From an uncultured Pelagibacteraceae bacterium (GTDB taxonomy: Bacteria; Pseudomonadota; Alphaproteobacteria; Pelagibacterales; Pelagibacteraceae), in contig CACLEU010000003.1 of NCBI GenBank assembly GCA_902606075.1, positions 1 through 64,000 on the forward strand: a DNA stretch of 64,000 nt, in the 5' to 3' direction. Each line of letters starts with the position of its first letter. The stretch's first letter is position 1. The notes beneath the pieces were generated by a model. That model had not been told where the DNA came from, searched no databases, and was given only the letters and a program-made list of their open reading frames with translations. This document shows positions 1 to 64,000 of this stretch, piece after piece. The translations under genes were made by a program, and so were the position numbers.

Positions 1-105
1 AAATCCTTCAAAAAATTAGCTAATGAGGCTGGATGGAAAATTGAGAAAACCTGGGTTGATGATAAAAAACTTTTTAGTGTTCATTGTCTAAATCTAGCCC
101 TTTAG
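1..105 (+). CDS. C-terminal fragment, EgtD-like (histidine-specific) SAM methyltransferase, truncated by window edge
   Basis: Open frame from base 1 to TAG at 103-105: KSFKKLANEAGWKIEKTWVDDKKLFSVHCLNLAL; resembles the EgtD family C-terminus. Confidence 0.5.
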   Translation, partial: KSFKKLANEAGWKIEKTWVDDKKLFSVHCLNLAL

Positions 106-171
106 GTCTAGTTTTTAACTTCATTCTATTGAAAAATCAGTTTAGGTGTTAATATAAGTTTTATATTACTA

Positions 172-2131
172 ATGAAGTTTCCAGTTCTTATCCCGAATAT
201 ATTTGATCATCCATTTACTTACAATTCTGATATAAATTTAAAAGTTGGTGACTATGTAGAAGTTCCTTTTGGAAAAAAAAAAAGTTAATGGTGTAGTCTG
301 GAATGAATTTGAACAAAATCAATCAAAAAAATTTCAATTAAAAAGTATCTCTAAAAAATTAGATGTTAATCCATTAAAAAAAAATACTATAAGTTTTCTA
401 AATTGGTTCTCAAAATATAACATAGTTCCAAAAGGAATGACCTTGAAGCTTCATTTACTAAGTAATCAAGCTATTGAGAATAATATAAATGACAATTTCT
501 TAGAGTACGATTCAATAATTAAAAAATCTGTTTATAAATTAAATGATGAACAATTTAAGTGTTTTACCAATCTATCAAAAAAAAATAATAAATTCTGTGT
601 TAATGTACTTCAAGGTACAACAGGCTCAGGTAAAACATTAGTTTATTTCAATCTTATAAAGGATAAAATTAAGCAAAATAAACAAGTACTTATATTATTG
701 CCAGAAATAGGATTAACAGGAGAATTTGAAAAAAAATTTATAGACTTTTTTGGTTTTAAACCAGCCATTTGGCACTCTGGAGTTACATCAAAAAATAAAA
801 AGAAAATATGGAGCGGTTTATGCTGTGGGAAAATTAAAGCTATTATTGGTGCACGGTCATCTCTTTTTTTACCTTTTAATAACTTAGGTTTAATTGTTGT
901 TGATGAAGAACACGATCAATCTTTTAAACAAGACGAGGGAGTATCATATAATGCAAGAGACATGGCTATATCAAGAGCATCTTATGAAAACATTCCAATA
1001 AATTTAATTTCTGCTGTACCTTCTGTTGAAACATATAACAACATAATAAAAGGAAAGTATTTTTCTCATCGTATATTAAAGAGATATAAAAATGCAAGAT
1101 TACCTGAATATGAGACAATTGATTTAACAAGAGAAAAAAAAATTAAAAATAGTTTACTCTCTGAAAAAACTATTAGCAAAGTTGAAAATCATTTAAAACA
1201 AAATGATCAAGTATTATTTTTTGTTAATCGAAGAGGATACTCTCCTTTTGTAATTTGTAAAAAATGTTTGAAAAATTTCACTTGCCCGAAATGCTCAATT
1301 AATCTTGTTTATCACAAAAAGATCGACAAGATTTTATGTCACTATTGCGGTTACAAAAATAATTTAGAAACAATTTGTAAAGTTGACAATGAAAAATGTG
1401 AATTTATTTACAGTGGTTTAGGTGTTGAAAAAGTATTAGAAGAAGTAAAAAAAAATTTTCCAGGAAAAAAAACCACAATCTTTTCAAGCGACACAATTAA
1501 TAAAAAAAATTCACAAATTGAAATACAAAAAATTATTGAAAATGAAACTAAAATTTTAGTTGGAACTCAGCTAATATCAAAGGGTTTTCATTTTCCAAAT
1601 TTAAATTGTATAGTAATTTTAGATATAGATTTAGCTTCGAGAGGCTTTGATATAAGAAGCGTAGAAAAAACTGTGCAGTTATATCATCAATTGTCAGGAC
1701 GTGCTGGAAGAGAAGGCAAGCCATCAAAAGTATATTTTCAAACAATTAATAAAAAAAATGATGTAATATCTCAAATCACAAACCCAGACCCATATATATT
1801 TTTAGAAAAAGAACTTGAATTGAGAAAAAAATTTAAATTACCACCTTTTGAAAGGTTTGTGTCAATTATAATAAGTTGTACAGATGCTTCAATTTCAGAA
1901 AAAACCGCATTTGATCTTGTGACATTACTTAAAAAGAAAACTCAGGGAAACATTTTAGGCCCTGTAAATGCACCTATTTATAAAATTAGGGGCAAATATA
2001 GAAATAGAATACTTGTCAGATCGAATAAAAATATAAATATTCAGCAACAAATACAAAATACCATAAAAAATTTTAAACTACCGGCCCAAATAAAACTTTC
2101 AGTTGATGTTGATCCAATAAACTTCAATTAA
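172..2131 (+). CDS. priA: Primosomal protein N' (PriA helicase), frameshifted near the N-terminus at an A11 run (273-283)
   Basis: ATG at 172 gives MKFPVLIPNIFDHPFTYNSDINLKVGDYVEVPFGKKK then stop; frame 269..2131 continues KKKVNGVVW with GTTGSGKT, VVDEEHD, Cys zinc motifs and SGRAGREG helicase motif. Confidence 0.9.
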
Positions 2132-2167
2132 CAAAGAAAAAAAAGGACTTTTTTTTTCACCTGTAGC

Positions 2168-2196
2168 TTGATCGTGTCTAGGCTATATGCTAATTA
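2168..2196 (+). promoter_or_regulatory. Candidate sigma70-type promoter for the atp operon (TTGATC-N17-TAATTA)
   Basis: Hexamers with 17-nt spacing in the 116-nt gap before atpH; AT-rich background makes chance matches likely. Confidence 0.3.
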
Positions 2197-2247
2197 ATTT
2201 GAAATTTTAATCACAAATTATAATTAACTTGAAAATATTCACACAAG

Positions 2248-2778
2248 ATGTCCTTTAATACTTACTCACAAGCTTTGTACGAATTATCAATCGAGACTAA
2301 CTCAATTGACGAAATTCAAGATCAAGCTAAATCTATTAAAAAGGCTTTAGAATCAATAAAAGAATTTAATGCTTTTATTAAGAACCCTCTTTTTAAACAA
2401 GAAGATCAAACTAAAATGTTAAATGCTTTCGTAGAGGAATTTAACTTAAATCCTATGCTGGGTAAATTTTTAAAATTTTTAGTAAGTAAGCGAAGACTTT
2501 TTTATTTAGATAAAATTTTAAAAGACTTTATTTTATATTGCTCTTTTAAAAGAGGGGAAATCGAAGCAAAATTAATATCGGCTAAAGACCTTAAAGAAGA
2601 TGAAGTAAATAACATTAAAAATGATCTCTTTGCCAAATTTGGTTCAAAAATCAACCTAAATTACAAAGTTGACAAAGATTTAATTTCAGGACTGATAATT
2701 CAAGTTGGAAGTATAATGATTGATAATTCTATGAAAAATAAACTTAAACAAATCAAATCTCAAATGATAGAGGTCTAA
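2248..2778 (+). CDS. atpH: F1F0 ATP synthase subunit delta
   Basis: 176-aa delta-family protein directly upstream of atpA. Confidence 0.93.
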   Translation: MSFNTYSQALYELSIETNSIDEIQDQAKSIKKALESIKEFNAFIKNPLFKQEDQTKMLNAFVEEFNLNPMLGKFLKFLVSKRRLFYLDKILKDFILYCSFKRGEIEAKLISAKDLKEDEVNNIKNDLFAKFGSKINLNYKVDKDLISGLIIQVGSIMIDNSMKNKLKQIKSQMIEV

Positions 2779-4311
2779 ATGGATATTAACCCTTCAGAAG
2801 TAACCAAAATATTAAAAGAACAAATCAAAAAATTTGGAGATAAATCAGAAGTAACTGAAATTGGACAAGTTTTATCTGTTGGTGATGGTATTGCTAGAAT
2901 TTATGGTCTAGATAATGTCCAAGCGGGAGAGATGGTTGAATTTTCTGATGGTTCAAAGGGAATGGCGTTAAACCTTGAAAGTGATAATGTTGGGGTGGTT
3001 ATATTTGGAGATGACAGAGCAGTTAAAGAGGGTGACACTGTTAAAAGAACTGGTGCAATTGTAGATACACCTATCGGTAAAGAATTATTAGGCAGAGTAG
3101 TAGATGGTTTGGGAAATCCTATCGATGGAAAAGGTTCATTAGATAAAAAAGTAAAAAGATCCAGAGTCGAAGTAAAAGCTCCGGGAATAATTCCGCGCAA
3201 ATCAGTTAATGAACCAATGCAAACAGGGTTAAAGTCAATTGACAGCTTAGTTCCTATTGGAAGAGGGCAAAGAGAACTGATAATTGGTGATAGACAGACT
3301 GGAAAAACAGCTGTTGCAATTGATACTATAATCAATCAAAAAAAAATCAACCAATCTCAAGATGAGAAACAAAAATTATATTGTGTTTATGTTGCCATTG
3401 GTCAAAAAAGATCGACAGTTAGACAAATAGAAAAAACTTTAGAGGAAGCCGGTGCAATGGAATATACAACTATAGTCGCTGCCACCGCATCTGATGCGGC
3501 ACCACTTCAATTTTTAGCACCCTACACAGGTTGCGCCATGGGAGAGTATTTTAGAGATAATGGAATGCATGCCTTAATTATTTATGATGATTTATCAAAA
3601 CAAGCTGTTGCATACAGGCAGATGTCTTTACTTTTGAGACGGCCTCCAGGAAGAGAAGCTTATCCTGGAGATGTATTTTATTTACATAGTAGACTACTTG
3701 AAAGAGCTGCAAAACTTGGCGATGAACATGGCGGTGGATCTCTGACAGCTCTACCTATTATCGAAACACAAGGCGGTGATGTATCGGCATTCATCCCTAC
3801 AAACGTAATTTCAATAACAGATGGACAAATATTTTTAGAAACAGAATTATTTAATCAAGGAATTAGACCAGCAATTAACGTCGGTCTATCTGTGTCAAGA
3901 GTTGGATCTTCTGCTCAAACTAAAGCTATGAAAAGTGTGTCTGGATCTATGAAACTTGAATTAGCCCAGTATAGAGAAATGGCTGCATTTGCTCAATTCG
4001 GATCAGATCTAGATGCATCTACTCAAAAATTATTAAATAGAGGAGCGAAACTTACTGAACTCTTAAAACAAAAACAATATTCACCAATGACTGTTGCTGA
4101 GCAAGTTATTTCAGTATTCTGTGGTGTTAAGGGATATTTAGATGATGTTGAGCAGAAAGATATTACTAGGTTTGAAACAACTATTATTGAAAAATGTAGG
4201 TCAGAAAAACCCGAAATAATTGAGACAATTTCCTCATCTGGAAAGCTTGATGAAGAAAATGAAAAATTATTAAAAGAGATTATTTTAGATCTTAAGAAGA
4301 ATTTTAATTGA
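2779..4311 (+). CDS. atpA: F1F0 ATP synthase subunit alpha
   Basis: [10 protein letters not shown]-loop and alpha-subunit signature sequence. Confidence 0.99.
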
Positions 4312-4312
4312 A

Positions 4313-6608
<2,296 letters not shown>

Positions 6609-7004
6609 ATGGAACAATTTAATTTAGAAATAATAAGTCCTGAAGAATCTATTTTAATAAAAAATGATACTGAAGAAGTGGTTATACCTGCTATTGAAGG
6701 ATATATGGGTATATTAAAAGACCATATTCCATTAATTTCTTTCTTAAAACCTGGAATTATTGATGTAAAATCAAGTAATGAAAATCTAAATTTTTATGTA
6801 GATGATGGTATCGTTGAGTTTAAAGATAATACCTTATCAGTACTTACTAGTAATATTTTTGATTTAAAAAAAATCGATAAAAATCAAATTGATAAAATTA
6901 TTAAAGATGCTGAAGAAGGATTAAAAAAAGAAAATATTAAGGACCAAGAAAAATACATTTTAGATCAAAAAATTGGAGTCTTGAATTCTATAAATCCTAA
7001 TTAA
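6609..7004 (+). CDS. atpC: F1F0 ATP synthase subunit epsilon
   Basis: MEQFNLEIISPEESI..., last gene of the atpHAGDC operon. Confidence 0.95.
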   Translation: MEQFNLEIISPEESILIKNDTEEVVIPAIEGYMGILKDHIPLISFLKPGIIDVKSSNENLNFYVDDGIVEFKDNTLSVLTSNIFDLKKIDKNQIDKIIKDAEEGLKKENIKDQEKYILDQKIGVLNSINPN

Positions 7005-7476
7005 ATATAATTTTTTTAACCTCTAATTTCAAATTTTTGTACACTTCACTTTTGAAATCCACAACCCATCTTGTAATTTCCTCTAAATCTACCCACTTCC
7101 ATTCTGAAAACTCAGGTTTTTTTGTTTTAACGTTAATTTCTTTGTCGTCGCCTTTAAATTTCATGCAAAACCATTTTTGCTTTTGCCCTTTGTATTTACC
7201 CCTCCAAATTATACCTAGAAGATTTTTAGGCAAAAAATATGTTTGATAACCATCAATTTCTTTTATTAAATCGACATTTTTAACACCCGTCTCCTCTTCA
7301 AGCTCCCTGAGCGCCGCATCTAAAAATTTCTCGTTTTCATCAACGCCTCCTTGAGGCATCTGCCAATAATTATTTGGATTATCTAATCTTTTTGCTACAA
7401 AAACTTTGTTATCTTTATTTAAAAGAATAATACCAACTCCCATTCTTAAGGGTAAATTTTTAAATTTCTCCTGCAT
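6997..7476 (-). CDS. rppH: RNA pyrophosphohydrolase (Nudix)
   Basis: Nudix box GGVDENEKFLDAALRELEEETG; internal ATG at 7476 preferred because the longer ORF overlaps ctpA. Confidence 0.9.
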   Translation of the reverse strand: MQEKFKNLPLRMGVGIILLNKDNKVFVAKRLDNPNNYWQMPQGGVDENEKFLDAALRELEEETGVKNVDLIKEIDGYQTYFLPKNLLGIIWRGKYKGQKQKWFCMKFKGDDKEINVKTKKPEFSEWKWVDLEEITRWVVDFKSEVYKNLKLEVKKIIFN

Positions 7477-7480
7477 AAAA

Positions 7481-8617
7481 TTATCCGGTAAATAATTTCC
7501 TAGCAAATTTAAGTTGATTGTCGTTTTCTGAGAGAATTCGGAAGTCATCAGACTCCTCCTCAACAGTTATATCAGGTCTCACACCAACTTCAGAAATTGA
7601 CTTTCCTGATGGCAAATAATATTTTGATATAGTTAATCTAATCGCACCTCGATTTTTCAAAGGAATAATAGATTGAACTGATCCTTTTCCATAACTTTTT
7701 TCTCCAACTAGCACGGCACGTTTGTGGTCTTTTAACGCTCCAGCGACTATTTCTGATGCAGAAGCAGATCCTTTATTTATCAAAACTATAAGGGCCTTAC
7801 CGTTAATAATATCACCTTCCCTAGCAAACCATTTTTGATTTTCATTTTTTTTTCTACCTTTAGTAGACACTATCTCACCATCATCTAAAAAAAAATCTGA
7901 TATTTTAATTGCTTGACCAAGTAATCCACCCGGATTATTTCTTAAATCTAAAATATAGCCTTCTATCTTTTTATTATTTTTAAATTCTTTAATCTTTTTT
8001 TTAATTTGGTTATCGCTATTTTCATTAAATGACGTGAGACGGATGTATCCAATTTTTTCATCAAGCACCTCAGATTTAACAGATGCGACCTGGATAATTT
8101 CTCTGGTTATATTAAAAACTAATGATTTACTTAATCCGATCCTTCTTACAGTAATCTCTAAAGTTGATCCAACAGGACCTCTCATTAATTCAACTGCTTC
8201 ATTCAAAGTTTTACCTTGAACTTGATTATTATTTATTTTGACAATATAGTCTCCAGCTTTAACTCCTTCTCTTTCTGCGGGCGAATTGTCTAATGGTGAT
8301 ATAACTTTAACAACACCTGCTTCCATACCAACTTCTATCCCCAAACCTCCAAACTCACCTTTAGTTTCTGTTTGCATATCTTCTAAATTTTTTGGAGACA
8401 TATAAGAGGAATATGGATCTAATGATTGTAATACACCGTTAATTGCAGCGTCCATAGTATCTGATTGATCTACTTCTTCTACATATTCTTTATTTATTTT
8501 GTCTAAAACTTCTCCAAAAAGATCTATTTTATCGTAAATAGTTTCATCTTGAGCGCTAACTTTTCCAAAAAATAAAATTGATAAAATTATAAGGGTAAAT
8601 ATTCTTTTATTTCTCAT
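7481..8617 (-). CDS. ctpA: C-terminal processing protease, S41 family with PDZ domain
   Basis: PDZ domain plus GSASASEIVAGAL catalytic Ser region; signal peptide. Confidence 0.93.
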   Translation of the reverse strand: MRNKRIFTLIILSILFFGKVSAQDETIYDKIDLFGEVLDKINKEYVEEVDQSDTMDAAINGVLQSLDPYSSYMSPKNLEDMQTETKGEFGGLGIEVGMEAGVVKVISPLDNSPAEREGVKAGDYIVKINNNQVQGKTLNEAVELMRGPVGSTLEITVRRIGLSKSLVFNITREIIQVASVKSEVLDEKIGYIRLTSFNENSDNQIKKKIKEFKNNKKIEGYILDLRNNPGGLLGQAIKISDFFLDDGEIVSTKGRKKNENQKWFAREGDIINGKALIVLINKGSASASEIVAGALKDHKRAVLVGEKSYGKGSVQSIIPLKNRGAIRLTISKYYLPSGKSISEVGVRPDITVEEESDDFRILSENDNQLKFARKLFTG

Positions 8618-8967
8618 TAAACAATTATTCTTTCTTTAGGGATTAATTCAGACCATATTTTTTCAAGTTCATAAAATTTTCTTTTTTCCGGATTAAAAAT
8701 ATGAACAACAATATCAATGCCATCAACAAGCTTCCACTCTGCACTGTGTCTCCCTTCAATTTTACATTGATTTAATCCATTTTCTTTAAATTTGACCAAT
8801 ACCTGCTCTGACAATGACTGGATATGTCTTGAAGATGTTCCACTTGCTATTATCATAAAATCTGCAATTGAGGATTTACCTTTTAAATCAATTGATACAA
8901 TATCAAGGGCTTTATTGTTATCCAGTGTCTCAATTATTAATTTTTTTAGATCGCTTTTTTTGACCAT
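8617..8967 (-). CDS. rsfS: Ribosomal silencing factor RsfS
   Basis: RsfS/Iojap family sequence (DFMIIASGTSSRHIQS, GRHSAEWKLVDGIDIVVHIF) next to nadD. Confidence 0.95.
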   Translation of the reverse strand: MVKKSDLKKLIIETLDNNKALDIVSIDLKGKSSIADFMIIASGTSSRHIQSLSEQVLVKFKENGLNQCKIEGRHSAEWKLVDGIDIVVHIFNPEKRKFYELEKIWSELIPKERIIV

Positions 8968-8982
8968 TAATAATTAATCATA

Positions 8983-9531
8983 TCAAAAATTTTTAATTTT
9001 AGAAGATGAAATGTTAACCTTTTTAAAATTAACAAAAATAAGACCTTTATTTTTAAATGACTTATATGCAAGGGATTTTTTAGCTTTTGCTTTAAAATTG
9101 TTTCTATCGAAAACCACTATTTTACAAATTTTTGGTATTTTTTTCCAATTATTCCATTTGTGAAAATTAACTAAATTATCTGCACCTAATAAAAAATATA
9201 TTTTCTTTTTCTTATTTTTATTTTTGATATGTCTAATAAGATTTATTGTCTTATTTGAACTAATTTTCTTTTCTAAGAATCTGATTTCAATATATTTTTG
9301 TTTTTTTGTTAGATTTTTTGAAAGTTTAATTCTTTTATTTAAATCAAAATAACTTTTTTTTTTAAAGGGATTTTTTTTTGTAATAGCCCAAATAATCTTT
9401 TTTAAATCAAATTTTTTTTTGGCAATCTGAGAAATCTTTAAATGTCCAATATGAGGAGGATCAAATGTGCCCCCTAATATGCCTATTTTCTCTCTGAAAC
9501 CAAATTTTATTCTATTTTCTGATTTGGCCAT
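8983..9531 (-). CDS. nadD: Nicotinate-nucleotide adenylyltransferase
   Basis: GILGGTFDPPHIGHLKI and LGADNLVNFHKWNNWKKI motifs. Confidence 0.93.
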   Translation of the reverse strand: MAKSENRIKFGFREKIGILGGTFDPPHIGHLKISQIAKKKFDLKKIIWAITKKNPFKKKSYFDLNKRIKLSKNLTKKQKYIEIRFLEKKISSNKTINLIRHIKNKNKKKKIYFLLGADNLVNFHKWNNWKKIPKICKIVVFDRNNFKAKAKKSLAYKSFKNKGLIFVNFKKVNISSSKIKNF

Positions 9532-10762
9532 TCCCAGCTACGTGATATTTAAATGATACTAATTGATTTAATCCCACAGGACCTCTTGGAGGTAATTTAT
9601 TGGTAGAGATTCCAACTTCTCCTCCGAAACCTAATTCTCCCCCGTCAGCAAATTGAGTGGACGTATTATGCATGGCTATAGAACTTGTAACGTTTCTGAT
9701 AAAATAATCAGCGTTTGTAATATTATTTGTAATTATAGAGTCAGTATGCATGGTTCCATATTTATTGATATGTTGGACTGCTTCTTTAACATTTTTAACA
9801 ATTTTAACAGAAATTTTTGCATCAAGATATTCTTTATTCCAATCTTCATTAGTTGCTTTTTTAAGATTACCGCTAAAAATTTTTCTGACTTTTTTGTCTG
9901 CATAAATTAAACAACCATTATTTTTTAGATCATTAATTATCAAATTAATTTCTTTCTTCGGACAATCTTTATGGATTAATAAAGTCTCAGTAGCACCACA
10001 TATTCCAACACTTCTCATTTTTGCGTTTACAACTACATTACTTGCCATCTTAATATCTATATTTTTATCAATAAATGTATGGCAAATACCTTCCAAGTGA
10101 CCTATTACAGGAACGTTACATAACTTTTTTACTGTTTGCACCAGGTTTTTACCTCCTCTTGGAATCATAACATCGATATAACTTTTCATATCCTTTAAGA
10201 GATGATTAACAATTTTTCTGTCTTTTCTCTCAACAAATTGAACATAATTCATATTTATTTTATATGCTTTTAAGGACTCTCTAAATAATTTAACAAATAT
10301 TTTGTTAGTAAAAAAAGCTTCAGACCCTCCTTTGAGAATAACTGAATTACCAGATTTAAAACAAAGACAAGAAAGATCTACAGTAACATTAGGTCTGCTC
10401 TCATAAATTACAGCAATTACACCTATTGGAATGGATATTTTCTTTATTTTTAAACCATTTGGTCTTTGCCATCTATCTAAAATGACTCCTACAGGGTCTT
10501 TTAGTTTAGTTATATCAATTATTGTTTTAATTATTGAACTAAGCTTTGATTTATTTACTTCAAGTCTTGTAATCAGATTTTTACTAATATCCTTTAATTT
10601 AGCAAATTTTATGTCCTTTTTGTTTTGTCTTAAAATTTTATTAGAATTTTTTTTTAACAAATAAACAAATTTTAGCAAAACTTTATTTTTTGTTTTTGTA
10701 TCTATTTTTTTTAAAGTCGCTTTTTTAGACTCCTTACCTAATTTCTGTAAATATTTTTTCAT
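9512..10762 (-). CDS. proA: Glutamate-5-semialdehyde dehydrogenase
   Basis: Full-length ProA (IYESRPNVTVDLSCLCFKSGN...); ATG at 10762 (MKKYLQKLG) likelier than 10783. Confidence 0.95.
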   Translation of the reverse strand: MKKYLQKLGKESKKATLKKIDTKTKNKVLLKFVYLLKKNSNKILRQNKKDIKFAKLKDISKNLITRLEVNKSKLSSIIKTIIDITKLKDPVGVILDRWQRPNGLKIKKISIPIGVIAVIYESRPNVTVDLSCLCFKSGNSVILKGGSEAFFTNKIFVKLFRESLKAYKINMNYVQFVERKDRKIVNHLLKDMKSYIDVMIPRGGKNLVQTVKKLCNVPVIGHLEGICHTFIDKNIDIKMASNVVVNAKMRSVGICGATETLLIHKDCPKKEINLIINDLKNNGCLIYADKKVRKIFSGNLKKATNEDWNKEYLDAKISVKIVKNVKEAVQHINKYGTMHTDSIITNNITNADYFIRNVTSSIAMHNTSTQFADGGELGFGGEVGISTNKLPPRGPVGLNQLVSFKYHVAGNGQIRK

Positions 10763-10763
10763 C

Positions 10764-11870
10764 CTAAATTTCCACCATATCATCTTTGTGTATAACTTCA
10801 GATTTTGTTTTATAACCTAAAAATTCTTCAATTTTATTAGACTGATGACCTTTTATTATCCTAATCTCTTCAGATGAAAAAGAGCTTAAACCTATTGCTA
10901 GTTCTTGATTGTTTTTCCCAATAATTTTTATTTGATCACCTTTATTAAATGAACCTTCCACGCTTTTTACACCTGCAGCTAGTAAACTCTTACCTTTTTT
11001 TAAAGCATTTTGTGCCCCTTCATCAATCTTTAAATGTCCTTTTGTATATAAAGTGCTAGCAATCCATTTTTTCCTTGCATCTAACTTCGAAATTTTAGGA
11101 ATAAACCAAGTACATATTCTTTTATTTATAATATTGCTTAAAGGTCTTTCTTTTAATCCATTTGCAATTGCCATTTTACATCCTGAGAGTGCGCATATTT
11201 TAGCTGCATCAATTTTAGTTCTCATACCACCTGATCCATATTCACTAGTTTTTCCTGATGCTAATTTAATTATATTTTGGTCTATCTTTTCGATCTTTTT
11301 TATTAACTTGGCATCTTTATGAATTTTCGGATTTTTTGTGTAAAGTCCATCCACATCCGACAATAGAACTAGACAATCTGCATCAGAAATTTGAGCAACT
11401 CTTGAAGCAAGTCTATCGTTATCTCCATATTTAATTTCGGAAGTCGCTATAGTATCGTTTTCATTTACTATTGGAATAAATTTAAGTTTAAATAAATTTT
11501 CAATGGTCCTCTTAGCATTTATAGCTCTCCTTCTTTTTTCAGTGTCTTCGAGGGTGAGCAATATTTGCGAGATATTAATTTTTTGAATAGCAAAAACTTC
11601 TTTAAATAAATTCATTAACTCGATTTGCCCTATAGATGCCACAGCTTGACTTTGATCTATCTTAAGTTTTTTCTTAATTATATTTAATTTCCTACAACCC
11701 AGAGCAATTGCACCCGAGCTTACTATAATAACATTTTTATTTTTTTTTCTTAAATTTTTGATATCTTTTGCAAACCCCAACAACCATTCTTTTCGAATTA
11801 TTTTCTTATTATCAATAATTAATGACGATCCTATTTTAACAATAATGGTTTTGGAATTTTCAAGATACAT
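10764..11870 (-). CDS. proB: Glutamate 5-kinase with PUA domain
   Basis: IVKIGSSLI...VSSGAIALG; YGSGGMRTKIDAAKI. Confidence 0.96.
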   Translation of the reverse strand: MYLENSKTIIVKIGSSLIIDNKKIIRKEWLLGFAKDIKNLRKKNKNVIIVSSGAIALGCRKLNIIKKKLKIDQSQAVASIGQIELMNLFKEVFAIQKINISQILLTLEDTEKRRRAINAKRTIENLFKLKFIPIVNENDTIATSEIKYGDNDRLASRVAQISDADCLVLLSDVDGLYTKNPKIHKDAKLIKKIEKIDQNIIKLASGKTSEYGSGGMRTKIDAAKICALSGCKMAIANGLKERPLSNIINKRICTWFIPKISKLDARKKWIASTLYTKGHLKIDEGAQNALKKGKSLLAAGVKSVEGSFNKGDQIKIIGKNNQELAIGLSSFSSEEIRIIKGHQSNKIEEFLGYKTKSEVIHKDDMVEI

Positions 11871-12843
11871 TTTTAAGTAATTTTATTTTTAATTTAGAAA
11901 TCAATTGTTTATCTAATGTAGATAATTCAATTACTTTTTTTTTTAATTTTTCATCAAATTTCTTCCTTTTATTCCTGGCCTCTTCTTTTGATAATAAGTC
12001 GACTTTATTTAATACTATAATCTCTTTTTTTCTTAATAACTCCTTGCTATATTCACCTAACTCTTTTCTAATTTGTTTATAAGAATTTATCAAATCTTCC
12101 TCGGAAATATCAATTAAGTGTAACAATGTTTTACATCTTTCAACATGTTTTAAAAATTTTATACCTAAACCAACACCAGCATGTGCTCCTTCGATTAATC
12201 CTGGTATATCGGCCAATGTGATCTCTTTGTCATCATACATTGCAACACCTAAATTTGGATTTATAGTTGTAAACTTATAATTAGCAATTTTAGGGTTTGC
12301 GGAAGTTATCGAAGCAAGTAAACTTGATTTGCCTGCATTTGGCAAACCAATTATTCCAATATCAGCAATTGTTTTAAGCTGTAGCCAAATCCAAAATTCC
12401 TCACCTTTTGTGCCTTTTGTAAATTTTCTTGGAGCTCTATTTGTGGATGACTTAAATTTGGTATTTCCAAAACCACCTTTTCCCCCAATAGCGACAATAA
12501 ACTCATCTTTTTCTTTTTTGAAATCAAAAAGTAAAGTTTTGTTATCTTCTTCAAAAATTTGTGTTCCTATCGGAACAGACAAAAATAAATCTTTTCCACC
12601 CCTCCCTGTCTGATTTTTTCCTTTGCCATCCTCACCCCTTTTGGCTTTGAAATGCTGCTGATATCTATAATCAATTAAAGTATTTAAATTTCTCTCCGAT
12701 TTCAAAATGATAGAGCCACCTTTGCCTCCATCACCTCCATCTGGACCCCCGAACTCTATAAATTTTTCTCGCCTAAAACTTGGCGATCCTGATCCACCAT
12801 TGCCAGCTTTAACAAATATTTTTACTTGATCTAGGAATTTCAT
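11860..12843 (-). CDS. obgE: Obg family GTPase
   Basis: Gly-rich Obg fold; GLPNAGKSSLL, DIPGLIEGAH, NKVD. Confidence 0.97.
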   Translation of the reverse strand: MKFLDQVKIFVKAGNGGSGSPSFRREKFIEFGGPDGGDGGKGGSIILKSERNLNTLIDYRYQQHFKAKRGEDGKGKNQTGRGGKDLFLSVPIGTQIFEEDNKTLLFDFKKEKDEFIVAIGGKGGFGNTKFKSSTNRAPRKFTKGTKGEEFWIWLQLKTIADIGIIGLPNAGKSSLLASITSANPKIANYKFTTINPNLGVAMYDDKEITLADIPGLIEGAHAGVGLGIKFLKHVERCKTLLHLIDISEEDLINSYKQIRKELGEYSKELLRKKEIIVLNKVDLLSKEEARNKRKKFDEKLKKKVIELSTLDKQLISKLKIKLLKNVS

Positions 12844-12872
12844 AATACAACTTTTGTTTATGTTGTATGAAT

Positions 12873-13127
12873 TTAATTGGGTTTTACTGAAACGTAAGTT
12901 CTATCTAACTTACTTTTTTTAAAAACAACCTTACCTTTAACAACTGAAAAAATTGAGTGATCTTTACCCATGCCAACATTTTGACCTGGAAAAATTTTAG
13001 TACCTCTTTGTCTAACTATTATATTACCAGGCAGAACAAATTGGCCACCATATTTTTTAACACCTAATCTTCTACCAGCGCTATCTCTACCGTTACGAGA
13101 GGATCCACCTGCTTTTTTTGTTGCCAT
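12873..13127 (-). CDS. rpmA: 50S ribosomal protein L27
   Basis: [24 protein letters not shown]. Confidence 0.99.
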
Positions 13128-13152
13128 AATTTTACTTAATAATTTAAATTAT

Positions 13153-13548
13153 TTATTTTTTTTTAACTTCAACTTTTTTTTCTTTTTGTACTTTAGTAAT
13201 TTTTTCAGCCTCAGACAACACTTTGCCATCCTTTGACATTATCTTGTTAACCCTAATTAGAGCATATTGCTGTCTGTGACCATTTTTTCTTCTAGAATTT
13301 TTTCTTCTTCTTTTTTTAAATATAAGAACTGTTCTATTTTTAGCATTTTTTAAAAACTCGGCCTCTACTTTAGCACCTTGAACAGTAGGCAAGCCTACCT
13401 CAATGTTTTTGTCATCCCCGTAAGCTAGTATTTCTTTAAATTCAACAATAGAATTTGGTTTTTGATCTCCAAATTTTTCTATTTTAATTATCTCACCAGC
13501 TTTAACTTTATATTGTTTTCCACCAGTTTGTATTATTGCAAACGACAT
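13153..13548 (-). CDS. rplU: 50S ribosomal protein L21
   Basis: MSFAIIQTGGKQYKVKAGEIIKIEK. Confidence 0.98.
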   Translation of the reverse strand: MSFAIIQTGGKQYKVKAGEIIKIEKFGDQKPNSIVEFKEILAYGDDKNIEVGLPTVQGAKVEAEFLKNAKNRTVLIFKKRRRKNSRRKNGHRQQYALIRVNKIMSKDGKVLSEAEKITKVQKEKKVEVKKK

Positions 13549-13611
13549 ATTTTTATACTTAAAAATTTACTGCAATATATAATTAGCTTTTTTTTAGTCA
13601 AGATTAATAAG

Positions 13612-14329
13612 CTAAAAATTATCCTTTAAATCCCTTAGTTTTGAGAAGGTTTCAATATTTTCTGCTTTTAAAAATATATTACATTCTAATTCCTCTTTTA
13701 AAACTGAAGGGACCGTTGGTATTCCTGCTTTTACATCTTTATTGATTGAATCTATTTTTTTTTTAAGATTTTCGTTATCTGGATCATGCCTAATACAGAA
13801 TTTTGCGTTGTTTAATGTATACTCATGTCCAAAATATATTAAGGTCTCTTCATCAAATGTTTTAATTAATGATAATGATTTAAACATATCTTCATATGTT
13901 CCTTCAAATAATCTTCCACAGCTTAATGAAAACAATGTATCTCCTGTAAATAATTTTTTATCATCAAAAAAAATGATAGCAAATATGACCCAATGTATGA
14001 CCTGGAGTATGATACGTTTTAAATTTAAAATCACCTTTATTAAATATTTCGTTATTTTTAAGGCAAATATCTATTCCTGGTATTCTTTCTTTGTCATTTA
14101 TAAAACCAATTATTTTACATTTATATTTTTCTTTTAATGCTAAGTTCCCATCGATATGATCAAAATGATGATGTGTATTTAAGATATATTTTGCTTTTAG
14201 ATTTAATTTCTCTAATGACTTAATAAGTGGATCGGAATCACTTGGATCTATAACTAGCGCATCTTGATTATTATGCACTATATATGAAAAGTTATCTTTT
14301 AAACATTTTACAATTTCAACTTTTATCAT
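13612..14329 (-). CDS. gloB: Hydroxyacylglutathione hydrolase (glyoxalase II), frameshifted at T8 (rc of A8 at 13966-13973)
   Basis: N-terminal half (14329..13964) has THHHFDHIDG and HTPGHTLGHICYHFF; C-terminal half (14034..13612) continues DDKKLFTGDTLFSLSCGRLFEGT...YFGHEYT. Confidence 0.9.
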
Positions 14330-14922
14330 TTCTCTATTAAAAAAATACCAAGTTCTGAAGTTAAGTTTTTAAAATTTAAATTTAATTTATTTATAGAAGA
14401 TACTTTATTATTGTTGAGAGCTAAAGATTTAAATAAATTAATCTTTCTTTCATTACAAAAATTAACAAAGTCCTTGATTGAACACATATGAAGATTTGGT
14501 GTATTATACCACTGATTTGGCAACGTTCTTGTGACAGGCATTGTACCTTTAAATAACAAATTAATTCTTACTTTCCAGAACCCGAAATTAGGAATTGTTA
14601 CAATTGATGTTTTTCCTATTCGTAATAAATCGCTTATTACTTTTTCAGGATTTAAAAAAGCTTGCAAAGTTTGACTCAAAATTACGAAGTCAAAACTGTC
14701 ACTAGGAAATTGTTTTAAGTCCATTTCAGCATTACCCTCTATCACAGTAAGCCCTTTTTTGATGCATTTTTGAACGTTATCTTTTGATAATTCTAAGCCT
14801 CTAATTTTTTTTGAAATATTTTCATAAATAAATTTCATCAATTCTCCATCTCCGCAGCCTACATCTAGAACTGATTTATCTTTTTGGATAGAGTTTGCTA
14901 TAATTTTAAATTCTTCTTTCAT
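14326..14922 (-). CDS. metW: Methionine biosynthesis protein MetW
   Basis: SVLDVGCGDGELMKF methyltransferase-like protein downstream of metX. Confidence 0.93.
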   Translation of the reverse strand: MKEEFKIIANSIQKDKSVLDVGCGDGELMKFIYENISKKIRGLELSKDNVQKCIKKGLTVIEGNAEMDLKQFPSDSFDFVILSQTLQAFLNPEKVISDLLRIGKTSIVTIPNFGFWKVRINLLFKGTMPVTRTLPNQWYNTPNLHMCSIKDFVNFCNERKINLFKSLALNNNKVSSINKLNLNFKNLTSELGIFLIEK

Positions 14923-14924
14923 AA

Positions 14925-16040
14925 TTAATTTTTATAAGAATTATCAACAAAATTTTTTACTGAATTTAGAAAATCAGGAATATCTAATAAAAAAGAATCA
15001 TGACCCTTATCAGATTTGATCTCTAAAAACCCAACGTCAGCATTTATCGCATTTAAAGCAATTACTATTTCTCTATTTTCAGCAGTGGGGTAGAGCCAGT
15101 CAGATGTAAATGAAATTATAAAAAATTTAGTTTTCGTATTTTTAAATACTTTAGATAGGTCACCATTAAATTTTTTGCTTAGGTCAAAGTAGTCCATTGC
15201 TCTTGTTATATATAGATAACTATTTGCATCAAATCTATCTACAAATATTGAACCTTGGTATCTAAGATAACTCTCAATTTGAAAGTCAGCATCAAATCCG
15301 AACTTAATTTTGTCACGCTCTTGAAGTTTTCTACCAAATTTTTCCTGTAAACCTTTTTTTGATAAATATGTTATATGTGCTGCCATCCTTGCCACCGACA
15401 ATCCTTTTGCAGGAGATACGTTTTCTAATTCATAATTACCGTTTTTCCAATTATCATCTGCCATTATTGCCTGCCTTCCTAACTCATTAAAAGCAATATT
15501 TTGAGCCGAATGACTGGCAGAACAGGCAATTGGAATGGCTATTTTTACTTTATCAGGAAAATTAGAAACAAATTGCAAAACTTGCATTCCACCCATGGAG
15601 CCCCCTGTGACGCAAAATAATTTATCTATGTTAAAATGATCAAGTAAATTGAATTGTGCATTAACCATATCATTTATTGTTATTACTGGAAAATTAACAC
15701 CAATTTTTTTTCCACTATTTTTGTCAATAGAATTTGGACCGTAAGAACCCATACAGCCACCAATAACATTAGCACAAATTATAAAATATTTATTTATATC
15801 AAGAGCTTTATTTGGACCAATAACATTTGACCACCAGCCATTTTTATTTGTTACTGGATTTTTACCTGATGCAAACTGATCTCCGGTAAGCGCATGAAAT
15901 ACCATTATTGCATTATCTTTGTTTTGATTAAGAATACCGTATGTCTCGTATGCTATGGGGAAATTTGTAATCGTAGCCCCACAATCTAGTTTTAAGGGTT
16001 TTTTGACAATTATTTTTTTTATGTCGTCTAATTTGTTCAT
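14925..16040 (-). CDS. metX: Homoserine O-acetyl/succinyltransferase MetX
   Basis: Alpha/beta hydrolase with VTGGSMGGMQVLQF. Confidence 0.96.
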   Translation of the reverse strand: MNKLDDIKKIIVKKPLKLDCGATITNFPIAYETYGILNQNKDNAIMVFHALTGDQFASGKNPVTNKNGWWSNVIGPNKALDINKYFIICANVIGGCMGSYGPNSIDKNSGKKIGVNFPVITINDMVNAQFNLLDHFNIDKLFCVTGGSMGGMQVLQFVSNFPDKVKIAIPIACSASHSAQNIAFNELGRQAIMADDNWKNGNYELENVSPAKGLSVARMAAHITYLSKKGLQEKFGRKLQERDKIKFGFDADFQIESYLRYQGSIFVDRFDANSYLYITRAMDYFDLSKKFNGDLSKVFKNTKTKFFIISFTSDWLYPTAENREIVIALNAINADVGFLEIKSDKGHDSFLLDIPDFLNSVKNFVDNSYKN

Positions 16041-16071
16041 AATTTCTGATTTGAATTGTGAGGAAAAAAAC

Positions 16072-16121
16072 TTATTTAGCGGTTTTTTTAAAGCGCTCGC
16101 AATTCAGTTAAATCAGCGCAC
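16072..16121 (-). ncRNA. SAM-II riboswitch in the metX leader
   Basis: Reverse complement GTGCGCTGATTTAACTGAATTGCGAGCGCTTTAAAAAAACCGCTAAATAA matches the SAM-II consensus and sits in the metX leader. Confidence 0.93.
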
Positions 16122-16127
16122 GTGTTT

Positions 16128-16154
16128 TGTATAACAAGTCATCTCTGATGTCAA
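16128..16154 (-). promoter_or_regulatory. Candidate promoter for the metX leader (TTGACA-N15-TATACA)
   Basis: Reverse complement TTGACATCAGAGATGACTTGTTATACA immediately upstream of the riboswitch; spacer slightly short. Confidence 0.45.
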
Positions 16155-16215
16155 TTACAACTAATCGTTGTTTAATTTTATTTCAATTATTTTATTATTA
16201 TTTATATATATTGTT

Positions 16216-17298
16216 ATGCAAAAAGTAATATTTAGAAAAATTGGAATAAAAAGCTACAAACCTGGTAGGTCAGTACTTTCTAATAAAAAAAAAGTAATAA
16301 AACTATCAGCAAATGAGTCTGCATTGGGATTCTCATCAAGGGTTAAAAATAAATTATCAAAAATTGGTTTATTATCCAAATACCCAGATCCAAAGTCTAA
16401 AAAATTACGTAAAGAGATATCTAAAAAATTTAAATGCAATTTTGATCAGATTATTTGTGGTTCAGGATCAGATGAAATAATACAAATGATTTGCCAATTA
16501 TTTTTAAAAAAATCAGATGAAGTAATCGTGCCAAAATTTAGTTTCCTCATGTACAGAATTTATTCAGGAATAATTGGAGCAAAAGTCATTTATTCAAAAG
16601 AAAATAATTTCAAAGTATCAGTTAATGCTATATTGGAAAAGGTATCTAGGAAAACCAAAATAGTTTTTTTAGCCAATCCAAATAACCCAACAGCTACTTA
16701 TCTATCTGCGTCAGAGTTAAAAGATTTAAGACACAGACTGAGATCTAATATTTTATTGGTTGTTGATGATGCTTATGAGGAATATATGCTAAATAAAGAC
16801 TATAGGTCTGGACTAAGTTTATTTAAAAATAAAAGTAATGTATTTATTCTAAGAACCTTTTCTAAAATTTATGGCTTAGCTTCTTTAAGAGTTGGATGGG
16901 GTTATGGATCTAAAGAAATAGTGAGAGCTTTAATGAAAATCAAACCACCATTTAATGTTACAAAAATCGGTGAGCTATCTGCATTAGAGTCGCTCAAAGA
17001 TAAAAAATTCATAGCAAAATCAATTAAGCATAACAAAAAATGGGCTGAGATACTAAAAAGTAATTTTGAAAAGTATAAGATAAATACAAATCCAGTTTCT
17101 GCAAATTTTTTATTATTAAATTTTGACAAATCTAAAATTACTTCAAAAAACTTTAAAAAAAAACTTGAAGAAAAAGGTATAATTGTTAGAAGCCTCGAAG
17201 TATACGGTATTAAAAACAAATTAAGAGTTACAATAGGAAATACTAAAGAAAATATTTTTTTAGTAAAAACTATAAAATCAATATTTTCAAATGTTTAA
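16216..17298 (+). CDS. hisC: Histidinol-phosphate / aromatic aminotransferase (PLP class I/II)
   Basis: ANPNNPTATYL, RTFSKIYGLASLRVGWGYG; ATG at 16216 preferred over 16168. Confidence 0.88.
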   Translation: MQKVIFRKIGIKSYKPGRSVLSNKKKVIKLSANESALGFSSRVKNKLSKIGLLSKYPDPKSKKLRKEISKKFKCNFDQIICGSGSDEIIQMICQLFLKKSDEVIVPKFSFLMYRIYSGIIGAKVIYSKENNFKVSVNAILEKVSRKTKIVFLANPNNPTATYLSASELKDLRHRLRSNILLVVDDAYEEYMLNKDYRSGLSLFKNKSNVFILRTFSKIYGLASLRVGWGYGSKEIVRALMKIKPPFNVTKIGELSALESLKDKKFIAKSIKHNKKWAEILKSNFEKYKINTNPVSANFLLLNFDKSKITSKNFKKKLEEKGIIVRSLEVYGIKNKLRVTIGNTKENIFLVKTIKSIFSNV

Positions 17299-18196
17299 AA
17301 ATATATTAATTATTGGATGTGGACTTATTGGATCATCTATTTTAAAAGATTCAATCAGCAAAAAAATTTCGAAAAACATATATGTTTTTGAGAAATCTAA
17401 AAAAAATATTTCCTTTATTAAAAAGATTGATAAAAAAGTTAAATTTCTTAAGAAAATAGATCATCAAGTATCTGAAATGGATTTAATTGTATTATGTACA
17501 CACATGAGTCAATATAATGATATAATTAAAAAGTTACAAAAATATGTATCTTTAAAAAATATAATAACCGACACAAGTTCTACAAAGCGTAATATTCAGA
17601 GATTAATTGAGAAAAATAAAAAATTAAAAAAAATATTTATTTTAAGTCATCCTATTGCTGGATCAGAAATGAGTGGGCCCGAGCATGGAGGCAAAAACTT
17701 ATTTAAAGATAAATGGTGTATTATTATTAAAAAAAACGATAAATTAAATAAAAGCTCCAAAAAAGTTGAAATATTTTGGAAAAAACTTGGATCAAAAATA
17801 ATATTTATGAATTCCGTTGATCATGACAAAATCTTTTCAATAACAAGTCATTTACCCCATTTAATTGCTTACAATCTTGTTAAGACTGCAATTGATTTTC
17901 AAAAAAAAAATAAAAAAAATATTATCAAGTTTAGTGCAGGCGGTTTAAGAGATTTTTCAAGAACAGCAGCTTCCAATGAAATAATGTGGCGTGACATCTT
18001 CTTCAATAATAAGGACAATATTATTAAGTCTATAAATATATTTATTGAAAATTTAAATAGTCTTAAAAGACAAATTAAAAACGAAAATAACAAAAATATT
18101 TTAAAAATATTGAAAAATTCCAAAAGAGTAAGAAAAAAAATAATCGAGTTAAAGCAAGATATTTCAAAACCTAATTTTGGTAGAGATTTGATTTAA
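17291..18196 (+). CDS. tyrA: Prephenate/arogenate dehydrogenase
   Basis: GCGLIGSSILKD NAD motif; SHPIAGSEMSGPEHG; DHDKIFSITSHLPHLIAY. Confidence 0.92.
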   Translation: MFKNILIIGCGLIGSSILKDSISKKISKNIYVFEKSKKNISFIKKIDKKVKFLKKIDHQVSEMDLIVLCTHMSQYNDIIKKLQKYVSLKNIITDTSSTKRNIQRLIEKNKKLKKIFILSHPIAGSEMSGPEHGGKNLFKDKWCIIIKKNDKLNKSSKKVEIFWKKLGSKIIFMNSVDHDKIFSITSHLPHLIAYNLVKTAIDFQKKNKKNIIKFSAGGLRDFSRTAASNEIMWRDIFFNNKDNIIKSINIFIENLNSLKRQIKNENNKNILKILKNSKRVRKKIIELKQDISKPNFGRDLI

Positions 18197-19707
18197 GTTA
18201 GATCTTTTAGCGCTGAAAGATAATTTTCGTAACCAGTATACGATTTAAGGGATGTATTATAAATTGGTTTCCTTGCTTGGTTAAAACTTATTGTTTTTAT
18301 TACTCTTTTGTTCTCATGATGCTTTAGACAGTTTTCATCCCAAGTCAGCTCACAAAAACTCAATAATTTCTTTATCTCATTCTCCGAATCATTAACTAAA
18401 TCTTCGTATTTCAAGTCGTATATATTATTTGAAAAAAAATTTTTCCAAAATTTCATCATATCTTTATATAATTTATAATATTGAGATAAATCATTTAGAT
18501 CATTTCCAAAATTTATTTTCCTAGCAAAATAATTTTTATAAATTGACCAGCAATTATCAATAGGGTTTCTTACAACATTAACAAATTTAGAATTCGGTAA
18601 AAATTTTAAAATAAAACCTATATAAAAAAAATTTAGTGGAGCTTTATCTGTAAAAACTTTATTTGACTTATCAATATTAGATACAAAATTTAAATAATCT
18701 GTTTTGCATTTTAAAAGATTGCTTCTGCTTATATTGGTGTCTGATTTAAAATATTCATTATAAATTTTCTGTATATAAGGTAATTCACCACCACCGAATA
18801 CATTTTTATGAGATGATAAGATTTGTTCAGTTAATGATGTCCCTGATCTTGGCATACCTACTATAAAAATAAATTTTCTATTATCTTCATCCAATTTTAG
18901 ATTATTTAAAGATTTAAAGTTAATCTTAATTTCATTAAATCTATTTTTATCATTTTCAAAATTATAATTACTAATTTTTTTTGATAAATCATTGGCTTTT
19001 TTATAATTTCCGAACGATTCTATATATTTATTTTGATCACCGTAAGCCTTTCCAAGAGCAAAATATAAATGTAGTAAAGAATTATCATCAAGTTTCATAT
19101 TAGATAATTTTTCTTTTAGACCTAAAAAGTGTTCATGATTGTTGTTATAATTTTCCATTTGCGAGATTAAGCGATCTGCCTCTGTGAAATCTGGTTTAAG
19201 ATTTAAAATTTTAAAATATAATTTTTTTGATTTTTCTATATTACCAAGACTATTATATAAGCCAGCTAAGTTATAAATTATTGGTGATGCATTAGGCTTT
19301 ACTGATAAAATTTTTTCATAGATAGCAATTGCCTCTTCATTTTTATCAAGATCTTTTTTTAAATTAGCTAAATTATTTAAAATACTCAGATTATTATTAT
19401 CAATTTCTAATCCTTTTTTGTATTGTTCCTCAGCTTTTTTATATTCATAAATATTAAAGTAAAACATTCCTAAATTGTTTAAAAAATCCACATTTTTAGG
19501 ATTTTCCCTTAACGCCGCATTCATAATCTCAATAGCTTTTTTGAAATCATTTTTGTTGTTATATGCTAAGCAAAGTAAATTATAAAAAACATCTACTTTA
19601 TTATCTTTTAAAATAATATTACATTCCTCAATAACTTCATCATTTTTCTTTTGTATTATTTTCGTTTTTAGATCTTCAAATTTTTTCTTTAAATCTATAG
19701 TATCCAT
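18193..19707 (-). CDS. TPR-repeat protein fused to a sulfotransferase domain
   Basis: N-terminal TPR repeats; C-terminal FIVGMPRSGTSLTEQILSSHKNVFGGGEL and VVRNPIDNCWSIYK PAPS-binding motifs. Confidence 0.88.
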   Translation of the reverse strand: MDTIDLKKKFEDLKTKIIQKKNDEVIEECNIILKDNKVDVFYNLLCLAYNNKNDFKKAIEIMNAALRENPKNVDFLNNLGMFYFNIYEYKKAEEQYKKGLEIDNNNLSILNNLANLKKDLDKNEEAIAIYEKILSVKPNASPIIYNLAGLYNSLGNIEKSKKLYFKILNLKPDFTEADRLISQMENYNNNHEHFLGLKEKLSNMKLDDNSLLHLYFALGKAYGDQNKYIESFGNYKKANDLSKKISNYNFENDKNRFNEIKINFKSLNNLKLDEDNRKFIFIVGMPRSGTSLTEQILSSHKNVFGGGELPYIQKIYNEYFKSDTNISRSNLLKCKTDYLNFVSNIDKSNKVFTDKAPLNFFYIGFILKFLPNSKFVNVVRNPIDNCWSIYKNYFARKINFGNDLNDLSQYYKLYKDMMKFWKNFFSNNIYDLKYEDLVNDSENEIKKLLSFCELTWDENCLKHHENKRVIKTISFNQARKPIYNTSLKSYTGYENYLSALKDLT

Positions 19708-19708
19708 T

Positions 19709-20422
19709 TTATCTAATTCCGATTACTTTCAATTTAGCAGTTAACTCAATTAGTTTTAATGTTTTGTTAATTTTCATTATCAATACCTTTTTTTTTGGTC
19801 CATATGCATGTATTAATTTTTTTTTTGATATGCAAACTGCAACATGTCCTTTCCAAAAGATAATAGAATTTTTTTTCAATTTTTTTTTCTTCTTAAAATA
19901 TTTAATTTGATCTTTGGTATCCCTTGGACAATACAAGTTATTAAATTTGAAAAAAAGCTGGACTAATGCTGAACAATCTATTCCTCTAAAAGTTTTACCA
20001 CCCCATTTATAAGGTATATTTTTAAATATGTTGATATTTTTGAATATTTCTTGGTTGTAATTTATCGGAACGACATCTTTTTTTTTAACCCAATAATTTT
20101 TAAATTTATAAAAATCTTTATTTTCATCTGTCACTGAGATTAATGAGCAAAATGGTAGTTTAATCTTAAGTATAAAATTATGCATCGGTTTAGAGTACAA
20201 ATTAGCATTTAAAGACGAAATTTTATGTGTGATTTTTATTTTTTTTAAAAATTTTCTTTTTTTTACAAATCCTGTATATTTGTCGTACGAAGTTCTTATT
20301 TTAAGCCAATCACTTTTCTTATCTAATATTTGAAATTTTTCGCCATATAATAGTTGTGATGATAATTTTGAATTTAAAGATTTTTTTTCGTAAATATTTA
20401 CTATAGGATAATTGTTTATCAT
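19709..20422 (-). CDS. SH3-like plus NlpC/P60 family cell-wall peptidase
   Basis: IPYKWGGKTFRGIDCSALVQLFF catalytic Cys motif; WKGHVAVCI catalytic His. Confidence 0.85.
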   Translation of the reverse strand: MINNYPIVNIYEKKSLNSKLSSQLLYGEKFQILDKKSDWLKIRTSYDKYTGFVKKRKFLKKIKITHKISSLNANLYSKPMHNFILKIKLPFCSLISVTDENKDFYKFKNYWVKKKDVVPINYNQEIFKNINIFKNIPYKWGGKTFRGIDCSALVQLFFKFNNLYCPRDTKDQIKYFKKKKKLKKNSIIFWKGHVAVCISKKKLIHAYGPKKKVLIMKINKTLKLIELTAKLKVIGIR

Positions 20423-21882
20423 TTAATCGGCACCTTTTTTGAAATATATATTATTAAAAATAAAACTGGTATTCCTATTAAAGCAGTAGTTATAAAGTAA
20501 TTTTGATAACCCATAACATCTACCCAAGATCCCGAATACCCCGCTATGAGTTTCGGTAAGAATAACATTATTGAGCTAAAAAGTGCATATTGAGTAGCAG
20601 TGAACTTTAATGATGTTAATCCAGACAAATATATTACAAATGCGGCTCCAGCAAAACCACTGGATATGTTATCTGCCGTTATGACAGAAATTAAGTATTT
20701 AATATTAGTTTCTGTTGTCGCCAACCAAGCAAAAAGTAGATTACTTAACGAGGCAATGAGTGCACCAACAAATAAAGTAATCATAGTTCCAAATTTCATT
20801 GCAAAATACCCACCGAACAAACCTCCTATAATTGTAGCTAAAACTCCAAAAAATTTTGAATATGTTGCAATTTCACCCACACTATAACCTTTCTCCAAAT
20901 AAAAAATATTGGCCATTACTCCCATTACAACATCTGCCATTCTATAAAGTGATATCAAAAGCAAAATAAGTAAAGCAAACTTACCGTATTTTTTGATAAA
21001 ATTACTAATTGGATTATAGTAACTCTCTTTAATTATTGAAGGATCTTGAATTTTTAATTTTATTTGTAAAAAAATATACAAACCACTACATACAAAACAA
21101 ATAATGAGCTTTAATAGCGTAAATAAAAAACTTAATAAATTTTTATCAGTAAAGGGATTATTTAAGTTTGAATAGATAATTATAAAAATTATTACTGAAA
21201 TTAAAATATTTATAAAAAATTTAAAATGTAAGCTTGTTTTATTTGAAAATTTTCTCGTTTTTTTTGGTTCGCGAGATATAAAATTGGCGAAAATCCCGAT
21301 GAACATTAATAATGACATGGTTAAATATACTTTCTTCCATACATTATGGTCGTAATTTTCAGCACCCCAATATGAAGCTAACCATAAACTTCCAGCTCCA
21401 CCAACCAGCATACCAATTCTGTAACCAGCTATATACATAGAAGAAAGTGAACCTTGTAACTCTTGCTCTACCGACTCAATCCTGTAAGCGTCTATAATTA
21501 TATCTTGAGTTGCACTAAAAAAAGCAACAAGTGTGATACACAAAGCTGTAATCAATACGCTATTTTGAGGGTCATTTAATGAAGTCAGAATAAGTGAAAA
21601 AATTATTAATAACTGAGTCAAAAGTAACCAGCTTCTTCTATGTCCCATTTTGAAAAAAAAAGGAATATTCACTTTATCTACTAGCGGAGACCATAAAAAT
21701 TTAAATGCATATGCAAATCCAGCCCAACTGAAAAGTGTGACAGTACTTCTTTCAATTCCTGCTTTGGTCAACCAAACTGATAAAGTGGAAAATACCAAAA
21801 GTATTGGTAGTCCAGAAGAAAAACCTAACATAATCATCTTCAAAGGTTTTTCAGTAAAGAAAAATAAAAAGTTTTTATTCAA
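20419..21882 (-). CDS. ampG: AmpG-type muropeptide MFS permease
   Basis: KMIMLGFSSGLPILLVFSTLSVWL...KFLWSPLVDK; multiple TM segments. Confidence 0.85.
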   Translation of the reverse strand: MNKNFLFFFTEKPLKMIMLGFSSGLPILLVFSTLSVWLTKAGIERSTVTLFSWAGFAYAFKFLWSPLVDKVNIPFFFKMGHRRSWLLLTQLLIIFSLILTSLNDPQNSVLITALCITLVAFFSATQDIIIDAYRIESVEQELQGSLSSMYIAGYRIGMLVGGAGSLWLASYWGAENYDHNVWKKVYLTMSLLMFIGIFANFISREPKKTRKFSNKTSLHFKFFINILISVIIFIIIYSNLNNPFTDKNLLSFLFTLLKLIICFVCSGLYIFLQIKLKIQDPSIIKESYYNPISNFIKKYGKFALLILLLISLYRMADVVMGVMANIFYLEKGYSVGEIATYSKFFGVLATIIGGLFGGYFAMKFGTMITLFVGALIASLSNLLFAWLATTETNIKYLISVITADNISSGFAGAAFVIYLSGLTSLKFTATQYALFSSIMLFLPKLIAGYSGSWVDVMGYQNYFITTALIGIPVLFLIIYISKKVPIK

Positions 21883-23328
21883 TTATTTTCTCCAAAAAGA
21901 AGGTAAAAAAATTATTAGTATGGCAAAAATTTCAAGTCTACCTAAAATCATTCCGACTGATAGTAACCACTTTGATTGATCTGGTAACCCAGAATAATTG
22001 CTGTTTGGTCCTATTTCATTTCCCAAACCAGGACCAACATTGGATAAAGAAGATGCAGCACCAGAAACTGAAGTGATGAAATCTAGCCCTGTTAATGTCA
22101 ACAGTGAAGCTAAAACAAAAAATATCAAAATATAAAGATATATAAATGATATTATTGAAGCTATTAGTTTATCCTCAACTTTACTATTGTTATATTTTAA
22201 ATTTATTATTGCCCTTGGATATATAATCTTAAGCAGTTGATTTCTAATAAAGTAATATAAAATGTGTACTCTAAATATTTTAATTCCACATGTAGTTGAG
22301 CCAGCACAACCCCCAATAAACATAAGTATTAGAAAAAAAATTAATGGAAAGTTTCCCCATTGATCAAATTCTTTTGTAACGTACCCTGTGCCAGTTAAAA
22401 TTGAAACGACATTAAAAACTACTGATCTCAGGTGTATCTCAAAAATATCTTTATTAACAATTACGAGATAAATAAATAATATTAATACAGAAAATAAAGT
22501 TAATTTAAAAAATAGTTTAACTTGCTCGTCTTTAAAAATAATTTTTTTATCATCGGAAATAAATTTTATGTATAAGATAAAAGGTATACTTCCTAACAAA
22601 ATAAATAAAATTGAAATCATCTCAATATAAGCGTTATCAAAGTATCCTATAGATTGATCATAATTTGAAAAACCACCAGTTGCGATAGTTGTCATAGAAT
22701 GTGTCAAACTATCAAAAGTATTCATTCCAAAGATTTTATAAAAGAATGCGCACAAAAAAGTTAGTGATATATATACAGTGATTAATCTTAAAGATATTTC
22801 CTTAGATTTTGGTAATATTTTTTCAGATGTATCATAAGAGGAAATTTTTAATAATTGCATTCCACCAATATTCATAATTGGCATTAGAGTAATAGCCATC
22901 AAGATTACACCAATTCCTCCAAGCCATTGAAGCATCGATCTCCATACAAGTATACCTTTTGGCGAACTCTCGATATTGCTCAAAATTGTTGCTCCCGTGG
23001 TTGTTATGCCTGACATGCTTTCAAAAAAAGAGTCGGTTATAGATAATTTTAATTCTGAAAAAAAAAATGGCAATGACCCAAATGTTGCGATAGCCAACCA
23101 TGATAGAGCGGTCAATAAAAAAGCTTGCTGCGTATTAATTAATTTCAAATGGTCAATGTTTGACAGAAAAAATAATATACCAAAAGTAATTGTTATAATG
23201 CTTGAGGTAATGAAAGTAGAGTCAAATTCCCCGTAAATTAATTGGAATGCTACTGGAACTATCATAGCAACTCCTAAAATAATTAATAAAATACCTAAAG
23301 TAAAAAATACTGTTTTATAATTGGACAT
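21883..23328 (-). CDS. trkH: Trk-type potassium uptake membrane subunit
   Basis: ESMSGITTTGATIL and SMTTIATGGFSNYDQSIGYF selectivity-filter repeats. Confidence 0.93.
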   Translation of the reverse strand: MSNYKTVFFTLGILLIILGVAMIVPVAFQLIYGEFDSTFITSSIITITFGILFFLSNIDHLKLINTQQAFLLTALSWLAIATFGSLPFFFSELKLSITDSFFESMSGITTTGATILSNIESSPKGILVWRSMLQWLGGIGVILMAITLMPIMNIGGMQLLKISSYDTSEKILPKSKEISLRLITVYISLTFLCAFFYKIFGMNTFDSLTHSMTTIATGGFSNYDQSIGYFDNAYIEMISILFILLGSIPFILYIKFISDDKKIIFKDEQVKLFFKLTLFSVLILFIYLVIVNKDIFEIHLRSVVFNVVSILTGTGYVTKEFDQWGNFPLIFFLILMFIGGCAGSTTCGIKIFRVHILYYFIRNQLLKIIYPRAIINLKYNNSKVEDKLIASIISFIYLYILIFFVLASLLTLTGLDFITSVSGAASSLSNVGPGLGNEIGPNSNYSGLPDQSKWLLSVGMILGRLEIFAILIIFLPSFWRK

Positions 23329-23413
23329 TTTTATCGAACATTATTTTATGGAAAATAAATTTCAACATTATATGAATAAAATATGTTCTTAAAATACAGT
23401 ATTTTTTAAATTG

Positions 23414-24982
23414 ATGATAAATATAAAAAAAGAAGATATAGAAAAGTCTAACTCATGGCCATTTGTTGAGGCAAAAAAGATTCTTAAAGAGAGAAAAAAA
23501 TACATTGAAAAAAAGGGAAAAATTATACTTCAAACTGGATATGGTCCCTCAGGATTACCTCACATTGGAACTTTCGGAGAAGTTGCAAGAACAAGTATGA
23601 TTGTTAATGCATTGAATTATTTAACAGATTTACCAAAAGAAATTATAACATTTTCAGATGATTTAGATGGTTTGAGGAAGGTACCAGACAATGTTCCCAA
23701 TAAAGATACGCTGGAAAAAAATTTACATAAATCTCTGACAAATATTCCTGACCCATTTGGAAAATTTAGCAGCTTTGGTGAACACAATAATGAGATGTTA
23801 AAAAATTTTTTGGATAAATTTAATTTTAATTACAAGTTTATGAGCTCAACTAATTTGTATAAATCTGGATTTTTTAATTCAACATTAAGAAAAATACTAG
23901 ATAATTATGATGGTATAATGGATATAATTATACCTACATTAGGAAAAGAGAGACAAAAGACTTACTCGCCATTTTTGCCAATATGCAATGATACAGGTAA
24001 AGTTTTAGAAATACCAATTTTAGAGATTGATAAAAAAAGCTCCTCATTAGTTTTTGATAATAATGGAAAAAAATTAAAAACAAGTATTTTAGATGGAAGC
24101 TGCAAGTTACAGTGGAAAGTAGATTGGGCAATGAGATGGTATACACTTGATATTGATTTTGAAATGTATGGTAAGGATTTAATTGAAAGTGCGATACTAT
24201 CTAAAAAAATAATTAAACTTTTAGGAAAAAATAATCCTTTAGGTTTTGCTTATGAACTATTTCTCGATGATAAAGGAGAAAAAATATCAAAGTCAAAAGG
24301 AAATGGAGTAACCATAGATGAATGGTTAAATTATGCTTCCCCAGAAAGCTTATCACTTTTTATGTACCAAAATCCAAAAAGAGCAAAAAAATTGTATAAA
24401 GAAATTGTGCCAAAAGCTGTTGATGAATATTTAGATCTAATTGAGAAAAGTAAAAAACAAGATACCCGGGAATTATTATTAAATCCTCTATGGCATGTAC
24501 ATAATGGTAAAATTCCATTTGAAGATAACATAATGAGCTTTTCTATGCTTCTAAACCTAGTCGAAACCAGTAATGCTTCATCTGAAGAAATACTTTGGAA
24601 ATTTGTAAAAAATTACAGAAAAGACATTGATAAAAAAAATTTTCCTATATTTAATAATTTAATTAAATATTCAATCAAATATTTCAATGATGTTGTTAAA
24701 AAAAATAAAATATATAAAAAACCAAATAACAAAGAGCTCAAGGCTTTATTAGATTTAATTTATACATTAGAAAATTGTACCGATGATATGAAGCCCGAGG
24801 ATATACAAACAGAAATATATACAACAGGAAAGAACAACGGGTATAAAGAGAATTTGAGAGAATGGTTTAAATTAATATACGAAGTTGTCTTTGGGGTGGA
24901 AAATGGTCCAAGATTAGGATTTTTCATAAATTTCTTTGGTAGAAAAGAAATGATCACACTTATTAAGGAGAAAATAAAATAA
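23414..24982 (+). CDS. lysK: Lysyl-tRNA synthetase, class I
   Basis: GPSGLPHIGTFGEVART (HIGH) and KISKSKGNG (KMSKS) of LysRS-I; ATG at 23414. Confidence 0.95.
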   Translation: MINIKKEDIEKSNSWPFVEAKKILKERKKYIEKKGKIILQTGYGPSGLPHIGTFGEVARTSMIVNALNYLTDLPKEIITFSDDLDGLRKVPDNVPNKDTLEKNLHKSLTNIPDPFGKFSSFGEHNNEMLKNFLDKFNFNYKFMSSTNLYKSGFFNSTLRKILDNYDGIMDIIIPTLGKERQKTYSPFLPICNDTGKVLEIPILEIDKKSSSLVFDNNGKKLKTSILDGSCKLQWKVDWAMRWYTLDIDFEMYGKDLIESAILSKKIIKLLGKNNPLGFAYELFLDDKGEKISKSKGNGVTIDEWLNYASPESLSLFMYQNPKRAKKLYKEIVPKAVDEYLDLIEKSKKQDTRELLLNPLWHVHNGKIPFEDNIMSFSMLLNLVETSNASSEEILWKFVKNYRKDIDKKNFPIFNNLIKYSIKYFNDVVKKNKIYKKPNNKELKALLDLIYTLENCTDDMKPEDIQTEIYTTGKNNGYKENLREWFKLIYEVVFGVENGPRLGFFINFFGRKEMITLIKEKIK

Positions 24983-26019
24983 TGTTTGAAAAAATTAGAC
25001 CCCTAATATTTAAATTGGACCCTGAATTAGCACATTCTTTAGCCATTAAAACTCTAAAATCTAATCTAATCTTAAAAAAAAAAATTACAGAGGACTCAAG
25101 TCTAAAATCTACTCTTTTTGGAAAAGAAATTAAAAATCCAATCGGCATTGCTGCTGGTTTTGATAAAGATGCGGAAGTTTATAATTCGTTATTCAATTTA
25201 GGTTTTGGTTTTGTAGAGGTTGGGACAGTTACACCTCTTAAGCAATACGGTAATAAAAAACCAAGAGTCTTTAGATTAGAAGAAGATCAAGCATTAATTA
25301 ATCGACTTGGTTTCAATAATTCAGGTAGCGAGGCAGTAAGTAATAGAATAAAGAAAAATAAGCCCTCGGGCTTACTTGGTGTTAATATTGGACCTAATTG
25401 GAATAGTAAAGATAGAGTTAAGGATTACCTTGTAGGCTTCAACAAATTTGAAAATTTAGTAGATTATATCACGATAAATATTTCATCACCTAACACTGAA
25501 AATTTGAGAGACTTTCATGATTTGACTGAATTAGAAAATTTATTAGATAAGATTTTTGCAGAAAGAAAAAAATTAAATAGCAATACACCAATTGCTTTAA
25601 AGGTCTCACCAGATATTAACATCGATCAAATTAAGGATATATCAAAAATTTTATTAAAATATAAAGTCGATGCTTTGATAGTTTCAAATACTACAGATCA
25701 AAATAGAGATAACTTAAATAATTATCAAAAATTTCAAAAAGGGGGATTGTCAGGTAAACCTTTAAGAGATTTATCAAACAAGTTAATTAATAATTTTTTC
25801 AAAAGTTTAAATGGAGAGGTAAAAATAATTGGTGTTGGGGGAGTGAATTCAGGGGAAACTGCTTTTGAAAAATTTTTAAGTGGAGCCAATTTTGTTCAGT
25901 TATACACTGGCATGGTCTTCAGGGGTCCTAATATTGCTGTAAAAATTAATGAAGAGCTCAAAAAAATTTTGAAAGAAAAAAAAATAAAAAAATATTCAGA
26001 TATTATTGGTAAATTATAA
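24982..26019 (+). CDS. pyrD: Dihydroorotate dehydrogenase, class 2
   Basis: NPIGIAAGFDKDAEVYN, GGLSGKPLRDLS. Confidence 0.96.
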   Translation: MFEKIRPLIFKLDPELAHSLAIKTLKSNLILKKKITEDSSLKSTLFGKEIKNPIGIAAGFDKDAEVYNSLFNLGFGFVEVGTVTPLKQYGNKKPRVFRLEEDQALINRLGFNNSGSEAVSNRIKKNKPSGLLGVNIGPNWNSKDRVKDYLVGFNKFENLVDYITINISSPNTENLRDFHDLTELENLLDKIFAERKKLNSNTPIALKVSPDINIDQIKDISKILLKYKVDALIVSNTTDQNRDNLNNYQKFQKGGLSGKPLRDLSNKLINNFFKSLNGEVKIIGVGGVNSGETAFEKFLSGANFVQLYTGMVFRGPNIAVKINEELKKILKEKKIKKYSDIIGKL

Positions 26020-26058
26020 ACTTGACTGAATTTAAAAGTACATTTATATAATCTCATC

Positions 26059-26340
26059 ATGTCAAAAAAGTGTGAACTAACAGGAAAAAGACCTTTAAAG
26101 GGGCATAAAGTAAGTCATGCAAACAATAAAACTAAAAGAAGGTTTTTACCAAGTATAAAAAAAGTTAGTTTTAAAAGTGAATTATTAAACAAAAGTTTAA
26201 AAATAAGAGTATCTAATGCAGCAATGAGATCAATAGACAAAAAAGGAAGTTTTGATCAATTCATGAAAACTGTAAAATCAAAAAATTTGTCTGTGAGATT
26301 GAAGAAAATTAAAAAAAGTATAATCCAAAAATCTGCATAA
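26059..26340 (+). CDS. rpmB: 50S ribosomal protein L28
   Basis: MSKKCELTGKRPLKGHKVSHANNKTKRRF. Confidence 0.97.
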   Translation: MSKKCELTGKRPLKGHKVSHANNKTKRRFLPSIKKVSFKSELLNKSLKIRVSNAAMRSIDKKGSFDQFMKTVKSKNLSVRLKKIKKSIIQKSA

Positions 26341-26888
26341 TGAACAGAACGTTCTTAATCTTATCCCTATTTATGGGACTCATAGTTCTAGTTTCAAACT
26401 TTCTAGTTCAGTTTCCTGTAAAATTTTATGGTTTAGAGGAAATTTTAACTTATGGAGCTTTCTCTTATCCAATAGCTTTTTTAATTACTGATTTGGCAAA
26501 CAGATCTTTTGGTAAAACAACAGCTAAAAAAATTGTATACTTTGGCTTTGCTATTGGAATATTATTCACTTTAATATTTTCAACAAATTTTTCTGACTTA
26601 ATTTCAATTAGAATCGCAATTGGATCTGGTAGTGCATTTATATTAGCGCAATTATTAGATGTTCAAGTTTTCGATAAACTAAGAGAGAAAACCTGGTTTA
26701 TTGCACCGTTATTTTCATCACTAGTTGGTTCGACTGTCGATACATTTTTATTTTTTTCTATTTCTTTTTATGGAACAGGAATACCTTGGGTAACACTGTC
26801 CCTTGGTGATTTAGCAGTGAAAATATTTATTGCCTTAATAATGTTGATACCTTTTCGATTGTTATTTACTACTTTGAAGCCAGTGTGA
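26340..26888 (+). CDS. VUT/YhhQ family transporter, probably queuosine precursor transport
   Basis: AFSYPIAFLITDLANRSFG..., six predicted TM segments; stop/start overlap with rpmB. Confidence 0.8.
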   Translation: MNRTFLILSLFMGLIVLVSNFLVQFPVKFYGLEEILTYGAFSYPIAFLITDLANRSFGKTTAKKIVYFGFAIGILFTLIFSTNFSDLISIRIAIGSGSAFILAQLLDVQVFDKLREKTWFIAPLFSSLVGSTVDTFLFFSISFYGTGIPWVTLSLGDLAVKIFIALIMLIPFRLLFTTLKPV

Positions 26889-27959
26889 TCAGATAGATGG
26901 TTCTTGCTGTGTCATACAATGTATTGCACCAAAACCCCATATTAATTTACTACAATCAATCGTAACGATTTTTTTGTTCTTAAAAAAATTTTTAAAAATT
27001 TTTAAAACCTTAATATCATTTTTATCATTAAAAATTGGAAGTAGTATTGCCTTATTTCCAATAAAAAAGTTAAGATAGGTTGCTGGAACTCTTACTTTAT
27101 CAATGTATTTAGCCTTTGGCATTGGAATTTTAATTATTCTAAATCTTTTTCCATTTATGTCTTTTGTGTTTTTTAAAATTTTAAAATTTTCATTTAATTT
27201 TTTATAATTTTTCTCTTTTTTGTTTTTTTCAATACTTGTCATTATAGTATTATTTGATACAAATCTTGATATATCATCTACATGCCCATGAGTGTCATCT
27301 CCTTCAATACCCTTGTTTAGCCATATAAAGTTTTTAACACCTAGATACTTCTGTAAAAAAATTTGGTAGTCTTTTTTTCTTAAGCCGGGATTTCTTTCTT
27401 GTTTTTTACTAAGTAAACATTCTTTGGTTAATAAAATCGACCCATTTCCATTAACATCAAACGCACCTCCCTCAAGGACAGGATAATATTTTTTTCTCTG
27501 TTTACTTACATATGGAGTTACTTTTTCCACTTTAGTCAGTCTAGATATCTCAGATGGAATTTTATTATCTTTTTTAAAATTTTTATATTTTGACCATCCA
27601 TTAAACTTAAAATTTAAAATCATTTTTTTACCGTTAAGTTTACTTTTTACATAAATAGGACCTGAATCTCTAATCCATATCCTATCTGTATTAATTTTAT
27701 AAAATTTGACATTAGTCTCTTTGAAATTTTTTTCTTTCAAAAGCTTCAAAATTGTATTTTTGTTTTCTTTTTTTTGAATTATTAAATTAACTTTTTGCAA
27801 ATTTGATATTTTGGATATTATGTTAGCAATAGTCAAAGGAATGTCTGTAAAATACCCTGGCCAGTCATTTTTATTATGTGGCCAAACAATCCATACTAAT
27901 TTTTGTTTTTCAAATTCAGCGGGCATAATAAAGCTACAGTCTTCTATCGCTTTATTCAT
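26889..27959 (-). CDS. aguA: Agmatine deiminase
   Basis: MPAEFEKQKLVWIVWPHN, IWIRDSGPIYV, GDDTHGHVDDISRF, GFGAIHCMTQQEP. Confidence 0.95.
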   Translation of the reverse strand: MNKAIEDCSFIMPAEFEKQKLVWIVWPHNKNDWPGYFTDIPLTIANIISKISNLQKVNLIIQKKENKNTILKLLKEKNFKETNVKFYKINTDRIWIRDSGPIYVKSKLNGKKMILNFKFNGWSKYKNFKKDNKIPSEISRLTKVEKVTPYVSKQRKKYYPVLEGGAFDVNGNGSILLTKECLLSKKQERNPGLRKKDYQIFLQKYLGVKNFIWLNKGIEGDDTHGHVDDISRFVSNNTIMTSIEKNKKEKNYKKLNENFKILKNTKDINGKRFRIIKIPMPKAKYIDKVRVPATYLNFFIGNKAILLPIFNDKNDIKVLKIFKNFFKNKKIVTIDCSKLIWGFGAIHCMTQQEPSI

Positions 27960-28833
27960 CTTTAGGATTTTTCAATATACTTTTATAAGCATCAATTCTT
28001 CTATCTCGCAAAAAAGGCCAATGCTGCCTAGTGCTTTCGACTTTTTTTAAATCTATTTCTGCAATTATCACCCCTTCTTTTTTACTACCTAATTTACTTA
28101 TAACTTTACCGCTTGGATCTGATATAAACGAGTTGCCCCAAAATTCGATTTTAGCTTTACCTTTTCTCTCAACACCCACTCTGTTTATTGCCGCAATGTA
28201 TACACCGTTTGCTATTGAATGTGATCTTTGAATAGTTATCCACGAGTCTAGCTGATCTTTTCCAAATTTTTTCTTCTCTTTTGGATGCCATCCAATTGCG
28301 GTAGGGTAAAAAATAATATCCGCACCTTTTAGAGTAGTTATTCTAGCTGCCTCTGGAAACCATTGATCCCAACAAATAAGAGACCCAATATTGCAATACT
28401 TGGTTTTAGTACTTTGAAAACCAATATCGCCAGGTGTAAAATAAAATTTTTCATAATAACCAGGATCATCTGGAATATGCATTTTTCTGTATTTATTAAT
28501 TATTTTACCTTGTTCATTAATTATAATAATTGAATTGTGATACATACCAGAAATTTTTTTTTCAAATAAAGATAAAATTAAGATAACTGAAAATTGTTTA
28601 GCAGTTTTAGAAAAAATTTTAGTCGTTTCGCTTGGAATTTTTTCAGCTAACTTAAAGTTATAGTGTTTTTCAGATTGACAAAAATATTGAGACAAGAATA
28701 GCTCTGGAACACAAATAATCTTGGCCCCTCTATTTGATGCATTTTTAATTTTAGAAATAGCATTTTTTATATTCTTGTCGTAATTTTTTGAAATCTTTAA
28801 TTGAATTAAACCAATCTTGGTTTTTTTTGTCAT
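27952..28833 (-). CDS. aguB: N-carbamoylputrescine amidase (nitrilase superfamily)
   Basis: VCPELFLSQYFCQ, KYRKMHIPDDPGYYEKFYF, LICWDQWFPEAAR; ATG at 28833. Confidence 0.93.
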   Translation of the reverse strand: MTKKTKIGLIQLKISKNYDKNIKNAISKIKNASNRGAKIICVPELFLSQYFCQSEKHYNFKLAEKIPSETTKIFSKTAKQFSVILILSLFEKKISGMYHNSIIIINEQGKIINKYRKMHIPDDPGYYEKFYFTPGDIGFQSTKTKYCNIGSLICWDQWFPEAARITTLKGADIIFYPTAIGWHPKEKKKFGKDQLDSWITIQRSHSIANGVYIAAINRVGVERKGKAKIEFWGNSFISDPSGKVISKLGSKKEGVIIAEIDLKKVESTRQHWPFLRDRRIDAYKSILKNPKDE

Positions 28834-28834
28834 T

Positions 28835-29872
28835 TTATGAAAATATTTTAGAAAAGTTTTTTCTTTGTCTTTTTTTCCAACTACCTCTGTGATAAGCATC
28901 ACTAGCTATAAGAGGTAACACACTGGTAGCTTCAGCAAAAACCATTTGTTCTTTAGAAGTATCTACTTTCCCCCAAGAACTTGCCTCTTTTAAAGTTGAG
29001 CTACTGCATGCTCCATCTCTAGAGTCCGCAACTGTAATTTGAACAGCATACTTATGCATTTGCACATCTTTCCCTAAAAGTTCTGCACAAATAACTGTAT
29101 CCTGAATAAAATTTTTTGGAACCCCTCCACCAATCATTAATAAACCAGATCCTTTCGATTTAATTTTAATCTCAGTTAATTCTCTAAATTCTCTTATTGA
29201 GTCAATAGTAATATGATTTTTAGGATTTCTCTCTTGATGCATTACCAAACCAAATCCGGCACTTGAGTCAGTGAAAGCGGGACAAAATATGGGTACTTCA
29301 TTGTCATACGACATTTCAATTAATGACTCTTTTTTCTTAGAATTTTGTTTTAAATATTTGCCAAGTTCATAGATAAATTCTCTTGATGTATAGGGCCTCG
29401 GATCAAGTTTATCTGCAATTTCTCCAATTACTTTATCACATTGCTGAAGTTCTTCTTCATCAATATATGTATCATATATTCTATCAATATAGTTATTTCT
29501 TAATTCAGTATCGTCTTGAAACTGAGAGCCCTGATAATGCTTAAAACCTAAAGCCTCAAAAAAATCCATATCAATAATTGATGCCCCTGTTGCAACTATT
29601 GCATCTACCATATTATATTTAACTAAATCCCTATAAATATGCATACATCCAGCAGCAGATGTTGAACCTGCAAGAGTTAAAAAAATTGTACAATCTTTTT
29701 CCCTAAGCATTTCATTATAAATTTTCGCAGCATTGGCAGTCTCTCTAGACACAAAAGACATTTTTTCCATTGAGGAAATTATTGGTCTTGCATCAAACTT
29801 AGTAATATCTATATGTTCAACTGGTTTATCGAGAAAATCTTTTTTACTGTTGTGACCAAGGTTTTTTTTCAC
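28835..29872 (-). CDS. Deoxyhypusine synthase family protein
   Basis: TLAGSTSAAGCMHIYRDLVKYNMVDAIVATGASIIDMDFFEAL; C-terminal EASSWGKV keeps the family catalytic-Lys motif (WGK). Confidence 0.9.
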   Translation of the reverse strand: MKKNLGHNSKKDFLDKPVEHIDITKFDARPIISSMEKMSFVSRETANAAKIYNEMLREKDCTIFLTLAGSTSAAGCMHIYRDLVKYNMVDAIVATGASIIDMDFFEALGFKHYQGSQFQDDTELRNNYIDRIYDTYIDEEELQQCDKVIGEIADKLDPRPYTSREFIYELGKYLKQNSKKKESLIEMSYDNEVPIFCPAFTDSSAGFGLVMHQERNPKNHITIDSIREFRELTEIKIKSKGSGLLMIGGGVPKNFIQDTVICAELLGKDVQMHKYAVQITVADSRDGACSSSTLKEASSWGKVDTSKEQMVFAEATSVLPLIASDAYHRGSWKKRQRKNFSKIFS

Positions 29873-29878
29873 AGGATT

Positions 29879-31057
29879 TTAAGCAACTAGAAAATTTTTG
29901 CTTTTATCTTTTTCATACATTGTCATGATAGGCTCATCCTCAACCTCAAAAATTTTATCGGAGTAAAAACCGTTAAACTGAGTTCTAAATGTAAGTCCAT
30001 AAGCACCCAACTGTCCTAATTCTATGTAATCATTTTCTTTTACATTATTTGGAAGCAAAAATGGTCCTTTCATATAATCCATACTATCACAAGTAGGTCC
30101 ATAAAAATCATACGCAGTCATTTTTTTTGATATCATTCTACCATTGGTAATTAATTTTGATGGATAAACAATATTTGGAACCCCTCCATCAAAGAGTGTT
30201 CCATAAGTCCCATCATTAATATGAAGTTTTTGTTTTTTTCTTAAATTTACTCTTACAATTGTTGATCCTGACTCTGCAACTAACGCTCTTCCTGGTTCAC
30301 ATATAATTTCTGGAAGTTTAGTTAGTTTTAGATTATTTAGTCCTTTTTTAATTTCTTCAAAATAACTATTTAAAGATTGAGGTATTAAATCTGGATATAT
30401 AGTTGGAAAACCACCTCCAATATTAATTACTTTAGGAATTATTTTTGTTTTTTTTATCAAATTTCCTATTTCCGTAATACCTTTTGTATAAGAAATAGGG
30501 TGCATGCACTGTGATCCTACATGAAAACTTAACCCTAACTTTTTAGTATATTGATTTGTTAACCTTACAAGCCCAGGTGCTTCATTGCTATTAACACCAA
30601 ACTTTTTTGAAAGATCAATTTCTGCATGTTCATTAGATACTGCAATCCTTACAAATAATTCTAAATCTTTTGCATGATTTGTAGACTCTAAGATTTTTAC
30701 CAATTCATCTTTGGTATCCAAAGAAAATGCTTTAATTTTGAATTTAAAATAAGCGTCTTTTATAGCTTCTCTACTTTTCACCGTATGCATGTATGAACAT
30801 TGTAAAGAATTGTCTATTTTTTTTATTTCCTGAATTTCTTTTATTGACGCAACATCAAAGTTTTTTATTCCATTTTCAATTAAAGTTTTAATTACTTCTA
30901 TGTTCGGATTAGTTTTTACAGCGTATAAAATTTTTCCTGGGAATCTTTCTACAAAGAATTTTGAAGCTTTTTTTATTGAGTTTTTTCTGATGCAGTAAAC
31001 TGGATCAGATGGTTTTAACTCGTTTATAAGCTCATAAACCGTTTTAAATTTTTTCAT
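29879..31057 (-). CDS. Ornithine/lysine decarboxylase, alanine-racemase-fold PLP enzyme
   Basis: ILYAVKTNPN PLP-lysine motif; FHVGSQC; GGGFPTIYP; CEPGRALVAESG; GPTCDSMD. Confidence 0.93.
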   Translation of the reverse strand: MKKFKTVYELINELKPSDPVYCIRKNSIKKASKFFVERFPGKILYAVKTNPNIEVIKTLIENGIKNFDVASIKEIQEIKKIDNSLQCSYMHTVKSREAIKDAYFKFKIKAFSLDTKDELVKILESTNHAKDLELFVRIAVSNEHAEIDLSKKFGVNSNEAPGLVRLTNQYTKKLGLSFHVGSQCMHPISYTKGITEIGNLIKKTKIIPKVINIGGGFPTIYPDLIPQSLNSYFEEIKKGLNNLKLTKLPEIICEPGRALVAESGSTIVRVNLRKKQKLHINDGTYGTLFDGGVPNIVYPSKLITNGRMISKKMTAYDFYGPTCDSMDYMKGPFLLPNNVKENDYIELGQLGAYGLTFRTQFNGFYSDKIFEVEDEPIMTMYEKDKSKNFLVA

Positions 31058-31224
31058 ATTTAGCTCCTTAAAAAAAATTTAACAAAAAAAAAATGCATAA
31101 CATATATGCAGATTTTGTAATTTGTTTTTTACCTAAATTGAAAGACCTGTAAAGAAAATTATGAGGTTTTTTTTGATTTATTTGACTATTGAAATTTAAA
31201 TATTTATGACCATATCTATATCAA

Positions 31225-31785
31225 ATGGAGACTGATAAATTAAAAAATTTAAACGAATTTGAAGATAAATCGCTTCTTATAGTAGATGACGATAATCCTT
31301 TTAGAGAGAGGCTCGCAAGGGCTATGGAAAAGAAAGGATTTAGAGTTTCACAAGCTGAAGGTGTAAAAAAAGGCATAGACGCTGTAAAAACTAGCAAACC
31401 TGCTTTCGCAGTTGTAGATTTGAGATTAGGCGACGGTAATGGACTTGAGGTTGTAAAAGAAATTCAAAATTCTAATGCAAACAGTCGAGTAGTAATGCTA
31501 ACGGGCTATGGCAACATCCCTACAGCTGTTGCAGCTATTAAACAAGGTGCAATTGATTATTTAGCAAAACCAGCTGATGCAGACGATGTTGAAAAAGCCC
31601 TTTTAGCTAATCCAAATAAAAAAGCAGAGCCACCTGAAAACCCAATGTCAGCAGACAGAGTGAAGTGGGAACATATTCATAGAGTTTTTGAACTTTGTAA
31701 TAGAAATGTTTCTGAAACAGCTAGAAGATTAAAAATGCACAGAAGAACGCTTCAAAGAATTTTATCAAAAAGATCTCCTAGATAG
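31225..31785 (+). CDS. regA: RegA/PrrA/ActR-type redox response regulator
   Basis: Receiver domain plus C-terminal HTH HIHRVFELCNRNVSETARRLKMHRRTLQRILSKRSPR. Confidence 0.93.
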   Translation: METDKLKNLNEFEDKSLLIVDDDNPFRERLARAMEKKGFRVSQAEGVKKGIDAVKTSKPAFAVVDLRLGDGNGLEVVKEIQNSNANSRVVMLTGYGNIPTAVAAIKQGAIDYLAKPADADDVEKALLANPNKKAEPPENPMSADRVKWEHIHRVFELCNRNVSETARRLKMHRRTLQRILSKRSPR

Positions 31786-32329
31786 ATTTTCTAAATTTTA
31801 CAAGTTTTGATGCAAGAAAAGTTAAAATTAGAATTTTAAATAGTTCTGCTAATAAAAAAGGTTTTGCACCAAGATCAAAAATAGGTTTATCCCACCCAAT
31901 TAAAGTTCCTAACCACATTAATCCTAGGATATAAATTGTAGAAACAGAAAAAAATATTTTCAAAAAATTGTTAAAAATATTATTTCCAAATTTAAAATAT
32001 CCTGCAAAAAAAACTGCTGTTAGAAATCCAATTAAATATCCCATAGTTGGACCGGTAAAATAAACTAACCCAACTCCTTTTTCAGGAGAATTAGAAAAAA
32101 CTGGAAGTCCCAGAATACCTTCAAGGAGATATACTGTTATTGTAGCCAGACCAATTTTATAACCCAACGTTATTCCTAAAAGCAAAACTATGAATGTTTG
32201 CATTGTCATCGGGACAGGATAAAAAGGAATTTTTATTTTTGCTGAGATAGTTAATATCAAGCTTCCTAAAATTATAATAAAAAAATTTTTTAAAATTTTT
32301 TGATTTTGATTTGAGTAAATTTTTTCCAT
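31778..32329 (-). CDS. bioY: Biotin transporter BioY
   Basis: IPFYPVPMTMQTFIVLLLGITLGYKIG; TGPTMGYLIGF. Confidence 0.92.
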   Translation of the reverse strand: MEKIYSNQNQKILKNFFIIILGSLILTISAKIKIPFYPVPMTMQTFIVLLLGITLGYKIGLATITVYLLEGILGLPVFSNSPEKGVGLVYFTGPTMGYLIGFLTAVFFAGYFKFGNNIFNNFLKIFFSVSTIYILGLMWLGTLIGWDKPIFDLGAKPFLLAELFKILILTFLASKLVKFRKSI

Positions 32330-32361
32330 ATCTTTATTATATATTTTTGTTAAAGATTAAT

Positions 32362-33279
32362 CTAGTTTTTTATTAACTTTATAAATACATCTTCCAAGTC
32401 AGGATCTCTTGATTGAACATCAAAAATATCAACTTTTTGACTTTTTATTACATCTATTATTTCTTGAATATTTAAAATATTTTTTTCATAAGACACAACT
32501 AACTCTGTTTCATTGTTCGTAATTATTTTTAAGTTTTTATTTAAATTATCAAACAATTTAACTTTTTTATTAACAGTAAATTTGAGTATTTTTGTTTGTA
32601 TCTTTTTTAACATATTATCAGTTGTCTCTAGTGCAATTAAATTTCCCTTATTGATTATACCTATTCGGTCACACATTTCTTCTGCCTCAGACAAATAATG
32701 AGTAGTTAGTATAATTGTTACACCTATGTCTCTTAGGGATTTTACACTATCTAGTAATTTTTTTCTTAATTCTACATCAACACCCGCAGTAGGCTCATCT
32801 AAAATAACAATTGGAGGTTTATGGACTAATGCTTTTGCAATTAAAAGTCTTCTTTGCATACCTCCTGACAGATTTCTTGTGTAACTATTGGCCTTTTCTT
32901 TAAGAGCTACTAGATCTAATATCGTTTCAGTAATTCTGTCTTTTTTCTTAACACCGTAAAGACCAGCCTGAAGTTCTAATAATTTTTTTGGTGTAAAAAA
33001 AGGATCTACATTTACCTCTTGCGGAACAATTCCCAACGACGCTCTGACCTGTCTCGGATTTTTATCTAAATTAAACCCCCAAACATTTATATCTCCAGAA
33101 GTTTTTGTTGTTAGTCCAGCTAAAATATTGATGAACGTGCTTTTTCCAGCTCCATTTGGACCCAGCAATCCAAAAATTTCTCCTTCATTCACCTCTAAGT
33201 TTAAATTTTTAAGAGCGTTAATATTTTTATTATAGATTTTATTTAAATTTTTAACAGAAAGTACAATTTTATTATTCAT
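32362..33279 (-). CDS. ABC-2 type transporter ATP-binding protein
   Basis: GPNGAGKS Walker A; LSGGMQRRL signature; ILDEPTAG Walker B. Confidence 0.93.
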   Translation of the reverse strand: MNNKIVLSVKNLNKIYNKNINALKNLNLEVNEGEIFGLLGPNGAGKSTFINILAGLTTKTSGDINVWGFNLDKNPRQVRASLGIVPQEVNVDPFFTPKKLLELQAGLYGVKKKDRITETILDLVALKEKANSYTRNLSGGMQRRLLIAKALVHKPPIVILDEPTAGVDVELRKKLLDSVKSLRDIGVTIILTTHYLSEAEEMCDRIGIINKGNLIALETTDNMLKKIQTKILKFTVNKKVKLFDNLNKNLKIITNNETELVVSYEKNILNIQEIIDVIKSQKVDIFDVQSRDPDLEDVFIKLIKN

Positions 33280-33329
33280 TTAGATTTATAGTTTTATAAC
33301 ATTAAGATAAATTAAAATAAAATTTATAA

Positions 33330-36104
33330 ATGAGCAAAATATCCATAAATGATAATTATTATTTAATTGATGGATCTGGATATATCTTCAGAGCCTATTA
33401 CGCATTACCACCTTTATCTAGGAAATCAGATGGTTTACCAACAGGCGCAGTTGCGGGATTTTGCAATATGTTGTTTAAATTATTAGAAGATGCGAAATCT
33501 TTAGAAAATAAATTTAAACCTACCCATTTTGCTGTAATATTTGATTCTGCTAGAAAAAATTTTAGAAATGAGATTTATTCTGAATACAAAGCAAACAGAT
33601 CAGATGCGCCTGATGACTTAATTCCACAGTTTGAGTATATAAGAAAATCTGTAGAAGCTTTCAATTTACCATCTGTAGAACTCACTAATTATGAGGCTGA
33701 TGATTTAATTGCTACATATAGCGAACAAATATTAAAAAAAGGAGCAAACGTTACAATTGTATCATCTGATAAAGATTTGATGCAGTTGTATAAAAAAAAT
33801 ATAAGAATTTATGATCCAATGAAAAATAAGTTTATCAATGAGGAAGATATTGAAAAAAAATTTGGAGTAAACGCAGAAAAAGTTATAGATGTCCAATCTT
33901 TAGCAGGTGATAGTAGCGATAACGTACCTGGCGTACCCGGGATAGGCGTTAAGACTGCCGCAGAATTAATTAATGAGTATGGTTCTTTAGAAAATCTTTT
34001 ATCAAATTCAAAAAAAATTAAACAAAATAAAAGACGAGAAACACTCATTGAAAATAAACAAAAAGCAATAATTAGTAAAAAGTTAGTTACCTTAAAAAAA
34101 GACGTACCTGTCAAAGTACCACACAGTGACTTTAAGTTAAAACAAATTGATAAAAAAAAATTGTACAATTTTTTAAGAAATATGGAATTTAATAGATTAC
34201 TAAGTTCAGTTATATCAACTTATGGCGGAGTCGACTTTGAGGACAACAAAAAATTATTTTCTAAAGATAAGCCAGAAACCAAAATTGATAAAAAAAAATA
34301 TATATTAATAAAAAATGAAAATGAGTTAAGTGATTTAATATCCAAAATTGAGAAGGAACGTGAAATATCGATTGATACCGAAACAAGTTCTCTTGATCCA
34401 CATCAAGCAGATCTTATAGGTATATCAATTTCGCCAAAAATTGGAGAAGCTTATTATATACCTTTAAATCACAAAAATTTTGAAAATCTAGTTGAAAAAA
34501 ATGTTTTAAAAAAACTCCATCATATTTTGAAAGATAAAAGCATAAAAAAAATCGGCCAAAATATTAAATTTGACTTCATTGTTCTTTATCACAGAGGAAT
34601 TGATCTAGAACCAATAGAGGACACAATGTTAATGTCTTATGTCTTAGATGCTGGAAAAAATAGGCATAATATGGACACTTTATCTGAAATTCATTTAGGT
34701 CATAAAACTATTTCATTTAAAGATTTAGTTGGGACTGGGAAAAAACAAATAAATTTCAATGAAGTTGATGTTGAAGTTGCAAAGAATTATGCAGCTGAGG
34801 ATGCAGATATAACTTTTAGGCTATACAAAAAATTTTTGATTAATTTAAAAAATGAAAAATTAATGGGTATCTATGAAAATTTTGAAAAACCATTAATTAA
34901 AATTTTAGCACAAATGGAAATGAACGGAATCAAACTTGATAAAAAATTTTTAAACAAATTGACTGTAAATTTTCAAAAAAAAATTTCCGATTTAGAAAAA
35001 AAAATTTTTAAAATATCAAAAAAAGAATTTAAAATTGGATCAACCAAACAGCTTGGAGAAGTATTATACAATGAACTAAAAATATCTGCTTTAAAAAAAA
35101 CTAGGAAAGGAAGTTTTGCCACTGGCGCCAGTGTATTAGAGGATCTTGCATACAAAGGTCATGATTTACCAAAGCTTATTTTAGAATGGAGACAACTAAC
35201 CAAATTAAAAAATACTTATTCAGACTCTTTGCCAGAATTCGTGAATCCTTCCACAGGTAGAGTGCATACTAATTTCTTACTAGCTGCCACAACAACAGGT
35301 AGATTGGCATCAAGCAATCCCAACTTACAAAATATTCCGATTAAATCTATCGATGGAAAAGAAATTAGAAAAGCATTTGTTTCGCAAGAAAAATATAATC
35401 TCTTATCTGCAGATTATAATCAAATTGAGATGAGAATTTTAGCCGATCTTGCTGATGTTAAAGAACTTAAAAAAGCTTTCAACAATAATGAAGATATTCA
35501 TTCAATAACTGCTAGTCAGGTTTTCAATGTAAAAATAAAAGATGTTACATCTGAACTTAGGCGTAAAGCAAAAGCAATTAATTTTGGAATAATTTATGGC
35601 ATTTCCCAATACGGTTTAGCAAAACAAATATCTGTATCAACTATTGAGGCTGATCAATTTCTTAAATCTTATTTTAAAAAGTTTCCAGAGATAAAAGATT
35701 ATATGTCAACCACAATAAATTTTTGTAGAAAAAGCGGATATGTAAATAATATTTTTGGAAGAAGAACACATATAACAGGAATTAATGATAAAAACTTTAA
35801 TATTAGAAACTTCCAGGAAAGAGCTGCCATAAATGCACCAATCCAAGGTTCAGCGTCTGAATTAATGAGAATGGCAATGATAAATATATTTGAAAAAATT
35901 AAGGGTCAAAAAATTAAAAATTGCAGTTTGCTTCTACAAATTCATGACGAGTTAATTTTCGAGGTCAAAAAAGATAGCATTAACGATGCAAAAAAATTTA
36001 TAGAAAGTGGAATGAAAAGCGTTCAGGAAAGTGATTTGCACTCATTTTCAATTCCAATACTTGTAGATGTAAATTTTGGTGAAAATTGGGGATTGTTACA
36101 ATAA
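33330..36104 (+). CDS. polA: DNA polymerase I (5'-3' exo, 3'-5' exo, polymerase)
   Basis: 5' nuclease domain; IDTETSSLDP exonuclease motif; LLSADYNQIEMRILA and LLLQIHDELIFEV polymerase motifs. Confidence 0.98.
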   Translation: MSKISINDNYYLIDGSGYIFRAYYALPPLSRKSDGLPTGAVAGFCNMLFKLLEDAKSLENKFKPTHFAVIFDSARKNFRNEIYSEYKANRSDAPDDLIPQFEYIRKSVEAFNLPSVELTNYEADDLIATYSEQILKKGANVTIVSSDKDLMQLYKKNIRIYDPMKNKFINEEDIEKKFGVNAEKVIDVQSLAGDSSDNVPGVPGIGVKTAAELINEYGSLENLLSNSKKIKQNKRRETLIENKQKAIISKKLVTLKKDVPVKVPHSDFKLKQIDKKKLYNFLRNMEFNRLLSSVISTYGGVDFEDNKKLFSKDKPETKIDKKKYILIKNENELSDLISKIEKEREISIDTETSSLDPHQADLIGISISPKIGEAYYIPLNHKNFENLVEKNVLKKLHHILKDKSIKKIGQNIKFDFIVLYHRGIDLEPIEDTMLMSYVLDAGKNRHNMDTLSEIHLGHKTISFKDLVGTGKKQINFNEVDVEVAKNYAAEDADITFRLYKKFLINLKNEKLMGIYENFEKPLIKILAQMEMNGIKLDKKFLNKLTVNFQKKISDLEKKIFKISKKEFKIGSTKQLGEVLYNELKISALKKTRKGSFATGASVLEDLAYKGHDLPKLILEWRQLTKLKNTYSDSLPEFVNPSTGRVHTNFLLAATTTGRLASSNPNLQNIPIKSIDGKEIRKAFVSQEKYNLLSADYNQIEMRILADLADVKELKKAFNNNEDIHSITASQVFNVKIKDVTSELRRKAKAINFGIIYGISQYGLAKQISVSTIEADQFLKSYFKKFPEIKDYMSTTINFCRKSGYVNNIFGRRTHITGINDKNFNIRNFQERAAINAPIQGSASELMRMAMINIFEKIKGQKIKNCSLLLQIHDELIFEVKKDSINDAKKFIESGMKSVQESDLHSFSIPILVDVNFGENWGLLQ

Positions 36105-36152
36105 GATAAACTATTGCCCAAATTATAACAATTTAGTATTTTTAATTACTGC

Positions 36153-36851
36153 ATGAGTCAAACAATAGCATTAGTAGATGATGATAGAAATATTCTCACA
36201 AGCATAAGTATTGCTTTAGAGAAAGAGGGATTTAAAGTTCAAACATATTTAGATGGAGAAAGTGCACTTATTGGTTTGTCCAGAACTCCTCCAGACCTAG
36301 CAATAATTGATATTAAAATGCCAAAAATGGACGGTGAAGAATTACTAAAAAAACTTAGAAAGAAAACTTCTTTACCAGTTATTTTTTTAACTTCTAAAGA
36401 TGAGGAAGTTGATGAGCTTTTAGGACTAAAACTTGGCGCAGATGACTTTGTGAAAAAGTCTGGAGGATTTTCAATAAAGGTTTTAATTGAGAGAATTCGA
36501 GTTCAATTGAGAAAAAAAAATGCGAATATTGAAGATACAAAAAATATAATTAATCATGGAAAACTTAAACTTGATCCATCCCAATTAGAATGTGAATGGG
36601 ATGGTAAACAGCTGCCTGATAAATTAACAACTACCGAATTTCTAATAGTTCAAGAACTGGCAAAAAGACCAGGTATTATTAAAGAGAGAGCTCAATTAAT
36701 GGATATAGCATATCGAGAAGATACAGACATTGAAGATAGAACAATTGATAGTCATGTGAAAAGAATAAGAAAAAAATTTAAAAAAATAGATGAAAATTTT
36801 TCTGCTATAGAGACAAGGTATGGTAGCGGTTATAGGTGGAATGCTAGTTGA
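36153..36851 (+). CDS. chvI: ChvI-type OmpR-family response regulator
   Basis: Receiver plus winged helix; paired with the adjacent ChvG-like kinase. Confidence 0.88.
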
Positions 36852-38389
36852 TGTTTTCGTCAATAATAAAAAATCTATCAATCTTAAAAAAATTTTTATT
36901 TATAAATCTTTTGATTTTTCTATTAATTGGAACATTAACAATAATTTATTTAAATTATGTTCAACCAAATTTAATCAAAAAAAAAACCTCAATACATATC
37001 CAGGTAATAAATAATACTATACAAAATCTTAATAGATTAAATATTAAATTTAATAAAGAAGACATAAAAAATTTTCTATTTTCTAAAAGGTTTTTATTTC
37101 AGAGTGTAGATAGAGTTGTATTTTTAGATGAAGATTATCAAATAATTGCAGATACCAATACTCTAGATTTAGACCCAAGATCTTTTAACCAGAGAATTGA
37201 CATTGTTGAATTTGACACTTCCGAAAATAAAAATGAAATTAGTTCCCAAGAAGACAAAATTAACGAAAAGAATAAAACAGAATTAATTGAAAAAATATCA
37301 GATTATGCTTCATCTACAAATTTCGGTAAACCACACACATTCACTACTGAAAGCTATCAACAATTCAAATTATCTACAGTAAAAAACTTAATGATAAATG
37401 ATATACACTCTGGCTATTTAATGATTTCTGAGAGTGCAAACGAGATAAAAACTGCAATAAATGAAAGGAAAACTTTCGTAATACGAACCGCAATATTTGT
37501 TGGAATTGTGATTTTTATTTTTTCATTAGTATTAAATAAATATTTTTTAAAACCAATTAAAAATTTAGTAAATTTTACTCAAAGTATAAAAGAGAGAAGT
37601 AAAAAAAAAATTGATCTAACAAATTTAATAAAAAGAAATGATGAACTAGGTATATTAACTCAATCTTTAGATGAAATGACAAATGAACTTCAAAAAAGAG
37701 TAAATACTGCAGAAAATTTTTCTACTGACTTAGTGCATGAAATTAGAAACCCTCTGGCTTCACTAAAAAGCGCTTCAGAAATTTTGAGTGAAACAAGCAG
37801 TAATATTGAAAAAGAAAAATTAATAAAAATTTTATCTCATGATGTTGAGAGAATAGAAAGACTAATAACAGATTATTCTCAAATGTTAAAAGATGAAGTC
37901 GCTATTACCCAAGAGCAAATGAAGAATATAGATTTAGAGGAAGTGATTAAATCAGTAGTTGATGATTTTAATGGCATATACTTTTCAAAAAGAGGAATTA
38001 AGATAAATTTTAAGGCTCAGAAAAATGGTAACAAATATTTTATTAAAGGTATTGAAAATAGAATAGAGCAAGTTTTAGCAAATCTTCTTGAAAATTCTAT
38101 TTCTTTTAGTGAAGACAATAAAAAAATTATAGTTGAACTTAAAAAAAATAAAGATAATAAAATTCAACTTTCAGTAGTTGATGAGGGTAGAGGATTAAAA
38201 GAGAAAAATACTGAAAAAATTTTTAAGAGATTTTACAGCAATAGACCAGAAAAATTCGGCGAGCATTCCGGATTGGGCTTGAATATCGTAAAAAACCTTG
38301 TGGATTTACACGGTGGAAGTGTTAATGCATCAAATAACAAGGCTAAAAATGGAGCAAGGGTTGATATTTATTTTCCAACTGTAATTTGA
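36848..38389 (+). CDS. chvG: ChvG-type sensor histidine kinase
   Basis: TM-periplasmic-TM-HAMP; H-box [31 protein letters not shown]. Confidence 0.88.
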
Positions 38390-38435
38390 CTAGTTGAATA
38401 TATTATGAATTAATGTACAAACAGGCGAAAAAAAT

Positions 38436-39722
38436 ATGACAGATTATAAAGTAAAAGATATTAATTTAGCTGACTTCGGCAGAAAAGAAATTTCTCTTGC
38501 AGAAACCGAAATGCCAGGTCTTATGGCTCTAAGAAAAGAGTATGAAGGCAAGAACCCTTTAAAAGGTGCAAGAATTTTGGGCTGTTTGCATATGACAATA
38601 CAAACAGCAGTTCTTATTGAAACTTTAGTTGATCTTGGCGCTGAATGCAGATGGTCGTCTTGTAATATATTTTCCACACAAGATCATGCGGCTGCAGCTA
38701 TAGCAAAATCTGGTATTCCAGTATTTGCATGGAAAGGTGAGACAGAAGACGAGTATTGGTGGTGTGTAAGACAAACTATTGAAGGAAAAAAAGACTGGAA
38801 ACCAAATATGATATTAGATGACGGTGGAGATTTAACTGCCTTAATGCATAAAGATTACAAGGATCTTATGAAAGATATAAAAGGTTTATCAGAGGAAACT
38901 ACCACTGGCGTTTTAGCACTTAAAAAAATGGAAAATGAGGGAACGCTGTTAGTGCCCGCTTTTAATGTTAATGACTCAGTAACAAAATCGAAATTCGATA
39001 ACTTATATGGTTGTAGGGAAAGTCTAGTTGATGGAATTAAAAGAGCTACAGATGTAATGATGTCAGGAAAAGTTGCAATTGTTGCTGGATTTGGAGACGT
39101 TGGAAAAGGGAGTGCCGCATCTTTAAGACAAGGAGGTGCAAGAGTAATGATTACAGAAACTGATCCAATTTGTGCATTACAAGCAGCCATGGAAGGTTAC
39201 GAAGTAGTCTTAATGGATGAAATGATTAAGCATGCGGACATTGTAGTAACGGCAACAGGAAATAAAGATATAATTACAGCAGATCACATGAGAGACATGA
39301 AAGATAGGGCTATTCTTTGTAACATTGGTCACTTTGATAATGAGATTCAAGTAGAGGCACTTAAAAACTATAAATGGGATGAAATAAAACCCCAAGTGCA
39401 TGAAATTGAGCTTCCAAGTAAAAAAAGAATAATATTACTCGCTGAAGGAAGGTTAGTAAATTTAGGTTGCGCAACAGGACATCCAAGTTTTGTTATGAGT
39501 GCATCTTTCACAAATCAGGTTATAGCTCAAATAGAATTATGGAATAATTCAAACAAGTACGATAAAAAAGTCTATGTTTTACCAAAACATCTAGACGAAA
39601 AAGTTGCTTTGCTGCATTTAGAAAAAGTAGGAGCTAAATTAACTCAATTATCTAAAGACCAAGCAGATTATATTAGTGTCAAACAAGAAGGACCTTACAA
39701 ACCAGATGCCTATCGCTACTAA
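38436..39722 (+). CDS. ahcY: Adenosylhomocysteinase
   Basis: [22 protein letters not shown]-terminal [13 protein letters not shown]. Confidence 0.98.
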
Positions 39723-40176
39723 CGGTAGCTCAATAGAAGTTTCGAATTTAAAAGTATTAAAAAATTTTGCTTATAAAATTGCAAAACAAATACACATAGG
39801 TGACACGATTTTTTTGTATGGACAACTTGGTGTTGGAAAAACTACATTTACAAGATTTGTAATCAATTACTTACAAAAAAAAACAAAATCAAAAGTAACA
39901 GAAATTCCAAGTCCCACATTTACAATAATGTATGAATATTTGGTCAAGAAAAAATTAATCCATCATTATGATTTTTATAGAATTGAAAATTATAAAGAAA
40001 TTAACAATATAGGAATTTTTGAGGACAAAGAGGTAATTACTTTAGTAGAATGGCCAGAGAAAATAAAATTCAAACCGAAAAATCGTATTGAATTGAAATT
40101 TAGTTATTCAAAAAACTTCAGCTGTAGAAAAATAAAGATTAAACTCTGCGGTAATTGTAAAAATTATGAAATTTAA
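39706..40176 (+). CDS. tsaE: tRNA threonylcarbamoyladenosine biosynthesis ATPase TsaE
   Basis: [28 protein letters not shown] at 39706 overlaps the ahcY end. Confidence 0.93.
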
Positions 40177-41071
40177 GAAAATCAAAGGTGACGCATCAGA
40201 TAGAGAGTTTTTTAGATCAAAAAATTCAATATTAATATTTTCAAAAAAAAATAAATTTAAAAATCTTTTAGTATATGATTGTATTAATAAAATTTTGAAT
40301 AATCACAAAATACCTTCACCTAAACTTTTAAAAAATAATTACACTAAGAACTCAATAGAGATTACTGATTTAGGAAAAATAAGTATAAAGAATATTTTGA
40401 ATAATAAAAACCAATATGATTTTTACAAAAAAATTATTGATATATTAATAAAGTTTACAAAAATAAAAAATACAAAAGTCAAAGATTTTAATGGAAAATA
40501 TTACTCTATGAAAAAGTACAATTACAAAGATTTATATGAAGAGGCAGATTTATTTAATAGATGGTATGCACCATATTATGATAAAAAATTAACTACACCT
40601 AACAAAAGAAAAATAATTAGAAAAGCTATAAAAAATTTAATAAGTAAAATAAAATTATCTAATAATATGTTTGTCCACAGGGATTTTCATGTATCTAATA
40701 TGATGTATAAAAACAATAAAATATATTTAATTGATAGCCAAGATGCTGTCATTGGTAATCCAGCATATGATTTGGCATCATTAATAGATGATGTAAGGCA
40801 CAAATCATCTTATTTATTAAAAAAAAAGGTTTATTCATATTTTTTACAAAAGAACAAAAAGATAGATAAAAAATCTTTCCAAAATGATTTTTTAATACTT
40901 TCTGTTTTAAGAAATTTAAAAATTTTAGGAATTTTCACAAGACTTGCAAAAAGAGATAAGAAAAAGAATTACTTAAAATTAATACCTTATGCATGGAAAC
41001 TGATTAATCTTAGGACAAATGATAATATCATTTTTGATGAATTAATTTCGTGTATAAACAAAAAAAAATAA
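40166..41071 (+). CDS. APH-family phosphotransferase, likely AmgK-like sugar kinase
   Basis: FVHRDFHVSNMMY and YLIDSQDAVIGNPAYDLASL; position between tsaE and murU-like. Confidence 0.8.
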   Translation: MKFKKIKGDASDREFFRSKNSILIFSKKNKFKNLLVYDCINKILNNHKIPSPKLLKNNYTKNSIEITDLGKISIKNILNNKNQYDFYKKIIDILIKFTKIKNTKVKDFNGKYYSMKKYNYKDLYEEADLFNRWYAPYYDKKLTTPNKRKIIRKAIKNLISKIKLSNNMFVHRDFHVSNMMYKNNKIYLIDSQDAVIGNPAYDLASLIDDVRHKSSYLLKKKVYSYFLQKNKKIDKKSFQNDFLILSVLRNLKILGIFTRLAKRDKKKNYLKLIPYAWKLINLRTNDNIIFDELISCINKKK

Positions 41072-41075
41072 AAAG

Positions 41076-41768
41076 ATGAGAAAATTAAATACAGCTATAA
41101 TCATGTGTGCTGGTTTTGGTAAAAGATTAAGGCCACTTACCAATAAAGTTCCAAAACCTCTTTTAAAAATAGGGAATAAATCACTTTTAGAAAATACAAT
41201 AGAGTTATTAATTGAATTAAACGTAAACAAAATTCTATTAAATTCTCATCATTTGAGACAACAGATAAAACAATTTGTTTTAGAAAATAAGTTTTCAAAA
41301 AAAATTAAAGTTTTTGAGGAAAAAAGAAAGATTCTTAATACAGGAGGTGGCATCTTAAATATTGTAAAATCTTCGAAGGATAAAGATTATATAATTTTAA
41401 ACCCTGACACAATTTGGAGTAAAAAGCATTTAACTGAAATAATTAAAATGAAAAATTTATATTTTTCTAAAAAAGCTTTAAATATGCTTCTTGTAGTTAA
41501 AAAAAATAAAAGTTTTGATCAAAGACTAAATGGTGACTTTTCAATGAAAAAAAATATTCTTACATATAATTCTGGAAAAGAATATATATTTACGGGCTGT
41601 CAAATAATTAACAGAAATCTCTTTAGCAATCTAAAAAAAAAAATTTTCCCAATTTCTTTGATCTGGGACAAGTTACTAATGCATAAAAGTTTATACGGCT
41701 ATGAAAGCAAAACTAAATTTAAACATATAACAGATATTAAAATCTATAAAAAATTAACTCGTAAATAA
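41076..41768 (+). CDS. MurU-like sugar-1-phosphate nucleotidyltransferase
   Basis: AIIMCAGFGKRLRPLTNKVPKPLLKIGNKSLLENTIELL. Confidence 0.85.
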   Translation: MRKLNTAIIMCAGFGKRLRPLTNKVPKPLLKIGNKSLLENTIELLIELNVNKILLNSHHLRQQIKQFVLENKFSKKIKVFEEKRKILNTGGGILNIVKSSKDKDYIILNPDTIWSKKHLTEIIKMKNLYFSKKALNMLLVVKKNKSFDQRLNGDFSMKKNILTYNSGKEYIFTGCQIINRNLFSNLKKKIFPISLIWDKLLMHKSLYGYESKTKFKHITDIKIYKKLTRK

Positions 41769-42476
41769 TAATTTTTTAGCTCTTGCCTCATCAAGATATC
41801 TTGCTTTAATTACTTTTAAACTTATATCAAAATCTATAACTAAGGGGTTACCAGTAGGTATTTCTAAATTTGAAATATCTTCATTGCTTATTTTAAGCAA
41901 ATACTTACATAAAGCTCTAATAGAATTTCCATGTGCAGTAACCAATATATTTTTCTTCGATTTTAGAAGTATTAATATTTTACTTTTAAAATAAGGGATA
42001 ACACGATTATATGTGTCCTCTAAAGACTCAGAATTTGGGATATTTTCTTTTGGAATATTTTTGTATTTTTCAATATTTAATGGATGATATGAACTATTTT
42101 TATCTAAATTTTCAGGCTTTAAACTCCATGATCTTCTGAATTCATGTATTTTTTTTTCTCCTAGTTTTTTTTTCATTTCCTCTTTATTTAAACCAGTTAA
42201 AGCTCCATAATGTCTCTCATTCAGCTGCCAGGCTTCTTCAAAATTTATATTTTCAATTCCCATAGTTTTTTGAATTAATTTTAATGTATTGATAGCTCTT
42301 TTCTGAAATGAAGAAAAATAATAATCAAATTTGAGATTTTCATTAATAATGAGTTCACCAGCGGTATTAGCTTCTTTTTTACCTTGATCGGATAAATCTA
42401 TATCAACCCATCCAGTAAACTTATTTTGACTATTCCATTCACTCTGTCCATGTCTTATTAATACAAGGTGCACCAT
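41754..42476 (-). CDS. gpmA: 2,3-bisphosphoglycerate-dependent phosphoglycerate mutase
   Basis: LVLIRHGQSEWNSQNKFTGWVDIDLSDQG; ERHYGALTGLNK. Confidence 0.95.
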   Translation of the reverse strand: MVHLVLIRHGQSEWNSQNKFTGWVDIDLSDQGKKEANTAGELIINENLKFDYYFSSFQKRAINTLKLIQKTMGIENINFEEAWQLNERHYGALTGLNKEEMKKKLGEKKIHEFRRSWSLKPENLDKNSSYHPLNIEKYKNIPKENIPNSESLEDTYNRVIPYFKSKILILLKSKKNILVTAHGNSIRALCKYLLKISNEDISNLEIPTGNPLVIDFDISLKVIKARYLDEARAKKLLFTS

Positions 42477-42523
42477 TTATACATATTTGATAACTTAAAA
42501 TTACAATTAAATAAATATTAATA

Positions 42524-42916
42524 ATGCAAATAAATAAAAAATATTTGGACTTATTTTTTAAAATTTCTAATTTTACACTAATAATTCTATATTTGTATCC
42601 TGGAAGTATTCTCGGATTGATACTATATGGAAATTTAAAATTACAACCTAGATTAACAGAAGATTTTTTTTCTTTATCATCTAATCATTTTTACACCTTT
42701 TTAATTTTATCATTTATTGCTATTTTAAGTTATTCAAATAATTTAAAAAAACTTGATTACATCTTTTTATATTTACTTTTGATTTCAATAATTCTAGAGC
42801 TAACTCACCTTGTGATACCAAACAGAAGTTTTCAATATGAAGATTTGATTGGTAACATAGCTGGTGTTATAATTTCTTATATTTTAATAAAATTTTATGA
42901 GTTCATTCGAAGATAG
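42524..42916 (+). CDS. VanZ-like membrane protein
   Basis: Four TM segments ending YEDLIGNIAGVIISYI. Confidence 0.6.
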   Translation: MQINKKYLDLFFKISNFTLIILYLYPGSILGLILYGNLKLQPRLTEDFFSLSSNHFYTFLILSFIAILSYSNNLKKLDYIFLYLLLISIILELTHLVIPNRSFQYEDLIGNIAGVIISYILIKFYEFIRR

Positions 42917-43205
42917 AAAAAAAAATTTTGAGAACAAATTTGCTCATGATGAAGAGCTTAAATTTAAGGTAAATTCTAAAAGAAATAAATATTTAGGTGA
43001 ATGGGCTGCAGAAATTTTAGGAAAAAAAGATGGAGATAAGGAACAATATATACTAGACGTAATCAAATCCGATTTTAGTGAACCAGGAGATGAAGATATA
43101 ATTAAAAAATTACACCAGGATTTGAAGGATAAAAATATTTCAGAAAACAATGTTAGAGAAAAATTAGATGAACTATTTCAAGTTGCAAAAAAAGATTTTT
43201 TATAG
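42897..43205 (+). CDS. DUF1476 family protein
   Basis: SSFEDRKKNFENKFAHDEELKFKVNSKRNKYLGEWAAEILG matches the alphaproteobacterial DUF1476 pattern. Confidence 0.88.
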   Translation: MSSFEDRKKNFENKFAHDEELKFKVNSKRNKYLGEWAAEILGKKDGDKEQYILDVIKSDFSEPGDEDIIKKLHQDLKDKNISENNVREKLDELFQVAKKDFL

Positions 43206-43686
43206 TTTAATTATTTTTTTTTTTTTAATTTCAAAGCCTATTCATTCATTAGAAGTTGAGGGAATTGCAAAAGTAATTGACGGAGACACAATAGTCATAA
43301 ATAAAAAAAAAATCCGTTTATTTGGTATAGATGCACCTGAGCTAGCCCAACATTGCAAAAAACCTTGGATACAATTTAATTTCGTCACTTTAAATAAAAA
43401 ATATAAATGTGGATTATTAGCAAAAGAAAAATTAAAAAAAATTATTTCCAAAAATAAAATAAAATGCAAAGGTGAAAAGTACGATCGATATAAAAGATTA
43501 ATTGCGATTTGTTATAAACAAGAAATAGATCTAAACAAGTGGATGGTTAAAAATGGATTGGCTGTAAATTACTCAAAATACTCAAAAAAATATATAAGTT
43601 TGGAAATTCATGCCAAAAGAGAAAAATTAGGATTATGGAAAGGTCAATTTGATAAACCATGGGAATGGAGAAAAAAAAATAAATAA
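43168..43686 (+). CDS. Secreted thermonuclease-family (SNase-like) nuclease
   Basis: Signal peptide; GIAKVIDGDTIVINKKKIRLFGIDAPE; YDRYKRLIAICY. Confidence 0.88.
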   Translation: MNYFKLQKKIFYSLIIFFFLISKPIHSLEVEGIAKVIDGDTIVINKKKIRLFGIDAPELAQHCKKPWIQFNFVTLNKKYKCGLLAKEKLKKIISKNKIKCKGEKYDRYKRLIAICYKQEIDLNKWMVKNGLAVNYSKYSKKYISLEIHAKREKLGLWKGQFDKPWEWRKKNK

Positions 43687-43700
43687 ATTATAATTCTATC

Positions 43701-44297
43701 GTGATTCTTATTAAAAAAACTTGGATAATTTTTTTCTTTTTTTTAATGAGTTGCTCATCAATACCAAAAAATACATCTGATGGCTGTTCAATATTTTCTG
43801 AAAGGTATCTATGGTACAAACACTCAAAAAAAACAGAGCAAAAATGGGGCACACCAATTTATGTTCAATTGGCAATAATTAAGATGGAGTCTGATTTCGA
43901 TTGGCTTGCTAAACCTGAAAGAAATAAGATTTTTAAAATTATTCCCTACAAAAGACCCTCATCTTCTTTTGGATACTCTCAAGCAGTCAAGGGTACATGG
44001 AAACAATATAAAAAAGAGACAAACAATCCATTGGCAATTAGAAACAGGTTTAAAGATAGTGTAGATTTTATTGGATGGTATACAAGCAAGTCTTCAAAAA
44101 TATTAAAAATTTCAAAAGAGGATTCTTTTAAACAATACATTGCTTACCATGAAGGATGGGGTAATTATAAACACTATAAAAGAAATAAAAAAGTTATTAA
44201 TTTAGCAAAAAAAGTTAAAGGTTATTCTGAAATCTATAAAAAACAATTAATCAACTGTAAAAAAAAATTAAGTCGAAAAAAATTTATAATTTATTAA
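43701..44297 (+). CDS. Lipoprotein with lytic transglycosylase (SLT)-like domain
   Basis: Lipobox FLMSCSS; IIKMESDFDWLAKPE, SSSFGYSQAVKGTWKQYKKE. Confidence 0.65.
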   Translation: MILIKKTWIIFFFFLMSCSSIPKNTSDGCSIFSERYLWYKHSKKTEQKWGTPIYVQLAIIKMESDFDWLAKPERNKIFKIIPYKRPSSSFGYSQAVKGTWKQYKKETNNPLAIRNRFKDSVDFIGWYTSKSSKILKISKEDSFKQYIAYHEGWGNYKHYKRNKKVINLAKKVKGYSEIYKKQLINCKKKLSRKKFIIY

Positions 44298-47200
44298 TTT
44301 AACTCTTTCCTCAATTTTTTTTCAATATAATTGATACTTTTTGTATTTTTTCCAATTATCAAATAAATTACTGGTATCACATATAAGGTAAAAAATGTCG
44401 AAAAAAACATGCCTGCGAATATTGTTATTCCAACAGACAGCCGACTTGCTTCACCAGGGCCGCTACTAATTATTAATGGTAGAACTCCAAAAATAGTAGA
44501 GGTAGATGTCATTAATATTGGTCTGAGCCTAATGCTCGCCGACTCCATAACTGCAGTTTTTATGTTTTTTCCTTCAGTTCTTAATTGGTTTGCAAATTCA
44601 ACAATTAATATTCCATTTTTTGTAGCTAACCCAATTAGAATAATTAATGCTATTTGACTATAAACATTTATTGAGCTCCCAACTAATAATAACCCAACTA
44701 ACCCTCCCAAAATTGCAAGTGGTACTGTTAACATAATAGTTAATGGATGCTTGAAACTTTCAAACTGTGCGGCCATAACTAAATAAGCTGTTATTAATGC
44801 TAAAACAAAAATCAAGTATATTTGATAACTGATTTCTTTTATTTGTTCACTTTCACCCTTGAATTCAACTCTAGCCTCTGGTGTATTTTCTTTTACTACA
44901 TCCTCTAAAAAATTAAGAGCAGATACTAACGAGTAATCACCTACAATATTTGCAGATATGGTTACAGCTTTTTGCCTATTATATCTTGATAAAAAAGGCG
45001 CTGTGCCTTCCTCATCTATTGTAACAAGATTAGATAGTGAAATAAGCTTATTATTATTTTTAGATCTGACATAAACTTTATTTAAACTTGAAGGCTCTTT
45101 TCTACTACTTATATCGCCCTGCAATATTATAGAATATTCTTTTCCATCTTTGGTAAAGTTTGTAACATTTTTTGAACCAAAGATTGTTTCAATTGTTTTA
45201 CCAATCTCTACTGTAGAAATGCCCAAATCTGAGGTTTTTTTTTGGTCTATTTTTACATTTAAAATTGGTTTATTAAGTTCAAAATCATCTTCAATATTGG
45301 CAAGATTTTTATTTTTTCTTGCTTCAGTCTTAATTATTTCCTTCCACCTAATCAACTCTTCATAAGTATTACCTTGTATTACAAATTGAATTGGTTTTTC
45401 AACTCCACCGGTTCTAATACCTTGTGGCATTATTGGGAATGCTAAAACTCCAGGTACTTTAGAAATTTCCCTAAACGACTCCATCATAATTTTTTGTCCA
45501 CTTCTGTCTCTCTTTTCCCAACTCTCTAACAAAGCAATAATGAATGCAGAGTTTACTTGTTTACTACTTTTTCCAAACCCTGGAACTCTTAATATTACTC
45601 TTCGGTATTCGCCTTTGCCAATTTTCGGTAAAAGAAAACCTTCAATTTCTTGGGCTTTATCCGATGTAAAATCAAAACCAGAACTTTGTGGTGCTTTTAC
45701 AATTACAAAAAAAGCACCTCTATCTTCTTTTGGTATTAATTGTTTGGGAGCATAAAGAAATGCAATTACGGTCAATATTAAAACAGATAACAAAAAAATT
45801 ATAATAATCTTTTTTTTATCAATCCAGTAGGATAGTGAATTTTTATAAAAGGTTCTAAAATCATTTAATTTCCTCTCAAAATTATATGTTAATTTATTTT
45901 TTTTATCGTTATTACCAAGAACCTTGCTTGCTAGCATTGGACTTAAAGACAAAGCCACAAAACTAGAAATTATGACTGCAAAACTTAAAGTAACAGCAGT
46001 TTCCATATAAAGAACACTTGATAATCCCTTAACAAAAATTAAAGGAATAAAAACAGCCACCAGAACCAAAGTAGTTGCAATTATAGCAAATGAAACTTGC
46101 TTTGAGCCTTTGTAAGCAGCCACTAACGGGCTTTCTCCAATTTCAATTCTTCTTACAATATTTTCTAACATTACTATTGCATCATCAACGACAATTCCAA
46201 TTGCAAGCACTAAAGCCATTAATGTAAAGAGATTTATTGAAAAATCGAAAAAATATATTGCTAAAAAAGTAGATATTAGTGAAACAGGTAAAGCAACTAG
46301 AGGCACTATTAAAGATCTAAAATTTCCTAAAAAAGAGTAAATAATAAAAGACACAAGTATTAAAGCCACAAAAAGTGTCTTATATACTTCTTTAATCGCA
46401 CTTGAAACATAATTGCTCCTATCAAAAGACACCTCTAATTTTGTTCCATCTGGCAGGCTAGGCTCAATTTGTTTAATTTTTTTCTTTATTCTTTTAGCAA
46501 CAGAAATAGTGTTTGCATCTGAGTTTTGATAAATTCCAACACCCACAACTTGCTTACCATTCCCTTTAAACAGTGTTCTTGTTGATACAGGCCCAAATTC
46601 TATTCTTGCCACATCCTCAAGCTTAGTTATAGATCCATCAATAGATTTTTTTAATGGTAATTTTTTAAAAGCATCTAACGTTTCGTATGCATTTTCAAGT
46701 TTGATAGTTAAATCAATATCTTTTGATTCAATTTTACCGGCAGGAAACTCTACATTTTCTTGTCTAAGAACATTTTCAATATCTTGAGTTGTAAGATCTC
46801 TAGCTGCCAATGATAGTGGATCAAGCCACACTCTAAGTGAAAGTTCTCTTTCTCCACCTAACCTTACTCTTCCTACACCTTCTACTATTGAAAAATAGTC
46901 AGTTAAATATCTGTCTGCATAATCAGTTAACTCGAGATCGGACATAAAATCAGAACTAAAACTTAACCACATAGTTGTTCTAAAACCAGCCGATTGTTTA
47001 AATATTTCTGGTGCATCTGACTCAGTAGGTAAATTATCTAATACTCTAGCAATCGAACTCCTTACATCGTTTGCCACATCATCAATATCTAGATTGTCTT
47101 TAAATGTAAGATCAATTCTTGATCTTTCGTCTTCACTCATAGATTCTATCGAAACTAATCCAGCTGTACCTCCAACAAAGTCCTCAATTTTTTGAGTAAT

Positions 47201-47386
47201 TTGTTTATCTACAACGTTTGCGGATGCTCCTTTATAGTCTGTTTGAATAGATACCACTGGTCTATCAATATCTGGGATTTCATTAGTTGGGATCTCAAAA
47301 AAAACTAAACTACCAAATATCACTAATACTAAACTCATTACTGAGGCAATAACAGGTCTTTTTATTGATAAATCAGTAAGAAACAT
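44294..47386 (-). CDS. RND family efflux permease (AcrB/MMPL-type)
   Basis: 1030 aa, twelve-TM RND architecture; ALVLAIGIVVDDAIVMLENIVRRIE. Confidence 0.95.
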   Translation of the reverse strand: MFLTDLSIKRPVIASVMSLVLVIFGSLVFFEIPTNEIPDIDRPVVSIQTDYKGASANVVDKQITQKIEDFVGGTAGLVSIESMSEDERSRIDLTFKDNLDIDDVANDVRSSIARVLDNLPTESDAPEIFKQSAGFRTTMWLSFSSDFMSDLELTDYADRYLTDYFSIVEGVGRVRLGGERELSLRVWLDPLSLAARDLTTQDIENVLRQENVEFPAGKIESKDIDLTIKLENAYETLDAFKKLPLKKSIDGSITKLEDVARIEFGPVSTRTLFKGNGKQVVGVGIYQNSDANTISVAKRIKKKIKQIEPSLPDGTKLEVSFDRSNYVSSAIKEVYKTLFVALILVSFIIYSFLGNFRSLIVPLVALPVSLISTFLAIYFFDFSINLFTLMALVLAIGIVVDDAIVMLENIVRRIEIGESPLVAAYKGSKQVSFAIIATTLVLVAVFIPLIFVKGLSSVLYMETAVTLSFAVIISSFVALSLSPMLASKVLGNNDKKNKLTYNFERKLNDFRTFYKNSLSYWIDKKKIIIIFLLSVLILTVIAFLYAPKQLIPKEDRGAFFVIVKAPQSSGFDFTSDKAQEIEGFLLPKIGKGEYRRVILRVPGFGKSSKQVNSAFIIALLESWEKRDRSGQKIMMESFREISKVPGVLAFPIMPQGIRTGGVEKPIQFVIQGNTYEELIRWKEIIKTEARKNKNLANIEDDFELNKPILNVKIDQKKTSDLGISTVEIGKTIETIFGSKNVTNFTKDGKEYSIILQGDISSRKEPSSLNKVYVRSKNNNKLISLSNLVTIDEEGTAPFLSRYNRQKAVTISANIVGDYSLVSALNFLEDVVKENTPEARVEFKGESEQIKEISYQIYLIFVLALITAYLVMAAQFESFKHPLTIMLTVPLAILGGLVGLLLVGSSINVYSQIALIILIGLATKNGILIVEFANQLRTEGKNIKTAVMESASIRLRPILMTSTSTIFGVLPLIISSGPGEASRLSVGITIFAGMFFSTFFTLYVIPVIYLIIGKNTKSINYIEKKLRKELN

Positions 47387-47387
47387 T

Positions 47388-48251
47388 TCAATTTAAAATT
47401 TTTATCTTAATTTTGTCTCTAACTTTTGATATTCCCTCAGCAACTATTTTGTCACCTAAATATAAACCATCAATTATTGATACTTTTCCAAAGTTTCTCT
47501 TTCCAATTTTAACCTCAACTTTTTCAACTGTGTTATCTTCAAGAACTTTATAGACAAAAGCAGTAGAACCTTGAACTAAGAGTGAATTTTCGGGAATACC
47601 GAGTTGCTCTTTTTTATCATAAATAATCTTAATATCTAAAAGCATACCGGGTATTAATTCTAATTTTTTGTTCTTAACTATTATGTTGGCAAGAACAGAT
47701 CTAGTGCTTGGGTCTACTCTAGAGCTTACTGAGTCTATAGTACCATAAAATTTCTTTTCAAATGAGTCCGATTTTACTTCCGCTGGTAATCCCGGCTTTA
47801 ATATATTTAAGTATATCTCAGGAACTTTTATGTTCAATACTATTGATGAGGTATCGTCTAAAGTTAAGATAAATGATTCTGTTCCTAAAACTCCTTGTGC
47901 TATTTCTCTTTTTCCTAGAATTCCTTTGAATGGTGCAATAATTTTTTGATCCGAAGTTTCAAAAATTAAATCTCCTTTTTCAACAATTTTACCAATAATA
48001 ATATTTTCATTTAATATTTCGTCTTTTTTAATTCTATAATTTTTATTTTTTAGAGATAGAGCAGTTCCGAAAGTCTCTATACTTTCGTAAAAAGTAGACT
48101 TATTTACTATATTAACTATGACACCAGGTGGTGGCATTTTTGAAAATTTTTTTACAAAATGTTTAGTAACAAAATGCCTACCTACTATTACTAAAATAAT
48201 TATAATTATTAAAACTACTAAAAAAAATTGAATTTTTTTTGATTTTATCAT
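47388..48251 (-). CDS. RND periplasmic adaptor (HlyD family)
   Basis: Single N-terminal TM, barrel-sandwich hybrid, adjacent to the RND pump. Confidence 0.9.
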   Translation of the reverse strand: MIKSKKIQFFLVVLIIIIILVIVGRHFVTKHFVKKFSKMPPPGVIVNIVNKSTFYESIETFGTALSLKNKNYRIKKDEILNENIIIGKIVEKGDLIFETSDQKIIAPFKGILGKREIAQGVLGTESFILTLDDTSSIVLNIKVPEIYLNILKPGLPAEVKSDSFEKKFYGTIDSVSSRVDPSTRSVLANIIVKNKKLELIPGMLLDIKIIYDKKEQLGIPENSLLVQGSTAFVYKVLEDNTVEKVEVKIGKRNFGKVSIIDGLYLGDKIVAEGISKVRDKIKIKILN

Positions 48252-49072
48252 GGTGAATACTTACCATATTCACTCCAAGATCCATCATAAATAATTGGTT
48301 CGTATTGATTATTTATTATTCTATAAGCATATGCTAACACCGAAGCAGTGACACCTGATCCACACGTAAAAACAAATTTATTATTATTTTTTATTTTCAT
48401 TATTTTTTCAAAAATTAATTTCAGTTCATGATTAGTTTTAAATTCATTTGTAGTTTGGTTTATGCACTCTCCATAGGGCAAACATATAGAATTTTTTATA
48501 TTCCCTTTTCTTAATCCTTTTCTAGGTTCATCTATATCTCCATTAAATCTTTTAAGGCTTCGCGCATCAACCACTACAAAATTATTTGATTTTATGTTTT
48601 CATTTATTTGACGCATTTTAAAAACATAACTACTTTTTTTTTGTGCTTTGTAATTAGACCTTGCAATATTAGTTTTCCCGTTAGTTGTTGTTTTATTCTC
48701 CTGTTTCCATTTCTTTAGTCCACCATTTAAAATATATAATTTTTCAATGTCATGCCCAAAGTACAATAAAGAAAACCAGCACCTGCAAGCCGAATATAAT
48801 TTTGAATTATCATAGATAAGAATTTTGTCGTTATTGGAAATACCTAATCTTGAAATGCTTTCACTCCATTTTTCTTCAGAGGGCAACATATGTGGAAGAT
48901 CAGTATCTTTTTCTGATGTGTCATCTAAATCAAAAAAAACAGAGTTAGGAATATGATCTTGTTCATATTCTAAATAAGGGTCCCTGCTTTCAGATGGTAA
49001 ATGCCACGAGGCATCAATTATTTTAAAATCTGTCAAATTTTTTTCTGCTAAATTAGTTGAGATTAAGCTCAT
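48248..49072 (-). CDS. Two-domain rhodanese, thiosulfate/3-mercaptopyruvate sulfurtransferase
   Basis: Active site FTCGSGVTASVLAYAYRII; tandem rhodanese domains. Confidence 0.92.
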   Translation of the reverse strand: MSLISTNLAEKNLTDFKIIDASWHLPSESRDPYLEYEQDHIPNSVFFDLDDTSEKDTDLPHMLPSEEKWSESISRLGISNNDKILIYDNSKLYSACRCWFSLLYFGHDIEKLYILNGGLKKWKQENKTTTNGKTNIARSNYKAQKKSSYVFKMRQINENIKSNNFVVVDARSLKRFNGDIDEPRKGLRKGNIKNSICLPYGECINQTTNEFKTNHELKLIFEKIMKIKNNNKFVFTCGSGVTASVLAYAYRIINNQYEPIIYDGSWSEYGKYSP

Positions 49073-49515
49073 AAATTTTTAATAAGATATTTTTGATGAT
49101 ATTCTTCAGCCTTGCAGTAATTTAAGTTCTTGCTTATTTTTGTAACAATCTTACCTTTGAAATCTAAATTTTTTTCTCCTAATACTTTCTTAGCAACTTT
49201 TTTTTGGACTTCGTCTAAATAAAAAATTTCGCTTCTATACTGAGTTCCTATATCTGGACCTTGTTGATTAAGAGTTGTGGGATCATGAAAATCAAAAAAT
49301 AGATTTAATATTTCCTCGTATGATATAATTTTTTCATCAAACTCTATTTTTACAACTTCGGCATGTCCTGTTGATCCAGTGCAAACTTCTTGATAAGTTG
49401 TATCTTTGTTTTCGCCACCACAATATCCAACCTCAGTGCTGGATACACCTTCTAATTCGCCAAATTTTCTTTCTGGTCCCCAAAAACATCCCAAGCCTAA
49501 GATTGCTATTTCCAT
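49069..49515 (-). CDS. msrA: Peptide-methionine (S)-S-oxide reductase
   Basis: GLGCFWGPERKFGELEGV; YCGG; HAEVVKIEFDEKIISYEEIL. Confidence 0.95.
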   Translation of the reverse strand: MEIAILGLGCFWGPERKFGELEGVSSTEVGYCGGENKDTTYQEVCTGSTGHAEVVKIEFDEKIISYEEILNLFFDFHDPTTLNQQGPDIGTQYRSEIFYLDEVQKKVAKKVLGEKNLDFKGKIVTKISKNLNYCKAEEYHQKYLIKNL

Positions 49516-49559
49516 TGATTATTAAATTAAAGTATCTAAAAGTACGTTGAGTAAATCAT

Positions 49560-50441
49560 ATGCTCAGTAAAAATCAATTAGGTTTTTTGTACATGTTCCT
49601 ATCTGTATGTGCATTCTCACTAATGGATTTAATAATTAAATGGACTACGGATTACCCACTTGGACAAGTTGTTTTTTTTAGAGGTTTTTTTGGGATAGTT
49701 TTTTATTTTTTCATAATTCCTAAAAATAGAATAAAAAATTTTTATCAGACCAAAAGACCCATTTTACATTTTTTAAGGTGTTTAGTAGGCCTTATAGCTA
49801 TGGTGGCAATTTTTATTGCTTTAAGAAATTTACCTTTAGCTACAGTTGTTAGTATATCATTTGCTGCACCAATATTTACAACTATTTTTTCTATATTTTT
49901 ACTAAGTGAGAAAGTTGGGATTTATAGGTGGTTAGCTGTAGTTATTGGATTTTTGGGAATTCTAATTATTACAGAACCAGGTTTTGAAAGTTTAAATATT
50001 TATTATATTTTTCCGATAATATTTTGTATTGGTCTATCGTATGTTGCTATCGCAATAAGAAAACTTTCTTCAACAGAACCAGTTTGGTTAATTTCACTAA
50101 ATTTTTCAATTGCAATTACTATTGCTGGTTTATGCTCTTTGCCCTATGGATGGAAAATACCCACTTTTTTTGATTTTTTTGTCTTATCATTAGTTGGATT
50201 TTTTGGAGGTGTTGCAAATCTTTGGTTAAGCCAATCATATAAATTTTCTGAGGTATCTTTAGTTACTCCGCTTAAATATTTGGGATTGGTTTTTGCGATT
50301 TTCTTTGGTTATTTAATTTGGGGTGAAGTCCCATCTTTAAAATCGTTATTTGGAGGTTTGTTGGTAATATTGTCCTCAATAATAATTTTTAGACGTGAGT
50401 TAATAATTAAAAAAATACCACCGATGCAAAGACATGAGTAA
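49560..50441 (+). CDS. EamA/DMT family transporter
   Basis: Ten-TM DMT protein with EamA-like repeats. Confidence 0.9.
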   Translation: MLSKNQLGFLYMFLSVCAFSLMDLIIKWTTDYPLGQVVFFRGFFGIVFYFFIIPKNRIKNFYQTKRPILHFLRCLVGLIAMVAIFIALRNLPLATVVSISFAAPIFTTIFSIFLLSEKVGIYRWLAVVIGFLGILIITEPGFESLNIYYIFPIIFCIGLSYVAIAIRKLSSTEPVWLISLNFSIAITIAGLCSLPYGWKIPTFFDFFVLSLVGFFGGVANLWLSQSYKFSEVSLVTPLKYLGLVFAIFFGYLIWGEVPSLKSLFGGLLVILSSIIIFRRELIIKKIPPMQRHE

Positions 50442-51060
50442 AAAACCACATTATTGGAATAAAGCAAAAAAAGTTTTATCGAGCAAAGATAAGATAATGA
50501 AAGGTTTGATTCTTAAATATCAAGATAAAACTTTAACCTCTCGAAAGGATTTATTCTATTCTTTATGTAAAAGTATAATTGGTCAACAAATAAGTGTTGC
50601 AGCTGCTAACTCAGTTTTTAAAAAATTTTTAAAAGCATGCAAAGGCAAAATAAAACCTGGAAGTGTTACCGATCTAAATAAATTAAAACTTAAAAAGTGT
50701 GGATTGAGCAGACAAAAGATAAAAGGCATTCAAGAACTTGCAAAAAAATTTAAAAATAAAACTTTTGATACAAAAAAAATTAAATATATGAGCGATGAGG
50801 AAGCTATTCAATACCTTTCAGATTTACGACAAATTGGAAGGTGGTCTGCTGAAATGATACTAATTTTTAATCTAAATAGATCAAACATTTGGCCAATCCA
50901 AGATATCGGTCTACTAAGAGCAATTTCAAATAACTATAAAAAAAAATATCATCCTCCAATAAATTTTGTGAAAAAACTAAATAAAAAATTTACACCTTAC
51001 TGCACGGTAGCTACTTGGTATTTATGGAGATCAATAGATGATGAGCCAATACAGTATTAG
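50434..51060 (+). CDS. DNA-3-methyladenine glycosylase II (HhH-GPD)
   Basis: SIIGQQISVAAANSVFKKF; RQIGRWSAEMILIF...WPIQDIGL. Confidence 0.9.
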   Translation: MSKKPHYWNKAKKVLSSKDKIMKGLILKYQDKTLTSRKDLFYSLCKSIIGQQISVAAANSVFKKFLKACKGKIKPGSVTDLNKLKLKKCGLSRQKIKGIQELAKKFKNKTFDTKKIKYMSDEEAIQYLSDLRQIGRWSAEMILIFNLNRSNIWPIQDIGLLRAISNNYKKKYHPPINFVKKLNKKFTPYCTVATWYLWRSIDDEPIQY

Positions 51061-51139
51061 AAAAAGTCGTTAATTTTGAAAATTTCTCGTGTAGTAAATT
51101 TTTTGCGTATAAGGTAAAATTGATAATTAAATTATTTAA

Positions 51140-51670
51140 ATGTCAAAAAAACTTATTATTGATTGGGATACTTACAATAAATCTATAGATAATCTTGCAA
51201 TCCAAATTAGTGATAGTGGATATAATCCTAGCTTTATTATATGCATTGCGAGAGGGGGTCTTAGAGTAGGAGATATTTTAAGCAGAATTTTTAATGTTAA
51301 GTGTGGATATTTAGGTGTTGAGAGTTATTCGGCAAAAAAAAATAATCAAATTGCTGACAAACAAAATGAATTAACTTTTGCTAGGGACTTATCAACAACT
51401 TCAAGAAATTATGGAGAAAATATATTAGTTACTGATGATCTTATAGACACAGGTGTTACTTTAGAAAAAACTGTAAAATGGCTTAAAAATTATAAAGATT
51501 TTAAAGATAAAAAAATTAATTTTAAATCAGCAGTGCTTTATAAAAAAGAAAAATCCAAATTTAAGTCAGATTATATAGTTCACAATTTGCAGGATAATCC
51601 GTGGATTGTATTTCCATATGAACTAAGAGAACTAGTTTCAATAGAAGATTTAAAGAGACAATTGAAGTAA
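51140..51670 (+). CDS. Purine (hypoxanthine/xanthine) phosphoribosyltransferase
   Basis: IICIARGGLRVGDILSR; ILVTDDLIDTGVTLEKTV PRPP-binding motif. Confidence 0.88.
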   Translation: MSKKLIIDWDTYNKSIDNLAIQISDSGYNPSFIICIARGGLRVGDILSRIFNVKCGYLGVESYSAKKNNQIADKQNELTFARDLSTTSRNYGENILVTDDLIDTGVTLEKTVKWLKNYKDFKDKKINFKSAVLYKKEKSKFKSDYIVHNLQDNPWIVFPYELRELVSIEDLKRQLK

Positions 51671-51698
51671 AGAGGCTAGCTCAAATCTAGCCTCTTTT
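51671..51698. terminator. Bidirectional hairpin terminator between convergent PRT and purine permease genes
   Basis: Perfect 9-bp inverted repeat AGAGGCTAG-CTCAAAT-CTAGCCTCT followed by TTT. Confidence 0.85.
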
Positions 51699-51703
51699 AG
51701 ATT

Positions 51704-53014
51704 TTAAGCCACTAGAAAACTTATTACACTTAAAACCGCTATCAGCCAAATAGCAGGAGAAGTCGTAGAAATTTTTCCAGTAAATATTTTAATTAAGGCG
51801 TAAGATATAAACGCAAGAGCAATTCCATTGCTAATGCTATATGTTAGTGGCATAGTTATCATTGCTACTATTGATGGAGCAGATTCTGCTATATCGTTCC
51901 ATTCAATATCAGTAATGTTTCTTACAAATAGAACCGCCACATATAAAAGTGCAGCTCCGTCAATTTCTTTAGGTAAACTTGTTGCCAACGGAGAAAAGAA
52001 TAAACATGATAAAAACAGAATACCAATTACCAAAGATGTCATGCCTGTTCTTCCACCAGCTTTTACACCAGCTCCAGACTCAACATAACTTGTAACAGTT
52101 GTCGTGCCCATCATCGCGCCTGCGACGGTTGCAACACTGTCTGACATCATAGCTTTATTAATATCAGTTACCCTTCCTTTACTATCTACTTTTCCAGCTA
52201 CATTCGCTACAGAAGTTAGCGTTCCTGCTGTATCAAAAAAATCAATAAACAATAATGTGAATACCACAGTAGACATACTTGCTGATAATGCTGCTTTTAA
52301 ATCAAAGTCAAATAAATATGTCATAGGAGGAGGTGAACTTACAATCCCATTAAACTTTGCTAAACCAGTGACCCAAGCAATTATACTAAAAGCAATTATT
52401 CCAATTATAATATTTCCCTTAACTTTTAGTTTTTCAAGTACTACCATTGCAACAAAAGCTAAGCAGCCTAAAAGAACTAGAGGATTTTTTATATCTCCTA
52501 GTGTTACTAAAGTAACAGGATGGTCTCCAACTACTCCCATAATTTCAAGTCCTATTATAGCTAAAAATAATCCTATACCTGCTCCAATACCTAATTTTAA
52601 ACTTTTAGGAATTGAATTGATCAACCATGCTCTTAAAGGTGTTAATGATATGATTAAAAAAAGAATTCCAGCTACTAAAACTGCCCCTAAAGCAGCTTGC
52701 GGGGTATAACCCATACCAGCGACCACTCCAAAGGCGACAAAAGCATTTATGCCCATTCCAGGAGCTAGACCTATTGGCCAAGTTTTTCCATAAAAAGCCA
52801 TTATGAAACATGCGAGAGCAGTAGCTAAAATTGTTGCCGTAAAAACAGCACCAAAATCAAAAAAACCTTTCTCTGGCCCTGCAAATTCCCCTGATAAAAT
52901 GAAAGGGTTTAAAAACATTATGTAGGCCATTGTTAGAAAAGTAGTTATTCCAGCAATAACTTCAGTTTTAAAATTTGTTTTGTACTTCTTATATTCAAAA
53001 TATTTGTCTAGCAT
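51704..53014 (-). CDS. NCS2 AzgA-like adenine/guanine/hypoxanthine permease
   Basis: TEVIAGITTFLTMAYIMFLNP; DFFDTAGTLTSVANVAG. Confidence 0.93.
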   Translation of the reverse strand: MLDKYFEYKKYKTNFKTEVIAGITTFLTMAYIMFLNPFILSGEFAGPEKGFFDFGAVFTATILATALACFIMAFYGKTWPIGLAPGMGINAFVAFGVVAGMGYTPQAALGAVLVAGILFLIISLTPLRAWLINSIPKSLKLGIGAGIGLFLAIIGLEIMGVVGDHPVTLVTLGDIKNPLVLLGCLAFVAMVVLEKLKVKGNIIIGIIAFSIIAWVTGLAKFNGIVSSPPPMTYLFDFDLKAALSASMSTVVFTLLFIDFFDTAGTLTSVANVAGKVDSKGRVTDINKAMMSDSVATVAGAMMGTTTVTSYVESGAGVKAGGRTGMTSLVIGILFLSCLFFSPLATSLPKEIDGAALLYVAVLFVRNITDIEWNDIAESAPSIVAMITMPLTYSISNGIALAFISYALIKIFTGKISTTSPAIWLIAVLSVISFLVA

Positions 53015-53138
53015 AAATCCTCCTAAAAATAAAAAATACCAGATTAATTAAATAATTCCTTAATTAAATATTCTTTATTCACAATATTCAACTATAAGTT
53101 TATTTTTAATATTATTTGCTATGTTAGTATTCAAATTC

Positions 53139-53450
53139 ATGAAAAAAATAATTTGTTTGTGCTTGATACCTTTATTTATCTTTTTATCCAGTTGCAAAAC
53201 TGTTCAAAATAAAGCCGATCAAGTAATCCAAAAAGAAGACGAGTATTTAAAAAAATTTTTAAACAAAAAAAAAGATTTGTTAATAGCTGAATTTGGAAAT
53301 CCTGACTTAATTGCACCAAATGACGGAGAGCCCGAAGGACCGGGCATGATAATATATGTTTCAAAAAAATACGGTATCAAATGTAAAAGAAGTTTTGAAA
53401 TTGACGAAAGTGATTTCGTAATAGGATACTCTTCAAAGGGATGTTTTTAA
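53139..53450 (+). CDS. Small conserved lipoprotein, function unknown
   Basis: MKKIICLCLIPLFIFLSSCKT lipobox; ATG at 53139 preferred. Confidence 0.7.
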   Translation: MKKIICLCLIPLFIFLSSCKTVQNKADQVIQKEDEYLKKFLNKKKDLLIAEFGNPDLIAPNDGEPEGPGMIIYVSKKYGIKCKRSFEIDESDFVIGYSSKGCF

Positions 53451-53473
53451 CTTGCGGGGCTTCGCCCCACAAG
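53451..53473. terminator. GC-rich hairpin between convergent lipoprotein and hsp20 genes
   Basis: CTTGCGGGGCTTCGCCCCACAAG inverted repeat with one C/A mismatch; no long U-tract on either side. Confidence 0.65.
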
Positions 53474-53484
53474 TAAGGTTGAGA

Positions 53485-53931
53485 TTATCTTATTTGTATA
53501 AGTTTTTTTTTCTTAAATTCTGGAACTATTCTTTCACATTCAATAGTCAAAAGACCATCTGTTAAATCAGCTTCTCCAACTTTCAAATCTTCTGCTATTT
53601 TGAATGATTTAGTAAATTGCCTTTGAGATATCCCTTTATGAATAATCTCGCTATTATCAGCATTATTACTAGATTTTTCAATCTGCTTAGTTCTAACAGT
53701 CAAAAGATTGTCTTCGTATTCAACCTCAACATCTTTTTTATTAAATCCTGCAATGGCTACTTCGATTGAGTATTTGTCTTTTCCAGTTTTTCTAATGTTA
53801 TAGGGTGGATAATTTGAATGAGTTGTCAAACTTCCATTTCCTAACATGTTTTCAAATTGATCAAACATATCATCAAAACCTACAGAAAACGGTCTTAACG
53901 AGTTAAAGATTGATATATCCCTACTTGTCAT
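53485..53931 (-). CDS. Hsp20/alpha-crystallin small heat-shock protein
   Basis: Alpha-crystallin domain YNIRKTGKDKYSIEVAIAGFNKKDVEVEYEDNLLTVRT; ATG at 53931. Confidence 0.94.
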   Translation of the reverse strand: MTSRDISIFNSLRPFSVGFDDMFDQFENMLGNGSLTTHSNYPPYNIRKTGKDKYSIEVAIAGFNKKDVEVEYEDNLLTVRTKQIEKSSNNADNSEIIHKGISQRQFTKSFKIAEDLKVGEADLTDGLLTIECERIVPEFKKKKLIQIR

Positions 53932-53981
53932 TTTTTCTCCTTTGTTAGCAAGTTTGTTTTGATGTCCCATTAGGCAACATC
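53932..53981 (-). promoter_or_regulatory. Candidate ROSE-like RNA thermometer in the hsp20 5' UTR
   Basis: Minus strand CTTGCT-AACAA-AGGAG-AAAAA-ATG: UUGCU can pair with the AGGA Shine-Dalgarno (53938-53951); upstream hairpin GATGTTGCCTAATGGGACATC (53961-53981). Confidence 0.55.
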
Positions 53982-53988
53982 GAAATGT

Positions 53989-54015
53989 ATATGGTAATTA
54001 TTTTTGAATTTTCAA
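53989..54015 (-). promoter_or_regulatory. Candidate sigma32 heat-shock promoter for hsp20
   Basis: Minus strand TTGAAA-N15-CCATAT, similar to TTGAAA-N11/16-CCCCATNT, in the hsp20 upstream gap. Confidence 0.5.
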
Positions 54016-54025
54016 TATGTAATTT

Positions 54026-54949
54026 TTATTTATTTTGCTGCAATGCTTTAACATGCTCATCTGCACTTTCTGCAAGAGCATTTAAATCATAACCGCCCTC
54101 TAATATCGAAACTACTTTTTTATTAGTGTATTTATTTGTTGCAATTAGAGTCCTTCTTGTAATTTCGTAAAAATCTTTTGATATTAATTTAAATTGAGCA
54201 AGTGGATCGTCTTGATGCGCATCAAAACCAGCAGAAAAAATTAAAAACTCTGGTCGAAATTGATTTAACTTCTTTAAAACATGATTGTAAGCATCAAAAT
54301 AATCATTAGAGGATGTGCCTGCTGGCAAAGGTATATTAAATATGTTATTAAATTTTCCTTTCTCATTATCAGACCCAGTGCCTGGAAAAAAAGGGTATTG
54401 ATGAGTTGAAATATATAAAACTTTTTTATTTTCGTAAAAAATATTTTGTGTACCATTACCATGATGTACATCAAAATCTACGATAGCTATTTTTTTGTAA
54501 TTATATTTCTCTATTAAATATTGAGCTCCTATAGCCGCATTGTTAAAAATACAAAAACCCATGGCTTTATTTTTCTCACAATGGTGCCCTGGCGGTCTCA
54601 CGGCACAAAATACATTGTTGAATTTTTTAGTTTCTACACCATCTATTGCCTTAATTATAGATCCTACAGCATCATATGTTGCTTTTTTACTTCCAGGAGA
54701 GATAACTGTGTCACCATCTAAAAACTTTAAACCATTTGAGGGAAATGAATTTTCTATATTGTCAACATAATCAGATCCATGAACTTTCTTTAATATTTTT
54801 AAGTCAAATTTTTCTGACTTAATCCATGTGAGGTTATCTCTTTTTTTTAATTTATTTATAATTGACTCAACTCTTTTTGGCTGTTCTGGATGTCCATCTC
54901 CAGTAATGTGATCTTTTGAAGTGTTAGATGTTACAATTGCAGTATTCAC
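54026..54949 (-). CDS. Histone deacetylase / acetoin utilization family amidohydrolase
   Basis: AVRPPGHHCEKNKAMGFCIFNNAAIGA; IVDFDVHHGNGTQNIF. Confidence 0.93.
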   Translation of the reverse strand: MNTAIVTSNTSKDHITGDGHPEQPKRVESIINKLKKRDNLTWIKSEKFDLKILKKVHGSDYVDNIENSFPSNGLKFLDGDTVISPGSKKATYDAVGSIIKAIDGVETKKFNNVFCAVRPPGHHCEKNKAMGFCIFNNAAIGAQYLIEKYNYKKIAIVDFDVHHGNGTQNIFYENKKVLYISTHQYPFFPGTGSDNEKGKFNNIFNIPLPAGTSSNDYFDAYNHVLKKLNQFRPEFLIFSAGFDAHQDDPLAQFKLISKDFYEITRRTLIATNKYTNKKVVSILEGGYDLNALAESADEHVKALQQNK

Positions 54950-56103
54950 TTAAAATATTCTTCTAATATTTCTGAATAAATTTTTGTTAAATTTTTTAAA
55001 TCTTTTAAAGATACTGCTTCATCTATTTTATGCATAGTTTTGCCAACTAATCCAAATTCAAGACAGGGAGATATTTTTCTTATAAATCTTGCATCGGACG
55101 TACCACCTGATGTTGATAACTTTGGTTTAATTTTAGTATTTTTTTTTATTATACTTTGAACTTTGTAAATAAAATTGTTTGGTCTACACAAAAATGCCTC
55201 TCCAGATACCTTATAATCAATCTTATATTTACCATTTTTCTTTCTGCATATTTTTGTAAAAATATTATTTAGTTTTTTCTTTAAAGAATTAGACGAATGT
55301 TTGTTATTAAAACGAATATTAAAGGTCGCTTCCGCACTCCCTGGGATAACATTGTCTACATTGTTATTTATATTTATCCTAGTTACTTCCAGGTTAGTTG
55401 GTTGAAAATTTTTAGTACCTTTGTCAAATCTAATATCTTTTAATCTTTTTAAAATTTCTACGATTAAAGTTGATGGATTATTAGCTTGATTAGGGTATGC
55501 AACATGTCCTTGAATACCATTAACAATTAGCTTTCCAGTTAAACTACCTCTTCGACCAATCTTAATCATCTCACCTAGTTTATTTGGATTTGTTGGTTCT
55601 CCAACTAAACAAAAATTAATTTTTTCTTCTTTCTTTTTTAAATAATCAACAACTTTTTTTGTTCCATTGATCGCATCTCCTTCTTCATCTCCAGTAATTA
55701 AAAAACTTATAGATCCTTTAAAATTTTTATTATTTTTTAAAAAAATACTTACAGCTGAAACAAAGGCTGCAATTGAACCTTTCATATCGTTTGCACCCCT
55801 ACCAATCAAGTGACCTTTTTTTATAGACGGTCTAAAAGGATTTACTGTCCAGTCTTTCATATTTCCAGGAGGTACTACATCTAAGTGTCCAGCAAAACAG
55901 AAATTAGGACCTTTACTTCCTAATCTTGCGTACAAATTCTTTACAGGTTTAAAATTTTTTTCTTTAAACTCTAAAATTCTACTTTTGAAACCCATGTTTT
56001 TTAATTTCTTCTCTAAAAACTTAATTATCCCAGCATCTACTGGTGTTATCGATGGAAATTTAATTAGCTTTTTAGCTAATTCTAATTCATTTATTTTTTG
56101 CAT
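54946..56103 (-). CDS. dapE: Succinyl-diaminopimelate desuccinylase
   Basis: FAGHLDVVPPGN; GRGANDMKGSIAAFVSA; STSGGTSDARFI. Confidence 0.95.
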   Translation of the reverse strand: MQKINELELAKKLIKFPSITPVDAGIIKFLEKKLKNMGFKSRILEFKEKNFKPVKNLYARLGSKGPNFCFAGHLDVVPPGNMKDWTVNPFRPSIKKGHLIGRGANDMKGSIAAFVSAVSIFLKNNKNFKGSISFLITGDEEGDAINGTKKVVDYLKKKEEKINFCLVGEPTNPNKLGEMIKIGRRGSLTGKLIVNGIQGHVAYPNQANNPSTLIVEILKRLKDIRFDKGTKNFQPTNLEVTRININNNVDNVIPGSAEATFNIRFNNKHSSNSLKKKLNNIFTKICRKKNGKYKIDYKVSGEAFLCRPNNFIYKVQSIIKKNTKIKPKLSTSGGTSDARFIRKISPCLEFGLVGKTMHKIDEAVSLKDLKNLTKIYSEILEEYFK

Positions 56104-56105
56104 AA

Positions 56106-56909
56106 TTATTCTCTTAAAAGATCATTAATTGAAGTCTTCGATCTTGTTTTTTCATCTACAGTCTTAATGATATGCACAGCATATAGATCTTTATATGTTC
56201 CAGGAACTACAACAGAATAAGGCGGTATACGACCCTTAGCTATCTCACCGCTTGATCTATTAATAATTTTTGTACTTTGTCCTATGTAGCAACCCATCGA
56301 AAGAACACTACCCTTTTCCACAATAACTCCTTCCACGACTTCAGACATTGCTCCAACAAAAACATTATCCTCGATTATAGTCGGAAGTGCTTGAGCAGGT
56401 TCTAGAACTCCGCCAATCCCTGATCCAGCTGAAATATGACAATTTTCTCCAATCTGACAACAGCTACCAGCTCGGCTAAAAGTATCCATCATCGTTCCAT
56501 CACCGATGTATGCACCGATATTTACATAGCACGGCATAAGAACAGCATTCTTTCCTATAAATGATCCAGGACGTACAGGACTATTGGGCGTCATTCTAAA
56601 TCCTGCAGCTTCATGTTGCTCTTTAGTCCAGCCCGCAGTTTTACCTTTTAATAAATGTGCTTTGTCATACCAACTGCTATATGGACCGCTTAAATTCTCC
56701 ATAGGGTAAATTCTGAAACTTAACATAATTGCTTTTTTTAGATATTGATGAGTTTTCCATTCACCATTAATTTTTTCAGCAACACGAGATTTGCCACTAT
56801 CTAAATCACTAATAACTTTGTTAATTGCATCTTTCAAAGCTTGATCTGAGTTCTGATTTACTTGATCTTTATTTTCCCAAGCAATATTTATAATTTTTTC
56901 TAAAGACAT
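56106..56909 (-). CDS. dapD: 2,3,4,5-tetrahydropyridine-2,6-dicarboxylate N-succinyltransferase
   Basis: Left-handed beta-helix hexapeptide; NIGAYIGDGTMMDTFSRAGSCCQIG. Confidence 0.97.
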   Translation of the reverse strand: MSLEKIINIAWENKDQVNQNSDQALKDAINKVISDLDSGKSRVAEKINGEWKTHQYLKKAIMLSFRIYPMENLSGPYSSWYDKAHLLKGKTAGWTKEQHEAAGFRMTPNSPVRPGSFIGKNAVLMPCYVNIGAYIGDGTMMDTFSRAGSCCQIGENCHISAGSGIGGVLEPAQALPTIIEDNVFVGAMSEVVEGVIVEKGSVLSMGCYIGQSTKIINRSSGEIAKGRIPPYSVVVPGTYKDLYAVHIIKTVDEKTRSKTSINDLLRE

Positions 56910-56915
56910 AATTTA

Positions 56916-57605
56916 CTAGTTTTTTAATAACCTTATTTCATTAAGAAATAAAGATAGATTTTCAATTTTATGAGAAATATAATCTTTATTTGAATCTATC
57001 TTACCAAAATGTTCATCATTAATAAGCCAAACTGTAAAACATCCTCTCTCGTGACCAATACTTAAATTTTTAGCAATATCTTCAATATAAATAGTTTCCT
57101 CTGGATTTATATTAAATTTTTTTAGCATTAGATCAAAAGTTTTTGCTTCAGGTTTTGGCACATATCCTGCATCTTGAATATCAAACACTTTATCTCTTCC
57201 AAAAAGATCGTAAACCCCTAGGTGCGTTAATATATTTTCTGCATGCTCAGCGCTTCCATTAGTGAAAATAAACTTTTTCATATCTAAGTTTATTAGTTCA
57301 TTTCTCATAATCTTATCTTCTTTCATAAAAGAAAGATCTATTGTGTGCACATATTTTAAAAATTCTTGTGGTGGTATATCATGATGTATCATTAGTCCAT
57401 TTAAACTCGTATTATATTTGTAAAAATAATCAGTTTGCAATTTTTTAGCCTTATCAGGATTTATTTTTAATTTTTCAGAGATAAATTGTGTCATTCGATT
57501 TGATACTTGACCAAATACTTTTTCTAAGGAATAATTATTATGTTTTCCATAACATACTCCATCAAGGTCTAACAATAGGTATTTCATTTTTTTTAAATTT
57601 TTCAT
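56916..57605 (-). CDS. HAD-family hydrolase, pyrimidine 5'-nucleotidase type
   Basis: LLLDLDGVCYG; FTNGSAEHAENIL; IYIEDIAKNLSIGHERG. Confidence 0.85.
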   Translation of the reverse strand: MKNLKKMKYLLLDLDGVCYGKHNNYSLEKVFGQVSNRMTQFISEKLKINPDKAKKLQTDYFYKYNTSLNGLMIHHDIPPQEFLKYVHTIDLSFMKEDKIMRNELINLDMKKFIFTNGSAEHAENILTHLGVYDLFGRDKVFDIQDAGYVPKPEAKTFDLMLKKFNINPEETIYIEDIAKNLSIGHERGCFTVWLINDEHFGKIDSNKDYISHKIENLSLFLNEIRLLKN

Positions 57606-58450
57606 TTTCTAATTAAAGTTCCCGATCCTTTATCTGAAAAAATTTCAAATAAAATTGAGTGTTTTTTTCTACCATCAATTATTGCAACAGCAGTTACCCC
57701 ATTTTTAACAGCATCTAAACAAGTATTGATTTTAGGTATCATCCCTTCGGTTATTGTCTCATCTTTAATCATCTCTAAAATTTTAGATGATGAGATTTCT
57801 TGTATTAGCTGATTATTTTTATCTAAAACACCTTCAACATTAGTCATTAAAAGCAATCTTCTCGATTTAAGAGATTTTGCTATAGCACCTGCGGCCGTAT
57901 CACCATTTATGTTATAAGTTTGTTTGTTTTCTCCTAATCCTAAAGGAGAAATTATTGGAATAAAATTATCATTTAATATTTTACTTATAACATTAATATT
58001 AATTTTTTTTGGCACACCAACAAAACCTAATTCACTTGACTCAGGCTCGACACTTATAACGCTATTATTTTTTGTATTAATTGATACGGCTTTTGAGCCT
58101 TTTTTCTCTAGAGATTTAACTATGTCATTATTAAAATCTATTAGGACATTTTCTACAATATCTATAATTTTTTCGTCAGTTACTCTTAAACCCCTTATGA
58201 ACTTCGACTTTATGTTAGATTTTTCTAATTCTCTTTTTATTCTTGGACCCCCACCATGCACTACAATAATTGATAGCCCTAATTTGTTTAATATCTTTAA
58301 GTCAATTATAAAGTTATTAAAAATCTCTCTGTCAATTAATACGTTCCCACCATATTTAATTACAATTAGTTCATCTTTATATTTTTCAACATATTTATAA
58401 ACTTCATCAATAGGGGGACCGTCTTTAGGTAAAATTTTTTCCAATTCCAT
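57602..58450 (-). CDS. argB: Acetylglutamate kinase
   Basis: IVIKYGGNVLID; VVHGGGPRIKREL; NINGDTAAGAIAKSL. Confidence 0.96.
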   Translation of the reverse strand: MELEKILPKDGPPIDEVYKYVEKYKDELIVIKYGGNVLIDREIFNNFIIDLKILNKLGLSIIVVHGGGPRIKRELEKSNIKSKFIRGLRVTDEKIIDIVENVLIDFNNDIVKSLEKKGSKAVSINTKNNSVISVEPESSELGFVGVPKKININVISKILNDNFIPIISPLGLGENKQTYNINGDTAAGAIAKSLKSRRLLLMTNVEGVLDKNNQLIQEISSSKILEMIKDETITEGMIPKINTCLDAVKNGVTAVAIIDGRKKHSILFEIFSDKGSGTLIRK

Positions 58451-60127
58451 TTATGAAACAGTTTTAACTGTGGTTCTTTTCATAATTACATACTGTTGCG
58501 CCATAGTCAGAACGTTATTTGCTGTCCAATATAGTACAAGCCCTGATGGAAAAGGTGCTAAAATAATTGTTAAAAATAGCGGAAAGAACATAAAAATCTT
58601 TTTTTGTATCTCGTCTTGTGGCGCTGGATTTAGTTGCTGTTGTAGCCACATTGTAAAACCCATCATAACAGGAAGCGCTCCAATAATCATGAATGAAGGT
58701 GGATCCCAAGGTATTAAACCAAATAAATTGAAAATTGATGTTGGGTCCTTTTCAGAAAGATCTTTTATCCAACCAAAAAAAGGTTGATGTCTCATTTCAA
58801 TCGTTACAAATAACATTTTATAAATTGCAAAGAAAAAAGGTATAGAAATTAAAATAGGCAAACAACCACTTACTGGATTTACACCTTCTTTTTTATAAAG
58901 TTGCATCATTGCTTGCTGTAGCTTCATTTTATCATCTTTATGAATCTCTTTAAGCCTAGCCATTTCTGGTTGTAGAACTTTCATTTTAGACATAGATTTA
59001 AACGCATAATTATTTAAAGGAAAAAAAACTAATCTTAAACAGACTGTTATTAATATTATTGCTATTCCATAATTACCTGCAAGTTTAAAAAAATAATCAT
59101 TTAAAAAAAATAAGGGTTTTACTATCCAATAAAACCAACCCCAATCTATGACTAAGTCAAATTTTTCAAGACCTAAACTTTCGTTATAACCATCAATAAC
59201 GCTTACTTCCTTCGCTGCGACAACCACATTTACAAGATTGCTAATCTGGGTTTTAGGCTCAGATTCATAAGAGTCTGTTTCAATATAATTAACTTTAAAT
59301 TTTTCGTTATACTCAAAATCCGCTCTAAATTTTTTATTTTTTTGAGGGATTATACTTGTTAACCAATATTTATCGGTTATTCCTAAAAATCCATTATCTG
59401 CATTTTTTGAATACTTTTTATCTATGATGTCTTTGTAGTCTTTTTCAACCAGTTGATCATCAAGAACCCCCAAAGGTCCCTCATGTAAAATAAAAAAATC
59501 TATAATTTCAGGAATTTTTGTTCTAATAATTTGAGCATAAGGGTAAAAATTGTAAATTTTTTCTGAATTATTTTTTATTTTTTGCTCAATTGTAAATAAA
59601 TATTGATTATCAATTTTTATAACCTTCTCAAAAGTTAATTTCTGTTTATTTTCCCAAATAAGAGTCACATTATTATTTGGAGTAAGTCTTGAATTACCCT
59701 TAATTTTCCAGATTGTTTTATTATTAGGTAGATCTATATTTTTATTATTAGAAGCCCATCCAGACTCAATATAATAACCGTTTGAACTTGATTTAGGGTT
59801 CAATAAAGTTACAAATTCATTCGAGTCGAGTTGAGTTTTATATTTTTTGAAAATTAAATCATCTATGGTCGCACCCTTTAATGATATTGACCCTTTGATG
59901 CTCTCATTTTCAAAATAAAATCGATCAGTTAACTTTAAAGCCTCCTCCCGAGAGAGCTTATTAATTTTTTCAGTGGAATCTATATTTGGAGCATCGTTGT
60001 TTTTAACTATTCTCTCTTTTTCCTTTCTATTTTTTAATTCCTCTGGTGATGGCTGAAAGAATAAACTCCAAATAACTATAATAGCTAAACTAAGTGATAT
60101 TGCGGCTATAATATTTTTTGTATCCAT
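58451..60127 (-). CDS. yidC: Membrane protein insertase YidC
   Basis: Periplasmic domain plus C-terminal Oxa1 domain; rnpA-yidD-yidC order. Confidence 0.97.
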   Translation of the reverse strand: MDTKNIIAAISLSLAIIVIWSLFFQPSPEELKNRKEKERIVKNNDAPNIDSTEKINKLSREEALKLTDRFYFENESIKGSISLKGATIDDLIFKKYKTQLDSNEFVTLLNPKSSSNGYYIESGWASNNKNIDLPNNKTIWKIKGNSRLTPNNNVTLIWENKQKLTFEKVIKIDNQYLFTIEQKIKNNSEKIYNFYPYAQIIRTKIPEIIDFFILHEGPLGVLDDQLVEKDYKDIIDKKYSKNADNGFLGITDKYWLTSIIPQKNKKFRADFEYNEKFKVNYIETDSYESEPKTQISNLVNVVVAAKEVSVIDGYNESLGLEKFDLVIDWGWFYWIVKPLFFLNDYFFKLAGNYGIAIILITVCLRLVFFPLNNYAFKSMSKMKVLQPEMARLKEIHKDDKMKLQQAMMQLYKKEGVNPVSGCLPILISIPFFFAIYKMLFVTIEMRHQPFFGWIKDLSEKDPTSIFNLFGLIPWDPPSFMIIGALPVMMGFTMWLQQQLNPAPQDEIQKKIFMFFPLFLTIILAPFPSGLVLYWTANNVLTMAQQYVIMKRTTVKTVS

Positions 60128-60129
60128 AA

Positions 60130-60372
60130 CTATTTTTTATTTTTTAATGGTCTATAACCTTCGCCCCCACCTAAAAATTTTATAGGATGACATGTCGCTA
60201 ATCTTAAAAATCCTTTAACAGATCCTTTAATGGGACCATAAGTTTTTAAACAATCAATAAAATACTCTGAACAAGATGGAAAATATCTACAGCTATTTCC
60301 CAACAACGGAGAAATTAAATATTGATAAAATTTAATAGTTTTTATTAGTATTGTATTAATTAATTTCATCAT
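60130..60372 (-). CDS. yidD: Membrane protein insertion efficiency factor YidD
   Basis: YQYLISPLLGNSCRYFPSCSEYFIDCLKTYG. Confidence 0.95.
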   Translation of the reverse strand: MMKLINTILIKTIKFYQYLISPLLGNSCRYFPSCSEYFIDCLKTYGPIKGSVKGFLRLATCHPIKFLGGGEGYRPLKNKK

Positions 60373-60710
60373 TAAATTTTTTTAAAATTTTTAAGTATTG
60401 TTTCTTTAATATCATTGTATTTACTATCTAAAACATTTTTTTTAGCAATTATTAAGTACGAATATTTTAAATTTACTTTAGTAGATTTCAGAATATTATT
60501 AATTATATTTTTTAATCTTCTTTTAATTTTATTTCTTTGAACTGCTTTGCCAAGTTTTCTTTTTGTGATAATACTTAAATTTAATACATTTTTATGACTA
60601 GGTGATATTGTTTTAAAAAAAATAGTAGAATAATAATTACTTATTTTTTTTCCATTTAAAATTTTTTTGAAATCTTCATTTTTCGAAAGACTTAAAATTT
60701 TAGTACTCAT
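60372..60710 (-). CDS. rnpA: Ribonuclease P protein component
   Basis: TKRKLGKAVQRNKIKRRLKNIIN RNP motif. Confidence 0.93.
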   Translation of the reverse strand: MSTKILSLSKNEDFKKILNGKKISNYYSTIFFKTISPSHKNVLNLSIITKRKLGKAVQRNKIKRRLKNIINNILKSTKVNLKYSYLIIAKKNVLDSKYNDIKETILKNFKKI

Positions 60711-60844
60711 TAGACGGTTAATTTTTTTCGTCCTTTTTTTCTTCTCCTGGATAGTAATTTTCTACCACCTTTTGTCCTCATTTTAGATCTGAAGCCGTGA
60801 CGTCTTTTTCTTACAAGTCTGCTTGGTTGGTATGTTCTTTTCAT
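60710..60844 (-). CDS. rpmH: 50S ribosomal protein L34 (44 aa; absent from the ORF track because of its size)
   Basis: Reverse complement reads [44 protein letters not shown]. Confidence 0.98.
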
Positions 60845-60930
60845 AGGTAATATTCAAATATTAAAATTTTTGGGTAGTTATAGAAAATATATATGTATAA
60901 GTACAGAAAATTTTTATAATACTTTTATAT

Positions 60931-61647
60931 ATGGAAAATACAAAAAAATTAAAAATTTATTTAGGTATTTCATATATAATATTGATATCAACGTTCTTAT
61001 ATTTTTTTTTTAGTAAATTTTCTTTGCAAGAATTATCTAGCTATGAGTTCATAAAAAATAATCTTGATTATTTTTCTAATTTAAAAAACAAAAATTATTT
61101 TGTTTTATTAGCTGCTTTTATTCTATTTGTAATTATTTGGGTTTTATTACTTGGTTTTGGTTCACCTGTCGCTTTGGCATCAGGTTTTGTATTTGGAAAA
61201 TGGGTTGGTACAATTGTAATTGCAATATCTTTGTCAGTAGGTGCCCTTATACTATATTTAGTTACAATTTTCTTTTTTAAAGATTTGGCCCACCAAAAGC
61301 TTGGTAATAAAATGGTTTTTTTAAAAGAATTATTTAAAAAAAATGAATTTTTATATTTTTTAGTTTATAGATTTATAGGCGGCATACCTTTCTTTATAGC
61401 CAATACGCTACCTGTAATATTTAATGTTAAATTAAAAAATTATTTTTTTGGGACTTTAATTGGAATGATTCCACAATTGTTCATAATGGTTTCCATAGGT
61501 AGTGGTCTAGAAAAAATTATTGATGCAAATAATAATCCACCTTCGTTTTTTGAAATACTTTCAAGCAAAGACATATACTTACCGCTCTTAGCTTTCTTGC
61601 TTATTGTAACTATAAGTGTTTTTTTAAAAAAGAAGTTATACAAATAA
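60931..61647 (+). CDS. TVP38/TMEM64 (VTT/DedA-like) membrane protein
   Basis: GFGSPVALASGFVFGKWVGT; FLVYRFIGGIPFFIANTLPVIFNVKLKNYFFGTLIG. Confidence 0.85.
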   Translation: MENTKKLKIYLGISYIILISTFLYFFFSKFSLQELSSYEFIKNNLDYFSNLKNKNYFVLLAAFILFVIIWVLLLGFGSPVALASGFVFGKWVGTIVIAISLSVGALILYLVTIFFFKDLAHQKLGNKMVFLKELFKKNEFLYFLVYRFIGGIPFFIANTLPVIFNVKLKNYFFGTLIGMIPQLFIMVSIGSGLEKIIDANNNPPSFFEILSSKDIYLPLLAFLLIVTISVFLKKKLYK

Positions 61648-61653
61648 AGTATT

Positions 61654-61729
61654 TGGTGCCCCTTGCCCGACTTGCACGGACGACTTTTTCCTTACCATGG
61701 AAATACTCTACTACCTGAGTTAAAGGGGC
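61654..61729 (-). tRNA. tRNA-Thr(GGT), CCA encoded, atypical T-loop
   Basis: Reverse complement GCCCCTTTAACTCAGGTAGTAGAGTATTTCCATGGTAAGGAAAAAGTCGTCCGTGCAAGTCGGGCAAGGGGCACCA folds as a cloverleaf; anticodon loop ATGGTAA; acceptor GCCCCTT/AAGGGGC. Confidence 0.9.
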
Positions 61730-61827
61730 ATTTTAGAAACAATAAATTTACTGTATAAAATTAATTTTTTCAAATTATTGCCTTATTTTTTTTTTAATAT
61801 AAGTATATTTTTAGTAAGGTTATTATT

Positions 61828-62022
61828 ATGGGAATTCACTACGATTATAAATCAACAAGAGGGGCTAAGGCAATGGAGAAGCAAGCTAAGAGAGAAAAAA
61901 AGCTTGCAGAGAAAAGGGCAAAAAAACAACTTAAGTCTGGCTTAAATAAAAAAGAGGATGAGACAATCCCCATAGATCAAGTGGTCACGTTAGAACACTT
62001 AACAAATCCTGAAAAAAAATAA
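61828..62022 (+). CDS. Small charged conserved hypothetical protein
   Basis: 64-aa ORF MGIHYDYKSTRGAKAMEKQAKREKKLAEKRAKK..., tight spacing to the next ORF. Confidence 0.6.
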   Translation: MGIHYDYKSTRGAKAMEKQAKREKKLAEKRAKKQLKSGLNKKEDETIPIDQVVTLEHLTNPEKK

Positions 62023-62026
62023 TAAG

Positions 62027-62137
62027 ATGAATAATAAAAGAAGGCCCTTAAAGCTTGATCTTGAAAGGGCATTACGTCAAAATTTAAGAAAAAGAAAAAT
62101 TCTCAAAAAACCAAAAAAAAAAAATGATACTAAATGA
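62027..62137 (+). CDS. 36-aa basic small protein overlapping the dcd start
   Basis: ATG 62027 to TGA 62137: MNNKRRPLKLDLERALRQNLRKRKILKKPKKKNDTK; 4 nt after the previous stop, 14-nt overlap with dcd. Confidence 0.6.
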   Translation: MNNKRRPLKLDLERALRQNLRKRKILKKPKKKNDTK

Positions 62138-62675
62138 TAAACAAATAAAAAAATTATCAGAAGAAGAGGGGATGATCAGACCTTTTGTTGCAGAAAGTAT
62201 ATCTAAAGGAATAAGCCATGGGCTAAATTCTTTTGGTTATGATTTAAGATGTGGTGAAGAATTTAAAATATTTACAAATATAAAAGGTGCCACGGCAGAT
62301 CCAAAAAACTTTAGTGAAGATAATTTTGTGACAGTTAAAGGTGAGGAGTCTGTACTAATTCCGCCTAACTCCTTTGCGTTAGCAAGCAGTTTAGAATATT
62401 TTAAAATGCCAAGAAACGTTACAGGACTTGTAACAGCCAAATCTACTTATGCAAGATGTGGATTAGGTACTCCTCCAACAGTTTTAGAAGCAGGATGGCA
62501 TGGAAATTTAGTTTTAGAGTTTTCTAATCATACAAGTAATTCAATAAAACTTTACGCCAATAGTGGTGCTGCACAAATCTTGTTTTTTAAAGGAGATCAG
62601 CCAGAAATTTCGTATTCTGAAAGAAAAGGGAAGTATCAAGGTCAAGTTGGTATCACTCTTGCAAAATCAAAATAA
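62124..62675 (+). CDS. dcd: dCTP deaminase
   Basis: SHGLNSFGYDLRCGEEFKIF; AKSTYARCGL; EAGWHGNLVLEFSN. Confidence 0.95.
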   Translation: MILNDKQIKKLSEEEGMIRPFVAESISKGISHGLNSFGYDLRCGEEFKIFTNIKGATADPKNFSEDNFVTVKGEESVLIPPNSFALASSLEYFKMPRNVTGLVTAKSTYARCGLGTPPTVLEAGWHGNLVLEFSNHTSNSIKLYANSGAAQILFFKGDQPEISYSERKGKYQGQVGITLAKSK

Positions 62676-63944
62676 ATGAAAAGCTTTATAATCAATGGCC
62701 CTAATAAAGCTATTAAAGGAGAAATTAATATTAGTGGAGCAAAAAATTCCTGCCTACCCTTAATGGCAGCATCAATACTATTTAAGAAAAAGGTAATTTT
62801 GAAGAATGTACCATTTGTGAAAGATGTATTAACAATGAAAGATTTATTAATATCACTAGGTGCAAAAGTTGAACTTATAAAAGAAAAAAAGACTATAAAA
62901 ATTTCAAATAAGAAAAAACATAAATTAATTGTCCCATATAATTTAGTTTCTACAATGCGAGCAGGAGTTTTAACTATGGGACCTTTATTAGCAAGATACC
63001 CAAAGAATAAAATTAAAGTTGCTCTAGGAGGAGGTTGTGCACTAGGTATTAGAGATACTTCATGGCATCTTTCAGGTTTCAAAAGCCTTGGTGCAGATAA
63101 TACTTTAAGCAAAGGTTATGTGAATATATCCGCAAAAAATGGTTTGAAAGGTAATATTTTTAAATTTCCGAAAGTTACTGTTACTGGTAGCTCAAATTTA
63201 ATTATGGCTTCAGTACTTATTAAAGGAGAGCATGTAATAAAGAATATATCTCTTGAACCTGAGGTAATAGACTTAATAAAATTTTTGAATAATTCAGGAG
63301 CTAAAATAAAATTTATAGGAAGAAGATCTATAATAATTAGAGGAGTAAGTGAACTTATTAGTGGAGAACATACAATTATAGGAGATAGAATTGAGGCATT
63401 TAGCTACCTATGTGTTGGTGCAATAACTAATGGAAAAACTAAAGTTAAAAACATAAACCCAAAGTATTTAAATACAGAACTGGGAATTCTAAAAAAAATT
63501 GGATACAAAATCAGTATTAACGGAAATTCAATAACACTTTCTCCAGGTAAAAAATTAAAACCTGCAATAATAAAAACTGGTCCCTGGCCGCAACTAGCAA
63601 CAGACAACATGCCAATTATTCTTGCAGTTTTAACAAAGATACCTGGCAAAAGCATAATTGAAGAAACAATATTCTCTAATAGATTTATGGCAGTTCCGGA
63701 ATTAAAAAGAATGGGCGCGAAGATATCAATAAAAAAAAACAAAGCGACTATAATCGGACAAAAAAATTTAAAATCAGCAGATTGTATATCCTCAGATTTG
63801 AGAACAACATTTTCAATAATATTGGCCGCAATAGCAGCTGATGGTTCATCAACCATATCTAGAATTTATCATGGTCTTAGAGGTTATGAAAACTTACAAT
63901 TAAAATTAAAAAATTTAGGTATCAAAATTAAACTAAGAAAATAA
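62676..63944 (+). CDS. murA: UDP-N-acetylglucosamine 1-carboxyvinyltransferase
   Basis: SGAKNSCLPLMAASIL; TMRAGVLTMGPLLARY; GGGCALGIRDTSWHL. Confidence 0.96.
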   Translation: MKSFIINGPNKAIKGEINISGAKNSCLPLMAASILFKKKVILKNVPFVKDVLTMKDLLISLGAKVELIKEKKTIKISNKKKHKLIVPYNLVSTMRAGVLTMGPLLARYPKNKIKVALGGGCALGIRDTSWHLSGFKSLGADNTLSKGYVNISAKNGLKGNIFKFPKVTVTGSSNLIMASVLIKGEHVIKNISLEPEVIDLIKFLNNSGAKIKFIGRRSIIIRGVSELISGEHTIIGDRIEAFSYLCVGAITNGKTKVKNINPKYLNTELGILKKIGYKISINGNSITLSPGKKLKPAIIKTGPWPQLATDNMPIILAVLTKIPGKSIIEETIFSNRFMAVPELKRMGAKISIKKNKATIIGQKNLKSADCISSDLRTTFSIILAAIAADGSSTISRIYHGLRGYENLQLKLKNLGIKIKLRK

Positions 63945-64000
63945 TGTCCAAAAAATATTTAGCTAAAATATTAGCAAGAGACCTAAATGGATTGAACATA
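63944..64000 (+). CDS. N-terminal fragment of the next gene, possibly DUF2948 (truncated at window edge)
   Basis: ATG at 63944: MSKKYLAKILARDLNGLNI; assignment rests mainly on position after murA. Confidence 0.35.
   Translation, partial: MSKKYLAKILARDLNGLNI

Follow-up and report, generated by a model that had tools for sequence, protein, structure and literature searches.

The closest described relatives of the element reported here are ROSE elements in the leaders of small heat-shock genes. The classical alphaproteobacterial case, ROSE1 of Bradyrhizobium hspA, consists of three to four hairpins in a longer leader (PMC3669281). The ROSE elements of Pseudomonas ibpA comprise two hairpins in 61-62 nt, stand under sigma32 control and are proven thermoregulators, in which hairpin II melts while hairpin I remains folded (PMC3669281). 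This short element is probably the one represented by Rfam family RF02523 (ROSE_3), whose pattern fits the numbering given in PMC3669281. No thermometer from SAR11 bacteria was found to be reported in the open literature searched, and the paper on structured RNAs of Pelagibacter (PMC2704228) mentions neither heat-shock genes nor thermometers.

We analysed a stretch of 64,000 nucleotides (the window) from Pelagibacter (SAR11), an uncultured member of the Pelagibacteraceae whose assembly totals 824,906 bases in 37 contigs. It contains an hsp20 gene, and judging by its conserved anatomy and by analogy with the proven ROSE elements, from which melting and translational control are carried over, the leader of this gene is very probably a short two-hairpin RNA thermometer of the ROSE type under an RpoH (sigma32) promoter. 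The features concerned are, in the direction of transcription:

54026-54949, minus strand: histone-deacetylase-family gene preceding hsp20
54010-54016, minus strand: -35 element ATTGAAA (sigma32 consensus CTTGAAA), read from the sequence, with TTGAA near invariant in 147 leaders
53989-53995, minus strand: -10 element ACCATAT (sigma32 consensus CCCATAT), read from the sequence and conserved in 147 leaders
53961-53981, minus strand: SL1, predicted 5'-terminal hairpin, DNA GATGTTGCCTAATGGGACATC, RNA GAUGUU[G]CC-UAAU-GGGACAUC (bulged G, in brackets, at 53975), marked by compensatory changes, transcription being predicted to start at its base
53947-53952, minus strand: anti-Shine-Dalgarno (anti-SD) strand CUUGCU with the ROSE motif U(U/C)GCU and a bulged G at 53949, near invariant in 94 distinct leaders
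53937-53941, minus strand: Shine-Dalgarno (SD) sequence AGGAG, paired to 53947-53952 over the 5-nt loop AACAA, near invariant in all leaders and predicted to be paired at low temperature
53929-53931, minus strand: ATG start codon of hsp20, read from the sequence
53919-53925, minus strand: candidate alternative partner for the anti-SD strand in codons 3-5, AGUAGGG in the window and AGUAAGG in most relatives, under synonymous constraint and complementary to (C)CUUGCU
53485-53931, minus strand: hsp20 coding sequence, 148 aa (PF00011, E=2.1e-15)

The nearest NCBIfam models for the hsp20 product are IbpA/IbpB, which it matches below cut-off. In an order-level search, 10 of 150 genomes with at least 90% completeness gave no match to the Hsp20 of the window, several of them belonging to genera g4 and g6; the gene is therefore sometimes lost or too divergent. 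At its other end, a GC-rich hairpin (CTTGTGGGGCGAAGCCCCGCAAG, 53451-53473) lies between the hsp20 stop codon and the end of a convergent gene on the plus strand (53121-53450) and is probably a terminator shared by both genes.

The preliminary description had proposed a sigma32-like promoter before hsp20, followed in a leader of about 50 nt by a UUGCU/AGGA core with one bulged G and a 5-nt loop. Re-reading the window reproduced its sequence and coordinates, and the element positions on the minus strand agree with the leader length. Both promoter and core were borne out in hsp20 leaders gathered from Pelagibacter and ten genera of the order, the core being conserved across the order and beyond and the promoter keeping its register in all of 147 leaders. 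These 147 are the distinct leaders of the family in which SL1 could be located; their promoters were scored out of 14 against CTTGAAA-N11-16-CCCATAT, with 1470 shuffles of the upstream sequence as control. All 147 reached a score of at least 10, versus 111 of the 1470 shuffles, and 141 reached at least 11, versus 11 shuffles; while 49 leaders scored a perfect 14, the shuffle maximum was 11. The spacer was exactly N14 in 141 of the 147 leaders, and the promoter of the window, with TTGAAA at 54015-54010, reads ATTGAAA-N14-ACCATAT. The genome from which the window derives also encodes RpoH itself. From these sequence features, we infer that the predicted RpoH (sigma32) promoter drives hsp20 and that heat induction of the gene would be RpoH-dependent. 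Because the -10 box ends 10-14 bases upstream of the SL1 core, transcription is predicted to start at the base of SL1.

For the analysis of the RNA structure, we built a covariance model, R1, on the leader and used it for a structure-aware alignment of 95 leaders (94 distinct) from seven genera of the family. Pairing in SL1 was kept in 99.3% of the cells of this alignment, and two-sided compensatory changes occurred at 7 of its 9 pairs among the 94 distinct leaders. Over the whole leader structure, 100 cells showed two-sided changes, compared to 23 in shuffles, and none of 500 shuffles was as good; the signal was largely lost once the pairing partners were slid by one base or more. The same covariation of SL1 appeared in weaker form in a plain, structure-blind alignment, from which RNAalifold recovered only weak structure because the 3' arm of SL1 was misaligned, a fault remedied by the structure-aware model. 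By itself, SL1 folds at -6.6 kcal/mol. The covariation looked for in both helices of the leader is thus strong in the hairpin at 53961-53981, as judged by the 500 shuffles, and slight in the anti-SD/SD helix. The hairpin, which had been listed apart from the ROSE-like core, proved to be real and conserved, but it is not a separate structure: together with the SD hairpin it makes up the two-hairpin element, and both contain the same bulged G. The surrounding pattern in SL1 (UYG-CC against GGG) is also that of the SD hairpin (UYG-CU against AGGA), and the two look as if they were copies of one motif.

Since the inverted repeat at 53961-53981 overlaps the predicted start site, where operators are commonly found, it might be read as a DNA operator for a repressor. 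We consider this very improbable, because its arms vary freely but compensatorily whereas the bulged G and the apical CC/GG are fixed, which is the pattern of an RNA hairpin; nor does it resemble the CIRCE consensus. Translation of a leader peptide from the AUG in the SL1 loop, as a means of regulation, has even less to recommend it and was rejected because neither the ATG nor its reading frame is conserved. Although most leaders carry the loop ATG, and 41 of them share the commonest predicted peptide, MGLTINKLA, the codon is missing in eight leaders, is preceded by no evident SD sequence and opens frames whose nature and length vary by clade (MGH, MGLT, in-frame fusions).

Every genus of the family retains the U(U/C)GCU/AGGA core together with the bulged G. 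The sole recurrent change in the anti-SD strand, from UUGCU to UCGCU (CUCGCU, genus g3), replaces a U·G by a C-G pair and keeps the pairing with the SD sequence. The second family of the order has AUCGCU-UAAGG-AGGAU at this place, where the bulged G is retained and the register of the same core is shifted. Covariation of the helix is thin because it is nearly invariant, which is to be expected since one of its strands is the SD sequence; an invariant SD sequence with an invariant neighbour could, however, be conserved for unrelated reasons. Standard folding energies describe the non-canonical ROSE helix badly; with them, ViennaRNA predicts the SD helix of the window, consisting of just 5 bp and the bulge, to be formed to about 62% at 20 °C. 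The predicted unpaired fraction of the SD sequence rises gradually between 10 °C, where it is 0.30, and 45 °C, where it is 0.64. The predicted values vary widely between relatives, and in two of them (L066 and L109) the helix is predicted to form rarely.

Such a weak SD helix in several genomes, together with the position of SL1 at the predicted 5' end, the usual site of a protective hairpin, would also suit a leader that simply combines an mRNA-stabilising hairpin with a strong SD sequence, the UUGCU complement then having no role in translational regulation. This is unlikely in our view, because it would leave unexplained why UYGCU is conserved along with an unpaired G, why the one recurrent change to UCGCU is compatible with pairing, and why the same pair of hairpins recurs before hsp20 throughout the class. 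We therefore prefer to interpret the leader as a thermometer.

The anti-SD strand may have a further partner within the coding sequence. Among 142 distinct hsp20 genes, codons 2-4 (ACA AGT AAG) showed 0, 0 and 1 synonymous changes by parsimony, the three lowest values of 104 conserved codons with a mean of 13.8. The lysine at codon 4 is encoded by AAG in 136 of 137 cases, versus 6.5% AAG and 93.5% AAA among codons 2-8 of 177 further genes, and where arginine takes its place, 4 of 5 codons are AGG, compared to 4.4% AGG among the arginine codons elsewhere in hsp20; AGG keeps the pairing. Between AGUA(A/G)GG and (C)CUUGCU, 6-7 bp can form, and this codon helix often wins in short unconstrained folds. 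In the energy model, the SD helix is the preferred one in 128 of the 142 genes at 10 °C, and at 37 °C the codon helix is preferred in 108. The frozen synonymous sites, the codon choices at position 4 and the switch in model energies would all fit a two-partner thermometer, in which the anti-SD strand pairs either with the SD sequence (ROSE helix) or with codons 3-5 (CCUUGCU/AGUAAGG), as a complement to the ROSE mechanism and not as its replacement. The codon pairing would either enclose the entire start region in a clamped loop or sequester the anti-SD strand as the temperature rises and so leave the SD sequence free. We put this forward tentatively and think it on balance rather improbable, because the energy differences lie inside the model error and a perfect pair would need AGC where the gene has AGT. 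Compensatory changes are unavailable for this pairing because CUUGC is invariant wherever AGTAAG occurs. Furthermore, the early codons of a neighbouring permease gene, used as a control (113 sequences; two further neighbours yielded too few), are also partially constrained, and the codon feature is missing from genera g3 and g7, the order's second family and the matches in other families. Slightly more doubtful still is the idea that the coding sequence itself forms part of the thermometer in Pelagibacter and the genera closest to it, with temperature selecting between the two folds (SD versus codons 3-5). We found no report of a ROSE element with a second partner in the coding sequence in the open literature searched.

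Scanning the window against Rfam at the gathering threshold and at E<=10 gave no ROSE match, and the ROSE families RF00435, RF01832 and RF02523 gave none in the leaders of 11 relatives; as a positive control, E. coli ibpA scored 100.4 bits with ROSE_2. The ROSE_3 model aligned over its full length with the leader of one relative (L212), with a score of 28.6 bits, below the threshold of 43 (E=2.3e-4 in 191 bases). Hairpin I of ROSE_3 (CGGGAU[G]CCG...CGGGUCCCG) shares the bulged G and CC/GGG with SL1. A scan of 241 alphaproteobacterial genomes with ROSE_3 produced five sub-threshold matches, one of which (L223) precedes hsp20, while no hsp20 start was visible at the other loci read out.

In its anatomy, the SAR11 leader resembles that of Pseudomonas ibpA, as both have a sigma32 promoter, a small heat-shock gene, two hairpins within about 50-62 nt, a stable hairpin I, and U(U/C)GCU set against the SD sequence in hairpin II. 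It differs in being AT-rich, with a UAAU loop in hairpin I and a shorter and weaker hairpin II, in scoring below the Rfam thresholds and in having constrained codons complementary to the anti-SD strand. Compared by the description in PMC3669281, ROSE1 of Bradyrhizobium shares the core motif and the target gene class with the SAR11 leader, unlike which it has additional hairpins and a greater length. The ROSE_2 element of E. coli ibpA (RF01832) likewise carries a UCGCU/AGGAG core before a small heat-shock gene, but it has at least three hairpins in about 100 nt, and SAR11 leaders obtain no ROSE_2 score. The 5'-most hairpin of E. coli ibpA (GGACGC[G]CC-UGAU-GGGUGUUC) is nearly the SL1 of SAR11, with the bulged G, CC/GG and a URAU loop in common. 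In the E. coli leader (L184), this hairpin lies upstream of the ROSE_2 match and is not covered by the Rfam model, whose middle hairpin likewise shows a bulged G. It is possible that hairpin I is an ancient component of ROSE that has escaped modelling. The SAR11 leader thus shows pairing of U(U/C)GCU with the SD sequence around a bulged G, a place before a small heat-shock gene and a further stable hairpin upstream, together with scores below the curated threshold of the Rfam ROSE families. Because it consists of the same parts in the same order as the two-hairpin element of Pseudomonas, we file it as a new AT-rich, divergent member of the short two-hairpin ROSE type, by anatomy and with no Rfam family by score.

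In Pelagibacter, R1 gave one strong match per genome, always before hsp20, and otherwise weak ones; an extra match in a relative (E=8e-4) lies inside a coding sequence. A class-wide search with R1 and a broader model, R2, found the same two-hairpin hsp20 leader in about ten further alphaproteobacterial families (f9, f16, f35, f41, f62, f80, f118, f122 and f134, with f146 less clear), and several of these leaders come from genomes of 3.9-4.3 Mb. The short leader is therefore not a product of genome streamlining in SAR11, and the suggestion of the preliminary description that it represents a minimised version in a streamlined genome is not supported; the proven Pseudomonas form has two hairpins as well (PMC3669281). 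The hsp20 leaders of the order's second family (L173-L183) are longer and contain two other hairpins, e.g., GCUGAUGGCAAUAAUGCAUCAGC and GCCUAGCUUAAUUUAAGUAGGC, before AUCGCUUAAGGAGGAU, and long and short ROSE forms therefore coexist within one order. In family f81 (L245:1507-1558 in G614 and L242 in G522), a leader with an SL1-like bulged-G hairpin and CUUGCUU-AAU-AAGGAG stands before an rpoH-family sigma factor gene instead of hsp20 (the gene after the L245 leader matches NF005143, sigma-32, at E=6.7e-87); in a second genus of this family, a gene of this type is likewise preceded by a ROSE-like core.

In the mechanism we propose, heat would act through RpoH to increase hsp20 transcription, and the mRNA would start at the base of SL1, which, as in Pseudomonas, would stay folded and probably aid folding and protect the 5' end. 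In the cold, CUUGCU would pair imperfectly, with one G bulged, with the strong Shine-Dalgarno sequence AAAGGAG and hide the ribosome site; on warming, this weak helix would open and give the ribosome access.

These results point to the presence of a well-understood control device, ROSE, in SAR11, where it was missed by standard RNA-family models, and indicate that its short two-hairpin form is widespread in alphaproteobacteria below detection by the current Rfam models. The bulged-G motif of hairpin I emerges as an old shared feature and a candidate for testing, and the complementarity of the synonymously frozen hsp20 codons 2-4 to the anti-SD strand may be new. In the ocean, SAR11 bacteria rank with the most abundant of all cells, and they possess few regulators; a temperature switch that acts on their small heat-shock gene without the help of a protein would therefore bear directly on their response to warming.
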